Assembly: GCF_020091405.1 (NCBI RefSeq)
Contig: NZ_CP081903.1
Coordinates: 4,340,501-4,404,500, forward strand
Length of the DNA: 64,000 nucleotides
Origin: Bacteroides cellulosilyticus
GTDB lineage: Bacteria; Bacteroidota; Bacteroidia; Bacteroidales; Bacteroidaceae
Reading direction: 5' to 3'
The notes below the pieces were generated by a model. The model was not told where the DNA came from. It saw nothing but the letters and a program-made list of their open reading frames with translations, and made no database searches. This document shows, in pieces, positions 1 to 64,000 of the stretch. Numbering within the stretch: position 1 is the first letter of the stretch; every line of letters starts with the position of its first letter. The translations under genes were made by a program, and so were the position numbers.

Positions 1-1
1 T

Positions 2-1282
2 GCCGTTTGTGTGGATTATGATCTTTTCGGCTGGGGAGAGTCCGCCTTGCAGGTGGGCAGTGCGGCACATCGCAGCAGTGCGGCGCATACCATTCAGGCT
101 ATGAACGGACTTCTGATTCTTGACTATATGCTTGCTTCCCGTAAAGATATTGATGTGAACCGTATCGGAGTAAACGGAGGGTCCGGTGGCGGGACGCAAA
201 CTGTTTTGCTGAGCGTGCTCGACGGGCGTTTTACGGCTTCGGCACCGGTGGTGAGCCTTGCCTCTCATTTCGACGGAGGGTGTCCCTGTGAGAGTGGTAT
301 GCCTATCCAGCTTGCTGCGGGAGGAACCTGCAATGCCGAACTGGCTGCAATTTTTGCTCCTCGTCCGCAGTTGGTAGTGTCTGATGGCGGAGATTGGACT
401 GCAAGCGTCCCTACGCTGGAATTTCCCTATCTGCAACGTGTTTATGGATTTTACGGTGCAAAAGATAAAGTGGTGAATGTACATCTGCCGAAAGAGAAGC
501 ATGATTTCGGTCCCAATAAGCGGAACGCTGTTTATGATTTCTTTGCCGAAGTCTTCGATTTGGATAAGAAGATGCTGGATGAGAGTAAAATCACTATTGA
601 GCCGGAATCTGCCATGTATAGTTTTGGCGAGAAAGGTGAGTTGCTTCCGGAAAGCGCGGTTCGTTCATTTGATGGAATAGCCGCCTACTTTGATAAGAAA
701 GCTTTTGCCCGATTGAAATCAGATGCTTCTCTTGAGAAAAAGGCAAACGAATGGGTAGCTTCTCTGAATCTGGATGATGACAAGAAAGCCGGTTTTGCTG
801 CAACCGCTGTGTACAATCATTTGCGTAAAGTTCGCGACTGGCATAATGAACATCCTTATACTACTATTCCTGCCGGTATCAATCCTCTGACCGGTAAACC
901 GCTGAGCAAGCTGGACCGTGAAATGATAGCCGATTCTGCCATGCCGGAAGAAGTTCATGAAAAGTTGATGAAAGATTTACGCAGAGTGCTGACAGAAGAA
1001 CAGGTGGAACAGATTCTTGATAAATATACGGTTGGTAAAGTGGCTTTCACTTTAAAGGGATATCAGGCTATTGTTCCCGACATGACGGAAGAGGAAACGG
1101 CTTTTGTGCTGGAACAGTTGAAGTTGGCTCGTGAACAGGCTATTGATTATAAGAACATGAAGCAGATTTCCGCAATCTTCGAAATCTATAAAACCAAGTG
1201 TGAGCAGTATTTTAATGAGCATGGCCGTAACTGGCGTCAGATGTTCAAGGACTATGTAAATAAGAGGAAGGCGGAAAAGTGA
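2..1282 (+). CDS. alpha/beta-hydrolase esterase fused to DUF3826 (5' partial)
   Basis: The gene runs off the left edge: the frame is open to base 2, so the GTG at 11 is probably not the start. Visible residues 1-185 are the C-terminal half of an alpha/beta hydrolase. They contain a nucleophile elbow GGSGGG near residue 58, a Cys-rich loop (GGCPCESG), a likely acid in GAKDK and a late histidine in KEKHDFGPNKR. Residues about 220-423 resemble DUF3826, a helical Bacteroidota domain found beside pectinases (recognised from memory). Inferred role: removing methyl or acetyl esters from RG-II so that glycosidases can act; BT1017, as I recall, is an alpha/beta-hydrolase methylesterase in the B. thetaiotaomicron RG-II locus. 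Substrate and export signal cannot be judged because the N-terminus is missing. A long hairpin repeat begins 14 bases after the stop. Confidence 0.75.
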   Translation, partial: AVCVDYDLFGWGESALQVGSAAHRSSAAHTIQAMNGLLILDYMLASRKDIDVNRIGVNGGSGGGTQTVLLSVLDGRFTASAPVVSLASHFDGGCPCESGMPIQLAAGGTCNAELAAIFAPRPQLVVSDGGDWTASVPTLEFPYLQRVYGFYGAKDKVVNVHLPKEKHDFGPNKRNAVYDFFAEVFDLDKKMLDESKITIEPESAMYSFGEKGELLPESAVRSFDGIAAYFDKKAFARLKSDASLEKKANEWVASLNLDDDKKAGFAATAVYNHLRKVRDWHNEHPYTTIPAGINPLTGKPLSKLDREMIADSAMPEEVHEKLMKDLRRVLTEEQVEQILDKYTVGKVAFTLKGYQAIVPDMTEEETAFVLEQLKLAREQAIDYKNMKQISAIFEIYKTKCEQYFNEHGRNWRQMFKDYVNKRKAEK

Positions 1283-1296
1283 AAAGAAAGGAATTA

Positions 1297-1392
1297 TTTC
1301 ACCACAGAGGACACAGAGAGCACAGAGGTTATAATTATCTCTGAATTAGAAGTCTAAAAACTCTGCGTTCTCTGTGTCCTCTGTGGTGAAAA
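1297..1392. repeat. CACAGAG-family hairpin repeat, copy 1
   Basis: Two 32-base arms (1297-1328 and 1361-1392) are near-perfect inverted repeats built from roughly 9-base units of the CACAGAGGA type. They flank a 32-base unique centre (1329-1360). The centre reappears in inverted orientation in the copy at 36953-37048, with one base of length difference, so this is a dispersed element and not just simple sequence. It lies 14 bases after the esterase stop. Transcribed, it would fold into a hairpin of about 30 bp. It has no T-run, so it is not a standard terminator. Confidence 0.85.
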
Positions 1393-1481
1393 GATTCATA
1401 ACCGCTCAGAAAGGAAGAGAATAGATTCACTTGTTTTCAAAAGAAGTCAGCCTTTCCTCTTCCCTGTTTAAAAGAAAAGCC

Positions 1482-1489
1482 TATCTTTG
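1482..1489 (+). promoter_or_regulatory. putative promoter -7 element (TATCTTTG)
   Basis: TATCTTTG matches the Bacteroides -7 consensus TAnnTTTG. No good -33 TTTG is seen 19-21 bases upstream. It would start a transcript near 1496 with a leader of about 165 bases before the HU-like gene at 1663. The rest of 1283-1662 holds only the hairpin repeat at 1297-1392 and no convincing gene. Confidence 0.4.
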
Positions 1490-1662
1490 CCTGTCCTTCA
1501 AAATCAAACGGACGAAACATACTCCCATCTCCCCCCTCTCGACGACAATGCCGCAAGGAAGAAGAAGCCGGTATAACGATACACATTTATTAATCCGAGA
1601 CCACGCCTTCGCCATCTGAACGAGACGGACACGCAGCCTCACAAACAAGAACTCCATTCATT

Positions 1663-2508
1663 ATGGCTGAAACAAGAACTTACAAGAACGAGCTGGACCT
1701 GAAGGCCTACCTCAACGAACTGACCCCTGACATCGACACGGACTACACCGTGAAAGTAAACACCAAAGAGCAAACGTTGACTGATGACGACATTGCTGCC
1801 GACGTGGCTCTGTTGAGCGGCAAGTACAACAAAAGCGAAATCCGTCACCTCTTCGACCTCCAGGCGCAGGCCGTGGCCGCAGCCGTCGCCAGCGGTTACA
1901 ACATCGCCACGCAGCTGTGCTACGTGCAACCCATGGCCAGCGGTGTCATCATGGAAGAAGAACTCTCTATCCCGGTGGACCGCGAGAAAGTGAAAGTCTA
2001 CGCCAGCCTGCGCCCCGGAATCGCCCTGAAACAGGCTATGGAACAGACCAAACTGACGCTCTTCATGCAACCCGCCGCCACCGGTCCGCACATTGCCGGC
2101 ATGGTGAGCGCCGAGTATGCCGACGCTGACGCCACCACCCGTGCCCCGATGGGTGCCAGCGGCATGGCTGTCATCACAGGCAACGGACTGAAACTGGTGG
2201 GAAAAGACGCCTCGGTGGGTATCACGCTGACTTCCGTGGCGGACGCTTCGAAATCGTTCTTCATTCCAGCCTCACGCGTCAGTCCCAACACGCCCAAGAA
2301 GCTGCAATTCGTGCTGCCTGCCGGCATCACCGAGGGGCAGTGGACGGTGAAGGTGACTACGCAATACACCCACGGAAACTACCAGACGAAGGCGGCACGT
2401 ACCTTCGAATTGCAACGCCCTATATATATAGGTGTAGTTCCTGAAGGTGGAGGTGGCGAGGGAGGAAACACCGGTGGAGGCGGTCTGGATGAAAATCCAC
2501 TTGGCTAA
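1663..2508 (+). CDS. HU/IHF-like DNA-binding protein with DUF4469 domain
   Basis: This 281-residue protein has no signal peptide. Residues about 1-120 resemble the HU-DNA_bdg (IHF-like) domain of Bacteroidota, and about 125-245 resemble DUF4469, an Ig-like all-beta domain (families from memory). The C-terminus is a glycine-rich linker ending GGGGLDENPLG. The same 11 residues end the unrelated, shorter HU-like protein at 56331-56816. Codon use is much richer in C/G at third positions than in the preceding esterase gene. Inferred role: a nucleoid-associated or DNA-architectural protein; the job of the beta domain is unknown. It is monocistronic and followed by a tandem repeat and a strong terminator. 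It probably does not belong functionally to the RG-II locus. Confidence 0.75.
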   Translation: MAETRTYKNELDLKAYLNELTPDIDTDYTVKVNTKEQTLTDDDIAADVALLSGKYNKSEIRHLFDLQAQAVAAAVASGYNIATQLCYVQPMASGVIMEEELSIPVDREKVKVYASLRPGIALKQAMEQTKLTLFMQPAATGPHIAGMVSAEYADADATTRAPMGASGMAVITGNGLKLVGKDASVGITLTSVADASKSFFIPASRVSPNTPKKLQFVLPAGITEGQWTVKVTTQYTHGNYQTKAARTFELQRPIYIGVVPEGGGGEGGNTGGGGLDENPLG

Positions 2509-2516
2509 TACCGAAT

Positions 2517-2621
2517 CCGGAGAATAGGTATTCAACAGACCGGAGAATAGGTATTCAACAGACCGGAGAATAGGTATTCAACGGACCGGAGAATAGGTAT
2601 TCAACGGACCGGAGAATAATT
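2517..2621. repeat. 23-bp tandem repeat (4 full units plus a partial unit)
   Basis: Units begin with CCGGAGAATAGG at 2517, 2540, 2563, 2586 and 2609. Each contains the small palindrome GAATA-GG-TATTC. Four full units are almost identical and the fifth is partial. The array lies 8 bases after the stop of the HU-like gene and before its terminator, so it should be transcribed as a 3' UTR. No spacers separate the units, so it is not a CRISPR array. Confidence 0.9.
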
Positions 2622-2642
2622 ATCTCCCGACTAACACCAATA

Positions 2643-2678
2643 AAGGCTGTATCCGGTTCGCGGTACAGCCTTTTTTTT
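2643..2678 (+). terminator. rho-independent terminator of the HU-like gene
   Basis: A 9-bp stem, AAGGCTGTA paired with TACAGCCTT, closes a loop of about 12 bases and runs into eight T residues (2671-2678). It ends the transcript of the gene at 1663-2508. The convergent GH78 gene ends at 2721, so the reverse-strand hairpin may help there too, but it has fewer T residues in that direction. Confidence 0.85.
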
Positions 2679-2720
2679 CGGATGGGTTACTCTCTGTGGT
2701 GGACTATACCCGGAAAAGCC

Positions 2721-5700
2721 CTATCGAAGTTTTGATAAATCTATTTCCGCATATTTAACCCGCTGCCTTCTCCATGTATAAACAGCATGCAGCTTACCAT
2801 CTTTTCCCTGAATAATACTTGGATAGGAATATTGACTGATAGGGCTGTCTTCCAATGTAAGCACAGGTTGCCAATTTATACCATCTTCTGAAATGGCTAC
2901 GCAGAGAGGAGTTCGAGGTCCTTTCGGTGTGCCGGGCAGTGTCGAGAAATTATTGTAGATGAGCACATGGCGACCGTCCTGCAATGTTACGGCATCTGTT
3001 CCCGAATTATTATTCGGAACATCCAGAAGTGTTACTTTGCTCCAGGTATCGCCATTATCATTGCTCCAGGCGGTGGCAATCCGGGCATTGCGTGTGCGGC
3101 ACAATACTTGTAATCTTCCGTCTTTGTGCACCAGTATGCTGGGCTGTATCGCATATATTGGCTTTGCACCTTCACCTTCGACGGCTTCGCCGCCTTCCTG
3201 ATCATCTACGTTGACACCTCCTTTTTTGCGGTGCTGAGTAAGTACGGAAAGTTCCGCAGCCAGTGATTCCGTTGTCTTCCAGGTCTTGCCGTTGTCATCG
3301 GAAATTTCGAAATGAATGCGCCATCCCTTGCCGCCTTCTCTACTGGAAGGACAGATGATACGGCCGTTAATGTATTCCGGTTTATTCTTGATAGGACCGA
3401 GGAAGCCCTCCGGCAACGGTTCACGCCTGCTCCAGGTTTTTCCTCCATCGCGAGAGCGTACGAGCCAGCCTGTCCAGTCGCCTACGCTCAAGCCTATTTT
3501 ATAGAAGAGAATCAGATCACCTCCCGGAATCTGGAAAAGTACCGGGTTCCAGCAAGCTTTCCGACGGGCAATCAGCTTTCCCCGGGCATTTGTCACAGGA
3601 GTACAAGTGGAATCAATGCCTGCCAAAGTTGCCTGCGCATCTTTTATTGAGAATATGCCGTCGGCAGCGAGTTGCGGAGAGGTCCATTCTTTGGCGCCTT
3701 TCGGCTTGCGGCACACCCAGATGCAACAATCCGGATTGCGCTCTTTGGTACCGCCGAAAAATGAAGCGACAAGATCTCCGTTTTTCAATTCTACGATGGT
3801 GGCTCCATGACATTCCGGGAAGGAGGCTTTCTCATATAGGAACTCGTCACTCAGGATAGCTGCATGCCGGGTAGGAATATCTACACTGAAGTGATGCTTG
3901 CCTGAACCTACCATTTCTTTCCGCCCGTCGGGAAGATATACCTCGCCTGTAGTGTTGGCGGGGAGTTCAATGTCCCATTCCAGATGTGTCGGGGTCTTTG
4001 TCCACCGGCTGGTTATTTTTCCATAGATACTTGTGTAGGATGCATCTACATTGCTTAGTTCCTGAATGTCAAAGGCAGGCTGGAAGATGATATGTTTGTA
4101 GCCGGGCTTCCAACGGTCGGCACGGATGCCAGCCAGATTGTTGAAGCACCAGGGAAGCAGGTCGCCTAAGAGCATGACGTGGTTTCCACTGTTCATTCCG
4201 GGATTTGCTTTGTCGCCATTCCAGAGTTCCCAGATGGTGGTGGCGCCTTGCGCGGCCATATATCCCCACGAAGGATAAGTCTTATTAGTGGCCAGAAGAT
4301 AGGCGACATCGGCATGGCCACGGCGGCTTAGTTCGCGCAGCAACCATTGCGTACCGATGACTCCGGTGCTGATATGTCCCTTATTGGTAGTGATGATGGT
4401 AGCCACGGTATTCTTGGCAACTTCGTCAATGTAGTGTTTGGGGACAAGTCCGAAAGCAAGCGGCAGGATATTGGCGGTAACCGTATTGTTACCGTAGAAG
4501 ATGCTGTCCGGATATAAAGTATGTCCGGGTACGGGCGAAGTACCCTCCTTCACATGAAGGAAACGTGCGTTGAAGGCATCTTTTATTTTACGTTCCAGTG
4601 CTCCCCATTCTTCGGCTTCGGCGGTGAGGCCTTGCAGGCTTGCAAAACGATGCATCAGTTGCAGGACTTTCAGATAATAGGCGGTAGCTATAAGTGCACC
4701 ATCCGTTTTGCGGGCAGGGTCGTTGCTATGAATCATTTCCAAAGACTCGGGAGGCACGCACCAGTCACCGTATTTGTCTTTGGTGATGATAAATTCCCGG
4801 TTCAGGTAATACTCGCGGATATGAGATACCCATTTCTTTAAAGCCGGATAATTTTCTTCGATTGCGCGCCGGTCACCGTAGTTGGTGAAAAGCATGTCGC
4901 ATACCAGGGGGAGGGTAGCCGGCCAGGTGACGTTATCCGAATAGTAATTCCAGTAGGCCGGAGCTACATCCGGGATGCAGCCGTCCTCACGCTGTGCTTC
5001 ACGAATATCACGTGTCCATTTGTTGTATAGGGCATGATTGTTGAAAAACAGGCTTTCACCCCAGGAACCCATCGCGTGATCGCCCAACCAGGGTTGGCGT
5101 TCGTTGCGTTGCGGGCAGTCGACGGGCATACCTTTATAGTTACTGCGGATACCCCAGAAGGCATTGCGCAATACCTGGTTGAGTGTTTCATCCGAGCCGG
5201 TGAAGGTCCCGGTATGAGCCATTTCGTCATCTACTACTTCTGCCGTAAAATCTTCGGCCTTGGCATTGGGATAACCGCTGATTTCCACATAGCGGAAACC
5301 GTGGTATACAAAGCGGGGAGCCCAGGTGGCATCTTGTGGTTCACGTCCGCTGACAACATATATATCCGTGCAATGTGCATCGCGCAGATTCTTCGTAAAG
5401 ATTTCGCCATCCGGTTGCAAGCGCTCGGCAAAGCGGAGACGGATACTGTCTCCTGCCTGGCCTTTGATACGAATACGTAGCCATCCTGCCATATTCTGGC
5501 CGATGTCCAAAATGTGTTTGCCTCCCTGTTTCCGGATAGAAACAGGTTTCAGGCTTTCCGTAACTTTCATGCCCGGTATCATTTGCGCACGCAAGGTTCC
5601 TGAGGGAATGCTGACGCGCTGTGCGGATATCCAATTCGTATCATCGTAGCCTGTCCGGTTCCAGTCTCCTAATTCCTTGCGTGCATCGTATTCTTCGCCA

Positions 5701-6587
5701 TCGTACTCATTGTTGCTGCGGATAGGGCCTTCGGTGGTTAGTTTCCAGGAAATGTCCGAGGCGATTGTCTGTCTGCTGCCGTCCGTATATTCAACAATCA
5801 GGTTCAGGCGTAGTTTGGGATAGCCGAAAGTAGGTATCTTGTAGGGTTTGTAATTCTGGCGCATGGTGTAGAAGCGTCCGTTGCCGAGGATGACACCGAT
5901 GGCATTTTCTTTTCGGAGTTGCGGGGTGACGTCATACGTGTTGTACAGAATAGTTTTCCGGTAATCGGTAGGGGCGGGTGCCAGGACTTGCTCACCGATG
6001 CGCTGACCGTTGATAAAGAGTTCGTAAAGTCCCATTCCGGCAATGTGTACCGTGGCTCGTTTCACTTCTTTGGTCAGTGCAAACTCTTTGCGGAGGTAGC
6101 GGGCGGCAAGGCGGCTCCATTGTGTCTCGCTGTCACCGGGGGCGGGGCGGTCCAGGCCGATCCACTGCCCTTGCCAGTCGGCTTCGTTCAGTAGTCCCAT
6201 GCTCCAGGAGGCGGGTTCGCTCCAGTCGGTTTCATTGGTATGGGTATAGACTTTCACTTTCCAGTAGTAAGGGGTGTTACGCTTCAACGTTTCACCTTGA
6301 TAAGTGATCCATTGGGAAGCGTCTGTTTTCACCTTGCCCGAATCCCAACAGTCTCCTTTGTCTTGTGCCAGGAGTTCGGGGGAGGAGGCTACAAGAATAT
6401 GATAGGCGGTTTGCATCACATTTTGTTCGTCCGATTCGATACGCCAGCCCAGACGGGGGTGGCGGATGTCGATTCCCAGTGGATTCTTCAATTGCTCTGT
6501 TCGCAGGTCGGTGACGCGCAAGGCTGCGTGTGCCGTACAGGCAAGGAGGAGTAGGGAAAGTAGGGATATTGATATCTTCTTATTCAT
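2721..6587 (-). CDS. GH78 alpha-L-rhamnosidase fused to a sialidase-like (BNR) domain
   Basis: A 1288-residue secreted enzyme with a cleavable signal peptide (about residues 1-21). Residues about 22-905 carry the GH78 layout: an Ig-like N-domain, jelly-roll domains with FINGQRIGEQVLAPAPTDY, the barrel motif PVDCPQRNERQPWLGDHAMG, and a C-terminal beta domain. Residues about 918-1288 form a sialidase-like propeller with three Asp boxes (SRDGGKTW near 1045, SDDNGKTW near 1096, SNDNGDTW near 1175). A charged low-complexity insertion (GGEAVEGEG) sits near residue 1135. RG-II side chain C is Rha-alpha-1,5-Kdo, and Kdo is a 2-keto acid like sialic acid. I therefore infer that one polypeptide may remove the whole side chain; this is unproven. 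The gene heads a minus-strand group oriented like the GH140, GH105 and GH95 genes. Confidence 0.85.
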   Translation of the reverse strand: MNKKISISLLSLLLLACTAHAALRVTDLRTEQLKNPLGIDIRHPRLGWRIESDEQNVMQTAYHILVASSPELLAQDKGDCWDSGKVKTDASQWITYQGETLKRNTPYYWKVKVYTHTNETDWSEPASWSMGLLNEADWQGQWIGLDRPAPGDSETQWSRLAARYLRKEFALTKEVKRATVHIAGMGLYELFINGQRIGEQVLAPAPTDYRKTILYNTYDVTPQLRKENAIGVILGNGRFYTMRQNYKPYKIPTFGYPKLRLNLIVEYTDGSRQTIASDISWKLTTEGPIRSNNEYDGEEYDARKELGDWNRTGYDDTNWISAQRVSIPSGTLRAQMIPGMKVTESLKPVSIRKQGGKHILDIGQNMAGWLRIRIKGQAGDSIRLRFAERLQPDGEIFTKNLRDAHCTDIYVVSGREPQDATWAPRFVYHGFRYVEISGYPNAKAEDFTAEVVDDEMAHTGTFTGSDETLNQVLRNAFWGIRSNYKGMPVDCPQRNERQPWLGDHAMGSWGESLFFNNHALYNKWTRDIREAQREDGCIPDVAPAYWNYYSDNVTWPATLPLVCDMLFTNYGDRRAIEENYPALKKWVSHIREYYLNREFIITKDKYGDWCVPPESLEMIHSNDPARKTDGALIATAYYLKVLQLMHRFASLQGLTAEAEEWGALERKIKDAFNARFLHVKEGTSPVPGHTLYPDSIFYGNNTVTANILPLAFGLVPKHYIDEVAKNTVATIITTNKGHISTGVIGTQWLLRELSRRGHADVAYLLATNKTYPSWGYMAAQGATTIWELWNGDKANPGMNSGNHVMLLGDLLPWCFNNLAGIRADRWKPGYKHIIFQPAFDIQELSNVDASYTSIYGKITSRWTKTPTHLEWDIELPANTTGEVYLPDGRKEMVGSGKHHFSVDIPTRHAAILSDEFLYEKASFPECHGATIVELKNGDLVASFFGGTKERNPDCCIWVCRKPKGAKEWTSPQLAADGIFSIKDAQATLAGIDSTCTPVTNARGKLIARRKACWNPVLFQIPGGDLILFYKIGLSVGDWTGWLVRSRDGGKTWSRREPLPEGFLGPIKNKPEYINGRIICPSSREGGKGWRIHFEISDDNGKTWKTTESLAAELSVLTQHRKKGGVNVDDQEGGEAVEGEGAKPIYAIQPSILVHKDGRLQVLCRTRNARIATAWSNDNGDTWSKVTLLDVPNNNSGTDAVTLQDGRHVLIYNNFSTLPGTPKGPRTPLCVAISEDGINWQPVLTLEDSPISQYSYPSIIQGKDGKLHAVYTWRRQRVKYAEIDLSKLR

Positions 6588-6631
6588 ATTGATTGCGTTA
6601 TGATATTGAGTAATAGTTCAAGTTTACTTTT

Positions 6632-6954
6632 ATAAATGATAATTTAGCGGGCGGGAATGGGTACGCGGACGACGCGGATGAGGCGGACGAACGCGGAGTA
6701 TCTTTATTCTCCTCCTCCAGTTGGAGGAGGAGTACCCGTAGGGGGAGGTGGTAGGTAAGCAATAAAATACCTATTAATAAGAATATAAAGGATTTCTTCT
6801 CTCACCTACCACCCCGCCCTTTGGGCACCCCTCCTCCAACTGGAGGAGGGGAATTAGGATACTTCTACAATAAATATCGAGAAAAAAGTCCGCGTTCGTC
6901 CGCCTTATCCGCGTCGTCCGCGTACCCATTCCCGCCCGCTAAATTATCATTTAT
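6632..6954. repeat. Long nested inverted-repeat element (CGCGGA family) between two glycosidase genes
   Basis: Outer arms of 66 bases (6632-6697 and 6889-6954) are inverted repeats with about one mismatch. The outer tips read AAATGATAATTTAGCGGGCG; the inner parts are 9-base units such as CGCGGACGA. Inside lies a second, unrelated inverted repeat (about 6709-6739 with 6803-6855) built on CTCCTCCAGTTGGAGGAG, so one hairpin element is nested in another. Together they fill the 382-base gap 6588-6969 between the GH78 start and the GH140 stop. No gene is seen here. The element ends 15 bases downstream of the GH140 stop on the minus strand. Confidence 0.85.
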
Positions 6955-6969
6955 GTAGTGACGTTGCAC

Positions 6970-8436
6970 TTACTTTTTCTCCCATCGTTGTTGTGCATCG
7001 GGCAGTTCGTCCCATTCCTTATTTACATAGTCTTTACTGCTGTCCACTACAATCAGGATATGATCGTTTCCGCTGCTGTAGCCACTATCGTGCTGGAAAT
7101 TGTGTATTCCATTGTCAAACTCACCGATATATTCCAGTTTGCCGTCTTTGGTGGTATACCACCAGGCATTCTTCTTGGCACCGCTGATTTTGCTGAAATC
7201 TACTTTCATCGGGCGTCCGGTGTAGTTATACACCATCAGATAATCTTTGCCGCGTGTGGCGATGGCACGGTCGTAGCGTTCTCCGTTTGTACCGGTAATG
7301 ATAGACTGGTCGGGTACACGTTCGAAGAATGGGAAAGTCAGCATCAGGTTTTTGAGATACTTCATTTGGTTGAATCCCGGATTGTTCAGGGCATCGTACC
7401 AGGGTTCCTTTGCACTGTATGCACCGCCAACACCGGGTTTGAGGAACTGCATGATGGAATTATTACCGTAGGTATGTCCGAAGGAACCGGCAAATACTGA
7501 CCAGTAGGCATAACGGCGCACATCGTAATCTTTCCAGCGCAGTTCATTCTCATCGTGCAGACCGTGAGGAATTTCCTCGTAGATAGGTTCACCGTCGATG
7601 ACGGGTTTCATGGGATTTGTGGCCATACTGCGTTCTACGAAGCGCCAGTTATCTTCTTCGGTATTCTCTTCAATCGGATAATCACCGTCACCGAAACGTT
7701 GTCCGTAGCGGCGATGCCCGCTTTGGAACATGTTGAAGTCCAGCCAGGGAGCGGCATTGAACCACGTTGAGGAAGTGGTGCGGCCGCGTGGGTGGAAGGT
7801 CATCAGGTGGTTCTTGTCTATTGCTTTGATGGAGGTGGCGAGAGCTTCCCATTCGGCGGTTTTTACGTCACCACGGATGTCGCCGCCAATGAACCAGATG
7901 ATATTCGGCTCGTCTTTATAGCGCTCGGCGAGGAATTTGCCGTACGCTTTGGCTTGGTCTACGGTCATTTCGCCACGGCTGACGGGGCTTCCCCAGATGC
8001 AGACCATGCCGATGTAGATGCCTTTACGGGCGGCGGTGCGGATGATGTAGTCCATATGGTCCCAATAGCCATAGACGCCCGGGCGGTTGATGTTCTTGAA
8101 GTTGTAGCCGTCGGTCATGGAATATTGTCCGTAGGTGTTTATGGAGGGGACATTGTTCAGAGTCTGAACTTGAATGACGTTATATCCCCGTTGTTTGCAC
8201 TGTTCCAGATAATACTCGGCTTCATCGCGGTTCAGGCGCTGGGGCAGTAGCCATCCGGTTTCGCCCAGCCAGAAGAAGGGAGTGCCGTTTTCATGTTTCA
8301 GATAGCGGCCTTCTTCGGAGACCATTAGTTTGCCATTGTTCCAGGGGATATACGTTTTCTGTGTTTTCTTCTGTGCTGAGGCTGAAACGGCGGTCAGCAA
8401 TAACAGAAAAAGGGTGATTAGTTTGAATGTTTTCAT
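6970..8436 (-). CDS. GH140 apiosidase-like glycosidase
   Basis: A 488-residue secreted protein with a signal peptide at about residues 1-21. It has a TIM-barrel domain of the DUF4038 type and a C-terminal beta domain of the collagen-binding type, the layout of GH140. Candidate catalytic residues are Asp186 in IGGDIRGD and Glu283 in VIDGEPIYE. Their spacing of 97 equals that of the Asp187/Glu284 pair I recall for B. thetaiotaomicron BT1012. GH140 enzymes cut the apiose that links RG-II side chains A and B to the backbone, so this enzyme would release whole side chains. It is read leftwards with GH105 and GH95. A hairpin element follows 15 bases after its stop and another lies upstream. Confidence in the family is high; the exact bond is inferred. 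Confidence 0.88.
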   Translation of the reverse strand: MKTFKLITLFLLLLTAVSASAQKKTQKTYIPWNNGKLMVSEEGRYLKHENGTPFFWLGETGWLLPQRLNRDEAEYYLEQCKQRGYNVIQVQTLNNVPSINTYGQYSMTDGYNFKNINRPGVYGYWDHMDYIIRTAARKGIYIGMVCIWGSPVSRGEMTVDQAKAYGKFLAERYKDEPNIIWFIGGDIRGDVKTAEWEALATSIKAIDKNHLMTFHPRGRTTSSTWFNAAPWLDFNMFQSGHRRYGQRFGDGDYPIEENTEEDNWRFVERSMATNPMKPVIDGEPIYEEIPHGLHDENELRWKDYDVRRYAYWSVFAGSFGHTYGNNSIMQFLKPGVGGAYSAKEPWYDALNNPGFNQMKYLKNLMLTFPFFERVPDQSIITGTNGERYDRAIATRGKDYLMVYNYTGRPMKVDFSKISGAKKNAWWYTTKDGKLEYIGEFDNGIHNFQHDSGYSSGNDHILIVVDSSKDYVNKEWDELPDAQQRWEKK

Positions 8437-8484
8437 TACGATTTGAGTTATAATTGTTGTTGTTATTATTGGAATGAGGTTGAT

Positions 8485-8730
8485 AAATGATGATTTAGGG
8501 GCGAGGGAATGGGTACGCGGACTACGCGGATAAGGCGGACGAACGCGGACTTTAATCTTTTAGACGCGGATGACACGGATGACGCGGATTTTTAAAGCTG
8601 CGCTATACATACCGGCATATCACACCGGAGGAAAAAAGAATCCGCGTCATCCGTGTCATCCGTGTCTGAAAGATTACTTGCACGCCGAAGGAGAACCTTG
8701 CTCCAGCGCTACGCTGGTAAATCATCATTT
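8485..8730. repeat. CGCGGAT-family hairpin element, overlapping the GH105 stop
   Basis: Outer 13-base tips AAATGATGATTTA (8485-8497) and TAAATCATCATTT (8718-8730) are exact inverted repeats. Next to the left tip is a stretch (about 8505-8550) matching the left arm of the 6632 element. Within it lies an independent hairpin (about 8565-8600 with 8636-8670) of CGCGGATGA/CACGGATGA units. The right tip contains the stop codon of the minus-strand GH105 gene (8725-8727). The gap 8437-8724 holds nothing else recognisable. Confidence 0.8.
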
Positions 8731-9933
8731 TGCTCTTTCTTTCATTCGTTCATATTCTATTGCCGCCAATATGAACGCCCCTACGGATTTGGGATCATTC
8801 TCTATCACGGGTTCGCCAATATAATACTCGAACGAGCCGTCACGATACTTTCCGGAGTTTCCGCCCAGACCGGCTACGGCGCAGCAATTGGTCAGGGTGT
8901 AAGTGCCGTCCTCTTCAAGGCGGGTGAACTCACGGACCATGCCGTCGAATGCTTTCTGCACGGGGGCGATGTATTCGTTTCCGATATATCCCCGGTTGAT
9001 GGCTTTGGCAAGTGTGTACACGAACAGGGCGGTGGCTGATGATTCCAGATAATTACCCTTGCGTGCTCCCTGGTCGGTCACTTGATACCAGGTTCCGGAT
9101 TGCGGGTCCTGATACTTCACCATTGCCTGTGCCAGACCTTGCAGAATTTGTAGTACGCTGTCGCGTCCTGCGGTTTCCTGTGGTAAGTAATCCAATACAT
9201 CCACGATGGCGGCTCCATACCATCCGATGCTGCGGCTCCAAAAGTTGGGTGAACAACCTGTCTCGGGATTTGCCCATTTCTGTTCGCGGCTCTCGTCCCA
9301 GCCGTGGTAGTAGAGTCCGGTTGCAGGGTCGTGGGTCTTGCGGGCTATAAGTAGAATTTGTTTCACAGCTTCGTCCTGCAGGGGCGGCTCCCCGAAAGTG
9401 GCGCCATATTGCGCCAGATAAGGAGAGGCCATAAAGATGCCGTCCAGCCACATCTGATGCGGATACCTCAGCTTGTGCCAAAAACCGCCTTCGCTTGTGC
9501 GAGGTTGCTCCTGCATTTGTTTGCGCAAGGTGTCCATGGCTATTTTATAGCGTTCATCTCCCGTCCGGGCATAGAAGTCGAAGAGAATCTTTCCGGCATT
9601 GACGTTGTCGATGTTGAAGGAAAGGTACTTCATGGTCAGGATGCGTCCGTCGGCGTCAATCAGGCTGTCGGCATAGATTTTGGCGTAGTCGTAGTAGGTG
9701 CTGTCGCCCGTATGCTTCCATTCTTCGAGCATGGACTTTACTACCAGGCCGTGGGTATATCCCCAGCGGGGTGTCCGAGCCTTTTCAATCATCCAGGGTT
9801 CGGGGAAACGCTTCATTTCGGAGTGTGCCATGCGCTCGCTCCATTTCTCGGTCTTTGGCTTTTGGGTGGCTGTGCAGGCCATGAAACAGGCAATTCCGCA
9901 CACCGTCAGTAGTTTCAGTGAGATACGATTCAT
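8725..9933 (-). CDS. GH105 unsaturated rhamnogalacturonyl/glucuronyl hydrolase (lipoprotein)
   Basis: A 402-residue protein with a lipoprotein signal (lipobox FMAC, Cys18). The rest is an (alpha/alpha)6 barrel typical of GH105. The catalytic motif HQMWLDGIFMASPY places the general acid/base at about Asp164, and a second barrel signature is WSRSIGWYG. Such enzymes remove the 4,5-unsaturated uronate that pectate or rhamnogalacturonan lyases leave at the non-reducing end. The gene lies 13 bases downstream of GH95 on the same strand, so the two are probably co-transcribed. Its stop codon sits inside the tip of a hairpin element. Confidence 0.88.
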   Translation of the reverse strand: MNRISLKLLTVCGIACFMACTATQKPKTEKWSERMAHSEMKRFPEPWMIEKARTPRWGYTHGLVVKSMLEEWKHTGDSTYYDYAKIYADSLIDADGRILTMKYLSFNIDNVNAGKILFDFYARTGDERYKIAMDTLRKQMQEQPRTSEGGFWHKLRYPHQMWLDGIFMASPYLAQYGATFGEPPLQDEAVKQILLIARKTHDPATGLYYHGWDESREQKWANPETGCSPNFWSRSIGWYGAAIVDVLDYLPQETAGRDSVLQILQGLAQAMVKYQDPQSGTWYQVTDQGARKGNYLESSATALFVYTLAKAINRGYIGNEYIAPVQKAFDGMVREFTRLEEDGTYTLTNCCAVAGLGGNSGKYRDGSFEYYIGEPVIENDPKSVGAFILAAIEYERMKERAK

Positions 9934-9946
9934 ATGAGTTCAGTAT

Positions 9947-12538
9947 TTAGTTTCCAATCAATGTATATTCTTGTCCTGCCTGGGTGGGCAGATCGTATAA
10001 ATAGGTCTTTGCTATTTCCACTTTGTTCAACTTGGCTTCGGGGTTGATTAACGGTCGGGCAATGACGGGAACTGCATAAAGCGGGTTGGGATTCTCACCT
10101 TTGGCACGTTTCAGACCTTTGCCTGTCAACGGACTCGCTGAGCGAAGGCGGCAATTGCCTCCTTTATGAGATTTTACCACCAGACGCTCCACTTTCCCGT
10201 TTTTCCAGCTGAGATCCAGTTCGAAGCCGCCGCGGGCGATGATGCCGCGGACTGTGCCCTCCTTCCAAACTGCCGGTAATGCGGGCAGAAGGTAGATGAA
10301 GCCGTCGTGACTCTGCATCAGCATCTCGATGATGCCTGCGGTACAGCCGAAGTTTCCGTCGATCTGGAAGGGCGGGTGTGCATCGAAGAGGTTGGGGTAG
10401 GTGCCCCCTTTCTTCTTCTCGTTCCGGACGAGGGTCAGCTGGTCTGTAATCAGTTTGTAGGCATGGTCGCCGTCGAGGAGGCGTGCCCACAGGCAGACTT
10501 TCCATCCCATGCTCCAACCGGTGGAGGGGTCGCCGCGGTGGATGAGTGAGGTGCGGGCGGCATCAAAGAGTCCGGGGGTGCGGTAAGGGGATATCTGGTT
10601 GCTGGGGAAGAGGCCGTAGAGATGGGACACATGACGGTGTACGTCGTTCGGGTCGTCCCAGTCGTGCATCCATTCCTGCAACTGACCCCAACGGCCCACT
10701 TGCATGGGAGGCATTTCGGAGAGGCGGCGGGAGAGCCGGGCGGCAAACTCACGGTCTGTAGCCGAGACTTTCGTTCCCGGCATCCCTGTTCCCGGCATCC
10801 CTGTTCCCGACATCCCCGTCCCCGTCGTCTCCGTTCCCAATATCTCCGTGGCGGAGATGATGGCCGTCCAAAGGTCGAATATCAATTGGTTGTCGAGGGT
10901 GCATCCGGCAGCTGTGGTAGACTTGCCGTTACTGCCCGAATGCACGTTCTCGGGTGAGTTGCTGGGACAGACCACCAGCCAGTTGTGCGCAGGTTCCTTC
11001 ACCATGATTTCGTCGAAGAAGCGTCCGGACTCTCTCAGGATGGGATAGACGGAGCGCAGGAATCCGGTGTCTCCGGTGTAGAGGTAACGTTCCCAAAGAT
11101 GCCGGCAGAGCCATGCGCCGCCACTGGGCCATAAGCCTGACGGGGCTTTGTCCACTGCGCCCGTGATGCGCCATATATCGGTGTTGTGATGCAGCACCCA
11201 GCCATTGGCTCCATACATGATGCGGGCGGTTTCGCGGCCTGTTTCGCTGACTTCGCGTATCAGGCGGAACAGGGGTTCGTTCAGTTCGCTCAGATTGGTG
11301 ACTTCCGAGGGCCAATAGTTCATTTCGAGGTTGATGTTGCAGGTATATTTGCTGTCCCAGGAGGGGAAGAGCTTGTCGTTCCAGATTCCCTGAAGATTGG
11401 CGGGTTGCCCGCCGGGCTGGGATGAACAGATCAGGAGGTAACGTCCGAACTGGAAGTAGGTGGCCACCAGATGCGCGTCATTGGTCTGTTTGAAGTTCTC
11501 CACGCGCTTGTCGGTAGTCACGTGTTCGTAGCGGTTGTCTCCTAAATCGAGGGAGGTGCGTGTCAGGTATCGGCGGTAGAAGTCCGTATGGCTCTTCCGG
11601 GCTTCGGCGAATGAATGTGCCGTTGCTGTTGCCAGATAATCTTTGGCACGTTCGGCCGGATTGCCTGTGATGTCCTGATAGTTATTGAAGTTGGTGGCGA
11701 TGGAGACGTAGACGGTGGCTTCGTCGGCTCCTTCCACGGAAAGCACACCGTCGGCACACGACATCCGGCCGCCGGTGTTCCGGGCGGTCAGTCTTCCCTG
11801 AAACTCCACCTTGCCTTTCAGACCTTCGTGCAGGGAAGATACGCCGGAAAGTGTTACGCAGGGGAGGAGGGGGGAGGTGTTTCCGATGTTGGCAGCTTCG
11901 GGAGTGATACCCGCAGCTTCAGAAGTGATGACGACATCCTGATGGGGGGAGGTGAGTTGGGCGTTGAAAGTAATCCGTCCCGGACGGTTGGCGGTGAGGC
12001 GTACCATGACTACCTGGTCGGTGAATGAAGTGATGGTTTCGCGCCGGTACTGCACTCCGTCCACTTCATAGCGGACGAGTGTACGGGCGGAATCGAGGCT
12101 CAACTCCCGGTAATAGTTTGTGTAGCGGGTGTGTCCGGGAAACGCGATTCGCAGGTCGCCGAAGCTTTGATAGGGCATTCCCGAATTGGTCTTTGCCATT
12201 ACCTTCTCGGTGGCGAGGGTCTGTGCTTCGAGATATTTGCCGGAAAATACCAGGTGGCGTACCCGGGGAATGTATTCCAGTGCATTGGGGTTGGCGTTGT
12301 TGTTGGGACGTCCCGCCCAGATGGTTTCTTCGTTCAGTTGTATCTGTTCCGTGGCGGGGGTGCCGTATACCATGGCTCCCAATCGTCCGTTACCTAAAGG
12401 GAGGGCTTCCGTCCAGACTTGTGCGGGGCGGTCGTACCAGAGTTTGTATTCCTGTGCGGAGGTATGTGGGGCTTGTGCCCGGAGGCACCCCGCAGATAAC
12501 AGGACTAACAGACAGTTGATGAATCTCTTTCTGTTCAT
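9947..12538 (-). CDS. GH95 alpha-L-galactosidase/fucosidase
   Basis: An 863-residue protein with a signal peptide (about residues 1-21). The GH95 order is present: an N-terminal beta domain (YDRPAQVWTEALPLGNGRLGAMVYG), a helical barrel with INLEMNYWPSEVTNLSE, CPSNSPEN, HRHVSHLYGLFPSNQISP, PFQIDGNFG (the Asp expected to activate water), and a C-terminal beta domain. In RG-II loci I recall GH95 members removing the terminal L-galactose of side chain A; L-fucose is the alternative. Residues about 564-588 are a 15-bp tandem repeat read in frame (GTGMP units) in a surface position, an unusual insertion for the family. The gene is first in the minus-strand GH95-GH105 pair, 13 bases apart. Confidence 0.87.
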   Translation of the reverse strand: MNRKRFINCLLVLLSAGCLRAQAPHTSAQEYKLWYDRPAQVWTEALPLGNGRLGAMVYGTPATEQIQLNEETIWAGRPNNNANPNALEYIPRVRHLVFSGKYLEAQTLATEKVMAKTNSGMPYQSFGDLRIAFPGHTRYTNYYRELSLDSARTLVRYEVDGVQYRRETITSFTDQVVMVRLTANRPGRITFNAQLTSPHQDVVITSEAAGITPEAANIGNTSPLLPCVTLSGVSSLHEGLKGKVEFQGRLTARNTGGRMSCADGVLSVEGADEATVYVSIATNFNNYQDITGNPAERAKDYLATATAHSFAEARKSHTDFYRRYLTRTSLDLGDNRYEHVTTDKRVENFKQTNDAHLVATYFQFGRYLLICSSQPGGQPANLQGIWNDKLFPSWDSKYTCNINLEMNYWPSEVTNLSELNEPLFRLIREVSETGRETARIMYGANGWVLHHNTDIWRITGAVDKAPSGLWPSGGAWLCRHLWERYLYTGDTGFLRSVYPILRESGRFFDEIMVKEPAHNWLVVCPSNSPENVHSGSNGKSTTAAGCTLDNQLIFDLWTAIISATEILGTETTGTGMSGTGMPGTGMPGTKVSATDREFAARLSRRLSEMPPMQVGRWGQLQEWMHDWDDPNDVHRHVSHLYGLFPSNQISPYRTPGLFDAARTSLIHRGDPSTGWSMGWKVCLWARLLDGDHAYKLITDQLTLVRNEKKKGGTYPNLFDAHPPFQIDGNFGCTAGIIEMLMQSHDGFIYLLPALPAVWKEGTVRGIIARGGFELDLSWKNGKVERLVVKSHKGGNCRLRSASPLTGKGLKRAKGENPNPLYAVPVIARPLINPEAKLNKVEIAKTYLYDLPTQAGQEYTLIGN
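10773..10847. repeat. 15-bp in-frame minisatellite inside GH95
   Basis: Five consecutive 15-base units of the form GTTCCCGGCATCCCT and variants encode repeated Gly-Thr-Gly-Met-Pro-type pentapeptides on the minus strand. The first two units are identical and the others diverge by two to four bases, suggesting recent expansion. Since 15 is a multiple of three, gain or loss of units keeps the frame. Confidence 0.85.
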
Positions 12539-12674
12539 TGTCTTTCGGTGTTGCTTTATAGTTTATGGTAAGATGACGGATGAAGGAGAATTTTGTACCC
12601 AGTGGGGGAGTTGCTGACAACGGAAAAGAAAAAGAGGCAAATGATAAGCGATATTTTAGACACGGGAAAGTAAT

Positions 12675-12776
12675 GAGTTTTCACCACAGAGTAACACAGA
12701 GTCTCACGGAGTTCTATTCTTTTGATTTCAAATTGATTAAACTCTGTGATACCCTGTGTTACTCTGTGGTGAATTA
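12675..12776. repeat. CACAGAG-family hairpin repeat, copy 2 (divergent)
   Basis: Arms beginning TTTTCACCACAGAGTAACAC (from 12677) and ending GTTACTCTGTGGTGAA (to 12774) pair, with a centre unrelated to copies 1 and 3. After the right arm, TTCATAACCGC is shared with the flank of copy 1. This copy lies between the starts of two divergent genes (GH95 and Rpn-like) and so is 5' of both, unlike most other copies. The remaining bases of 12539-12893 show only a possible -7 element at 12843. Confidence 0.75.
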
Positions 12777-12842
12777 ATTCATAACCGCGTAGGAATGAAA
12801 TAAATTATTGCTTCCCGGCATGTCGGGAACAGAAATAATGCT

Positions 12843-12850
12843 TACCTTTG
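12843..12850 (+). promoter_or_regulatory. putative promoter -7 element (TACCTTTG)
   Basis: TACCTTTG matches TAnnTTTG and lies 44 bases before the ATG of the Rpn-like gene. No clear -33 TTTG is seen at the right distance. Confidence 0.4.
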
Positions 12851-12893
12851 TGCGTAACCGGAAGACTAAGACAGAAACTCTAAAACAAAAGTT

Positions 12894-13862
12894 ATGGTAC
12901 AGAAAGACAGATATATACGATTCGACTGGGCGGTGAAGCGCTTGCTGCGCAACAAAGCCAACTTCGGTGTGCTCGAAGGTTTCCTCACCGTGTTGCTGGG
13001 CGAGCCTATCCGCATTGTCGAGATACTGGAAAGCGAGGGCAACCAGCAACGTGAAAACGACAAATTCAACCGCGTGGACATCAAGGCGCGCAACAGCAAG
13101 GATGAAATCATCATCGTCGAGGTGCAGAACACGCGCGAGATATACTACTTGGAGCGCATCCTCTTCGGCGTTGCCAAGGCCATCACGGAGCATATCGAAC
13201 TGGGAGAGCTTTACTCCCAAGTGAAGAAAGTGTACTCCATCAGCATTCTCTATTTCGACATTGGCAAGGGCAACGATTACCTGTACCACGGTCAGAACTC
13301 CTTTGTGGGCGTGCATACGGGCGATTTTCTGGAGGTCACTACCAAGGAGAAGGACGCCATCGTGCGCAAGCTGCCTGCCGAAATCTTCCCCGAATACTTC
13401 CTGATTCGTGTGAATGAGTTCAACAAGGTGGCCGTCACCCCGCTTGAGGAGTGGATAGAGTATCTGAAAACCGGAATCATTCGCCCCGATACGAAAGCTC
13501 CCGGGCTGGAAGAGGCACGCCGCAAACTGATTTATTACAATATGGACAGGGCGGAACAACTGGCGTATGACGAGCATATCAATGCCGTGATGATTCAGAA
13601 TGATGTGCTGAGTACGGCGGCGGATGAAGGCAGAGAGGAAGGAAGACAAGAAGGATGGCAGAAAGGTATGCAGGAGGGCAGACAGGAAGGGCTGGCAGAA
13701 GGCAGGCAGGAAGGTTTGGCAGAAGGTATGCAGAAAGGTATGCAGGAAGGCAGACAAGAAGAGAAAATAGAGAATGCCCGAACGATGAAATCCCTGAACA
13801 TCCCCTCCGCAGTCATCCACCAAGTGACGGGTTTACCCATCGAAGACATAGAAAGACTTTGA
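12894..13862 (+). CDS. Rpn/PD-(D/E)XK nuclease-transposase family protein (PDDEXK_2)
   Basis: A 322-residue cytosolic protein. Residues about 1-235 match the PDDEXK_2/Rpn family: RYIRFDWAVKRLLRNKANFGVLEGFL, then a nuclease core with ENDKFNRVDIKARNSKDEIIIVEVQNTRE, which carries the D-(x)n-ExQ signature (VEVQ). Residues about 245-295 are a run of EGRQEG/KGMQEG repeats, probably helical and typical of this family. Rpn proteins promote RecA-independent recombination, and many copies occur per Bacteroides genome (family knowledge). It does not look like an active insertion sequence: no terminal repeats or target duplications are visible. Third positions are strongly C/G, as in the fimbrillin genes that follow. 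It ends at a very strong hairpin. Confidence 0.85.
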   Translation: MVQKDRYIRFDWAVKRLLRNKANFGVLEGFLTVLLGEPIRIVEILESEGNQQRENDKFNRVDIKARNSKDEIIIVEVQNTREIYYLERILFGVAKAITEHIELGELYSQVKKVYSISILYFDIGKGNDYLYHGQNSFVGVHTGDFLEVTTKEKDAIVRKLPAEIFPEYFLIRVNEFNKVAVTPLEEWIEYLKTGIIRPDTKAPGLEEARRKLIYYNMDRAEQLAYDEHINAVMIQNDVLSTAADEGREEGRQEGWQKGMQEGRQEGLAEGRQEGLAEGMQKGMQEGRQEEKIENARTMKSLNIPSAVIHQVTGLPIEDIERL

Positions 13863-13923
13863 ATTAAGACATAGAAAGACTCTAAATTTGCAATCCGGTT
13901 TATAGCCGGTTACGTAACACCGA

Positions 13924-13968
13924 AAATCCCCTCCACGCTGCCTGCCCCGGTCTGCGTGGAGGGGATTT
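13924..13968 (+). terminator. hairpin terminator after the Rpn-like gene
   Basis: Fifteen-base perfect arms, AAATCCCCTCCACGC and GCGTGGAGGGGATTT, with a loop of about 15 bases, followed by CATTCTTT. The arms are A-rich at the 5' side and T-rich at the 3' side. The hairpin is symmetrical and could act in both directions, but the fimbrillin genes end about 270 bases further right. Confidence 0.7.
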
Positions 13969-14021
13969 CATTCTTTACTACGATGGCACGGCGGGTGTCA
14001 AGAGGCAGGCACTCAAAATTC

Positions 14022-14120
14022 CTTGCGCTTCCGTTCAAAAATACTTGCGCTTCCGTTTAAAAATGCTTGCGCTTCCATTTTTAACTCCTTGCGCTTCCAT
14101 TTTTTGCTCCTTGCGCAAGG
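14022..14120. repeat. 22-bp tandem repeat (CTTGCGCTTCC units)
   Basis: CTTGCGCTTCC starts at 14022, 14044, 14066 and 14088, and CTTGCGC again at 14110, where it runs into CTCCTTGCGCAAGGAG, a short palindrome. The first 11 bases of each unit are well conserved; the second half drifts. The array lies in the 373-base gap between the Rpn-like gene and the first fimbrillin-like gene, just 3' of the latter. Apart from the terminator at 13924 no other element is recognised in the gap. Confidence 0.85.
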
Positions 14121-14235
14121 AGTTTTCCGTCGGCTTTGCGGGTTCATAAAACGCCCTGCCTTTTGCGTCTCCTTTCGGGAACTCTGCCGATGGAGAGGAG
14201 GGGCAGGGCGGTTCATTGAAGAGAGATTCTGTTCT

Positions 14236-15192
14236 TTACATACCTCCGGGCGTCACGCTGCCGCTTCCGAGGGCGGGAAGGGTGTAGGACTGGCCGTAGT
14301 AGTCGGTGACACTGCCGGTGCCGGTGCCGGTGCCGGTGGGGAGCTGGGGCGTGAAGGTCCATTTTGCGCTGCCGTTAAGGGTGAGGGTGACGGGGACGGG
14401 GGTGCCGTTGGCGTCCGCCACCGGGAGGAGGAAGACATCCCTGTCCTTGTCGGCGGCGGAGAGTTGGAGAGGGGTGGTAGAGTAGTTCGGACGAGACAAG
14501 GATACGCCTCCAAGCTGATAACTCGCGTAGTATCCGTAATTTCCCATCTCCAGGCCGTATCCGGCAGGGATGCGCAGGCGGGAGCAACAGTAGGTGAAGC
14601 TGAGCGTGAGGGGCCGGCTAAAATCGTGGGAAGAATCGAACGCCTGCATCACCGGAACGGAGGCGCCGCTATCGGGAGACGGGATAGTGATTATCCCGTT
14701 CTTGTCCGGCTTGCCATTGCCTGTGTAGTAGGCGTAGATTTGTACATTTGTGTATTTACCACTTCCGTCGGGCTTGTCGTAGATAAGGGTGCGGTTGAAG
14801 TGATAGCTGCCGAAGGCCTTTAGTCCGAACTCGTCGGCTTCGTCCTCGGTGAGGTAGCGCCATGTGGTGCCGGTGTATTTTAAGGCGGAGTAGTAGCCTC
14901 TTTGCTCCATTCCATCAGCGAATCTGGCAAACAGCCACACCACATCCCCCTTTTCCCACTTCGTCTCCTTTTCCGTCTGCAGTGCTCGGGTGTTTGTACT
15001 GTTTTTCCCGTCGGGCATGGTGATGGCTGCCTGGGTGAATGCGGGCTTCGGGGCGATGGTGATGCAGAGTGAGTTTCGGGCGTCTGCCGGTTGGGTTCCG
15101 TTGGCGGGGCCTTGGGGCATATCGTCGTCGGTGGCGGTGCAGCTCCACGCCGCGAGGGCGGAGAGCACGAGTAAGAAGATATTGCGTATCAT
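14236..15192 (-). CDS. fimbrillin-family lipoprotein
   Basis: A 318-residue protein with a lipoprotein signal (AAWSC, Cys18). The mature part resembles fimbrillin-like/Mfa-like proteins of Bacteroidota: an N-terminal TRALQTEKETKWEKGDVVWLFARF segment, then a beta-rich domain with HDFSRPLTLSFTYCCSRLRI and a C-terminal domain. Such proteins form or decorate thin surface pili. A GTGTGTG tract near the C-terminus comes from a GGTGCC-type microsatellite. It is the last of three tandem minus-strand fimbrillin-like genes and lies 52 bases after the middle one. Codon use is very GC-rich. Whether it is a shaft, anchor or tip subunit cannot be told. Confidence 0.75.
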   Translation of the reverse strand: MIRNIFLLVLSALAAWSCTATDDDMPQGPANGTQPADARNSLCITIAPKPAFTQAAITMPDGKNSTNTRALQTEKETKWEKGDVVWLFARFADGMEQRGYYSALKYTGTTWRYLTEDEADEFGLKAFGSYHFNRTLIYDKPDGSGKYTNVQIYAYYTGNGKPDKNGIITIPSPDSGASVPVMQAFDSSHDFSRPLTLSFTYCCSRLRIPAGYGLEMGNYGYYASYQLGGVSLSRPNYSTTPLQLSAADKDRDVFLLPVADANGTPVPVTLTLNGSAKWTFTPQLPTGTGTGTGSVTDYYGQSYTLPALGSGSVTPGGM

Positions 15193-15244
15193 AGGGTTAT
15201 ATTGTTTTTGTAAGTTTATAAATCAGGTGGATTGAGGGGGATTG

Positions 15245-17554
15245 TTAAAGGCCGCCGTATTCCATATCGAGTGCGGGCCAGGTGGGGTCGGTGGCGAGCC
15301 AGAGCCAATTCAAATCTATACTCCGACTACTTACACTGATGCCGTAGGCAGGCGTGGCGGAGGCATCGTAGAGGATGGTGGATATATAGAACTGGGTGTT
15401 CAACACTATTACATTCCTTATCTCCCTCTCTCCCGGCGACTCGTTATAGGCAATAGACCCTGATGCCGCCTCAAGCCCCGACGTCCCGGCGCCTCCGGCT
15501 CCCGCACCGAAACAACGATTTGTGTTGCTATTGTTATTATATCCCCCTATAATAGCGCCTGCATAACCTTTTGCCTTGCTGCCTGTGGCGGCTGTGGCTG
15601 TACCCCGGGCATAACTGTATTGGAGGGATCCCCTATCATCGTTATACCCCACCAGCCCACCGGCATAAGCGTTCACGGCATCGGTGCCCGTATAGGTGAC
15701 ACTTACGTTGCCCGTCGCCATGCATGCTCGGATGTAGGAAGCATTGAGGTCGTTGGCGTAACTGTTTCGTCCGGCTATCCCCCCGGCGTAGAGGGCCTGA
15801 GTATCCGTCGATGTCCCCGCCCCGGTGAGGCTCACCTCGCCCTCGGACTGGCAGGCAAAGAGGGTACTAGCCTCGCGATTATCTCCCACGATTCCCCCCG
15901 CATAGGCCCAGCCGTCGCCTTTCAGCGTCACATCCGCCTTGATGTTCACCTTCGTGCGGCAACGGTTGATGGAACAGCCGTCGCTCATGCCCACCAGCCC
16001 GCCGAGGAAGGCGCCACTGCCGCCGGGCAATGTGGCTTCTATCGTTCCCTCCGCCGAGCAAAGGGTCACCGTTCCGCCACGGACATAGCCGGCAAGAGCG
16101 CCGGTGTATGAGCCAGTCGTGCCCGTTATCCGTACATCCCGCAGATGGATGCCCGTCAGCAAGGCGCCGCTGCCAGTGATAGAGCCGAAGAGCCCGTTGT
16201 TGCCCGTCCCGTGATTGGATTTGATGCGCAGCCCCGAGATGGTATACCCGTTGCCGCAATAGATGCCTTCGTAGGTGGGAGCGTAGACGCCTACCTTGCT
16301 GCCTATCGGCACCCAGTCCTCCGCCAGCTTTTGCAAGTCGGGGTCGGCGGACCGGGCAAGGTCTTGCAGGTCGATGTCCGCCGTTTGCAGGGCGTTGAGT
16401 TTGGTCAGCTTCGACGGCGTGGTCCCGTCGCCGTTCACATCGCGGGCAAACCGTGCCAGGTCTTCCGCCGTGCGAATCAGCCGGAACTCCTTGCCGTCAA
16501 TCTTCGTGGTAAGGACGCCGTCCTGCCAGGGCACGTCGCTGCCGGTCACCGTCACTGCCAGGCGGTTCGCCTCCACGGTCACGTTGTAGACGTATTCGTG
16601 TCCGCCCTTCAGCATGCTGCCGCTCGCCGCCATATGCCCCAGTTCGGTGCCATCGGAGAGCCGGACTTTGATGAACGCTTTCCCGCTTACGTCCTGCGGG
16701 GGCATCAGGGCTTCGTAAGCCACGACGTAGCCCGTGGGGGTGTCGGCACAACGGTGGGGCGTGATGGTTTGCGGTCCCAAACGACCATCGCCAGGGACAG
16801 GGACATGGGCTGTCAATGTCCCGTTCTGCGGGTCGATGTCCGCTATTGTAAAAAGGTTCTTGTCGCCCAACAGCACGGAGGCGCCTGCCACGTCCTCATC
16901 CGTGAGGGAGCCGCCGGAACGCAACCGGAGGACGACGCGCGCCATGCCGTGGCGGAAACTAAGCGCGGGCTTGCTGCGGTAGAGTGTCTGTGCGGTATAG
17001 ACATAATCGCTATGCCTATACTCACGGTCATCATTCTGTGCTGCACTTACATAGACTTCGTATAAGAGGGCCCCGTCCCCTGCAGAAGAGATACAGGCCG
17101 TGGGACCGTAAGCAAGGAGGCTTTTTTCGGCTTCTCCGTCTTGCCACACGGGAGGTGTGGGGTCGACGTTCGTGCCGGGATAGTTGGGGGCGTGCACAAA
17201 GCCTTGGGCTGTGCTGTAAACGAAGGCTTTCCGCTTGCCGTCCATGTGGACGAGAATCTGGTCGCCTTCCTCGAAGGTTCCGTCGGGGATGGCACGGCTG
17301 GCGGGGGCGGTGGCATTGGCGTTGTTGCGGGCTTCGCCGTTGTCGTGCCCTTCGCGTGCAGCGATGGTGGCGCCGAAGGTGACGGAGGTGCCGTCACCGC
17401 CGATGGCTGTTTCCGGGTCGTTGTCCGCGCTGCATCCCGTGAGGGTTGCCAGCGTTGCCGTCATCATTGCCGTTAGCGTTGCCGCCGTGGCAAGCCACCG
17501 GCGGATGCTGTGCCGCCGGATGGCTTTCGGGAGGGTATGGTTGTGTATCTTCAT
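15245..17554 (-). CDS. fimbrillin-family lipoprotein with GLUG repeats
   Basis: A 769-residue protein. After a long basic N-terminus, a signal ends in the lipobox LTGC (Cys about 41). Residues about 55-370 are fimbrillin-like, including ASRAIPDGTFEEGDQILVHM and a HEYVYNVTVEANRL strand. Residues about 375-740 form a repetitive beta-solenoid with GLUG-type motifs (GLFGSITGSG, GALAGYVRGG, GGLVGMSDGC, GGIVGDNREA, GGIAGRNSYA, GGLVGYNDDR), which often mediate adhesion or ligand binding. It is the middle gene of a three-gene minus-strand set, 47 bases after the first. Probably a surface-exposed tip or adhesin subunit of a fimbria-like structure; the ligand is unknown. Confidence 0.78.
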   Translation of the reverse strand: MKIHNHTLPKAIRRHSIRRWLATAATLTAMMTATLATLTGCSADNDPETAIGGDGTSVTFGATIAAREGHDNGEARNNANATAPASRAIPDGTFEEGDQILVHMDGKRKAFVYSTAQGFVHAPNYPGTNVDPTPPVWQDGEAEKSLLAYGPTACISSAGDGALLYEVYVSAAQNDDREYRHSDYVYTAQTLYRSKPALSFRHGMARVVLRLRSGGSLTDEDVAGASVLLGDKNLFTIADIDPQNGTLTAHVPVPGDGRLGPQTITPHRCADTPTGYVVAYEALMPPQDVSGKAFIKVRLSDGTELGHMAASGSMLKGGHEYVYNVTVEANRLAVTVTGSDVPWQDGVLTTKIDGKEFRLIRTAEDLARFARDVNGDGTTPSKLTKLNALQTADIDLQDLARSADPDLQKLAEDWVPIGSKVGVYAPTYEGIYCGNGYTISGLRIKSNHGTGNNGLFGSITGSGALLTGIHLRDVRITGTTGSYTGALAGYVRGGTVTLCSAEGTIEATLPGGSGAFLGGLVGMSDGCSINRCRTKVNIKADVTLKGDGWAYAGGIVGDNREASTLFACQSEGEVSLTGAGTSTDTQALYAGGIAGRNSYANDLNASYIRACMATGNVSVTYTGTDAVNAYAGGLVGYNDDRGSLQYSYARGTATAATGSKAKGYAGAIIGGYNNNSNTNRCFGAGAGGAGTSGLEAASGSIAYNESPGEREIRNVIVLNTQFYISTILYDASATPAYGISVSSRSIDLNWLWLATDPTWPALDMEYGGL

Positions 17555-17601
17555 GTTCTCTTATGCTTTTATTTCTTGTTCTTGATGAATGGCAGGCGCG
17601 G

Positions 17602-19689
17602 CTACTCGCGACGGAGCACGGGCAGGTTGCCGTCGGTGACTTCCCAAGTAGTGCCGAAATCCCAAGGGGTGAGGGTTTTGGTGCTGCCGGTGGGAATTGT
17701 GTAGCTATCCGCCCATCTACCCGATTCCTTCCACCACGAGGCGGCAGGCTTGGCACCGCAATCCGCACCGTCCGGTTTATCGAGTCCTTTATCTGTGAAA
17801 GTGCCCGATGTTGCCGAGGCATAGTTGTTGACTATGGTACCGAAAGTGCTTCCTGTAATACGGTGGATGTAGGTATTCGTCTGCCCATCCTTGCCTGATA
17901 TATTGCTGTTGAGTGCGGCGCAGTTGGCTATTTCGCTGATGTTATCTCCTGCAATGCCTCCCAAAGAGACGTACTGGACAATAGCCGCACTTTCTATCTT
18001 TCCGGTGGCATAACAATTAAAGATAGAACCATGATTAAGTCCCGCGATGCTTCCGGCAGAAAGTTCACCCATCTTTCCCGTTGCAGTCACCGTGACGTTG
18101 GAGATGCAATCGGTAACGGTGCCGTAGATATACCCACAGATTCCTCCCGCGTAGTAATTTGCGTTTTCATCCGTGCCGTTCACCGTTATCTGCCCGTCCA
18201 CCCGCAGGCGGCGCACTTCTCCTTCAATACAAGCAAAGAGAGAAATAAAGTAACCGCCGGCCATGTTGAAATCTGCCCGTATGGGCTTCACCCCATTGAG
18301 AGTAACGGTATGCCCTCCGCCATCGAATGTTCCGGAGAAACCCTCACCTTGACCGCCTCCATAGTCGTAATAGATAGCCTCCCAGTCATCGAGCACCAGG
18401 TCGTTGCAGAGGCGGTAATGCTTCTTCCGACTTTTGTCACTCGCCCCGATGTCCTTCATCCCCTGCGCATCCGTGATAAGAATCGGATTGTCTTTGGCAG
18501 AGCCGTCGCCCGACCACTGGGCATAGAGGGTGAGGTCTCCGGCAGGCATCGTCAGCGTGCTGCCCGCGGCATAAAACTCGCCTCCGCCTCTGGGCAGGGT
18601 GTTCCATCCCACAAAGGTTTTGCCGCTTGGGGGTGTCAGAGCGTTGCCGTAGGGCAGGGATGTCGTGGCGCCTTCAAAGACTTTGTCGCCCGCTATCGTG
18701 CCGCTGCCGCCGTTGGGGGCGAAGGTCAGGGTGCGGGCTTCCTGCAGGGTGATGTCCTTGCTGCCGCCGCTCGTCCAGTCATCAATATCGGCTTGGCCAA
18801 CTGTGATGCCGGTGCGCTCCACGGTCACATTAAAGGTATAGGAGGTGGAGGGGGCAAGGGCTTCGCCTGCCGTGCCGGCCGGGAAAGTGAGCGCGGCGCC
18901 GAAGGTGTTATCGCCCAGCTTCAGTTGCAGGCGCATGGAACTTACCGCCTGCGGCCAGAGGATGGCGATGCCTGTGATCTGTCTCCCGATGGTGGAGGTG
19001 GGCAGGTTTTCGAGGTTGGACACCGTGCCTGTGGCTTTGGCTTCACCGGTGGAGGTGTCGAAGGTTCCCTCCGTTGCCAGTTGGGTGAGGGTGTAGGTCA
19101 GCCCGTTCGGGAGCGCTGTTCCGGCACCCGCCTTGAAGTTCAGGATGAGGCGGCTCATGCGGTGTGAAAACCGGAAATCGACCTTCGGGTTGCTACTTTG
19201 GGCTGTCCGCTGCGCCCAGAGGTAGTCGATGGCGGGCAGGTTCTCCGGGCTCTGGTGGGCGGCGGTGAGGGTTCGGGTGATGACGCCGTTGTTGCCGGGC
19301 TTGGTGCCGTTCGCGCCCTCGTAGGGGTAGTAAGCGGTGAAGGTCGTGGGGGACTTGTCCTGAAAGTAGATGGTGTTGTCTTCGTCCGCCGCACCGGGTA
19401 CGGGGCTGAACACGCTGCCGTTGGTCTTGTAGCGGATATTGACATAGTTTGTCTTCCCATTCACGGAAGAGGTGGAAATGCCGATACAGTCATCGACATC
19501 CCATACCGTGTTTGCGGCGCGGGAGGACACCACGTTGTCTGTCTTGCCGACAGAAGCGGTGATGATAGCTGCGTTCGAGGTGTTGCCTCCGGGTTCGTTT
19601 TCCTCCCCGCTGCATCCTGCGGTCAGGAGGAGGGAGATTGCCGCAACGGAGACGGCGGCAATGTGGCGGATGGATGTGAATGGTTTCAT
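17602..19689 (-). CDS. fimbrillin-family lipoprotein with InlB-type and GLUG repeats
   Basis: A 695-residue lipoprotein (lipobox LTAGC, Cys about 26). Residues about 35-310 are a fimbrillin-like module (SSRAANTVWDVDDCIGIS, HQSPENLPAIDYLWA, FRFSHRMSRLILNFKAG, TSYTFNVTVERTGI). Residues about 322-392 match a Listeria-Bacteroides/InlB B-repeat (LTFAPNGGSG...GKTFVGWNT...LTLYAQWS). Residues about 395-640 contain GLUG-type repeats. This mosaic of modules is typical of Bacteroides surface adhesins. It is probably the first gene of the three-gene fimbrillin operon, and the sharp GC-rich block ends just upstream of it. Ligand unknown. Confidence 0.78.
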   Translation of the reverse strand: MKPFTSIRHIAAVSVAAISLLLTAGCSGEENEPGGNTSNAAIITASVGKTDNVVSSRAANTVWDVDDCIGISTSSVNGKTNYVNIRYKTNGSVFSPVPGAADEDNTIYFQDKSPTTFTAYYPYEGANGTKPGNNGVITRTLTAAHQSPENLPAIDYLWAQRTAQSSNPKVDFRFSHRMSRLILNFKAGAGTALPNGLTYTLTQLATEGTFDTSTGEAKATGTVSNLENLPTSTIGRQITGIAILWPQAVSSMRLQLKLGDNTFGAALTFPAGTAGEALAPSTSYTFNVTVERTGITVGQADIDDWTSGGSKDITLQEARTLTFAPNGGSGTIAGDKVFEGATTSLPYGNALTPPSGKTFVGWNTLPRGGGEFYAAGSTLTMPAGDLTLYAQWSGDGSAKDNPILITDAQGMKDIGASDKSRKKHYRLCNDLVLDDWEAIYYDYGGGQGEGFSGTFDGGGHTVTLNGVKPIRADFNMAGGYFISLFACIEGEVRRLRVDGQITVNGTDENANYYAGGICGYIYGTVTDCISNVTVTATGKMGELSAGSIAGLNHGSIFNCYATGKIESAAIVQYVSLGGIAGDNISEIANCAALNSNISGKDGQTNTYIHRITGSTFGTIVNNYASATSGTFTDKGLDKPDGADCGAKPAASWWKESGRWADSYTIPTGSTKTLTPWDFGTTWEVTDGNLPVLRRE

Positions 19690-20012
19690 GTGTTATCTGT
19701 CTTTTAGAGTTTATAATTCCGATGCTATGAATGTGCTTAGTGTGCCCGGTTTCACCCCGGTTTTGTCGTAAGCCGGGATGAAGGTAGGTAAAGTATCTGA
19801 AAGTGAACTCTCAAAATAGGTATTTAAACTCCCAAAATAGGAATCGACTGTGCCGCAGTGAGTTACAATGCACTGTTTCCCCCCCTTTGAGATACTGCGG
19901 AAATAGCCTGGCGGCATGCCGGTGCGCCCGGAGCTTCCTCTATTGAGTACAAAACACGGGCTGTTTCGTCTCCTCTTTTAGAATATAGTATGTACCAACC
20001 GAACCCCTATTC
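19690..20012. other. 323-base gap between divergent fimbrillin and GH127 genes
   Basis: This should contain promoters for both directions, but I see no clean TTTG...TAnnTTTG pair. The only notable structure is a 14-base direct repeat, ACTCYCAAAATAGG, at 19806-19819 and 19827-19840. Its AATAGG core is shared with the 23-bp tandem units at 2517. No gene is supported here. Confidence 0.4.
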
Positions 20013-22112
20013 ATGAGACAGATTAAACTGATACTTCTCTTAGCTTCCGCCTCCGTCACGGCAGCACTCGCACAGAGCAACGGACTGACGGATATGAGCC
20101 GGAGCCGCTACGCCCGGATGGTGAACACCGGCATCGACGCCGTGCACTGGACGGATGGCTTCTGGGCAGAACGTTTCGACGTGTTCAGCCGCACCTCCCT
20201 GCAAAGCATGTGGAACACCTGGAACACACCCGACGTCTCCCACGGATTCCGTAACTTCGAGATTGCCGCAGGCATCAGCCAGGGCGAACACTGGGGGCCG
20301 CCCTTCCACGACGGCGACATGTATAAATGGATGGAAGGCGTAGCCTCAGTCTATGCCGTCAACAAAGACCCCGAACTGGACAAGCTGATGGACCGTTTCA
20401 TAGCCTGCGTCGTAAAAGCCCAGCGGGCGGACGGATATATCCATACCCCGGTCATCATCGGCGAACTGAACAAAGGCATCGACACCCATGCCCTGCCGGA
20501 AGAACCGCACGGGCAAACAGTCGTCGGAACCAAGGTGGGTGCCGAAGACGAGAAAGGAGCCTTTGCCAACCGGCTGAACTTTGAAACCTACAACCTGGGA
20601 CATCTGATGATGGCCGCCATCGTCCACCGCCGTGCCACCGGGAAGACCACCCTTTTTGAGGCAGCCGTTCGTGCCACCGATTTCCTTTGTCATTTCTATG
20701 AGACCGCTTCCGCCGAATTGGCCCGTAACGCCATCTGCCCTTCCCATTATATGGGCGTAGTCGAGATGTACCGCGCCACGGGGAATCCGCGTTACCTGGA
20801 ACTGTCGAAGAATCTGATAGACATCCGGGGGATGGTGGAAAATGGTACGGATGATAATCAGGACCGCATTCCTTTCCGCGAACAGTACCGGGCGATGGGG
20901 CATGCGGTGCGTGCCAATTACCTGTATGCCGGGGTGGCGGATGTGTATGCCGAAACCGGCGAAGAGCAATTGATGAAGAATCTGACCCGTATCTGGAACG
21001 ACATCGTCACCCGGAAGATGTACGTGACCGGGGCTTGCGGTGCCCTTTATGACGGAACTTCGCCCGACGGCACCTGTTATGAGCCGGATAGTATTCAGAA
21101 GGTACACCAAAGCTATGGCCGCCCTTACCAATTACCCAATAGCACAGCCCATAATGAAACCTGCGCCAACATCGGCAATATGCTTTTCAACTGGCGCATG
21201 CTGGAGGTGACGGGAGATGCCAGGTATGCGGAGATAGTGGAGACATGTCTTTATAACAGCGTTCTGAGTGGTATCAGTCTGGACGGAAAGAAGTATTTCT
21301 ATACGAATCCGCTCCGCATCAGTGCCGACCTGCCTTATACACTTCGCTGGCCGAAGGAACGGACGGAGTATATCAGTTGCTTCTGTTGCCCGCCCAATAT
21401 GCTGCGCACACTCTGCCAGGCGCAGAACTATGCTTATACACTGGGTGCCGAAGGCATTTATTGCAACTTGTATGGCGCGAATATATTGACTACAAACTGG
21501 AGAGATAAAGGGGAAATTGCTTTGACACAGAAGACCGCTTATCCCTGGGAGGGCAATGTACGTGTAGAGTTCGACCGGGTGCCCCGCAAGGCCGGAGCGT
21601 TCTCCCTTTTCCTCCGCGTACCGGAGTGGTGCGGGAAAGCCACGCTCACCGTAAATGGAGAGCCGGTTCCGGTTGCCGCAAAAGCAAATACGTATGCGGA
21701 GGTAAAACGTACCTGGAAGAAGGGGGATGTGGTAGAGTGGGTGATGGATATGCCTGTCCGCTTGCTTGAGGCTCATCCGCTGGCGGAGGAAATACGCAAT
21801 CAGGTAGTGGTGAAGCGCGGGCCGCTGGTATATTGCTTGGAGAGCGCGGATATGGCAGGTGGCGAAAGCATTGACAATGTACTGATCCCTGCCGATATTA
21901 AGTTTGTTCCAAAGAAAGTGACGGTTGCGGGCAGTCCGGTTGTCGCCCTTGAAGGCAAAGCCCGTCTGATTTCATCCGATTCCTGGGAAGGGGTACTTTA
22001 CCGGCCTGTCGGTTCCGCCGGGAAGACGGTGGATATCCGTTTGATTCCTTACTATGCCTGGGGGAATAGGGGGAAAGGGGAAATGACCGTTTGGATGCCG
22101 CTGGGGAGATAA
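20013..22112 (+). CDS. GH127 glycosidase (aceric acid hydrolase / beta-L-arabinofuranosidase family)
   Basis: A 699-residue secreted protein with a signal peptide (about residues 1-20). The (alpha/alpha)6 barrel of GH127 is complete. The zinc and nucleophile site expected for the family is intact: Glu382 and Cys384 in NETCANIGN, and Cys458-Cys459 in FCCPPNMLR. As I recall, the characterised HypBA1 equivalents are Glu338, Cys340, Cys417 and Cys418. Followed immediately by GH141 and GH78, it matches the BT1003-BT1002-BT1001 order I recall from the B. thetaiotaomicron RG-II locus, where BT1003 removes L-aceric acid from side chain B. Aceric acid is therefore the preferred substrate guess over L-arabinofuranose. 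It is the first gene of a plus-strand run that continues to 39.9 kb. Confidence 0.85.
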   Translation: MRQIKLILLLASASVTAALAQSNGLTDMSRSRYARMVNTGIDAVHWTDGFWAERFDVFSRTSLQSMWNTWNTPDVSHGFRNFEIAAGISQGEHWGPPFHDGDMYKWMEGVASVYAVNKDPELDKLMDRFIACVVKAQRADGYIHTPVIIGELNKGIDTHALPEEPHGQTVVGTKVGAEDEKGAFANRLNFETYNLGHLMMAAIVHRRATGKTTLFEAAVRATDFLCHFYETASAELARNAICPSHYMGVVEMYRATGNPRYLELSKNLIDIRGMVENGTDDNQDRIPFREQYRAMGHAVRANYLYAGVADVYAETGEEQLMKNLTRIWNDIVTRKMYVTGACGALYDGTSPDGTCYEPDSIQKVHQSYGRPYQLPNSTAHNETCANIGNMLFNWRMLEVTGDARYAEIVETCLYNSVLSGISLDGKKYFYTNPLRISADLPYTLRWPKERTEYISCFCCPPNMLRTLCQAQNYAYTLGAEGIYCNLYGANILTTNWRDKGEIALTQKTAYPWEGNVRVEFDRVPRKAGAFSLFLRVPEWCGKATLTVNGEPVPVAAKANTYAEVKRTWKKGDVVEWVMDMPVRLLEAHPLAEEIRNQVVVKRGPLVYCLESADMAGGESIDNVLIPADIKFVPKKVTVAGSPVVALEGKARLISSDSWEGVLYRPVGSAGKTVDIRLIPYYAWGNRGKGEMTVWMPLGR

Positions 22113-22153
22113 ATACAGATCCGCGTCGTCCGCATATCTATAATCAAATCATT

Positions 22154-24016
22154 ATGTCGAATAGAAGAATCATACTAATAACTGCCTTGTCGCTCCTCAC
22201 CCTTGTAGGGCATGCAGGCGATATTTGGGTTTCCCCACGTGGAAATGATCAGAATGATGGTACCCGCCAATCTCCGAAGGCAACACTGACCTCCGCCCTG
22301 CGTCAGGCACGCGAGTGGCGCCGGACAGGAGATAATCGTGTGCAGGGAGGCATCACAGTATATATGGAGGGTGGTGTCTATTCCCTCTATGAACCGGTAT
22401 TCGTTCGTCCTGAAGATAGCGGGACGCGGGAATCGCCCACCGTTATCCGTTCCGTTCCGGGCGAGGATGCCGTATTAAGTGGCGGTACGCCCATCAGGAA
22501 CTGGAAGAGACAAGGAAAACTATGGGTGGCGGATGTACCGATGTTCAATGGCCGTCCGCTGGATTTCCGCCAATTGTGGGTGGATGGGCGGAAGGCCACG
22601 CGTGCCCGTGATGTGGAGGACTTTGAGAGGATGCATCGCATTTGCAGTGTCGATGAGAAGACTGAGACGCTTTATGTGCCTGCCGCCGCCGTTCGTCAGA
22701 TTACGGATGGGAGAGGCGCGTTAAAGTCAAGATACGCCGAAATGGTGCTTCACCAGATGTGGTGTGTGGCCAATCTCCGGATTCGTTCGGTGCAGGTTCT
22801 GGGAGACAGTGCGGCAGTCCGTTTCCATCAGCCCGAGAGTCGTATCCAGTTTGAACACCCCTGGCCGCGCCCCATGGTGACGACCGACGGGCACAATTCA
22901 GCTTTCTATCTGACCAATGCACGCGAACTGCTGGATGTTCCGGGAGAGTGGTATCATGATATAGATACCCGTAAACTTTATTATTATCCGCGTGAGGGAG
23001 AAGATATGCAATCGGCGGAAGCGGTTGTGCCTGCCATTGAGACATTGGTGCAAGTTGAAGGTACTTTGGATCGCCCGGTTACTAATCTTCGTTTCGAGCG
23101 GATCACTTTCTCCCATACCACCTGGATGCGTCCTTCCGTAAAAGGGCACGTCCCCCTTCAGGCCGGTATGTATCTGACGGACGGGTATCGCATCACCCCG
23201 AAGATGAAACGGGATTACAGGAATCATCCGTTGGATAACCAGGGCTGGCTGGGACGTCCTGCGGCGGCAGTTCGGGTGGTTGCTGCCGGGGCGATAGATT
23301 TTGAACGCTGTCATTTCGAACATCTGGGCTCCACAGGGTTGGATTATGAAGAAGCGGTGCATGGGGGAATCGTCCGTGGTTGCCTCTTCCGTGATATTGC
23401 GGGGAATGGCTTATTGGTCGGGAGTTTCTCCCCGGCTGCCCACGAGACACATCTTCCGTACGATCCTGCCGACCGCCGCGAAGTGTGTACACATCAACGA
23501 ATCGAGAACTGTTATTTTACGGAGACGGGTAACGACGATTGGGGCTGCCTCGCCATTGCCGCGGGATATGTAAGCGACATCCATATCGTGCACAATGAAA
23601 TATGCGAAGTGCCTTATAGCGGCATCAGCCTTGGCTGGGGATGGACTCAGACTGTGAATTGCATGAAGAACAATCAGGTTCATGCCAATCTGATCCATCA
23701 CTATGCGAAGCATATGTATGATGTGGCAGGTATTTATACGTTAGGTTCCCAGCCCAAGACATACGTGACGGAGAATTGTGTGCATAGCATTTATAAGCCG
23801 GGTTATGTGCACGACCCCAACCACTGGTTCTATCTCTATACCGATGAGGGTTCGTCTTTCATCACCGTCCGCGATAACTGGACGGAAGGGGAGAAGTATC
23901 TGCAAAACGCCAACGGCCCCGGAAATGTGTGGGAGAATAACGGGCCGGGAGTGGATGCGGCAATCCGTGAGCGGGCAGGGCTGGAAGAGGAATATAGAGG
24001 CTTGAAGAATGAATGA
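22154..24016 (+). CDS. GH141 alpha-L-fucosidase-like parallel beta-helix enzyme
   Basis: A 620-residue protein. The start chosen is ATG 22154, because it opens a clear signal peptide (MSNRRIILITALSLLTLVGHAG); an in-frame ATG at 22091 would overlap GH127 and add a non-signal tail. The mature protein begins DIWVSPRGNDQNDGTRQSP, typical of right-handed beta-helix glycosidases, and later coils carry FERCHFEHLGSTGLDYEEAVHGG and IHIVHNEICEVPYSGISLGWG. GH141 is the family of BT1002, an alpha-L-fucosidase acting on RG-II side chain A (from memory). Its TGA stop is the first part of a hairpin element whose tip reads AATGATAATTTAGCGG. Confidence 0.8.
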   Translation: MSNRRIILITALSLLTLVGHAGDIWVSPRGNDQNDGTRQSPKATLTSALRQAREWRRTGDNRVQGGITVYMEGGVYSLYEPVFVRPEDSGTRESPTVIRSVPGEDAVLSGGTPIRNWKRQGKLWVADVPMFNGRPLDFRQLWVDGRKATRARDVEDFERMHRICSVDEKTETLYVPAAAVRQITDGRGALKSRYAEMVLHQMWCVANLRIRSVQVLGDSAAVRFHQPESRIQFEHPWPRPMVTTDGHNSAFYLTNARELLDVPGEWYHDIDTRKLYYYPREGEDMQSAEAVVPAIETLVQVEGTLDRPVTNLRFERITFSHTTWMRPSVKGHVPLQAGMYLTDGYRITPKMKRDYRNHPLDNQGWLGRPAAAVRVVAAGAIDFERCHFEHLGSTGLDYEEAVHGGIVRGCLFRDIAGNGLLVGSFSPAAHETHLPYDPADRREVCTHQRIENCYFTETGNDDWGCLAIAAGYVSDIHIVHNEICEVPYSGISLGWGWTQTVNCMKNNQVHANLIHHYAKHMYDVAGIYTLGSQPKTYVTENCVHSIYKPGYVHDPNHWFYLYTDEGSSFITVRDNWTEGEKYLQNANGPGNVWENNGPGVDAAIRERAGLEEEYRGLKNE

Positions 24017-24195
24017 TAATTTAGCGGCAAAGCCGCTAAATTAAGTTACGAGCTACGAGCTACCAGTAACGAGTTGCTGCGCTGTACTCGTGGGCGAATA
24101 ATAATTCGCCCGGCTATCACGCCGAAAGGTACTTGTCACTTGTAGCTTGTAGCTCGTTACTTATCGCGCTTTGCGCGATAAATTATCATTTACCA
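24014..24195. repeat. Nested hairpin element (GCTACGAGCTACC family), copy 1
   Basis: The outer tips AATGATAATTTAGCGGC and GCGATAAATTATCATTT pair with each other, and each also starts a local hairpin. Between them, ACGAGCTACGAGCTACCAGT-type units pair with CTTGTAGCTTGTAGCTCGTT. In the middle is a further palindrome, GGGCGAAT-AATA-ATTCGCCC. The element begins inside the GH141 stop codon and fills the 214-base gap before the second GH78 gene. Its tips match those of the elements at 6632 and 8485. Confidence 0.8.
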
Positions 24196-24230
24196 AACTT
24201 CTACAATCATAACTCAAATATATAGTAGCA

Positions 24231-26486
24231 ATGAAGAACAAATGGATAATAACCTTGGCTGCCATGTCATTGGCCGCCTGCACCTCAGCCCAGACCTGGA
24301 TATGGTATCCGGGCGATTATGAAATATGGTTAGGCAATCAGATGAATAACCGCCGCACGGAGCGCGGTGCCTTTTTCCCTCCTTTCTGGAAGACCGACAG
24401 CCACTATGTAGTCGTGGAATTCAGCAAGCAACTGAACCTTTCCGAACCGGAAGAGATCTTCATTGCCGCCGAAGGAAAGTATAATGTTAAGCTGGATGGG
24501 AAACTCCAATTCGGTATGCCGGAAACCTTATTGCTTCCGGCCGGGAGACATAACCTGAATATTAAAGTCTGGAATCAGTCGACTCCTCCTGCCATCTACG
24601 TAAAAGGTAAGACCGTAAACTCCGATGCTACCTGGCGCGTGACTTATGAAGACAAGGAATGGATTGACGAAAGCGGCAAAGCCAGTGACACCTCCGCCAC
24701 CATCTATATGGATGCCGGATGCTGGAACTTTGACGGAGCCACCGAGCGTCCTTCCCAATTCCGGCTGATGCGGACCCCCCATCAACCCACCTCCCGCACC
24801 GCGCAACCCGAAGGAGGCATCCTCTATGATTTCGGAAAAGAAACATTCGGTTACCTCACTCTGAAGAATCTCTCCGGCAAAGGCATCATCGACATCTATT
24901 ACGGTGAAAGTCCGGAAGAAGCGAAAGACAAGGCATACTGCGAAACGTTGGATAAACTGCAACTGGAAGCGGGGCAAGTCACCGACCTTGCCATCCGCCG
25001 GACATCCCCCTTATCCTCTTCCGAAAACGGGCGTACATCCTCGTCCTCTTCCTCTTCCTCTTCCTCTTCCGAAAACGAGTATACCCTGGAGAATAGCAAA
25101 GCTTTCCGCTACGTCTACATCACCCACGAACCGGGCGTGCAGATAGGCGAAGTAGCCATGCAATACGAATACCTTCCCGAAGAATATCGTGGAAATTTCC
25201 GTTGCAACGACGAAGAGTTGAACCGCATTTGGGAAGTGGGTGCCTACACCATGCACCTCACCACCCGCGAGTTCTTCATCGATGGCATCAAGCGCGACCG
25301 TTGGGTGTGGAGCGGAGACGCCATCCAAAGCTACCTGATGAACTACTATCTCTTCTTTGACAGTGAGTCGGTGAAACGCACCATCTGGTTGCTTCGCGGC
25401 AAAGATCCTGTGACCAGTCACAGCAATACGATTATGGATTATACATTCTACTGGTTCCTCAGCGTCTACGATTATTACCTGTATAGTGGTGACCGGCAGT
25501 TCGTCAATCAACTCTATCCACGTATGCAGACTATGATGGATTATGTATTGGGACGCACCAACCGGAACGGCATGGTCGAAGGTATGTCCGGTGATTGGGT
25601 ATTTGTGGACTGGGCGGACGGTTATCTGGATAAAAAGGGAGAACTCTCCTTTGAGCAAGTCCTGTTCTGCCGGAGTCTTGAGACCATGGCGCTCTGTGCA
25701 GGGTTGGTGGGAGACCGGACCAACCAACAGAAATATGAAAAACTGGCTACCGCCTTGAAAGCCAAACTGGAAACGACATTCTGGAATGCCTCGAAACAGG
25801 CCCTTGTACATAACAGCATCAATGGTGCTCAGAGCGATGCCGTCACCCGTTATGCCAATATGTTTTCCGTTTTCTTCAACTATCTGAGTCCGGAGAAACA
25901 GCAGGCCATCAAACATTCCGTTCTTTTGAATGACAGCATCCTGAAGATCACGACTCCCTATATGCGCTTTTATGAGTTAGAAGCCCTTTGTGCGCTTGGT
26001 GAACAAGAAACAGTGATGCAGGAAATGAAAGCGTATTGGGGAGGAATGTTGAAAGAAGGTGCCACTTCCTTTTGGGAAAAATATAATCCGGAGGAAAGCG
26101 GTACGCAGCATCTTTCCATGTATGGTCGTCCTTATGGGAAGAGTCTGTGTCATGCCTGGGGAGCAAGTCCTATTTATCTGATCGGCAAATATTACCTGGG
26201 AGTGAAACCTGTGAAAGAAGGCTATAAGGAATTCTCTATAACTCCGGTACTGGGAGGTCTGAAATGGATGGAAGGCAGTGTACCTACACCGAACGGAAAT
26301 ATACATATCTATATGGACCGAAGAACGGTTAAGGTACGCGCGACCGAAGGCAAAGGTTATCTGACGATAAAAAGCCGCCGGCAGCCAAAGGCCAATATCG
26401 GAACTGTGGAAAAGATTGATGAGAATACCTGGCGCCTCCGGATAGATACTCCGGAAGAGAGAATTGTTACCGGATTGAAGGACTGA
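24231..26486 (+). CDS. GH78 alpha-L-rhamnosidase (lipoprotein)
   Basis: A 751-residue protein with a lipoprotein signal (lipobox LAAC, Cys17). It has an N-terminal jelly-roll region (about 20-320), an (alpha/alpha)6 barrel with TTREFFIDGIKRDRWVWSGDAIQSY and GDWVFVDWADG, and a C-terminal beta domain with LCHAWGASPIYLIGKYYLGVKP. It matches GH78 and, by position after GH141, resembles BT1001, an RG-II side-chain rhamnosidase (from memory). At residues about 263-283 there is an unusual run of serines between two copies of a short peptide (SSSEN). At DNA level this is an expanded TCCTCT microsatellite between direct repeats of CTCTTCCGAAAACG. Confidence 0.87.
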   Translation: MKNKWIITLAAMSLAACTSAQTWIWYPGDYEIWLGNQMNNRRTERGAFFPPFWKTDSHYVVVEFSKQLNLSEPEEIFIAAEGKYNVKLDGKLQFGMPETLLLPAGRHNLNIKVWNQSTPPAIYVKGKTVNSDATWRVTYEDKEWIDESGKASDTSATIYMDAGCWNFDGATERPSQFRLMRTPHQPTSRTAQPEGGILYDFGKETFGYLTLKNLSGKGIIDIYYGESPEEAKDKAYCETLDKLQLEAGQVTDLAIRRTSPLSSSENGRTSSSSSSSSSSSENEYTLENSKAFRYVYITHEPGVQIGEVAMQYEYLPEEYRGNFRCNDEELNRIWEVGAYTMHLTTREFFIDGIKRDRWVWSGDAIQSYLMNYYLFFDSESVKRTIWLLRGKDPVTSHSNTIMDYTFYWFLSVYDYYLYSGDRQFVNQLYPRMQTMMDYVLGRTNRNGMVEGMSGDWVFVDWADGYLDKKGELSFEQVLFCRSLETMALCAGLVGDRTNQQKYEKLATALKAKLETTFWNASKQALVHNSINGAQSDAVTRYANMFSVFFNYLSPEKQQAIKHSVLLNDSILKITTPYMRFYELEALCALGEQETVMQEMKAYWGGMLKEGATSFWEKYNPEESGTQHLSMYGRPYGKSLCHAWGASPIYLIGKYYLGVKPVKEGYKEFSITPVLGGLKWMEGSVPTPNGNIHIYMDRRTVKVRATEGKGYLTIKSRRQPKANIGTVEKIDENTWRLRIDTPEERIVTGLKD
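25015..25079. repeat. Serine-coding microsatellite within GH78
   Basis: Four to five tandem TCCTCT hexamers (about 25037-25070) are bounded by the direct repeat CTCTTCCGAAAACG at both ends. All units are multiples of three, so the tract codes for serine in frame. The matching flanks suggest a small duplication followed by slippage expansion. Confidence 0.8.
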
Positions 26487-26595
26487 GAAGCAGTATGTGA
26501 GTACAAACGGGTACTTGCTGCGTCTTTTTACTATAAACTCTCCTCTTTCCCTTCTTCCGTAGAAAAAGAGAGAGACAGTAATCATAAATAGAAAT

Positions 26596-29295
26596 ATGAG
26601 AAATATCAGATTATTCATGTTTGCGGCATGTGCACTTCTTTTTGCAGCGTGCGGCAAGCAAACCGTGAAGATTATAACTCCGCCGGATGCGTCGAACCGT
26701 ATTCTGTTTGGTGCGGAACAGTTACAAACCACTCTGGATAAAGCGGGCTATCAGGTTGTGATGCAACAGGGAGATACTATACTCTCCAACCCGGATGTCC
26801 GAACCATCCTACTGACAGAAACCAATGATACGACTTTGAAGAAAGAAGGCTTTCAGATTACAACTGTTGGTAATCTGACGAAAGTATCAGGCAGGGATGG
26901 CAGCGGTGTCATCTATGGATGCCGTGAACTGATAGACCGTGTGAGTAGTTCGGAAGGCAAACTGAACTTCCCCGAGAAACTGACGGACGGGCCGGAGATG
27001 GTATTGCGTGGCGCTTGCGTGGGATTGCAGAAGATGACTTATCTGCCGGGTCACGGCGTATACGAATATCCTTATACACCGGAGAGTTTTCCCTGGTTCT
27101 ATGATAAAGAACAATGGATTAAATATCTGGATATGCTGGTTGCTAATCGTATGAACTCACTTTATCTCTGGAACGGGCATCCGTTTGCTTCGTTAGTGAA
27201 GCTGGACGACTACCCGTTTGCATTGGAAGTGGACGAGGAGACCTTCAAGAAGAACGAAGAGATGTTCTCTTTCCTCACGGAAGAAGCGGATAAGCGTGGT
27301 ATCTTTGTGATACAAATGTTCTACAATATCATCCTGTCAAAGCCGTTTGCCGAACATTACGGTCTGAGAACACAGGATCGTAACCGTCCTATTACTCCTT
27401 TAATTGCGGATTATACCCGTAAGAGCATTGCCGCTTTTATTGAGAAATATCCTAATGTAGGATTGCTTGTTTGCCTGGGTGAAGCCATGTGTACAGTGGA
27501 GGATGATGTGGAATGGTTCACAAAGACAATTATTCCCGGAGTAAAGGATGGATTACAGGCACTTGGACGTACAGATGAGCCGCCTCTCTTGTTGCGTGCA
27601 CACGATACGGACTGTAAATTAGTGATGGATGCTGCCCTGCCGCTCTATAAGAATCTTTATACCATGCATAAGTATAACGGTGAATCACTGACCACTTATG
27701 AGCCTCGCGGACCCTGGGCAAAGATACATACGGATTTGAGCTCACTCGGTTCTATCCATATCAGTAATGTTCATATTCTGGCGAATCTGGAACCTTTCCG
27801 TTGGGGTTCTCCCGATTTTGTGCAGAAGGCTGTAAAGGCCATGCACGATGTTCATGGTGCGAATGCCCTGCATCTTTACCCACAGGCTTCTTACTGGGAT
27901 TGGCCATACACCGCCGACAAATTACCGGATGGCAAGAGGGAATTTCAGCTTGACCGTGACTGGATATGGTATCAGACCTGGGGACGATATGCATGGAACT
28001 GTCGTCGTGATCGCTCGCAGGAAATTGATTACTGGAATCATCAGTTAGGCAAATTCTATGGTACATCTGATGAAAATGCCGGACTGATTCGTGAGGCATA
28101 TGAAGAAAGTGGCGAAATAGCACCGAAGTTGCTGCGTCGTTTCGGCATCACAGAAGGAAATCGCCAGACATTGTTGCTGGGTATGTTTATGAGTCAGTTT
28201 GTCAATCCATACAAATACACCATCTATCCGGGGTTCTATGAAAGTTGCGGACCGGAAGGTGAGAAACTGATAGAATATGTAGAAAAGGAATGGAAAAAAC
28301 AACCTCATGCAGGTGAGTTGCCTTTGGATATCATTGCCCAGGCTATAGAGCATGGAGATAAAGCGGTAGCCGCCATTGATAAGGCAGCAAATTCCGTATC
28401 TGACAATAAAGATGAGTTCGCACGTTTGCAGAATGATATGCATTGTTATCGCGAGTTTGCATATGCGTTTAATCTGAAAGTGAAAGCTGCCAGACTGGTA
28501 TTGGATTATCAGTGGGGGAAAGATCTGAAGAATCTGGAAAATGCCATCCCTCTGATGGAGCAGAGTCTGGAACATTATCGTAAGTTAGTGGAACTTACAG
28601 ATGCGCATTATCTGTATGCCAATAGTATGCAGACAGCACAACGCCGTATTCCTATAGGTGGAGATGGCGGCAACAATAAGACCTGGAAAGAATTGCTGGT
28701 ACACTACGAAAAGGAACTGGAGAATTTTAAAGCGAACCTTGTTCTACTGGAGGAAAAACAAAATGGAAAAGCAACTGTTGAATCGGTGGATATTCCGGCC
28801 TGGGCTTCCGCTAGCGTGAAAATTCTATCCGGTTATCCGACCGTTAAATTAAGTGAGGGCGCTTCCCTGTTTACTAATCTGCCGGGAAAGATAGAAGCCA
28901 TGGCTCCTGAACTGGAAGGATTGAAAGCATTTCGTTTCAATGCCAATGAGCAGCGTGAAAAGGGAACAAGTATTACTTTTGAAACGGATGCGCCGGTAAA
29001 ATTGCTGGTTGCCTATTTCAAGGATGACCAGAAGAAATATGCCAAAGCACCGAAACTTGAGATTGATGCTTCGGCTAATGATTACGGTCAGGCCGAACCG
29101 ATATTGACGAATGCTGTTCGTATCAGTGGAATGCCACTGGCCAATGTACATGCATATAGTTTTCAGGCAGGCAAGCATACGCTGATGTTGCCGAAAGGAT
29201 ATCTTCAGGTTCTGGGGTTTACGGATGCGGATATGAAAGCCCGTAATGCAGGATTGGCCGGAGACGAAGAAACAATGGATTGGTTGTTTTATTAA
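26596..29295 (+). CDS. GH138 alpha-D-galacturonidase-like enzyme (lipoprotein)
   Basis: An 899-residue lipoprotein (lipobox LFAAC, Cys19). Residues about 22-125 form a small alpha/beta domain like those before GH20/GH67-type barrels. Residues about 130-480 form a TIM barrel, followed by a helical domain and a C-terminal beta domain. Two candidate catalytic glutamates stand out: Glu296 in VCLGEAMC and Glu363 in KYNGESLTTYEPRGPW. Their spacing of 67 equals that of the Glu294/Glu361 pair I recall for the characterised GH138 enzyme. GH138 removes alpha-linked galacturonic acid from RG-II side chain A. It is followed 9 bases later by the GH137-GH2 gene, as in BT0997-BT0996. Confidence 0.85.
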   Translation: MRNIRLFMFAACALLFAACGKQTVKIITPPDASNRILFGAEQLQTTLDKAGYQVVMQQGDTILSNPDVRTILLTETNDTTLKKEGFQITTVGNLTKVSGRDGSGVIYGCRELIDRVSSSEGKLNFPEKLTDGPEMVLRGACVGLQKMTYLPGHGVYEYPYTPESFPWFYDKEQWIKYLDMLVANRMNSLYLWNGHPFASLVKLDDYPFALEVDEETFKKNEEMFSFLTEEADKRGIFVIQMFYNIILSKPFAEHYGLRTQDRNRPITPLIADYTRKSIAAFIEKYPNVGLLVCLGEAMCTVEDDVEWFTKTIIPGVKDGLQALGRTDEPPLLLRAHDTDCKLVMDAALPLYKNLYTMHKYNGESLTTYEPRGPWAKIHTDLSSLGSIHISNVHILANLEPFRWGSPDFVQKAVKAMHDVHGANALHLYPQASYWDWPYTADKLPDGKREFQLDRDWIWYQTWGRYAWNCRRDRSQEIDYWNHQLGKFYGTSDENAGLIREAYEESGEIAPKLLRRFGITEGNRQTLLLGMFMSQFVNPYKYTIYPGFYESCGPEGEKLIEYVEKEWKKQPHAGELPLDIIAQAIEHGDKAVAAIDKAANSVSDNKDEFARLQNDMHCYREFAYAFNLKVKAARLVLDYQWGKDLKNLENAIPLMEQSLEHYRKLVELTDAHYLYANSMQTAQRRIPIGGDGGNNKTWKELLVHYEKELENFKANLVLLEEKQNGKATVESVDIPAWASASVKILSGYPTVKLSEGASLFTNLPGKIEAMAPELEGLKAFRFNANEQREKGTSITFETDAPVKLLVAYFKDDQKKYAKAPKLEIDASANDYGQAEPILTNAVRISGMPLANVHAYSFQAGKHTLMLPKGYLQVLGFTDADMKARNAGLAGDEETMDWLFY

Positions 29296-29304
29296 TACTG
29301 AATC

Positions 29305-32300
29305 ATGAGAAAACTATCACTGACATTCTTTTGCATGATATCTGTTTGGTCCGTTTTTGCTCAGCGTGATGTTGCGCAGGAGCGGATGGAACAGATTTTC
29401 GAAGAAGCAAAAACACCCTATAAATATGGACTGGTGGTTGCCCCGGAGGACAATCACCATAAAATAGATTGCCCTACGGTCTTCCGTCAGGGAGACAAAT
29501 GGCTGATGACCTATGTTGTTTATAACGGTAAGGGAGGGACAGACGGCCGTGGTTATGAAACCTGGCTGGCAGAAAGTGATAATTTGCTTGAGTGGCGCAC
29601 ATTGGGGCGGGTTCTCTCGTACCGGGATGGTGAATGGGACTGCAATCAAAGAGGTGGATTTCCTGCCCTGCCGGATATGGAGTGGGGAGGAAGCTATGAA
29701 CTTCAGACTTATAAGGACCGTCATTGGATGACTTACATCGGTGGAGAAGGAACGGGGTACGAGGCTGTGAAGGCACCGCTTTTTGTCGGTCTGGCATGGA
29801 CGAAAGGAGATTTGTCTACTGCACACGAGTGGGAGTCCCTGAATAAGCCCATTCTGAGTATCCATGACAAGGATGCCCAATGGTGGGAAAAGCTGACTCA
29901 ATATAAGAGTACCGTCTATTGGGATAAGGATAAGACGTTGGGTGCTCCCTTTGTTATGTTCTATAATGCGGGAGGCCGCCATCCGGAAACAGGTCTGAAA
30001 GGGGAACGTGTAGGGATAGCCCTTTCTAAAGATATGAAAATATGGAAACGTTATCCCGGAAATCCCGTCTTTGCGCACGAAGCCGATGGAACCATCACAG
30101 GAGATGCCCATATACAGAAAATGGGAGATGTGTATGTAATGTTCTATTTCTCAGCTTTTGAACCGTCACGGAGATACAAGGCTTTCAATACTTTTGCTGC
30201 CAGCTATGACTTGGTGCACTGGACCGACTGGACTGGAGAAGACCTTATTATTCCCTCTAAAAACTATGATGAACTGTTTGCTCACAAAAGTTATGTGGTA
30301 AAGCATGATGGAGTTGTTTATCACTTCTATTGTGCGGTTAATAATGCGGAACAACGGGGGATTGCGGTTGCTACCAGTAAACCGATGGGACGTTCTGCCG
30401 TCCGTTTCCCAAAACCGGAGACGAAGAACCGTCGTATGCTGACCGAACTGAATGAAGATTGGAAAACCTATACAATTGACAATTCAATTGACAATGGACA
30501 ATTGAATAGTCAATTGGTACGTTTGCCTCACAACTGGGATGATTACTATGGTTATCGTCAGCTCACTCATGGCAATCTGCATGGCACTGCCATCTACGTG
30601 AACGACTTCACCCTCGATAATTGTCAATTGTCAACTGTCAATTGTCAATTGCCCAAGCGCTACTTTCTTCGTTTCGAAGGAGTAGGCACTTATGCCACGA
30701 TTCAGCTGAACGGTCAGGATTTTGGACGGCATCCCGTAGGACGCACGACATTGACCTTGGATGTGACCGATGCATTGAGGCAAGGTAGCAATCATCTGGA
30801 GGTAAAAGCTGAGCACCCGGAAATGATTGCCGATATGCCTTGGGTGTGTGGCGGCTGTTCTTCGGAATGGGGATTCAGTGAAGGCTCGCAACCCTTGGGG
30901 ATCTTCCGGCCTGTGGTGTTGGAAGGTACAGATGAAATCCGTATCGAACCTTTCGGAGTACATATCTGGAATGATGAGAAAGCAGCTAATGTATTTGTCG
31001 ATACGGAGGTTAAGAACTATGGCGGGACTACGGAAACGATTGAAGTGGTCAATAAATTGAGCAATGCGGATGGAAAGCAAGTGTTCCGTCTGGCCAGGAA
31101 AGTGACATTGGCACCGGGAGAGATGAAGGTGGTTCGCCAGCACTCTCCTGTAGAGAATCCGGTGTTGTGGAGCACAGATAATCCTTATCTGTATAAACTG
31201 GCAAGCATGATTAAACGGGATACGAAGACTACGGATGAGATATCGACTCCTTTCGGTATCCGTACCATCAGCTGGCCGGTGAAACGGAATGACGGAGACG
31301 GACGTTTCTATTTGAATGGAAAGCCTGTCTTTATCAATGGAGTTTGCGAGTACGAGCATCAGTTCGGACAAAGCCATGCATTCAGCAGGGAGCAGGTAGC
31401 TGCAAGGGTAAAGCAGATATGTGCGGCAGGCTTTAACGGTTTCCGTGATGCCCATCAGCCCCATCATCTCGATTATCAGAAATACTGGGATGAAAAAGGT
31501 ATTTTGTTCTGGACGCAATTCTCCGCACATGTATGGTATGACACACCGGAATTCCGGGAGAACTTCAAGAAGCTGCTTCGCCAGTGGGTGAAAGAGCGTC
31601 GCAATTCCCCCTCAGTAGTTATATGGGGATTGCAGAATGAAAGTACATTGCCCCGTGAATTTGCACAGGAATGTAGTGAGATTATCCGGGAGATGGATCC
31701 GACGGCGCGTACGATGCGTGTCATCACTACCTGTAATGGTGGAGAAGGAACCGACTGGAATGTAATCCAGAACTGGAGTGGTACGTATGGGGGAGATGTT
31801 ACCGAATATGGAAAAGAACTCTCCCGGAAGAACCAGCTGTTGAACGGAGAATATGGTGCATGGAGAAGCATCGGATTGCATACGGAACCCGGAGAGTTTG
31901 AGGTGAACGGAGTATGGAGTGAAGACCGCATGTGCCGGCTGATGGAAACTAAGATCCGTTTGGCGGAGCAGGCAAGAGATAGTGTTTGCGGACAATTCCA
32001 ATGGATATATAGCAGTCATGACAATCCCGGACGCCGCCAGCCGGATGAAGCTTACCGGAAAATAGATAAAGTAGGACCATTCAATTATAAAGGATTGGTG
32101 ACTCCGTGGGAAGAGCCGCTGGATGTATATTATATGTATCGTGCCAACTATGTTCCGGCAGCCAAAGATCCTATGGTTTATCTCGTATCGCATACCTGGA
32201 CGGATCGTTTTAAGGAGGGGCGTCGCCGGGCTACCGTCGAGGCTTATAGTAATTGCGATTCTGTATTGCTCTATAACGATATGTCTGATGGGAAAGTCAC

Positions 32301-33522
32301 TTTCCTCGGACGGAAGAAAAATAATGGAATAGGAACTCACTTCGTGTGGGAGAACCGGGATATCCGCTACAATGTACTTCGTGCAGTAGGTTATTACAAA
32401 GGAAAACCTGTTGCGGAAGATATAATCATTCTGGAAGGATTAGAGCAGGCGCCTCGCTTTGATGCGCTTTATCAGGAAGCAAAGCCTGTACTGAAGGGAG
32501 AGGAGGGATATAATTACCTGTACCGCATCAATTGCGGTGGAGATGAATATACGGATAGCTTCGGGCAACTCTGGTCACAGGATAATCTGGGGTATTCCCG
32601 CTCATGGGCTGCCGGTTTTGAAGGTCTGAATCCTTATCTTGCCAGCCAGCGTACGACGTCTGATCCGATACGTGGCACGCGCGACTGGATGTTATTCCAG
32701 TCCTTCCGCTTTGGCCGTCACCAGTTGGAATATCGTTTTCCTGTAGCCGAAGGAATCTATCGTATCGAATTTTACTTTACAGAGCCCTGGCATGGTACGG
32801 GAGGAAGTGCTTCTACCGATTGTGAAGGTTTGCGCATATTTGATGTAATGGTGAACGATTCCCTCGTCTTGGATGATTTGGACGTATGGGCTGAAAGTGG
32901 TCATGACGGTGCATGCAAAAAGGTAGTATATGCCGTTGCGAAGCAAGGCCTGCTGAAAATACACTTCCCGGAAGTAAAGGCCGGTCAGGCACTGATTTCC
33001 GGAATTGCCATTGCTTCTGCAAATCAGGAACTGAAACCGTCTGTGTTTCCGGCTTCTGACTGGAGTTGGGAGGCGGCAGACAAAGAGCTTTTGGAAAAGA
33101 CTCCCAAGGAATTGCTTCCGGAAGATAAAAATGCTCGTGCCAGTGTGGCGTATGAGGCTGAAACAGCTTCTGTAAAAGGTACTTTTACGAAGAAAGAGCA
33201 TCGCAAACAGATGGGCGTCTTTTGGGGAAAGGGAAAGAAGAACAGCATCGAGTGGAGTGTTTCTACCGGATTGGCCCAAATCTACGCTCTCCGGTTTAAG
33301 TATATGAATCGGGCAGGTAAGCCGCTGCCTGTACGGATGCGGTTTATCGACTCGAAAGGTGTGACGTTGAAAGATGATATCCTTACTTTCCCTGAAACGC
33401 CCGATAAGTGGAAAATGATGAGTACCACTACCGGAACATTCATCAATGCGGGCTATTATAAAGTGCTGCTTTCGGCGGAAGATATGAATGGATTGGCGTT
33501 TGATGCATTGGATATTCAGTAA
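29305..33522 (+). CDS. GH137-GH2 bifunctional glycosidase with in-frame repeat insertions
   Basis: A 1405-residue secreted protein (signal about residues 1-19). Residues about 25-385 form a five-bladed propeller (DCPTVFRQGDKWLMTYVVYNG, GDAHIQKMGDVYVMFYF) of the GH137 kind, a beta-L-arabinofuranosidase family. Residues about 390-1080 are GH2, with acid/base Glu near 779 (IWGLQNEST) and a probable nucleophile in LLNGEYGAW near 850; the rest is a malectin-like C-terminal region. BT0996 has this architecture and, as I recall, combines beta-L-arabinofuranosidase and beta-D-glucuronidase activities on RG-II. Two stretches of the GH2 N-domain (residues about 391-405 and 438-451) are encoded by TTGACAATT-type repeats and look inserted. 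Confidence 0.85.
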   Translation: MRKLSLTFFCMISVWSVFAQRDVAQERMEQIFEEAKTPYKYGLVVAPEDNHHKIDCPTVFRQGDKWLMTYVVYNGKGGTDGRGYETWLAESDNLLEWRTLGRVLSYRDGEWDCNQRGGFPALPDMEWGGSYELQTYKDRHWMTYIGGEGTGYEAVKAPLFVGLAWTKGDLSTAHEWESLNKPILSIHDKDAQWWEKLTQYKSTVYWDKDKTLGAPFVMFYNAGGRHPETGLKGERVGIALSKDMKIWKRYPGNPVFAHEADGTITGDAHIQKMGDVYVMFYFSAFEPSRRYKAFNTFAASYDLVHWTDWTGEDLIIPSKNYDELFAHKSYVVKHDGVVYHFYCAVNNAEQRGIAVATSKPMGRSAVRFPKPETKNRRMLTELNEDWKTYTIDNSIDNGQLNSQLVRLPHNWDDYYGYRQLTHGNLHGTAIYVNDFTLDNCQLSTVNCQLPKRYFLRFEGVGTYATIQLNGQDFGRHPVGRTTLTLDVTDALRQGSNHLEVKAEHPEMIADMPWVCGGCSSEWGFSEGSQPLGIFRPVVLEGTDEIRIEPFGVHIWNDEKAANVFVDTEVKNYGGTTETIEVVNKLSNADGKQVFRLARKVTLAPGEMKVVRQHSPVENPVLWSTDNPYLYKLASMIKRDTKTTDEISTPFGIRTISWPVKRNDGDGRFYLNGKPVFINGVCEYEHQFGQSHAFSREQVAARVKQICAAGFNGFRDAHQPHHLDYQKYWDEKGILFWTQFSAHVWYDTPEFRENFKKLLRQWVKERRNSPSVVIWGLQNESTLPREFAQECSEIIREMDPTARTMRVITTCNGGEGTDWNVIQNWSGTYGGDVTEYGKELSRKNQLLNGEYGAWRSIGLHTEPGEFEVNGVWSEDRMCRLMETKIRLAEQARDSVCGQFQWIYSSHDNPGRRQPDEAYRKIDKVGPFNYKGLVTPWEEPLDVYYMYRANYVPAAKDPMVYLVSHTWTDRFKEGRRRATVEAYSNCDSVLLYNDMSDGKVTFLGRKKNNGIGTHFVWENRDIRYNVLRAVGYYKGKPVAEDIIILEGLEQAPRFDALYQEAKPVLKGEEGYNYLYRINCGGDEYTDSFGQLWSQDNLGYSRSWAAGFEGLNPYLASQRTTSDPIRGTRDWMLFQSFRFGRHQLEYRFPVAEGIYRIEFYFTEPWHGTGGSASTDCEGLRIFDVMVNDSLVLDDLDVWAESGHDGACKKVVYAVAKQGLLKIHFPEVKAGQALISGIAIASANQELKPSVFPASDWSWEAADKELLEKTPKELLPEDKNARASVAYEAETASVKGTFTKKEHRKQMGVFWGKGKKNSIEWSVSTGLAQIYALRFKYMNRAGKPLPVRMRFIDSKGVTLKDDILTFPETPDKWKMMSTTTGTFINAGYYKVLLSAEDMNGLAFDALDIQ
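30473..30655. repeat. TTGACAAT-family inverted repeat inserted within the GH137-GH2 coding sequence
   Basis: The left arm (about 30473-30516) is built of CAATTGACAAT-type units. The right arm (about 30619-30655) is built of the complementary AATTGTCAATTGTCAA units. About 100 bases of apparently normal GH2 sequence (RLPHNWDDYYGYRQLTHGN and onwards) lie between them. Both arms are read in frame. A similar AGTTGACA-rich stretch lies between upxY and upxZ (about 61644-61680). Confidence 0.8.
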
Positions 33523-33525
33523 ATC

Positions 33526-33605
33526 AGCTACAAGCTACCAGCTACAAGTGCCTTTCGGGATATAGCGCAGCTACTCGTAGCTTGTAGCTCGTAGCTTGTA
33601 TCTGA
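33526..33605. repeat. GCTACAAGCTACCAG-family hairpin, copy 2
   Basis: CAGCTACAAGCTACCAGCTA pairs with GTAGCTTGTAGCTCGTAGCT around a centre (CCTTTCGGGATATAGCGCAG). That centre matches the reverse complement of part of the element at 24014-24195. It starts 3 bases after the stop of the GH137-GH2 gene and lies between two co-directional glycosidase genes. Confidence 0.8.
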
Positions 33606-33662
33606 TACTATCAGAGTACAAAACGTATCTTCATCCGTCTATCCTATATATTAATAGCATAG

Positions 33663-37048
<3,386 letters not shown>

Positions 37049-37062
37049 AGATTTATAACTAA

Positions 37063-39930
<2,868 letters not shown>

Positions 39931-39940
39931 GACTTTGTAA

Positions 39941-39986
39941 TTCCGGTTCAGGCAGAAAGAGATTAGCTCTTTGTCCTGAACCGGTA
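39941..39986. terminator. Bidirectional hairpin between convergent GH2 and nrdG
   Basis: CCGGTTCAGG (39943-39952) pairs with CCTGAACCGG (39975-39984), and the inner AAAGAG/CTCTTT extends the stem. The right arm lies inside the last codons of nrdG. The two genes converge, so the hairpin probably ends both transcripts. T-runs are weak. Confidence 0.6.
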
Positions 39987-40433
39987 AGTAATATCATTCA
40001 TTTCTCCTTGTACAATCTTGTAAAGCCGCTGGTTGGTTTGTTCAGACTTCAAACCACCGCGGCTTTCTACGTAAGGCCCAAGTTTTATGTATTGGAAGTT
40101 CCGGATCGGGAACCCGTCAGGCAGTTCCGACTTACCGGAATACCAGCCCACTTTAACCGGGGCAATCTGTTGCTGCTGTAGAAAATTGGCAAAATACGTT
40201 ACATCATAAGGATCTGCATCTCCTCCCATAAAACAGACGCATGTAACAGCCTTTCCATACTTTTGTAAAAGTACGGAAAGGTTTTCTTCTGTCAGTGTTT
40301 CTCCGACATCATGTTGCAGATAGGGACTATGGCAACCTTTACACCTGTTCGGACAGTTCGAAAGGTTGATTGCCAATGTCACCTCATCCGGTATCTCCTG
40401 AAAAACAATGTCGTAATCAGTGTACTTCAGCAT
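39963..40433 (-). CDS. nrdG: anaerobic ribonucleotide reductase activating protein
   Basis: A 156-residue radical-SAM enzyme of typical length. The cluster motif CPNRCKGCHSPYLQ (CxxxCxxC) begins near residue 28, and the SAM-binding strand CFMGGDADPYD follows. It installs the glycyl radical on NrdD using S-adenosylmethionine and a reduced 4Fe-4S cluster, so that deoxynucleotides can be made without oxygen. It overlaps nrdD by 17 bases, indicating translational coupling, and should share the cobalamin riboswitch upstream of nrdD. Confidence 0.95.
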   Translation of the reverse strand: MLKYTDYDIVFQEIPDEVTLAINLSNCPNRCKGCHSPYLQHDVGETLTEENLSVLLQKYGKAVTCVCFMGGDADPYDVTYFANFLQQQQIAPVKVGWYSGKSELPDGFPIRNFQYIKLGPYVESRGGLKSEQTNQRLYKIVQGEMNDITYRFRTKS

Positions 40434-42510
40434 AATATCTTCGGGCAGCCTCCTTTTGCCGGGCTTGAGAGAAATTGCTGATTCGTTTCATGTAGCCGAT
40501 GACGCGGGTCAGATAATCCACGTTCTGGCTATGACATTCCGGACACTCTTTCAAGTATCTTTTGTCAATGTGGTTGCATTCGTTGCAAACCGTGTTAGGT
40601 ATATTGAAAGTAAAGTAATTGCAGCCTTCAGTGGCGGCTACCCGAAGTAATTGTCTGTATTGCTCTTTGCTCAAATGCTCTTCCAGGTTCATGTGGAGTG
40701 CCGAACCACCCGTCAGGTGCTCTATGTACCTGTGTCCATGCATACGGAACTTATCGATGACGTTCAGCGACTCATCCTCTACAATGTAGAAATAGCTGTT
40801 ATAGCACTCGCGGAATGTCTGGAAACCGGCTTCTTTGTCCCATTTGGCATGTTTTACGCCTACATTCTCAGCCGGTATCATTTCGCAGTTAAAGAGTATA
40901 TCTTTCGTTCGATATTTCTTATTGTATTTTTCAACTATTCCCAGAATCTCCTGCACAAAAGCTTCATATTTAGGATTATCGTTGATTTCAATTCCCATGA
41001 ATTGAGCGGCTTCCACCAGCCCGTTTACACCGATTGTCAGATATTGGCGTCCCATATTAATGTATCCGGCATCGAACAAAGGCAACATTCCTTTGCTTTG
41101 CAGATGCTTTAGGTTTTCGTTATAGGCCAGTTGTACTTTGTGTACCAGATCTACTACCTCTTCAAGGAAGAAATGATAAAGCAATCCGGATTTCACTGCA
41201 TGCTGGATGCAACGGTTCAGGTTGATAGTCAACACACTTTTTGATCCGGTAGATACGCCGCCTGCTCCCAGGGTGTAACTAAATCCATTATCCTGTATTT
41301 CATTACGCAAGCGGCAACAGCTACTTAACGAGTCGGCATTATCACTCATATATGTAAAGAAAGAGTGCCCTTCCGCATACATTTCGGCCGTGAAGTCACC
41401 GTATTCCTTGTCCAATACATCTCCGTCTTTGGTCAGCAAAGCCATTGTCTCTACGGGGAAGGTAAGAATGGCTTTGGTACGTTCCTTATTGAACCACTTC
41501 ATGAAGCGCTTTTGCAACCAGCTCAATGATTCCCAATGGGGAGCGTTTCCGTCCGGGAAGACGAAATGTTCAAAAAGGCTATTGAAATAATATTGATCAT
41601 AGTAAGCTACATTCCAGAATACTGCCTGAAAATTCCGTGCCCCCGTAGGTTGATTGATGGAATATACGATCTGTTCAAAACAATCGGTGATTATTTTATC
41701 TATGGTCCTTTGTTTGGAGGAAAGGTCGGCAAGTTGTTCCGGATGTTTATAGTAATCCTCTCCGTATTCTTTTTCTATGAAATAATTCATATACATCAGA
41801 AATTCCGGTGTGGCGCAGGCGCCGCTGAGCATACTCGATACGATAAATACCATATTGATGAATCCTCCGCAGAAAGACTTCAGATTGGTGGGTGCCGTGG
41901 AGTTACCGCCTACGGATGCGGTTCCGCTGATCAGCCACGGATACATGGTGATGCTTGCGCAATAATTGGCAAGATTGGTTTCATCATTCTTGTATATGAA
42001 GTGTTGGTTCAGCAATTCGATGTAGCGGTCTGAAAGTTCCTTGCCGTACATGTCCTTCAGGCGGTCAGTCAGCAAACGGCGGTTCAGACGGATGAAGTTC
42101 GATTTGGGGAGTTCGCCTATCAGTGTGGCTATATTTTTATTTTCCACATTGGCGTTAGCGTCATACTTGCTACCGGTGGCAGGGTTGGAGGCATCGCAGT
42201 AATCCATTAGGAAACGGAGCTTGTCACGTACTTCCCGGTCTTCCAGATGTTTCTGTCTGTATAGCATGAACGCTTTTGCTACACTGTAATAGTGTTCAGC
42301 CATCAGTGCCACTTCTACTTGGTTCTGTATATCTTCTACACTGGTTCCATCACTGATGTTCACGCGGCTGAGTATGTTGGTGATCACATCTTGTGTGGCA
42401 AAACTGCCGACAGATAAAAATGCTTTACTAATTGCGTTCTTGATCTTATCAAGTGAAAACGCTTCTTTTTTCCCATCTCTTTTGACGATGAAAGTCTCCG
42501 AATTGATCAT
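40417..42510 (-). CDS. nrdD: anaerobic ribonucleoside-triphosphate reductase (class III)
   Basis: A 697-residue protein. Residues about 1-95 form an ATP-cone (FIVKRDGKKEAFSLDKIKNAI). The large barrel domain follows, with GGNSTAPTNLKS and SSCCRLRNEIQDNGFSYTLGAGG (active-site cysteines). At the C-terminus is a zinc site of two CxxC pairs (CNEC and CPEC) and then the glycyl-radical loop RVIGYMKRIS. It reduces ribonucleoside triphosphates under anaerobiosis. A cobalamin riboswitch lies about 145 bases upstream on the same strand with no gene between. This fits B12-dependent control, in which class III is spared when a B12-dependent class II reductase can work; no class II gene is in this window. 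Confidence 0.95.
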   Translation of the reverse strand: MINSETFIVKRDGKKEAFSLDKIKNAISKAFLSVGSFATQDVITNILSRVNISDGTSVEDIQNQVEVALMAEHYYSVAKAFMLYRQKHLEDREVRDKLRFLMDYCDASNPATGSKYDANANVENKNIATLIGELPKSNFIRLNRRLLTDRLKDMYGKELSDRYIELLNQHFIYKNDETNLANYCASITMYPWLISGTASVGGNSTAPTNLKSFCGGFINMVFIVSSMLSGACATPEFLMYMNYFIEKEYGEDYYKHPEQLADLSSKQRTIDKIITDCFEQIVYSINQPTGARNFQAVFWNVAYYDQYYFNSLFEHFVFPDGNAPHWESLSWLQKRFMKWFNKERTKAILTFPVETMALLTKDGDVLDKEYGDFTAEMYAEGHSFFTYMSDNADSLSSCCRLRNEIQDNGFSYTLGAGGVSTGSKSVLTINLNRCIQHAVKSGLLYHFFLEEVVDLVHKVQLAYNENLKHLQSKGMLPLFDAGYINMGRQYLTIGVNGLVEAAQFMGIEINDNPKYEAFVQEILGIVEKYNKKYRTKDILFNCEMIPAENVGVKHAKWDKEAGFQTFRECYNSYFYIVEDESLNVIDKFRMHGHRYIEHLTGGSALHMNLEEHLSKEQYRQLLRVAATEGCNYFTFNIPNTVCNECNHIDKRYLKECPECHSQNVDYLTRVIGYMKRISNFSQARQKEAARRYYAEVH

Positions 42511-42654
42511 ACCTGTAATTTAAGATTTAACAAATAAATATTCTTTGTTTAGTTAGCTATACTAAATCAAACGACAAAATAAGGAGAGTAAGTAATAAAA
42601 TGAATCTTGGAGGATGCACTCTATCGCTTTTCACCCGAAAGCCTGAATGATTAC

Positions 42655-42857
42655 AGATATCGGCAGGTCTTCTGACTTGTTTCCGTTGTGGCGCCTTCCC
42701 GGTCTTTGCAGGACCAGTGGCTAAAGAATGCCACAATCTTTTCTCCACATGGTAGGGAGATGAAACTTACAGCTACGGGGATAGTCCCTGATTTTCACAG
42801 GATTCCCTTTTAATTCCGTTTCACGCTTGCGGTGATTTGGAAACCGTTATCGCTGAC
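42655..42857 (-). ncRNA. cobalamin riboswitch upstream of nrdDG
   Basis: On the minus strand the conserved cobalamin-aptamer elements follow in order: AAAGGGAATCCTGTGAAAATC, then GGGACTATCCCCGTAGCTGT (about 42790-42770), AGCCACTGG (about 42721), GGGAAGGCG (about 42700), and the B12 box AGTCAGAAGACCTGCC (42662-42677). A -7 element TAACTTTG (42857-42864) lies just before it. The leader to the nrdD ATG is about 145 bases without an obvious intrinsic terminator, so control may be translational. Expected effect: repression of nrdDG when B12 is plentiful. Confidence 0.92.
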
Positions 42858-42864
42858 AAAGTTA
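42857..42864 (-). promoter_or_regulatory. putative promoter -7 element for the nrdDG transcript
   Basis: TAACTTTG on the minus strand matches TAnnTTTG. A partial -33 TTG lies at 42883-42885, 18 bases away. The start would fall near 42849, immediately before the aptamer. Confidence 0.5.
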
Positions 42865-42956
42865 GAAATAAAATCAATAATCCAACGGATGATAGAAAAA
42901 AATATTCCCTGCTTATATTTTTTGTTTTAAAAAGCATCTCCAATGATAATTTCCAC

Positions 42957-42964
42957 TATCTTTG
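42957..42964 (+). promoter_or_regulatory. putative promoter -7 element for the carboxylase operon
   Basis: TATCTTTG matches TAnnTTTG and would start transcription near 42971, just before the plus-strand riboswitch. No good -33 TTTG is seen at 19-21 bases. It is about 95 bases from the oppositely directed nrdDG promoter. Confidence 0.5.
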
Positions 42965-42973
42965 CCCCGAATT

Positions 42974-43145
42974 GGTTTCGGATGAACATTTCTGTCATTT
43001 GGATTAAAAGGGAATCGGGTGTAAATCCCGGACAGTCCCGCTGCTGTGAAGCTCCATAACTTTCTTGATAAATACTTTAGCCACTGGCTGTGAATTGGAG
43101 GCCGGGAAGGAATCAGAAAGGGAGTCAGTCAGAAGACCTGCCATT
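42974..43145 (+). ncRNA. cobalamin riboswitch upstream of the acyl-CoA carboxylase operon
   Basis: The conserved order is present: AAAGGGAATCGGGTGTAAAT, CCCGGACAGTCCCGCTGCTG, AGCCACTGGCTG (43079 on), GGCCGGGAAGGAATC (43100 on) and the B12 box AGTCAGAAGACCTGCC (about 43127-43142). About 80 bases separate it from the first gene; this stretch could form the expression platform (GTACGAACGAATAAT near 43185). It ties expression of the following operon to B12 supply, consistent with a role beside B12-dependent methylmalonyl-CoA mutase. Confidence 0.92.
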
Positions 43146-43225
43146 CGTTAAAGTCTGTTGCTACTCGTGGGATTAGGGGAACAGTACGAACGAATAATTG
43201 TTTTAATTTAATTAATGCGAGAGGG

Positions 43226-43456
43226 ATGCCTATGAAAAAGGTATGTCCGCGTTGTGGTGCAACCTTTGAGTGTATGCACGATCGGATTTTGTCATGCCAT
43301 TGCGCTACGGTACGACTGAATGAGCAGCAACGTGCTTATTTGCAAAAGAATTATCCGGGCTGTTTATGTCATGACTGTCTGACGGCAGTCAAAGAGGGTA
43401 TTGTTATGGATGTATGTGATGCACCCCTTTGCGATAAACAGAAGAACAATGATTAA
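43226..43456 (+). CDS. small cysteine-rich CWC-type protein
   Basis: A 76-residue protein, or 74 residues if ATG 43232 is used. It has CPRCGATFEC, SCHC and CLCHDC motifs, matching the cysteine-rich CWC family (zinc-ribbon-like, function unknown). It is the first gene after the cobalamin riboswitch and overlaps the biotin carboxylase start by 8 bases, so it is part of the B12-controlled operon. A GCGAGAGGG tract precedes the start. Possible metal handling or assembly role is speculation. Confidence 0.75.
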   Translation: MPMKKVCPRCGATFECMHDRILSCHCATVRLNEQQRAYLQKNYPGCLCHDCLTAVKEGIVMDVCDAPLCDKQKNND

Positions 43457-44960
43457 AAAAGTATTGATTGCCAATAGAGGCGAGATTGCTGTACGTGTAA
43501 TGCGTTCCTGCAAAGAGATGGGAATACGTACAGTAGCTGTCTATTCGGAAGCGGATCGTGCAGCAAAACACGTCATGTATGCCGATGAAGCCTGTTTGAT
43601 AGGTCCGGCAGCTTCCAGAGACAGTTATTTGAATATAGAGAATATAATTCGTGCTGCCCGGCAGCATGAAGCGGATGCCATCCATCCCGGATATGGTTTC
43701 TTATCTGAAAATGCCGACTTTGCCCGTCGTTGCAAAGAAGAAGGCATTATTTTTATCGGGTCTTCTGCCGAAACAATGGAAGCGATGGGTGATAAAATCT
43801 CAGCCCGTAAACACATGATTGCAGCCGGAGTACCGGTAGTTCCCGGTACGGAACAACCCTTGCAGAGTGCCGGGGAGGCTGTGATGATATGTAATAAGAT
43901 CGGCTATCCCGTGATGCTGAAAGCCTCTATGGGTGGTGGTGGAAAAGGTATGCGACTGATACATAGTGAGGATGAAGTGGTTGAGGCTTACAATACCGCC
44001 CGCTCGGAGTCTATGTCTGCTTTTGGTGACGATACGGTATATCTGGAGAAATTTGTGGAGGAACCCCATCATATTGAATTTCAGGTATTGGGTGATAATC
44101 ATGGCAATGTGATTCATTTATTCGATCGCGAATGTTCTGTTCAGCGTAGAAATCAAAAAATTGTGGAGGAAAGTCCATCTCCCTTCCTCACTCCGGAATT
44201 ACGCAGAGAGATGGGAGAGAAGGCTGTGGCTGCCGCCAAAGCAGTGAACTATTCGGGTGCAGGTACTATCGAATTTCTGGTTGATAAGCACCGTTATTTC
44301 TATTTCCTGGAAATGAACACCCGTTTGCAAGTGGAACATCCCATTACCGAAGAAGTGGTGGGTGTGGACTTAGTGAAAGAACAGATCATGATTGCAGCCG
44401 GTTATCCGTTGCATCTTAAACAGGAAGATTTGTTTCAGCGGGGACATGCTATCGAATGTCGTATCTGTGCGGAAGATACAGAGAATAATTTCATGCCGTC
44501 TCCGGGAATCATTAAGTTATTGGCTGAACCGAACGGTATCGGTGTCCGAATCGATAGCTATGTTTACGAAGGGTATGAGATTCCTATCTATTATGATCCC
44601 ATGATCGGAAAACTGATCGTATGGGCCACCAATCGGCAGTATGCCATTGAGCGTATGCGCCGTGTGCTGTATGAGTATAAAATTACCGGATTGAAGACCA
44701 ATCTTACTTATCTGAAGCGCATCATGCACAACCCCGATTTCGTAAAGGGAGAATACAACACGCTGTTTATCGAGAAAAACTCGCGTATGTTGCAGCGTCC
44801 TAACAGTAATAATGAAGAAATTGAGAATATTGCCATGATTGCCGCTTATATAGATTACCTGATGAACCTGGAAGAGAATTCTTCCACGCAATCGTCTGAT
44901 GGTCGTCCTATCAGTCGCTGGCGTGAGTTCGGTTTGCAAAAAGGAGTTTTACGTATTTAA
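43449..44960 (+). CDS. biotin carboxylase subunit of an acyl-CoA carboxylase
   Basis: A 503-residue protein. The start chosen is ATG 43449 (MIKKVLIANRGEIAVRV), which gives the canonical N-terminus; the longer open frame from 43401 adds 16 unrelated residues. The ATP-grasp fold is complete: the glycine loop KASMGGGGKGMRLI, FQVLGDNHGNVIHLFDRECSVQRRNQK, EMNTRLQVEHPITEEVVGVDLV and a C-terminal lid. It carboxylates the biotin of the carrier protein encoded next, using ATP and bicarbonate. Carrier and carboxyltransferase genes follow with gaps of 18 and 2 bases. The operon looks like BT1448-BT1450 (from memory), assigned to propionyl-/methylmalonyl-CoA interconversion. Confidence 0.92.
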   Translation: MIKKVLIANRGEIAVRVMRSCKEMGIRTVAVYSEADRAAKHVMYADEACLIGPAASRDSYLNIENIIRAARQHEADAIHPGYGFLSENADFARRCKEEGIIFIGSSAETMEAMGDKISARKHMIAAGVPVVPGTEQPLQSAGEAVMICNKIGYPVMLKASMGGGGKGMRLIHSEDEVVEAYNTARSESMSAFGDDTVYLEKFVEEPHHIEFQVLGDNHGNVIHLFDRECSVQRRNQKIVEESPSPFLTPELRREMGEKAVAAAKAVNYSGAGTIEFLVDKHRYFYFLEMNTRLQVEHPITEEVVGVDLVKEQIMIAAGYPLHLKQEDLFQRGHAIECRICAEDTENNFMPSPGIIKLLAEPNGIGVRIDSYVYEGYEIPIYYDPMIGKLIVWATNRQYAIERMRRVLYEYKITGLKTNLTYLKRIMHNPDFVKGEYNTLFIEKNSRMLQRPNSNNEEIENIAMIAAYIDYLMNLEENSSTQSSDGRPISRWREFGLQKGVLRI

Positions 44961-44978
44961 AGAGGGAGGAAGTAGTTA

Positions 44979-45494
44979 ATGGAAATACATATTGGAAACC
45001 GCGTTGCCGATGTGACGTTGGTCAGTAAAGAAGATAATAAAGTCCGGTTGAATGTTGATGGAAGAATCTACGATGTGGATATTGCCATGGCAGAAAACGG
45101 TAGCTGCTCCATCTTACACGACGGAAATTCTTACAATACGGAAGTCATCCGCGGTGAAGGAGGAAAAAGCTATGATGTGAATTTGTTCTATCGCTCTTAT
45201 CATGTGGATATAGCAGATACCCAGGTGAAATACTTGCGTATGCGAAAAGGAGGAGAAGAGAGACAGGACGATAAGATTATTGCTCCGATGCCGGGTAAAG
45301 TTATGAAGATTCCTGTACAGAAAGGTGACCGTTTGTCGGCGGGAAATATTGTAGTGGTGCTTGAAGCTATGAAAATGCAAAGCAACTATAAGGTCAATTC
45401 GGACTGTGTAGTGAGAGAAATCTTGGTGGCGGAAGGTGATTCAGTGAGCAGTAACCAGATTTTAATGACATTGGATATTATAAATGAAGAATAA
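44979..45494 (+). CDS. biotin carboxyl carrier protein of the acyl-CoA carboxylase
   Basis: A 171-residue protein whose last 75 residues are a biotinyl/lipoyl domain with the biotinylation site EAMKMQS (modified Lys about 134). The N-terminal part (about 1-85) is the beta-rich linker region seen in propionyl-CoA/oxaloacetate carboxylase carriers. It moves carboxybiotin between the carboxylase and the carboxyltransferase subunits. It is preceded by an AGAGGGAGGAAG purine tract, a good ribosome-binding site for this genome. Confidence 0.92.
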   Translation: MEIHIGNRVADVTLVSKEDNKVRLNVDGRIYDVDIAMAENGSCSILHDGNSYNTEVIRGEGGKSYDVNLFYRSYHVDIADTQVKYLRMRKGGEERQDDKIIAPMPGKVMKIPVQKGDRLSAGNIVVVLEAMKMQSNYKVNSDCVVREILVAEGDSVSSNQILMTLDIINEE

Positions 45495-45496
45495 GT

Positions 45497-47029
45497 ATGG
45501 AAAGGACAGAAATATATAATCAGTTTGAAGAACTTAATAAGCGTGCCTCGCAGGGTGGAGGCATTGATAAGATAGAAAAACAACATGCTGCCGGGCGGAT
45601 GACCGCACGCGAACGCATAGAAGCCTTGCTGGATAAAGGGACATTCAATGAGTTGGACAAGTTTGTAAATCACCGTTGCACCAATTTCGGAATGGAGAAA
45701 AAACAGATTCCGGGTGATGGCATGGTGACCGGTTATGGCAAGATTGACGGTCGTCCGGTATTTGTGTACGCCTATGACTTTACGGTGCATGGCGGTTCTT
45801 TGAGTGAAACTAATGCAGCGAAAATAGTGAAAGTACAGCAACTGGCACTCAAAAATGGCGCTCCGGTTATTGCTCTGAATGATTCGGGAGGTGCCCGTAT
45901 TCAGGAAGGTGTCGGCAGTTTGTCAGGATATGCTTCTATTTTCTATCAGAATACGATTGCTTCCGGGGTGATTCCTCAAATCTCAGCTATTCTGGGCCCA
46001 TGTGCCGGCGGTGCCTGTTATTCACCTGCATTGACGGATTTTATTTTTATGGTGAAAGAGAAAAGCCATATGTTCATCACAGGGCCGGATGTAGTGAAAA
46101 CGGTTACGCATGAAGAAGTGGACAAGGAAGAGTTGGGTGGAGCCTATGCACATAGCAGTAAGAGTGGCGTTACTCACTTCATGTGTAACACTGAAGAAGA
46201 AACCATGCTGGCCATACGCGAATTGCTCAGCTTCCTGCCTTCCAATAATATGGAGGATGCTCCGCTTATTCCTTGTACGGATGATGCCAGACGTCAGGCA
46301 GAAGAGCTTCAAACTGTGATTCCGGAAGACCCGAACATTCCTTATGACATTAAGGATATTATAGAGCCGGTTATGGATAACCAATATTTCTTTGAAGTGA
46401 TGCCCCATTTTGCAAAGAATATTGTGGTTGGCTTTGCCCGTCTGAATGGTCGTTCGGTAGGAGTTGTAGCCAACCAGCCGGCTTATCTGGCTGGTGTGCT
46501 GGATATAGACGCTTCCGATAAGGCTGCACGTTTCATCCGTTTTTGCGACTGCTTCAACATTCCGTTGATTACCTTCGAAGATGTACCGGGCTTCCTGCCT
46601 GGCGTGACGCAGGAGCATAATGGCATCATTCGTCACGGGGCAAAAATCGTCTATGCTTATGCAGAAGCTACTGTCCCTAAAATTACCCTGATAACCCGTA
46701 AGGCTTATGGCGGTGCGTACATTGTGATGTCCAGCAAACAGACAGGGGCAGACATCAATCTGGCCTATCCGCAGGCTGAAATAGCTGTGATGGGAGCCGA
46801 AGGTGCTGTGAATATATTATATAGAAATGTTACACCGGAAGAAAAATCCGGTCTGATCCAGGAATATGAATTTAAGTTTTCTAATCCGTATCGGGCTGCC
46901 GAGCGTGGTTTTATTGATGAGATTATCATGCCTCGTGATACCCGGTATAAGCTGATTCAGGCGTTAGAAATGACGCATAACAAGAGTCAGAGCAACCCAC
47001 CTAAAAAGCACGGCAATATGCCACTATGA
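45497..47029 (+). CDS. acyl-CoA carboxylase carboxyltransferase (propionyl-/methylmalonyl-CoA type)
   Basis: A 510-residue protein of the usual length for the beta subunit of propionyl-CoA carboxylase or the alpha subunit of methylmalonyl-CoA decarboxylase. It shows both crotonase-like halves: GGARIQEGVGSLSGYASIF and GPCAGGACYSPALTDF in the N-half; PGFLPGVTQEHNGIIRHGAK and KAYGGAYIVMSSK in the C-half. It transfers the carboxyl group between carboxybiotin and propionyl-CoA. In Bacteroides this would serve propionate formation from succinate through methylmalonyl-CoA. Direction (carboxylase, decarboxylase or transcarboxylase partner) cannot be told from sequence. Confidence 0.92.
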   Translation: MERTEIYNQFEELNKRASQGGGIDKIEKQHAAGRMTARERIEALLDKGTFNELDKFVNHRCTNFGMEKKQIPGDGMVTGYGKIDGRPVFVYAYDFTVHGGSLSETNAAKIVKVQQLALKNGAPVIALNDSGGARIQEGVGSLSGYASIFYQNTIASGVIPQISAILGPCAGGACYSPALTDFIFMVKEKSHMFITGPDVVKTVTHEEVDKEELGGAYAHSSKSGVTHFMCNTEEETMLAIRELLSFLPSNNMEDAPLIPCTDDARRQAEELQTVIPEDPNIPYDIKDIIEPVMDNQYFFEVMPHFAKNIVVGFARLNGRSVGVVANQPAYLAGVLDIDASDKAARFIRFCDCFNIPLITFEDVPGFLPGVTQEHNGIIRHGAKIVYAYAEATVPKITLITRKAYGGAYIVMSSKQTGADINLAYPQAEIAVMGAEGAVNILYRNVTPEEKSGLIQEYEFKFSNPYRAAERGFIDEIIMPRDTRYKLIQALEMTHNKSQSNPPKKHGNMPL

Positions 47030-47052
47030 TTTAGTTATGTTTCAATGTGTGC

Positions 47053-47085
47053 GTCTCCCCGTAGAAGTGATTTCTCCGGGGAGAC
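47053..47085 (+). terminator. hairpin after the carboxylase operon
   Basis: GTCTCCCCG (47053-47061) pairs with CGGGGAGAC (47077-47085), followed by only three T residues. It probably ends or attenuates the carboxylase transcript. The same CTCCCCG/CGGGGAG stem recurs after the next gene. Confidence 0.55.
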
Positions 47086-47129
47086 TTTAAACGGATTATA
47101 TGAAGATAAAATTATATATGCTTTAAATT

Positions 47130-48815
47130 ATGGAACTATTGAAGAACCTTTTTGAAGGATACCCTGATCTTTGGGGTGGAGGAGTGGCTCATTCCGTACT
47201 GATCCTTTCACTTGTGATAGCATTTGGCATCATGCTGGCTAAAATCAAAGTGGCGGGAGTTTCATTAGGTATCACATGGATACTTTTTGTGGGTATTGTA
47301 TTCGGGCATTTTGATATGACTCTGAATGAACACTTGCTTCATTTTATGAAAGAGTTCGGTCTGATCTTGTTTGTTTACTCCATAGGGTTGCAAGTGGGAC
47401 CCGGTTTCTTTTCTGCTTTCAAAAAAGGCGGACTTACCTTGAATCTGTTGGCTATGCTGGTCGTTTTTCTGGGAGTAGTCATCACGATTATATTACATTT
47501 TGTCACGGGTACGCCTATCACTACTATGGTCGGTATCCTTTCCGGTGCGGTAACAAATACTCCGGGACTTGGAGCTGCCCAGCAGGCAAACAGTGATTTG
47601 AACGGAATAGATGCCCCTGAGATAGCATTGGGATATGCGGTTGCTTATCCGCTGGGTGTAGTCGGTATTATCTTGTCATTGATAGCCTTGAAATATATTT
47701 TGCGTATCAATACCAAGACAGAAGAGGCGGAAGCTGAACGTGGACTCGGACACATACAGGAACTCACTGTGCGTCCTATTTCGTTTGAAATCCGTAATGA
47801 AGCTATCGACGGGAAAAAGATAAAAGATATACGTCCGCTGATGAACCGTGATTTTGTGATTTCGCGTGTACGGTATCATGACGGGCAAGAAACGGAATTG
47901 GCTAATTCAGATACGGTATTGCATCTGAATGATAAAATTTTGGTTATCTCTACCCCTAAAGATATTGAAGCTATTAGCGTCTTCTTCGGTAAGCAGATTG
48001 ATATGCAATGGGAGCAATTGGATAAGAAACTGATTTCCCGTCGTATCTTGATAACGAAACCTGAACTGAATGGAAAGATGCTTTCCCAATTGAAGATACG
48101 TAATAATTTCGGAGCCAGTATTACCCGTGTGAATCGTTCGGGAGTGGACTTGGTTGCTGCTCCGCAATTACAATTACAGATGGGCGACCGTGTTACTATT
48201 GTTGGTAGCGAGCTGGCGGTCAGTCATGCGGAAAAAGTATTGGGAAATTCAATGAAACGCTTGGATCATCCTAATCTGATACCTATATTCCTGGGGATAG
48301 CGTTAGGATGTATCCTGGGTAGTACGCCTTTCGTATTTCCGGGTATTCCCCAGCCGGTAAAGTTAGGATTGGCGGGTGGACCTCTTATTGTTTCCATTCT
48401 GATCAGTCGCTTCGGCCCTCAGTACAAAATGATTACTTATACTACCATGAGTGCCAATCTGATGCTGCGTGAGATAGGAATTTCCCTTTTCCTGGCTTGT
48501 GTGGGATTGGGTGCCGGTAAAGGATTTGTGGAAACGGTGATTTATGACGGTGGCTATGTCTGGGTAGGTTATGGTGTTATCATAACTATTGTTCCTTTGC
48601 TGATAGCCGGGCTTGTCGGACGATATGTCTTTAAATTGAACTATTATACGTTGATCGGAGTATTGGGTGGCTCAACCACGAATCCGCCCGCGTTGGCGTA
48701 TTCCAATGATCTGACTTCGTGTGATGCTCCTGCGGTGGGATATGCCACTGTTTATCCGCTTACCATGTTTTTACGTGTGCTTACTGCACAAATGCTGATA
48801 CTTGCATTAGCTTAA
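47130..48815 (+). CDS. AspT/YidE-type membrane transporter
   Basis: A 561-residue integral membrane protein. It has two blocks of about five transmembrane helices (residues about 15-190 and 385-560) around a cytosolic pair of TrkA-C-like domains (about 205-375), the aspartate:alanine exchanger (AAE) architecture. Repeat signatures SGAVTNTPGLGAAQQ in the first half and GGSTTNPPALAYSNDL in the second are the expected internal duplication. An exchanger for a small carboxylate or amino acid is likely. The neighbouring succinate/propionate genes hint at a dicarboxylate, but this is inference only. Confidence 0.85.
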   Translation: MELLKNLFEGYPDLWGGGVAHSVLILSLVIAFGIMLAKIKVAGVSLGITWILFVGIVFGHFDMTLNEHLLHFMKEFGLILFVYSIGLQVGPGFFSAFKKGGLTLNLLAMLVVFLGVVITIILHFVTGTPITTMVGILSGAVTNTPGLGAAQQANSDLNGIDAPEIALGYAVAYPLGVVGIILSLIALKYILRINTKTEEAEAERGLGHIQELTVRPISFEIRNEAIDGKKIKDIRPLMNRDFVISRVRYHDGQETELANSDTVLHLNDKILVISTPKDIEAISVFFGKQIDMQWEQLDKKLISRRILITKPELNGKMLSQLKIRNNFGASITRVNRSGVDLVAAPQLQLQMGDRVTIVGSELAVSHAEKVLGNSMKRLDHPNLIPIFLGIALGCILGSTPFVFPGIPQPVKLGLAGGPLIVSILISRFGPQYKMITYTTMSANLMLREIGISLFLACVGLGAGKGFVETVIYDGGYVWVGYGVIITIVPLLIAGLVGRYVFKLNYYTLIGVLGGSTTNPPALAYSNDLTSCDAPAVGYATVYPLTMFLRVLTAQMLILALA

Positions 48816-48865
48816 TTCCTAAACTTTAATTGAATCAAACATTTTCTCTTTTGGCTTGTTGTTTA

Positions 48866-48898
48866 CTCCCCGTAAGATTATCTTTGCGGGGAGTTTTT
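48866..48898 (+). terminator. rho-independent terminator of the transporter gene
   Basis: CTCCCCG (48866-48872) pairs with CGGGGAG (48887-48893) and is followed by TTTTT. Its position shows that the next gene must start downstream of it and not at the open frame's first codon at 48830. Confidence 0.8.
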
Positions 48899-48925
48899 AT
48901 GTGTAAGAAAAATGTAGTAACCAAA

Positions 48926-49798
48926 ATGTATACAAATAAAGTAAAGAGAATAGCTGCCGTTCATGACCTGTCTGGTTTTGGGCGTGTATCCCTTACGGTT
49001 GTAATTCCGATTTTGTCTTCCATGGGCTTTCAGGTTTGCCCTTTACCTACGGCTGTGCTCTCCAGTCATACGCAATATCCGGAGTTCTCTATTCTTGACC
49101 TGACGGATGAAATGCCTAGAATTATTGCCGAATGGAAAAAGCTGGATGTACAGTTTGATGCTTTCTATACAGGATATCTCGGAGCTCCGCGTCAGGTACA
49201 GATTGTTTCGGATTTTATTGATGACTTCCGCCAGCCGGACAGCTTGGTGGTAGTTGACCCCGTATTGGGAGATAACGGACGGCTATACACAAACTTTGAT
49301 GAATCAATGATTCGCGAAATGCGCCACCTGGCAACGAAGGCGGATGTGATCACCCCAAATCTCACTGAACTTTTTTATCTGATGGACAAGCCTTATAAAG
49401 CAGATAATACGGATGAAGAATTGAAATCTTACCTTCGTTTTTTATCTGATGCAGGTCCTCAGGTGGTTATTATAACAAGCGTCCCTGTTCATGAGGAGAG
49501 TCACAAGACCTCGGTATATGCTTATAATCGGGTAGGGGATCGATACTGGAAAATTACTTGCCCGTATTTGCCGGCTCATTATCCGGGAACCGGGGATACT
49601 TTTACAAGTGTCATAACCGGTGCTTTATTGCAAGGGGACAGTCTTCCTATTGCTTTGGACCGTGCCACGCAATTCATTCTTCAGGGCATTCGCGCTACTT
49701 TTGGGTATGAGTACGACAATCGGGAGGGTATTTTATTGGAAAAAGTACTGCACAATCTGGATATGCCTATCCAAAGTGCCAGCTACGAATTGATTTGA
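48926..49798 (+). CDS. pyridoxal/pyridoxamine kinase-like protein
   Basis: A 290-residue PfkB/ribokinase-fold kinase. The start is set at ATG 48926 (MYTNKVKRIAAVHDLSGFGR), because upstream codons of the frame lie in the transporter's terminator; ATG 48899 is a second option. Motifs typical of pyridoxal kinases are AVHDLSGFGRVSLT, TGYLGAPRQV, DPVLGDNGRLY, TPNLTELFYL and the anion-hole/catalytic PGTGDTFTSVITGAL. It would phosphorylate pyridoxal or pyridoxamine to the active cofactor. It is monocistronic between two terminators. Confidence 0.85.
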   Translation: MYTNKVKRIAAVHDLSGFGRVSLTVVIPILSSMGFQVCPLPTAVLSSHTQYPEFSILDLTDEMPRIIAEWKKLDVQFDAFYTGYLGAPRQVQIVSDFIDDFRQPDSLVVVDPVLGDNGRLYTNFDESMIREMRHLATKADVITPNLTELFYLMDKPYKADNTDEELKSYLRFLSDAGPQVVIITSVPVHEESHKTSVYAYNRVGDRYWKITCPYLPAHYPGTGDTFTSVITGALLQGDSLPIALDRATQFILQGIRATFGYEYDNREGILLEKVLHNLDMPIQSASYELI

Positions 49799-49803
49799 AT
49801 AAA

Positions 49804-49841
49804 ATAAGGGGGTGAACCATTCAAAAGGGACACCCCCTTAT
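49804..49841. terminator. bidirectional terminator between the kinase and sucD
   Basis: ATAAGGGGGTG (49804-49814) pairs with CACCCCCTTAT (49831-49841), a perfect 11-bp stem between two convergent genes. Confidence 0.8.
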
Positions 49842-49851
49842 GGAAGTTATG

Positions 49852-50727
49852 TTATTTGTTTGGAAGTGACGCTTTTAATAAGATAGGTACTTCTGCCGGT
49901 TCATTTGCCACTTGTATTCCTGCTGCTGTCAGTGCTGCAATCTTTTCCTCGGCAGAACCGGAATTACCGGAAATAATGGCACCTGCATGTCCCATTTGCT
50001 TTCCCGGAGGTGCAGATTGTCCGGCAATAAAAGCTACGACAGGTTTTGTTACGTATTTCTTTATATATTCAGCCGCCAGTTCTTCTGCATTTCCACCAAT
50101 CTCACCGATCATGACGATGGATTCCGTATCCTTATCATTTTGGAACATTTCCAATAGTTCACGGAAGTAAAGTCCTACTACGGGATCACCTCCCATGCCG
50201 ATAGCGGTAGATTGGCCCATGCCGTTGGCTGTAAGATGGTAAACAATCTCGTAAGTCAATGTTCCGCTACGGCTGATCACTCCGACATTTCCCTTTTTAA
50301 AAACGTTGCCGGGTAAGATTCCGGCCAGGCTCTTTTCCGGAGAAATTAAACCGGGGCAGTTCGGTCCGATCAGCATGGCTCCTTTCAGTTGAGTGAAGCG
50401 ATACGCTTTGATTACATCGAGGGTAGGGATACCTTCGGAGATACAGATAATCAGTTTGATTCCGGCATCTGCGGCTTCCATGATAGCATCTGCCGCATAG
50501 CTGGCGGGAACAAAAAGAATGGAGGCATTGGCCTGCGTCTTTTCCACTGCCTCGTACATGGTGTTGAAAACGGGAAGCCCGTCTACGGTGCTGCCTCCTT
50601 TTCCGGGAGACGTACCGCCTACTACATTCGTACCGTATTCTTTCATTTTTACGGCATGAAAATGTCCGTCTCTGCCCGTAATACCTTGTACCAACAGGCG
50701 GGTCGATTTATCAATAAGTATGCTCAT
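49852..50727 (-). CDS. sucD: succinyl-CoA synthetase alpha subunit
   Basis: A 291-residue protein of standard length. The CoA-binding Rossmann domain begins [28 protein letters not shown] and the phosphohistidine loop [17 protein letters not shown] are intact. With SucC it interconverts succinyl-CoA and succinate with nucleotide phosphorylation. It overlaps the sucC stop by 4 bases, so the subunits are translationally coupled. It fits the succinate/propionate flow suggested by the carboxylase operon 3 kb away. Confidence 0.95.
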
Positions 50728-51872
50728 AATGTTTCTCCTTTCACAGATTTTACTACCATCAGGGTGGCTTCATTCATGGTTTCCGCTACCTGAAAGCGGT
50801 TACTGTCTTTTAATAGTTTCCTGCCGATATTTTCATTGGTTCCCGTCAGTCTTACAATGACAGGAATTTCCGTTTGCAATTGGTCGAAAGCCTGTATCAA
50901 TCCTATAGCTACATCGTCGCAACGAGTGATGCCGCCAAATATATTGATGAAGACCGCTTTTACTTTCGAATCATTCAGCAGTATCTTCATGGCTTCAATC
51001 ACCTTCACGGGGTTTGAACTCCCACCGATATCCAGGAAATTGGCAGGTGAACCGCCATATAACTTAATCATGTCCATGGTAGTCATTGCCAGTCCGGCAC
51101 CGTTTACCATGCAACCGATGTCTCCGTCCATACGTACATAACTGAACCCTCTTTCTTTGGCTGTAGCTTCGAGTTGTTCCTCCGGTGTAGGTTCGAAAAG
51201 GGCATGGATATCGGGGTGGCGGTAGAGAGCGTTATCGTCGAACACCATTTTAGCATCGATAGCCAGAAGTGTGCCTTTAGCCGTCAATACCAGCGGGTTG
51301 ATTTCAGCAAGCGATGCATCGTTTTCCATGAAGGCTTTATAAAGATCCTGAAGGATGGAAGTCATACGCCTGGCTTGTTCCGCCTGGTCAAAAAGCATGA
51401 ATGCAAAACGCTGTGCCAGATATTGGGGCAATCCTATCAACGGGTCGATATTATAGCGAATGATTTTCTCCGGAGTGTTGCGGGCTACTTCTTCAATATC
51501 CATTCCTCCTGCCGCACTCATGATAAGCACTACTGAACGCGTGTTGCGGTCAATGGTAAAACTGACATAATATTCAGCTGCGATATCTACAGCTTCGCTG
51601 ATTAAAATTCGGGTTACAGGAAAACCTTTGATGGTCATTTGCAGAATTTCCCGGGCGTGCTGTCTTACCAGTTCTTCACTGTCAGCCAGTTTTACGCCTC
51701 CTGCCTTTCCTCGTCCACCGGTCAACACTTGTGCTTTCACAACTACTTTGTCCACTTCTAACTGCCGGAAAGCTTTTACGGCTTCATCGGGCGTATTGCA
51801 TAACACATGTCGTTCTACCGGAATTCCATACTGGGAGAAGATTTCCTTTGCTTGATATTCATGTACTTTCAT
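50724..51872 (-). CDS. sucC: succinyl-CoA synthetase beta subunit
   Basis: A 382-residue protein with an N-terminal ATP-grasp domain ([48 protein letters not shown]) and a C-terminal CoA-ligase domain ([49 protein letters not shown]). It is the nucleotide-binding subunit and sets ADP or GDP preference, which cannot be read here. It is the first gene of sucCD; the upstream gap of about 305 bases to the divergent regulator gene must hold its promoter. Confidence 0.95.
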
Positions 51873-52056
51873 GGATCATGGATTATAGATTAGTATATGT
51901 CTCTAACAAATAAGATGGCTAAAAAGTTGTCAAATAAGTGATTAAGAACGAAAATAAGAAAAAGGATCGTTTCTTGTGCAATGTTATTTGTTATAAGAAA
52001 AATATGGTAATAGCGATAAAAAATGAAGTGTATTATGAAAAAAACTTGTCTTAGAC

Positions 52057-52088
52057 TGTGAACTTTTCTGCATTTTTGGTTAATTTTG
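52057..52088 (+). promoter_or_regulatory. putative promoter of the hybrid two-component regulator
   Basis: The -7 element TAATTTTG (52081-52088) matches TAnnTTTG. TGTG (52057-52060) lies 20 bases upstream in the -33 position, an imperfect TTTG. Transcription would begin near 52095. The leader then contains the hairpin GGGATTCCTG/CAGGAACCC (about 52123-52155). Nothing else is recognised in 51873-52178. Confidence 0.45.
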
Positions 52089-52178
52089 CATATTAATCTC
52101 ATATTTTAATATTAAACCGTTGGGATTCCTGGTCAGATTCGGAGTCAGGAACCCTCGGATGATAACACACGAACTGTG

Positions 52179-55100
52179 ATGAACAGGAGAAGATTTTATC
52201 AACAGAGAAAAACCTCCATGCTGTTTGCCATACTCGTATTTTTTACTCAGGTATGTGTAGCCCAGGCATATAAATATATAAGTATGGAGGATGGTCTGGG
52301 CAGTCAGAAAGTTTATCGTATCCTACAAGATTCTTTAGGATATATGTGGTTCCTTACTCAGGAAGGTCCGGACCGTTACAATGGCAAGGAAATCAGACAC
52401 TATGAATTGACGGATAAGGGACAGAAGCTCAATATGCAGTTTAGCCTGAATTGGCTTTACATGGCTGACGACGGTGTGTTGTGGGGAATAGGACGGAAAG
52501 GCCGCATTTTCCGCTATGAGCAGGGGCGTGATCGGTTCGAACAGGTGTATATGCCTCCTTTGCCGGAAAAGGGAATCTCTTCGCCGAATATTACATATAG
52601 CTATATGGATCATTCCAGACGTATCTGGCTTTGCAGTAAGGAACAAATGGCATTGTTCGATACCCGTACAGGAAAGATATCGCAATTATCATCCAGTATA
52701 ATCAGTAATGTCACTTCTATTGCCCAGATAGATAGGGAAAACTTCTTCATAGGTACGGAGTCCGGGTTGTATCGGGCGGTATTGGACGAATCTCGTACGT
52801 TACTTTCGTGTACGCCGGCATATAATCTTCATGCACCGGTGAGCGAGTTATTCTTTTCAGCTGCTTTGAAGAAACTGTTTGTCGGTACTTTTAAGCAGGG
52901 AGTGTGGATTTGTGATCTCAATACTTCTCAGGAAAATCGGTCGGATGAAACCCTTAGTGACGTGAATATCAAACGTATTATACCCTTTGGGGAAAGGGAA
53001 ATTCTGATAGCTACTGACGGGAAAGGAATCTATCGTATGAATATTGATACATGTTATGCAGTTCCTTATATTGTAGCAGATTATAATATCCATAATGGAA
53101 TGAATGGCAACAACATAAACGATGTGCATGTAGACCATGATGGTCGCATCTGGATTGCTAATTATCCCAGTGGAATAACCATCCGCGACAATCGTTACAG
53201 CGGCTACCGATGGACTCGTCATTCGGTTGGAAACCGCCAGTCACTTGTCAATAACCAGGTGCATGATGTCATTGAAGATAGTGACGGTGACCTTTGGTTC
53301 GGTACCAGCAATGGCATAAGTCTATATAGTTCCGCTACGGGGGAATGGCATTCCTTTTTCAGCACTTTTGATCATGAACTGGAAGATAAGAATCATATAT
53401 TCCTGACGCTTTGTGAAATCTCGCCCGGAATTATTCTGGCAGGTGGTTTTACCTCCGGTCTTTACCAGATAGATAAACGTGCCCTTACGGTTGACTATAT
53501 TGCTTCTTCTCTTTTCTTTCATTTAGACCTGCGTCCCGATCAGTACATTCGTGACATAAGGAAAGATTCGGAAGGTAATATCTGGTCAGGCGGTTTTTAC
53601 AATCTGAAATGTTTTGATCTTAAAAGTGGCAAATCTCGCCTGTATTCCGGCTTGAATTCTATTACCTGCATTCGCGAAAAAGACGATTCTTCGATGTGGA
53701 TTGGCACTTCGGCAGGGCTATATTTGCTAGACAAGTTTTCCGGAAAATACCGCAGCATCGATATGCCTGTGGAATCTATGCATATCCATGCCTTGTATCA
53801 GGGAGATGATGGTGTGTTGTATATAGGTACCAGTGGTTCCGGACTGGTGCTTTATAATCCCGAAGAAGAGGCCTTCGCTCAGTATTATACAGATAATAGT
53901 GCCCTTATATCCAACAATATCTATACAATTCTTCCTAAACCGGACGGGGATTTATTGCTTAGTACGGAAAATGGAATTGTTCATTTTTCACCTCGTAGAA
54001 TGTCATTTAATAACTGGACGCGTGAACAGGGGCTTATGAGTGTCTGTTTCAATCCCGGTGCCGGTATTTTGCATAGCAGCGGTCGTTTTATCTTGGGAAG
54101 TAATGATGGGGTCATTGGCTTTCCTTCGGATATGCACATACCGGTCCCAACTTTTTCTCCGATGTTGCTTAGTGATTTGAATATATCCTATCAGCCTGTA
54201 TATCCCGGTGATGAAGGATCGCCCTTGGAAACGGATATTAACGATACGAAAGTTTTGAAACTTAAATATGAACAGAATACTTTCTCACTGAGGGCTTCCT
54301 CCATTAATTATGACTATCCTTCTAATATTTTATACTCCTGGAGATTGGAAGGCTTTTATGATGAATGGACTACACCTTCTTCCAACGGCCTGATGCATTT
54401 CACTAATATTCCTTCGGGTAAATATATGCTTCATGTACGTTCCGTGTCTAACGAAGAAAAGTACAAGAGTTATGAACAGCGCAGTATGTTGATTACCATA
54501 TCTCCTCCGTTGTGGGCTACTCCGTGGGCTATAGCCGGTTATATTATATTGGCTGTTCTGGTGTGCGTGATTCTGTTCCGTATCATTACGCTGAGGAAAC
54601 AGAAGAGGATTTCGGAGGAAAAGACACGTTTTTTTATAAATACAGCTCACGACATCCGTACACCTCTGACCCTGATAAAGGCCCCGCTGGAAGAATTACG
54701 GAACAAAGATATGGTGAATGAGGAAGGTAAGGGACATGTGAGCATGGCTCTGAGAAATGTGGATGTTCTTTTACGGCTTATAACAAATCTTATTAATTTT
54801 GAACGTATCAACACCTATTCGTCACATATGTATATTGCTGAATATGAATTAGGTGCGTATATGTCAGGCATTTGTGACACATTTCATGCGTATGCAAACA
54901 TCAAGCATATCAGGTTGACTTACGAAAGTAATTTCCAATACCTGAACGTGTGGTTTGACAGGGATAAGATGGATTCTATCATGAAAAATATCCTATCGAA
55001 CGCCATGAAATATACACCGGAAAATGGGAACATATATGTCAGTGCATCAGAATATGAGGATGGGTGGGGCATTGAGGTGAAAGATACCGGAATCGGTATT

Positions 55101-56165
55101 CCCCGCAATGAACAGAAAGGACTTTTTCATACCTATTTTCGAGGTAGCAATGCCATCAACTTGAGGGTTAGCGGTAGTGGAATCGGCCTGGCATTGGTGC
55201 ATAGGCTGGTGCGTTTACATGGTGGAAAAATAACTATAGAAAGTACGGCGGAACAAGGTACACTGGTAAGAATCATTTTTCCTAAGGGGAACAAACATTT
55301 TCGTAAAGCCAGTATCATATCTGCAACTCCGGAGCGATCTATCAGCATGCCGGAAGTTGTTACTCCGGCACTTTCTGCCGTTGAGCCCAAGCAGGGTGAT
55401 GCTTCTTCCCGGCGTATCCTCATCGTGGAGGATAATGACGATTTGCGTATTTATCTGGTGAATACGCTTGGTGAGGATTATCTGGTGCAGTCCTGTCACA
55501 ACGGAAAGGAGGCTCTTGAAATCCTATCCGAGTTTAAGCCGGATCTTGTGTTGTCAGATATTATGATGCCGGAAATGTCGGGAGATGAATTGTGTGCCGC
55601 CATTAAGGGTAATATTGAAACATCTCATATTCCGGTGCTTCTGTTGACTGCATTGGGTGATGAGAAAAACATGCTGGAAGGACTGAAGATAGGTGCGGAT
55701 GATTACATGGCGAAACCTTTCAGCATCAGCATACTGAAGGCGAGTGTCAACCGTTTGATTACCAATCGGATCTTATTGCATAAGAAGTATGGCAGTTCGG
55801 ACTTCGAAACTGAAAAATGGCCGAAAGGGTGTCGGGATACACTTGACTGGAAATTCATAGCTTCCGTCAGGGAAAATGTGGAGAAGAACATGGCCGATCC
55901 GGATTTTACGGTAGATATGCTTTGTTCGCTTCACCACATGAGCCGCAGCAGTTTCTATAATAAAGTGAAAGCATTGACTGATTGTTCTCCGGCAGATTAT
56001 GTACGTCTCATCCGTATGCAGTATGCTGCCCGAATGTTGAAAGAAGGCGAACACTCTATTACGGAAATAGCGGATATGACCGGGTTCTGCGATGCAAAAT
56101 ATTTCAGAGAGGTATTCCGGAAGCATTTCGGGGTCAGTCCGAGCGAGTATAGGGGAAAAGTCTGA
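52179..56165 (+). CDS. hybrid two-component system regulator (HTCS)
   Basis: A 1328-residue protein; ATG 52179 is preferred over the GTG just before it. In order: an N-terminal signal/membrane segment (about 12-30), a periplasmic two-propeller sensor with Reg_prop-type repeats (ISMEDGLGSQKVYRILQDSLGYMWF, VIEDSDGDLWFGTSNGI), a Y_Y_Y domain (about 680-765), a transmembrane helix (about 780-803), a histidine kinase with His824 in INTAHDIRTPLTLIK and an N-box ILSNAMKYTPENG, a receiver with Asp1127 in LVLSDIMMPEMSG, and a C-terminal AraC-type HTH (about 1230-1325). Such proteins sense an oligosaccharide in the periplasm and activate a PUL. No SusC/D or enzyme gene is adjacent, so its target is unclear; the RG-II locus 12 kb away is one possibility. 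Confidence 0.93.
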   Translation: MNRRRFYQQRKTSMLFAILVFFTQVCVAQAYKYISMEDGLGSQKVYRILQDSLGYMWFLTQEGPDRYNGKEIRHYELTDKGQKLNMQFSLNWLYMADDGVLWGIGRKGRIFRYEQGRDRFEQVYMPPLPEKGISSPNITYSYMDHSRRIWLCSKEQMALFDTRTGKISQLSSSIISNVTSIAQIDRENFFIGTESGLYRAVLDESRTLLSCTPAYNLHAPVSELFFSAALKKLFVGTFKQGVWICDLNTSQENRSDETLSDVNIKRIIPFGEREILIATDGKGIYRMNIDTCYAVPYIVADYNIHNGMNGNNINDVHVDHDGRIWIANYPSGITIRDNRYSGYRWTRHSVGNRQSLVNNQVHDVIEDSDGDLWFGTSNGISLYSSATGEWHSFFSTFDHELEDKNHIFLTLCEISPGIILAGGFTSGLYQIDKRALTVDYIASSLFFHLDLRPDQYIRDIRKDSEGNIWSGGFYNLKCFDLKSGKSRLYSGLNSITCIREKDDSSMWIGTSAGLYLLDKFSGKYRSIDMPVESMHIHALYQGDDGVLYIGTSGSGLVLYNPEEEAFAQYYTDNSALISNNIYTILPKPDGDLLLSTENGIVHFSPRRMSFNNWTREQGLMSVCFNPGAGILHSSGRFILGSNDGVIGFPSDMHIPVPTFSPMLLSDLNISYQPVYPGDEGSPLETDINDTKVLKLKYEQNTFSLRASSINYDYPSNILYSWRLEGFYDEWTTPSSNGLMHFTNIPSGKYMLHVRSVSNEEKYKSYEQRSMLITISPPLWATPWAIAGYIILAVLVCVILFRIITLRKQKRISEEKTRFFINTAHDIRTPLTLIKAPLEELRNKDMVNEEGKGHVSMALRNVDVLLRLITNLINFERINTYSSHMYIAEYELGAYMSGICDTFHAYANIKHIRLTYESNFQYLNVWFDRDKMDSIMKNILSNAMKYTPENGNIYVSASEYEDGWGIEVKDTGIGIPRNEQKGLFHTYFRGSNAINLRVSGSGIGLALVHRLVRLHGGKITIESTAEQGTLVRIIFPKGNKHFRKASIISATPERSISMPEVVTPALSAVEPKQGDASSRRILIVEDNDDLRIYLVNTLGEDYLVQSCHNGKEALEILSEFKPDLVLSDIMMPEMSGDELCAAIKGNIETSHIPVLLLTALGDEKNMLEGLKIGADDYMAKPFSISILKASVNRLITNRILLHKKYGSSDFETEKWPKGCRDTLDWKFIASVRENVEKNMADPDFTVDMLCSLHHMSRSSFYNKVKALTDCSPADYVRLIRMQYAARMLKEGEHSITEIADMTGFCDAKYFREVFRKHFGVSPSEYRGKV

Positions 56166-56166
56166 A

Positions 56167-56208
56167 ATACGTGCCGGATGATTTTATTTTCCGGCACGTA
56201 TTCTTTTT
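56167..56208 (+). terminator. terminator of the HTCS gene
   Basis: ATACGTGCCGG (56167-56177) pairs perfectly with CCGGCACGTAT (56191-56201), followed by TCTTTTT. It overlaps the stop of the convergent micro-gene at 56207. Confidence 0.85.
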
Positions 56209-56302
56209 ACACATTCATGGCATTGGCACTCAGTGCCCCTACTATAGCCGAAGCTACCGCAATCACAATTTTGAAAATTTTATCCCAGATAGACTTTTTC
56301 AT
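56207..56302 (-). CDS. smalltalk-family micro-protein
   Basis: A 31-residue protein: an N-terminal MKKSIWDKIFKIVIAVAS, a hydrophobic AIVGALSANAM segment, and a Val C-terminus. It matches the smalltalk protein family (very small, single hydrophobic helix) that I recall lying beside HU-like genes in Bacteroides. It lies 28 bases downstream of the HU-like gene on the same strand. Function unknown; membrane insertion is likely from the sequence. Confidence 0.75.
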   Translation of the reverse strand: MKKSIWDKIFKIVIAVASAIVGALSANAMNV

Positions 56303-56330
56303 ATTCTTTGATTAAATGATTAGTGATATT

Positions 56331-56816
56331 TTAACCCAGTGGATTTTCATCCAGTCCTCCACCGCCGGAACCTCCCTGCCCATCTGACGAACTTCCGTCC
56401 TTGTTTACCAATGCTTCCAGATCGTAGAAGTCAATTTTCTGTCCGGCGCGTGTTGCCGTTACGTCCGGTCTGATGGTGGTCGAGGGTCGGAAATTGATTT
56501 TCACGGCCTTGATGTTCTTAGCCGTGCAATCCTCCTTTTTCTCCACTCCGAGGGTCCGTGCCGACAGGCTGAAAACCCCGAAGTCCTTTATGTTCACCGA
56601 TTGTCCGCCATACAGCTTGTCAATCAGTGCTTCTACAAAGTTGGTAATTACACTTTTAATGTCTCCCAAGGTAAGTGAACTTTTCTCCTTCATCACGTAC
56701 GCCACGTCTTCCAGGTCGGCATTGTCCCCTAACGTTACTAGTTGTGGATAAAACTTTGCCACCGCATCCTCCTTTCGCGGATCTTTCCGCGGAATCTTCT
56801 TGAATGGTACTCCCAT
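56331..56816 (-). CDS. HU-family DNA-binding protein with LDENPLG tail
   Basis: A 161-residue protein; ATG 56816 (MGVPFKKIPRKDPRKEDAVAKF) is the natural start. Residues about 1-125 match the Bacteroidota HU-related family: an extended N-terminus, a helical part with DIKSVITNFVEALIDKLYGG and beta strands with SVNIKDFGVFSLSAR and AVKINFRP. The C-terminus is a Gly/Ser linker ending GGGGLDENPLG, identical to the end of the DUF4469 protein at 1663-2508. Inferred: a nucleoid protein associated with capsule or mobile regions. A -7 element TATATTTG lies at 56965-56972 on the same strand. Confidence 0.85.
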   Translation of the reverse strand: MGVPFKKIPRKDPRKEDAVAKFYPQLVTLGDNADLEDVAYVMKEKSSLTLGDIKSVITNFVEALIDKLYGGQSVNIKDFGVFSLSARTLGVEKKEDCTAKNIKAVKINFRPSTTIRPDVTATRAGQKIDFYDLEALVNKDGSSSDGQGGSGGGGLDENPLG

Positions 56817-56964
56817 AATCAATAATTTTTTAAAAGTTAAAAAACAAGGTTATTTAATGATCCTCGGGGGAAAGCTGTCCGTATCCTCTTCTCATGCTTT
56901 TCTTAATTTACTCTGCCATCATGGGCTTGCCGGAAGATTTTCGCTCTTTTCTCCTTTGGACACT

Positions 56965-56972
56965 GCAAATAT
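56965..56972 (-). promoter_or_regulatory. putative promoter -7 element of the HU-like gene
   Basis: TATATTTG on the minus strand matches TAnnTTTG and lies about 150 bases before the HU-like start. No -33 TTTG is seen. The rest of 56817-57127 shows no gene. Confidence 0.4.
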
Positions 56973-57127
56973 ACCCTGTTCTTTTTCCTTCCACTTTCCG
57001 CTTGACGTTATTTGAGTTTGTATGAAAAAAAGAGACTTTCAATGAGAGGTAATACCTCCTTTATTCCTTTCGGATATCGTTGCAAATGAGTACCTTTATA
57101 CCATATAAATCACTAAAAAACAAACTT

Positions 57128-57364
57128 ATGAAAGAAGAAAACTTAGATGAGAAAGTCCCTGTCCGTGCTTATACCAAAGCCGACCTTGCCATGCTTTACA
57201 ATCCCGGTGTATGTATTACTACCGCCCTGCAGCTTCTCCGCCGGTGGATTTATGCTAACAAGCAACTGATGACGGAATTGCAGGAAGCGGGTTATAACAA
57301 GAACCGCCATTTCTATATGCCCCTTGAAGTAAAACTTATCTTCAAGTATCTGGGAGAGCCTTAG
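57128..57364 (+). CDS. DUF4248 protein
   Basis: A 78-residue protein; the start is set at ATG 57128 (MKEENLDEKVPVRAYTKADLAMLYNPG) because the upstream in-frame codons do not look conserved. It matches DUF4248, a small family with a TALQLLRRWIYANKQLMTEL helix and a HFYMPLEVKLIFKYLGEP end, suggestive of a helix-turn-helix-like fold. These genes are regular neighbours of HU-like and VirE/primase genes at Bacteroides capsule loci (from memory). Function unknown. Confidence 0.75.
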   Translation: MKEENLDEKVPVRAYTKADLAMLYNPGVCITTALQLLRRWIYANKQLMTELQEAGYNKNRHFYMPLEVKLIFKYLGEP

Positions 57365-57418
57365 AATATCCGGCAGGGAGTGTGCCTCTCCTTTGTAAAT
57401 AAAATGCCAATATATGTG

Positions 57419-57471
57419 GCGGGTGATAAGAATATATGTAATGCCACATTACAATACATCTAATCACCCGC
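57419..57471. terminator. hairpin between convergent DUF4248 and VirE-like genes
   Basis: GCGGGTGAT (57419-57427) pairs with ATCACCCGC (57463-57471); an inner ATGTAATG/CATTACA pairing lengthens it. It sits between two convergent genes and probably ends both transcripts. Confidence 0.6.
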
Positions 57472-57525
57472 TATATTATATGCTACCCGGTGGAATCTTC
57501 TTCCCGTGGATTCTATCCGAAATCC

Positions 57526-59796
57526 CTAAAACGGTAATCCCCCCTCGGCTTTATCGCCTTCTTCCGTCTTCCCGTCCTGTCCTTTTTTCCTGAATCCTTT
57601 TCTTACTTCATCTTCCGTCAAGTCCACCACCTGATATTCCGTGCTTCCCTGTTCGTTCTTTCTCGTCCTGAATCCGTATTTTTCCAGTGATAGCGCCAAG
57701 GTCTGTATGGTTTGCCTGTTCACCTGTATTTTGCCGTAGATCGCTATTTTGGTAAGTATGGCTGCGGCCGGTATCCACTTCACGCATAGATCCTCCGCTT
57801 CCGGCTTTCGGAAGTATATGAACAGGTTTTCTTCCACGGGGTCCTTCATCCTGTGCAGCTCATTGTGCCGGTTAAGCTCGTCAATTTCTTCTCCCTCGTA
57901 CCAATACTGGTATCCTTCCTTCATCAATGCGTAAGCCTGCGCGTATATCCCCTCGTAATTGACCGGTGTTCTATAATCCAGCGTAATGACTGAAGAGGGC
58001 AGGAATCTCCTGTTTCCCCCTATGTCCTGCAGGCATTGGCGGCTGTTTGTGCTTGCAATGAACGATGCATGACGCGTGAAGTTATATGCCTGTAAGTCAT
58101 AGGCCTTTCTCTCGGTGATGCTTTCCTGTGTGATGATCCGCTTGAGACCCGCCAGTTCTTCCATTCTGACGCCTTCAAATTCCTCCATGTTGATGATCAG
58201 ATGCGTACTTAGCAGTATCTGGTGATCTGTTTTTTCCGATCCCACCATTCCGTTTCTGTAATACTCTTTCCATTCCGGTGGCAACAGTCTTCGTATCCAT
58301 GTACTCTTTCCCTTTCCCTGCTCGGAGTATAGTATGATGACCAGATGGTTCACCGTGTCGTCCTGCAATGCTCCTGCCAGCATTCCCACGAACCACCTTC
58401 GGAAACTCTTCCTCCAGAATTCCTGGTCTTCGGTCTGCACCGTATCCGCCAGTTCCCCGATGTAGTCTTTCACTCCGTCCCATGGTCTCAACTTCTCTAT
58501 GTAGGCTGTGAATGGATTGAACTCCCTTGCATACGATGAATCAATGATCGCCTGCAGATAATTTCTGAAGCATTTGATTCTTGTCAGTTGCAGGTCCAGG
58601 AATATTGAATTGTAGCTTCTTGTTCTCATGGGGCGGAACTTTCCTTTCCATTTCTCATCCTTTTCGTTTAGGTTTAGATATTCCAGCCGGTCCAGTATCA
58701 CGTTTCTTCGTATGTCATAATGCGTCTTCAGGAATTCCAGCAGCTGGTCGATGGTATCTGTTTTCTCTTCCTTCCGCCCGAGTGCTTCGTAGGTCTTGTC
58801 CGTGTATACATAAGCGTTGTGCAGGGGCGTGGCCATATCAATTCCCTTTTCCTCCGGTCCGAATTTCTCCTGTACCAGTCTGACTACCACCTTTTCGTCC
58901 AGTCCTTTGGCATAGCATTTGTTTCCCAGTGCGAATAGGAAGTTGTCCCTGTTTCCGGATTCAAACCTCGATGTCCTCTTCACTGCGAGCACTGCCTTGC
59001 CGAACTCCATCCTTTCCCACGGCTCAGCTTCCACTTTGCCGGCCTCCGGCTTTTTATCACCCACCGCCTTATCACTTATCACCTTATCATTCAATATCTT
59101 ATCACTTATCACCTTACCACTCATCACTCCATCACTCTTCCTTCTACCGGCTTGCGGCTTTTCCGGAGGAATGATGTCGGTCAGCGCCTCGTCCACCTCT
59201 TTCATCAGTTCCTCGTTCAGATACGCCTTCCCATCGAAAGAGGTGAAGAATCCCCTTGAGATGTCTTTTCCGCTTCCGTCTACTTCTACTTCCAATAGCT
59301 GCTCGTAGTATTCCTTGCAGGCGTCATACATCATCCTGTGATACTTCTCCAGGGTTGCGAAGTCCATTTTTCCAACAGAGAATATTTCCCTCAGGGTCCG
59401 TGCGTATTGTGTACGCAGGAATACGAAGACTTTGAATCCATGTCCCTTTGGAGTGAGGAAACTGCCCAATGTATTGGGATCTTTATTTATTTTCTCCCTC
59501 AACTCTTCCAGTTTCTCCCCGGGCTGGTCGTCGATGTCCAGTACAATGGCATGGGTGTGCCTTGTAATGCTGTATGCCTGCCTTTTCTCCCTGTACCCTG
59601 CCGTTACGGTATAGAATGGCAACTGCTTCTTCACATGGTTCGCCTCCTCTATCTTTCCCTGGCTGACGAGCAGCCTGATTTTGAGTACGAGCTTTGCATA
59701 CAATCCTTTTGTAATGTCCTCAATCACTTTGCGGAGAGTAATTTCTCCCCTGACGTTGCTGAATCCGCTGTAAGCGGTAACCGGAATATTTTCCAT
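57526..59796 (-). CDS. VirE-family primase/helicase-like protein (BT4734-like N-terminus)
   Basis: A 756-residue protein. Residues about 1-180 match the BT4734-like/VirE N-terminal domain; HAIVLDIDDQPGEK (about 88-100) resembles the metal-binding DxD strand of archaeo-eukaryotic primases. Residues about 400-700 are the VirE ATPase, with Walker A in LYSEQGKGKSTW (about 490) and Walker B in HLIINMEEFEG (about 533). Residues about 220-250 are an odd low-complexity tract (SGKVISDKILNDKVISDKAV) made of TTATCAC repeats in frame. Such genes are typical of mobile-element and capsule-locus flanks in Bacteroides. A DNA-replication role of a resident element is inferred. Confidence 0.85.
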   Translation of the reverse strand: MENIPVTAYSGFSNVRGEITLRKVIEDITKGLYAKLVLKIRLLVSQGKIEEANHVKKQLPFYTVTAGYREKRQAYSITRHTHAIVLDIDDQPGEKLEELREKINKDPNTLGSFLTPKGHGFKVFVFLRTQYARTLREIFSVGKMDFATLEKYHRMMYDACKEYYEQLLEVEVDGSGKDISRGFFTSFDGKAYLNEELMKEVDEALTDIIPPEKPQAGRRKSDGVMSGKVISDKILNDKVISDKAVGDKKPEAGKVEAEPWERMEFGKAVLAVKRTSRFESGNRDNFLFALGNKCYAKGLDEKVVVRLVQEKFGPEEKGIDMATPLHNAYVYTDKTYEALGRKEEKTDTIDQLLEFLKTHYDIRRNVILDRLEYLNLNEKDEKWKGKFRPMRTRSYNSIFLDLQLTRIKCFRNYLQAIIDSSYAREFNPFTAYIEKLRPWDGVKDYIGELADTVQTEDQEFWRKSFRRWFVGMLAGALQDDTVNHLVIILYSEQGKGKSTWIRRLLPPEWKEYYRNGMVGSEKTDHQILLSTHLIINMEEFEGVRMEELAGLKRIITQESITERKAYDLQAYNFTRHASFIASTNSRQCLQDIGGNRRFLPSSVITLDYRTPVNYEGIYAQAYALMKEGYQYWYEGEEIDELNRHNELHRMKDPVEENLFIYFRKPEAEDLCVKWIPAAAILTKIAIYGKIQVNRQTIQTLALSLEKYGFRTRKNEQGSTEYQVVDLTEDEVRKGFRKKGQDGKTEEGDKAEGGLPF
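59053..59136. repeat. TTATCAC-type repeat tract within the VirE-like gene
   Basis: Repeats of CTTATCACTTATCAC and variants (CCTTATCATT, CCTTACCACT, CATCACTCC) occupy about 84 bases. They encode Asp-Lys-Val-Ile-Ser-type repeats in frame on the minus strand, in the linker between the primase-like and ATPase domains. Confidence 0.8.
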
Positions 59797-59862
59797 TTCT
59801 ATTTTAGTTGTTTAAACTTGCCTTATGGCGGTGCGAATTAGGGGATAATATCCGGAACGGCA

Positions 59863-59897
59863 AAAACGCCTTTTTAAGCAAAAAAGGCGTTTTTCCA
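59863..59897. terminator. hairpin between the hypothetical gene and the VirE-like gene
   Basis: AAACGCCTTTTT pairs with AAAAAGGCGTTTTT, with A/T runs on both sides, so it can terminate in either direction. It separates the transcript of the 59911 gene from the VirE-like gene. Confidence 0.75.
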
Positions 59898-59910
59898 CAA
59901 TTTTGATTGA

Positions 59911-60270
59911 CTACTTCTTTTTCTCTTTTTTTCTCCTTTCCATCTCTTCTTCCCTGATTTTTTTTCTTAAGTTAATGATTTCAGTATTAATGCTTTCCAG
60001 GGACAGGAATCCTTCTTCGTGCTTCCCCTTTTCAAAAAGTGCGATACAGTCCAGCTTTCTTGCCAGGTGCATGGTTCCTTTCAATCCGGCCTCTTTTTTC
60101 CGGCTGATCAGCATGTTTATCCATGGCTTGAGAAATTCTTTTCTCTCTTCCGCCCGAACCCGTATGTGTTTGTCAAAAGCCTCATTTTCAACCAACAGGA
60201 TCTCAATCCTGTTTTCCTTTCTCTCGATTTGGATGTCGAAACCATCCTTGTTGATGAGTTCAATACTCAA
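59911..60270 (-). CDS. hypothetical charged protein with unclear start (possible frameshift)
   Basis: A 119-residue protein without a family I recognise: acidic/basic, mostly helical, with a long lysine-rich C-terminal helix (NLRKKIREEEMERRKKEKKK) likely to form a coiled coil. The open frame begins with TTG at 60270 and a stop lies four codons upstream. An ATG at 60290 followed by GAT and seven A residues is out of frame by one. If the tract had eight A, the protein would start MDKKNTILSIELINKDG and read straight through. So the start is either TTG, a slippage-dependent ATG, or affected by a sequencing error. A possible -7 TAACTTTG lies at 60298-60305. It lies between the VirE-like gene and the invertible promoter. 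Confidence 0.55.
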   Translation of the reverse strand: MSIELINKDGFDIQIERKENRIEILLVENEAFDKHIRVRAEERKEFLKPWINMLISRKKEAGLKGTMHLARKLDCIALFEKGKHEEGFLSLESINTEIINLRKKIREEEMERRKKEKKK

Positions 60271-60466
60271 GATTGTGTTTTTTTATCCATAAAACCACAA
60301 AGTTAGAAGTTAGTAATTTATTTTAAGTTTACTATTCGAAAGCAAAATTAACGGTAATCTTTCTAATATCTACTATTTCCGTTTATAAAAATGAATGTTT
60401 TATTTGTTTTGTGTTACATACATAATGATAAATAGGTAGGGGGACCTACCACCTATTAACTATAAA

Positions 60467-60598
60467 ATGTGTGTAACAAGATATAAAGAAAAAGTAGGGA
60501 AATACGCGCCTGTGAGTGCGTATGCGCAGGTACATTATTATAAAGAAAAGGTGAAGTTGAGAGGCTATACGGATCAGTTTGCAATGCTGATGAAATAG
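60467..60598 (+). CDS. possible 43-residue micro-protein
   Basis: The frame ATG 60467 to TAG 60596-60598 encodes a basic, tyrosine-rich peptide (MCVTRYKEKVGKYAPVSAYA and onwards, ending TDQFAMLMK). Codon use looks gene-like, but there is no recognised family. A hairpin (AATAGGTAGG/CCTACCACCTATT, about 60431-60457) precedes it. In the orientation seen here the invertible promoter would read antisense through it. Confidence 0.25.
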   Translation: MCVTRYKEKVGKYAPVSAYAQVHYYKEKVKLRGYTDQFAMLMK

Positions 60599-60653
60599 GT
60601 GGTAGAGTAGGTGATATGAATGTTATGTCAATAATGATTGAGGTAAATTAGGG

Positions 60654-60884
60654 GTGTTTTTTAATCGTTCGATTAATGTGCACAAAGATAATGTCAAGAA
60701 ATGAAACAACAAAATATTCTGATAAATAAATGCGATTAAATTTTTCTTTCAGTCTATATATTACTAATCTATAGAGGGTTATACCAGAAATAAAATTGTG
60801 CGTTGGGGACTGTTTCTTATTGAAAGAATCTTAGGGTAAATATGGCTTAGAAAAGTGTCTTTTAATCGAACGATTAAAAGACAC
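60654..60884. promoter_or_regulatory. probable invertible (phase-variable) capsule promoter, OFF orientation
   Basis: Twenty-three-base inverted repeats bound the segment: the left at 60654-60676 (GTGTTTTTTAATCGTTCGAT...) and the right at 60862-60884 (...CGAACGATTAAAAGACAC), with one mismatch. Between them on the minus strand is a textbook Bacteroides promoter: TTTG (60710-60713), 19 bases, TATCTTTG (60683-60690). As assembled it points left, away from upxY, with its start predicted at the left repeat. After inversion it would point right, starting near 60863 and reading into the upxY leader. This is the layout of B. fragilis-type capsule promoters flipped by a serine recombinase (Mpi/Tsr type). 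No recombinase gene is in the window. Confidence 0.85.
60683..60713 (-). promoter_or_regulatory. consensus promoter within the invertible segment
   Basis: On the minus strand TTTG (-33, 60710-60713) and TATCTTTG (-7, 60683-60690) are separated by exactly 19 bases. It is the best promoter match I saw in the window. It directs transcription leftwards in this assembly. Confidence 0.8.
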
Positions 60885-61034
60885 TTTTCTCTATTAATCC
60901 GTTCGTTTATAGCTTTTTACCTGCAATATAGCCACGGTAATGAACAGCTACAATAAGTCAATTGGCAAGATGAACACAAAGCTTGCCGTATCTACGATAA
61001 AGTGTTCGCAAGTGATTGAAACTCAAGTGTATGC

Positions 61035-61070
61035 AAGGGTGTCAAAACCCCGGAGGAACACCCTTTTCTG
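61035..61070 (+). terminator. leader hairpin upstream of upxY
   Basis: AAGGGTGT (61035-61042) pairs with ACACCCTT (61058-61065), followed by TTTCT; the loop contains CCCCGGAGG. It ends about 15-20 bases before the likely upxY start. A terminator-like hairpin here could be where transcription stops unless an antiterminator acts, or it could control translation of upxY. An upstream GGCAAG/CTTGCC hairpin (about 60963-60988) also lies in the leader. Confidence 0.5.
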
Positions 61071-61084
61071 AACAAAAACATCGA

Positions 61085-61642
61085 ATGGAGGAGCGAAAAC
61101 ATCAAATGGAACCGGAAAAAGAGCCTGAAATCTGGTATGCAATGCGTGCCACATACCGTAGGGAGCCTGATGCAATGCGTCTACTCGAAAAGGAGAAATT
61201 GGGCTGTTTCATTCCTATGCAATACAATACAATCATCAAGAAAGGGAAAAAGGTTCGCGCTTTAGTTCCTGTCATTCACAACTTGATCTTTGTCCATGCC
61301 CGTCCTTCGGAAGTGAAGCGTGTCAAGTCCCAGGTCACTTACCTGCAATACATCACCGACACCCGTAGCGGACAGAAGATAATCATCCCCGATAATGATA
61401 TGCAACGTTTCATCGCTGTAGCCGGTACCTACAACGATCATCTGATATACTTCCAACCCGAAGAGTTGAACTTGTCAAAAGGTACAAAAGTCCGCATCAC
61501 CGGTGGTGACTTCGAAGGTCAGGAAGGTGTTTTCCTGAAAGTGAAAGGTGCCCGCGACCGCCGTGTCATTATTGCAATACAAGGAGTCATTGCCGTTGCC
61601 ATGGCTACCATCCATCCGGATCTTATAGAAGTAGTCAAATAG
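61085..61642 (+). CDS. upxY: UpxY-family transcription antitermination factor
   Basis: A 185-residue NusG-like protein. ATG 61085 is chosen (ATG 61106 is possible; starts further upstream would place the leader hairpin in coding sequence). Residues about 12-115 form the NGN domain (EIWYAMRATYRREPDAMRLLEKEKLGCFIPM) and about 125-183 the KOW domain (KGTKVRITGGDFEGQEGVFL). UpxY proteins let RNA polymerase read through their own long capsule operon, and only that one. Position first in the operon, followed by upxZ, is the standard Bacteroides arrangement. Confidence 0.9.
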   Translation: MEERKHQMEPEKEPEIWYAMRATYRREPDAMRLLEKEKLGCFIPMQYNTIIKKGKKVRALVPVIHNLIFVHARPSEVKRVKSQVTYLQYITDTRSGQKIIIPDNDMQRFIAVAGTYNDHLIYFQPEELNLSKGTKVRITGGDFEGQEGVFLKVKGARDRRVIIAIQGVIAVAMATIHPDLIEVVK

Positions 61643-61710
61643 TTGGCAGTTGACAATCAATTATTGATAGTTGACAGTTGATAAATCATAAATCTGAAAT
61701 CATAATAGTT

Positions 61711-62199
61711 ATGTCTTTTTCTGAAGAAACAGTTGCTCTTCAGCGTGCCGCGCACGAGCTGATGTATTTGGGCATGGACGGTAGTCCCATTTATAGCGAT
61801 GACCTTTCCCGTCGTAACGGTGAAGTTTACCGTTTGACTACGGATTTGTATAATTCCGGTGTCAAGGGGTCAACAATTGAAGAGCAGGCGAATGTCTGCC
61901 TTGCGCTGTTGATGGGCTATAGTGCCTCGTTTATCGATCACGGTGAAAAACAGAAGCATATTCAGGAAATTCTGGATCGTTGTTGGGATATCCTTGATGT
62001 CCTCCCTGTTTCATTGCTGAAGCTTCGTTTGCTCACCGCCTGCTATGGTGAAGTGTTTGATGAACCTTTGGCTGACGAAGGGCGTGCAATTATTGTTTCC
62101 TGGAATTCCGCGGAGATTACTCCCGAACAGCAAGAAGCTATTGAGGAGTTTCAAAATGTAATAGACAATCCCTATCCGTGGGAAGAAATAGAAGAGTAG
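61711..62199 (+). CDS. upxZ: UpxZ-family regulator
   Basis: A 162-residue, mostly helical acidic protein beginning MSFSEETVALQRAAHELM; this start matches family members as I recall them, and the open frame upstream is repeat-derived. UpxZ proteins inhibit the UpxY factors of other capsule loci, so that one capsule is made at a time. The gene lies 68 bases after upxY. The gap holds AGTTGACA-type repeats (about 61644-61680) related to those inside the GH137-GH2 gene. Confidence 0.85.
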   Translation: MSFSEETVALQRAAHELMYLGMDGSPIYSDDLSRRNGEVYRLTTDLYNSGVKGSTIEEQANVCLALLMGYSASFIDHGEKQKHIQEILDRCWDILDVLPVSLLKLRLLTACYGEVFDEPLADEGRAIIVSWNSAEITPEQQEAIEEFQNVIDNPYPWEEIEE

Positions 62200-62278
62200 A
62201 AAAAGCGATAAATAAAGCTTTCCTAAATAGGTTTTATGCTTTCTATAACAAATTATTACGTATTACGAAAACAATATA

Positions 62279-63454
62279 ATGAAAAAGATAATGCTCGTGT
62301 TTGGTACTCGTCCAGAGGCCATCAAAATGTGTCCACTCGTCAAGAAGTTCCAGAAGCACACTAGTGAGTTCGAAACAATTGTTTGTGTTACCGGTCAGCA
62401 TCGTGAAATGCTCGAGCAGGTACTCAAAATCTTTGAGGTTACTCCCGACTATGATCTCAACATTATGAAACAAGGTCAAGATTTGACCGATGTTACCACT
62501 CGCGTACTCACGGGTATGCGTGATGTTTTCCAACAGGTGCATCCAGATGTTGTGCTAGTACATGGCGACACCACAACCTCTACAGCAGCAGCTCTTGCAG
62601 CCTTCTATCAGCAGATTCCTGTTGGACACGTAGAGGCTGGCCTTCGCACCCACAATATTTACAGCCCATGGCCAGAGGAGATAAACCGTCAGATTACAAG
62701 TCGAATCGCCACATACAATTTCTCGCCAACCCCTCTTTCTGAGAGCAACCTGCGAGCAGAGAAGGTGCTTGGTCAGATCTTCGTCACTGGAAATACCGTC
62801 ATTGATGCCCTTCACATGGTAGTCGATAAGCTGAAGAATGATGTAACCCTTGCCAAAGAGCAGGATGGTGTACTTGTTACTGCAGGTTATGACGTTACCC
62901 GTTTGAAGTATGGTAAGAAGCTCGTCCTCATTACTGGGCATCGTCGTGAGAATTTTGGCAATGGTTTCATCCACATGTGTACTGCTATCAAGAATCTCAC
63001 TCAGAAGTACCCTGATGTAGATTTCGTGTATCCAATGCACCTCAATCCCAATGTCCGTAGGCCAATCCATGAGGTTTTTGGCGAGAACCTCGAAGGCTTT
63101 AGCAACATGTTCTTCATTGAACCACTCCAGTACCTTGAGTTTATTTACCTGATGGAGAAGTCAACCATCGTTCTCACTGATTCAGGTGGTATTCAAGAGG
63201 AGGCTCCTGGTCTTGGAAAACCAGTACTCGTTATGCGTGATACCACTGAACGACCTGAGGCACTTTTCAGCGGTACCGTTCATCTTGTAGGTACCGACTG
63301 TGACAAGATTGTTAGTGAGGTGAGCACTCTTCTCGATGATCCAGATGCTTACGCTAAGATGTCTCATGCTGTCAATCCTTATGGCGATGGAAAAGCATGT
63401 TCACGTATTATTGCAGCTCTCAATGGTGAGAATCCGAAGCCTTATGGAATGTAA
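62279..63454 (+). CDS. wecB: UDP-N-acetylglucosamine 2-epimerase (non-hydrolysing)
   Basis: A 391-residue protein of normal length: MLVFGTRPEAIKMCPLVKKF, VCVTGQHREMLEQVL, VHGDTTTSTAAALAAFY, GHVEAGLRTHNIYSPWPEEINRQ, ITGHRRENFG and LTDSGGIQEEAPGLGKPVLVMR are all present. It converts UDP-GlcNAc to UDP-ManNAc, a precursor for capsule sugars. Codon choice (frequent CCA, CTC, AAG) differs from upxY and upxZ, fitting the idea that capsule biosynthesis genes are exchanged behind a conserved regulatory front. Confidence 0.94.
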   Translation: MKKIMLVFGTRPEAIKMCPLVKKFQKHTSEFETIVCVTGQHREMLEQVLKIFEVTPDYDLNIMKQGQDLTDVTTRVLTGMRDVFQQVHPDVVLVHGDTTTSTAAALAAFYQQIPVGHVEAGLRTHNIYSPWPEEINRQITSRIATYNFSPTPLSESNLRAEKVLGQIFVTGNTVIDALHMVVDKLKNDVTLAKEQDGVLVTAGYDVTRLKYGKKLVLITGHRRENFGNGFIHMCTAIKNLTQKYPDVDFVYPMHLNPNVRRPIHEVFGENLEGFSNMFFIEPLQYLEFIYLMEKSTIVLTDSGGIQEEAPGLGKPVLVMRDTTERPEALFSGTVHLVGTDCDKIVSEVSTLLDDPDAYAKMSHAVNPYGDGKACSRIIAALNGENPKPYGM

Positions 63455-63544
63455 ATAATAATAAAAGCAGGCGCATAGGAAGAACTGTTAGATTTGCTGT
63501 TCGAAAAAGCTACTTGTTTTAATGAAAATATTAGCATTCAAGAT

Positions 63545-64000
63545 ATGGATGTAATTAAGACTGCCATTGAAGGTGTTGTTATTATAGAGCCCACGGTATT
63601 TAGGGACGCCAGAGGATATTTCTTTGAGAGTTTCTCTCAACAAGAATTCGAAGAGAAGGTACGTAAGATTAATTTTGTACAGGATAATGAATCAATGTCC
63701 TCTTATGGCGTGATGAGAGGTTTGCACTTTCAGCATCCTCCATTTACCCAGAGCAAACTAGTTCGCTGTGTCAAAGGAGTTGTTCTTGATGTAGCTGTAG
63801 ATATCCGTAAGGGCTCATCTTCCTACGGGCAACATGTGGCGGTGGAACTAACTGAAGACAACCATCGTCAGTTCTTTGTACCAAGAGGTTTTGCACATGG
63901 TTTTGTAGTACTCAGCGAGACAGCTGTGTTCCAGTATAAGTGTGATAATTTCTATGTTCCTCAAGCAGATGGTGGTATCTCCATTAAGGATGATTCTCTG
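63545..64000 (+). CDS. rfbC: dTDP-4-dehydrorhamnose 3,5-epimerase (3' partial)
   Basis: 152 codons from ATG 63545 run off the right edge. MDVIKTAIEGVVIIEPTVFRDARGYFFES, FVQDNESMSSYGVMRGLHFQ (with the catalytic His region), KLVRCVKGVVLDVAVDIRKGS and FVPRGFAHGFVVLSE match RmlC/RfbC closely. The enzyme epimerises C3 and C5 on the way to dTDP-L-rhamnose, suggesting that the capsule contains rhamnose or a derivative. It lies 90 bases after wecB. Confidence 0.93.
   Translation, partial: MDVIKTAIEGVVIIEPTVFRDARGYFFESFSQQEFEEKVRKINFVQDNESMSSYGVMRGLHFQHPPFTQSKLVRCVKGVVLDVAVDIRKGSSSYGQHVAVELTEDNHRQFFVPRGFAHGFVVLSETAVFQYKCDNFYVPQADGGISIKDDSL

Follow-up and report, generated by a model that had tools for sequence, protein, structure and literature searches.

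A very probable Mpi-type invertible capsule promoter in Bacteroides cellulosilyticus, captured in the OFF orientation, and a conserved leader RNA element ahead of its upxY gene

The locus described here raises the question of whether a promoter enclosed by inverted repeats and directed away from upxY belongs to a working capsule switch, and whether its capture in the OFF orientation says anything particular about this copy. It lies in a 64,000-nt stretch of Bacteroides cellulosilyticus DNA (the window), which is part of one 6.94-Mb contig. With a probability of about 0.9, the locus is an invertible promoter of the Mpi type that serves a capsular polysaccharide operon, and so adds one more case to a known class of switch. 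The features of such a switch are present: inverted repeats with a CGTTCG core surround a segment of about 200 bp, a promoter of the form TTTG-N19/20-TAnnTTTG lies inside the segment and adjoins one arm, upxY, upxZ and polysaccharide genes follow downstream, where the window stops after the first sugar genes, and the genome encodes an Mpi recombinase.

The arms are 23 nt long, differ at one position and leave a spacer of 185 nt (Table 1). On the minus strand, TTTG (60713-60710) and TATCTTTG (60690-60683) are separated by 19 nt, and the latter continues into the left arm. This Bacteroides-type promoter beside the left arm is directed leftward, away from both upxY and upxZ. The repeats with their single mismatch, the minus-strand promoter between them in the OFF orientation relative to upxY and the central TT/AA bases had been reported in a preliminary description of this DNA, and the sequence bears them out at the positions listed. 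A scan for inverted repeats (seeded by exact matches of 14 bp or more, spacing of at most 600) found 13 in the window, the arm pair and the hairpin at the right junction among them, compared to a mean of 0.1 and a maximum of 1 in 30 first-order Markov surrogates. Elsewhere in the window, a 66-bp exact inverted repeat enclosing a smaller nested one lies between two minus-strand genes (6632-6954) and is possibly a small mobile element, and two divergent cobalamin riboswitches stand back to back at 42645-42863 (minus strand) and 42955-43159 (plus strand). For upxY, the ATG start listed in Table 1 is preferred over a TTG at 61016, since the latter falls within the conserved leader.

Table 1. Features of the switch, its leader and the adjoining genes, in window positions.
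Feature	Position	Strand	Remark
Terminator-like hairpin, facing the OFF-directed promoter	60435..60450	-	consensus match only
Left inverted-repeat arm / recombination site	60654..60676	+	core TT at 60668-60669
Putative inverting segment, between the cores	60668..60870		predicted by analogy with the B. muris pair
Promoter TTTG-N19-TATCTTTG, OFF orientation	60683..60713	-	
Perfect palindrome, 20-bp arms, 2-nt centre	60849..60890		predicted for the OFF arrangement alone
Right inverted-repeat arm / recombination site	60862..60884	-	core AA at 60869-60870
Conserved leader RNA element, pseudoknot-like	60956..61035	+	stems 60964-60969/60982-60987 and 60972-60977/61002-61007 interleave
Terminator-like hairpin AAGGGTGT...ACACCCTT, short T run, immediately 5' of upxY	61035..61067	+	by inspection only
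upxY, UpxY-family antiterminator, NusG domain	61085..61642	+	
upxZ	61711..62199	+	PF06603; ATG start
wecB-like UDP-GlcNAc 2-epimerase	62279..63454	+	

The same module recurs in this genome. A protein search located UpxY-like genes at 11 places, with a fragment match beside one of these. The pattern CGTTCGWTTAATGNNCRCAAAGATA, which combines site and promoter, has 10 exact matches, every one upstream of an upxY-like gene; judged by strand relative to that gene, eight are OFF and two ON. When up to three mismatches were tolerated, five additional places were found, each with three, of which four are the opposite ends of known segments and one (5386329) is unlinked, and a control with the reversed pattern gave no match. 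Both exact cores are present at nine of the ten copies, which makes these two-site switches. The remaining copy (G000:C1:3576372-3576396, in L014 and L168) is ON and has only the gene-side core among exact cores; for this reason it may be fixed ON. The eleventh upxY-like gene is preceded by a different 24-bp inverted repeat with one mismatch, 344 bp across (L017, 961-984 and 1281-1304), perhaps another type of switch.

Three genes of the genome score above the NCBIfam Mpi equivalog cut-off. One, at G000:C1:4682524-4683120 and about 0.28 Mb from the window locus, has housekeeping-type neighbours (dihydroorotate dehydrogenase, alanine racemase-like, redoxin and undecaprenyl-phosphate translocase-like genes). 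Across the genus, Mpi (matches with an E-value of 1e-70 or better) occurs in 15 of the 15 genomes that have the exact pattern versus 39 of the 143 without it (Fisher p 2e-8); the co-occurrence is one-way, since those 39 genomes have Mpi as well. Due to this co-occurrence and its core gene context, the core Mpi gene is the best candidate for the enzyme. Both the recurrence of the repeat at other capsule loci, in either orientation, and an Mpi-family invertase gene, which the preliminary description had named as evidence to look for, were thus found. Its main reading, capsule phase variation through inversion of a segment by a serine recombinase, is well supported by the ten upxY-like loci, their two orientations, the invertase and the published B. 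intestinalis loci discussed below.

A search of the switch and leader DNA against 158 genomes of the genus, together with named loci from the GTDB collection, yielded further loci. Site pairs were sought at 67 loci (7 from this genome, 60 from relatives), of which 56 have a pair and 11 do not. Gene direction could be assigned at 42 of the site-pair loci, with 39 OFF and 3 ON; the other 14, placed by hand from the strand of upxY, comprise 6 OFF, 3 ON and 5 without an orientation call. The OFF share of the 60 relatives may be inflated because the query held the OFF promoter arm, and the ten loci of the own genome were chosen otherwise. The OFF capture is the ordinary state, and there is nothing special about the window copy in this respect: the orientation reported earlier is correct, but it does not serve as a distinguishing trait. 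In the ON form, TTTG (39 loci) or CTTG (5 loci) stands 19-20 nt 5' of TAnnTTTG at 44 of 44 loci, the TAnnTTTG itself being the entry condition for this set. Two contigs of B. muris (L032 and L033) illustrate both states. The 46 bases left of the site are identical, the next 192 bases past the segment contain 10 differences, and the segments agree at 192 of 203 positions when one is inverted versus 79 of 203 when compared directly. Reading the two as a single locus in two states was rejected, as 756 of 1000 ungapped positions differ downstream of upxY; since the operons diverge there, the contigs carry sister loci in opposite states.

The right junction carries a palindrome 42 bp in total, with arms at 60849-60868 and 60871-60890 and a predicted RNA minimum free energy of -24.6 kcal/mol (z -9.46). 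An 18-bp perfect hairpin at 60851-60888 had been noted previously; the hairpin is real, but its arms extend to 20 bp. The geometry contradicts the suggestion that it could affect the transcript once ON. On inversion the inner half would be replaced and would move to the left site, and the right junction would retain a stem of 7 bp; an action on this transcript was therefore excluded. In the OFF state, it is possible that the palindrome affects read-through from upstream. Shorter mirrored arms are frequent at junctions, probably because invertase sites have two-fold symmetry, as known for Hin and Gin, and the extra arm length here may represent a perfected quasi-palindrome.

Both orientations are represented among different loci of the genome and its relatives, with the window locus seen in the OFF form. 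Compared to the published ARACGTTCGT and GTTCGTTTAA, the core of the window repeat is identical, and the flanking base is a variant that 3 of 66 genus copies have. The inner half-site CGATTAA occurs at 3 of the 66 exact genus matches, namely the window locus, the paralogue at 5288200 and one locus of genome G153; the paralogue also has the VapE-like, HU-like and DUF4248 genes upstream in common with the window locus. The half-site is rare and departs from the published ARACGTTCGTN, so Mpi may not use the window site efficiently. The inner half of the right site also differs from the paralogue's, which could slow or lock the switch. A switch that is real by descent but locked OFF in the window copy, because a mirror image of the outer half has overwritten the right inner half-site and pairing or cutting is poor, would account for perfect mirrored arms that are the longest among 168 junctions (42 loci with four junctions each, two as sequenced and two as predicted after inversion), where the next reach 16 and then 14 bp and the corresponding junction of the paralogue L013 has 7 bp. 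This is unlikely, however, as the altered half still matches the general half-site form (e.g. L118, L129), the TT/AA core is intact and OFF loci are common anyway. A possible sign of locking was discarded as query bias: the eight loci whose alignment covers most of the query are all OFF, but full-length alignment to an OFF query is itself biased towards OFF loci.

The OFF orientation need not be silent, and the segment could be a two-way selector that drives leftward genes. At five of the ten own loci the nearest upstream ORF of at least 90 AA is indeed divergent, and at three more, including the window, this holds only if a doubtful same-strand ORF of 99-136 AA is ignored. Two of the ten loci, however, lack a divergent gene upstream, the divergent gene starts about 760-880 bp away at seven loci (292 bp at one), and in the window a minus-strand terminator-like hairpin separates promoter and gene, which makes such a role very improbable. 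Inversion by a phage-associated Mpi paralogue instead of the core enzyme is equally improbable. The genome does have two further Mpi-family genes, 98 % identical to each other, but both adjoin endolysin-like genes, genes resembling those for holins or tail tape-measure proteins lie nearby, and no CGTTCG site pair was found close to either. One of them (L171) lies beside two 99 % identical inverted ORF copies without a family match, a layout like that of a phage's own inversion system. These features are located at L171 1091-2788 and 2864-3472 and at L172 2853-3473. As a separate observation, a divergent ORF of 107-120 AA is located 764-825 bp upstream of the switch at five own loci (L163, L164, L165, L018 and L019, the last two reaching the end of the stretch), and the encoded proteins are similar by eye.

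For the invertible promoter, the preferred reading, the window copy is probably functional and its mechanism ordinary, and a recombinase can probably flip its segment of about 200 bases. Mpi, as the putative serine invertase, would bind the two near-palindromic sites, cut at the central TT/AA dinucleotides and flip the 200-bp segment. As captured, the promoter would fire leftward and leave upxY unserved; after inversion it would face upxY, with a transcription start predicted in or near the proximal arm. The ON transcript would then cross about 230 nt of leader, in which UpxY would be required against early termination, as published for the UpxY family.

This leader contains a conserved, pseudoknot-like element (Table 1). 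Its two stems are paired in 98.7 % of 381 cells from 32 distinct sequences, and pairing falls to 29-46 % when the stems are slid by 1-3 columns. Both-side changes occur at 6 of 12 pairs (5 in stem 2, 1 in stem 1). In 500 shuffles, the observed values were never reached for paired cells, both-side-changed cells or the covariation score, and were reached 3 times for both-side-changed pairs and 115 times for further pair types; the structure was proposed from the same sequences that were used for these covariation counts. Alignment A1 comprised the 44 leaders minus L019 and L102, and A2 additionally omitted L015, L016, L018 and L111-L113, whose leaders are unalignable. The count is lowered by a one-base misalignment of stem 1 in four B. 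fragilis-type rows of A2. An alternative stem, CTTGC/GCAAG, was dropped for having no covariation. A helix joining the crossover site to the downstream element TTAATCCGTTCGTTTAT was also rejected, since it is predicted in the single ON sequence and missing from the consensus fold of the 44 leaders. The terminator-like hairpin just ahead of upxY was not flagged by the terminator scan and is absent from the single-sequence fold. An Rfam scan of 59800-62300 gave no family for the leader element, and two matches that scored far under the gathering thresholds, one of which falls on the palindrome, were rejected.

A covariance model combining sequence and stem 2 matched 50 places in 22 of the 158 genomes, of which 36 are training rows and 5 lie in the own genome, and Mpi is present in 19 of these 22 genomes. 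Among 71 relative and own loci, all 42 with an upxY at least 78 % identical to that of the window match the model, 8 of them from outside the training set, and none of the 20 with an upxY of at most 54 % identity do. L104 and L065 are exceptions, with a match and no upxY detected although some sequence follows; behind the element of L104, UpxZ-like sequence is visible by eye. L076 and L067 match too close to the end of their sequence for a following upxY to be judged, and five loci have neither element nor upxY. Among the loci checked, the element is confined to one upxY subfamily. This correspondence suggests a part in cognate recognition, or the two could simply be co-inherited. A more far-reaching proposal is that a pseudoknotted leader RNA not yet described (60964-61007 in the window) is common to many of the capsule operons with this kind of switch, that it marks one UpxY subfamily and would be the cis element by which UpxY recognizes its operons, so that inversion and RNA tag jointly choose the capsule, and that the OFF-only palindrome also blocks read-through into the leader; this is tentative and rather doubtful as a whole. 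A literature search, mostly outside subscription journals, found no paper on a pseudoknot in Bacteroides capsular polysaccharide. Nascent-RNA pause hairpins and UpxY, together with UpxZ, are reportedly the subject of work from 2024 that may already describe part of the element.

Flip promoters determine which capsule is worn by gut Bacteroides. The nine two-site switches and one single-exact-site copy, with one likely enzyme, form a good set for relating half-sites to flipping bias, and the leader element offers a testable explanation of how UpxY might discriminate its own from other operons. Compared to known systems, the capsule promoters that are associated with integrases in B. xylanisolvens and P. 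distasonis are likewise invertible and lie 5' of upxY or nusG-like genes, but PMC12118408 gives unrelated repeats, segments of 280-345 bp and local invertase or integrase genes. The system in PMC4747536 shares with the window the serine invertase family, the CG-TT-CG core, a segment of about 200 bp, a Bacteroides promoter and upxY/upxZ downstream; it has ARACG half-sites, whereas the window has TTAATCG/CGATTAA, and the flanks differ. Related work includes PMC12632263 and PMC7315117. Also similar are B. intestinalis PVR7, 8, 9, 11 and 12, for which PMC8375218 gives promoter segments of 183-186 bp and an identical repeat core; the published repeat is GTTCGTTTAA, while that of the window is GTTCGATTAA and, at 23 bp, longer. 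According to the same paper, reads of PVR7-12 occur in both orientations with the start site within the proximal repeat, at least two Mpi homologues are named, the wild type has one CPS mostly ON and the other four mostly OFF, and the flip promoters set the sensitivity of B. intestinalis to a crAss-like phage.
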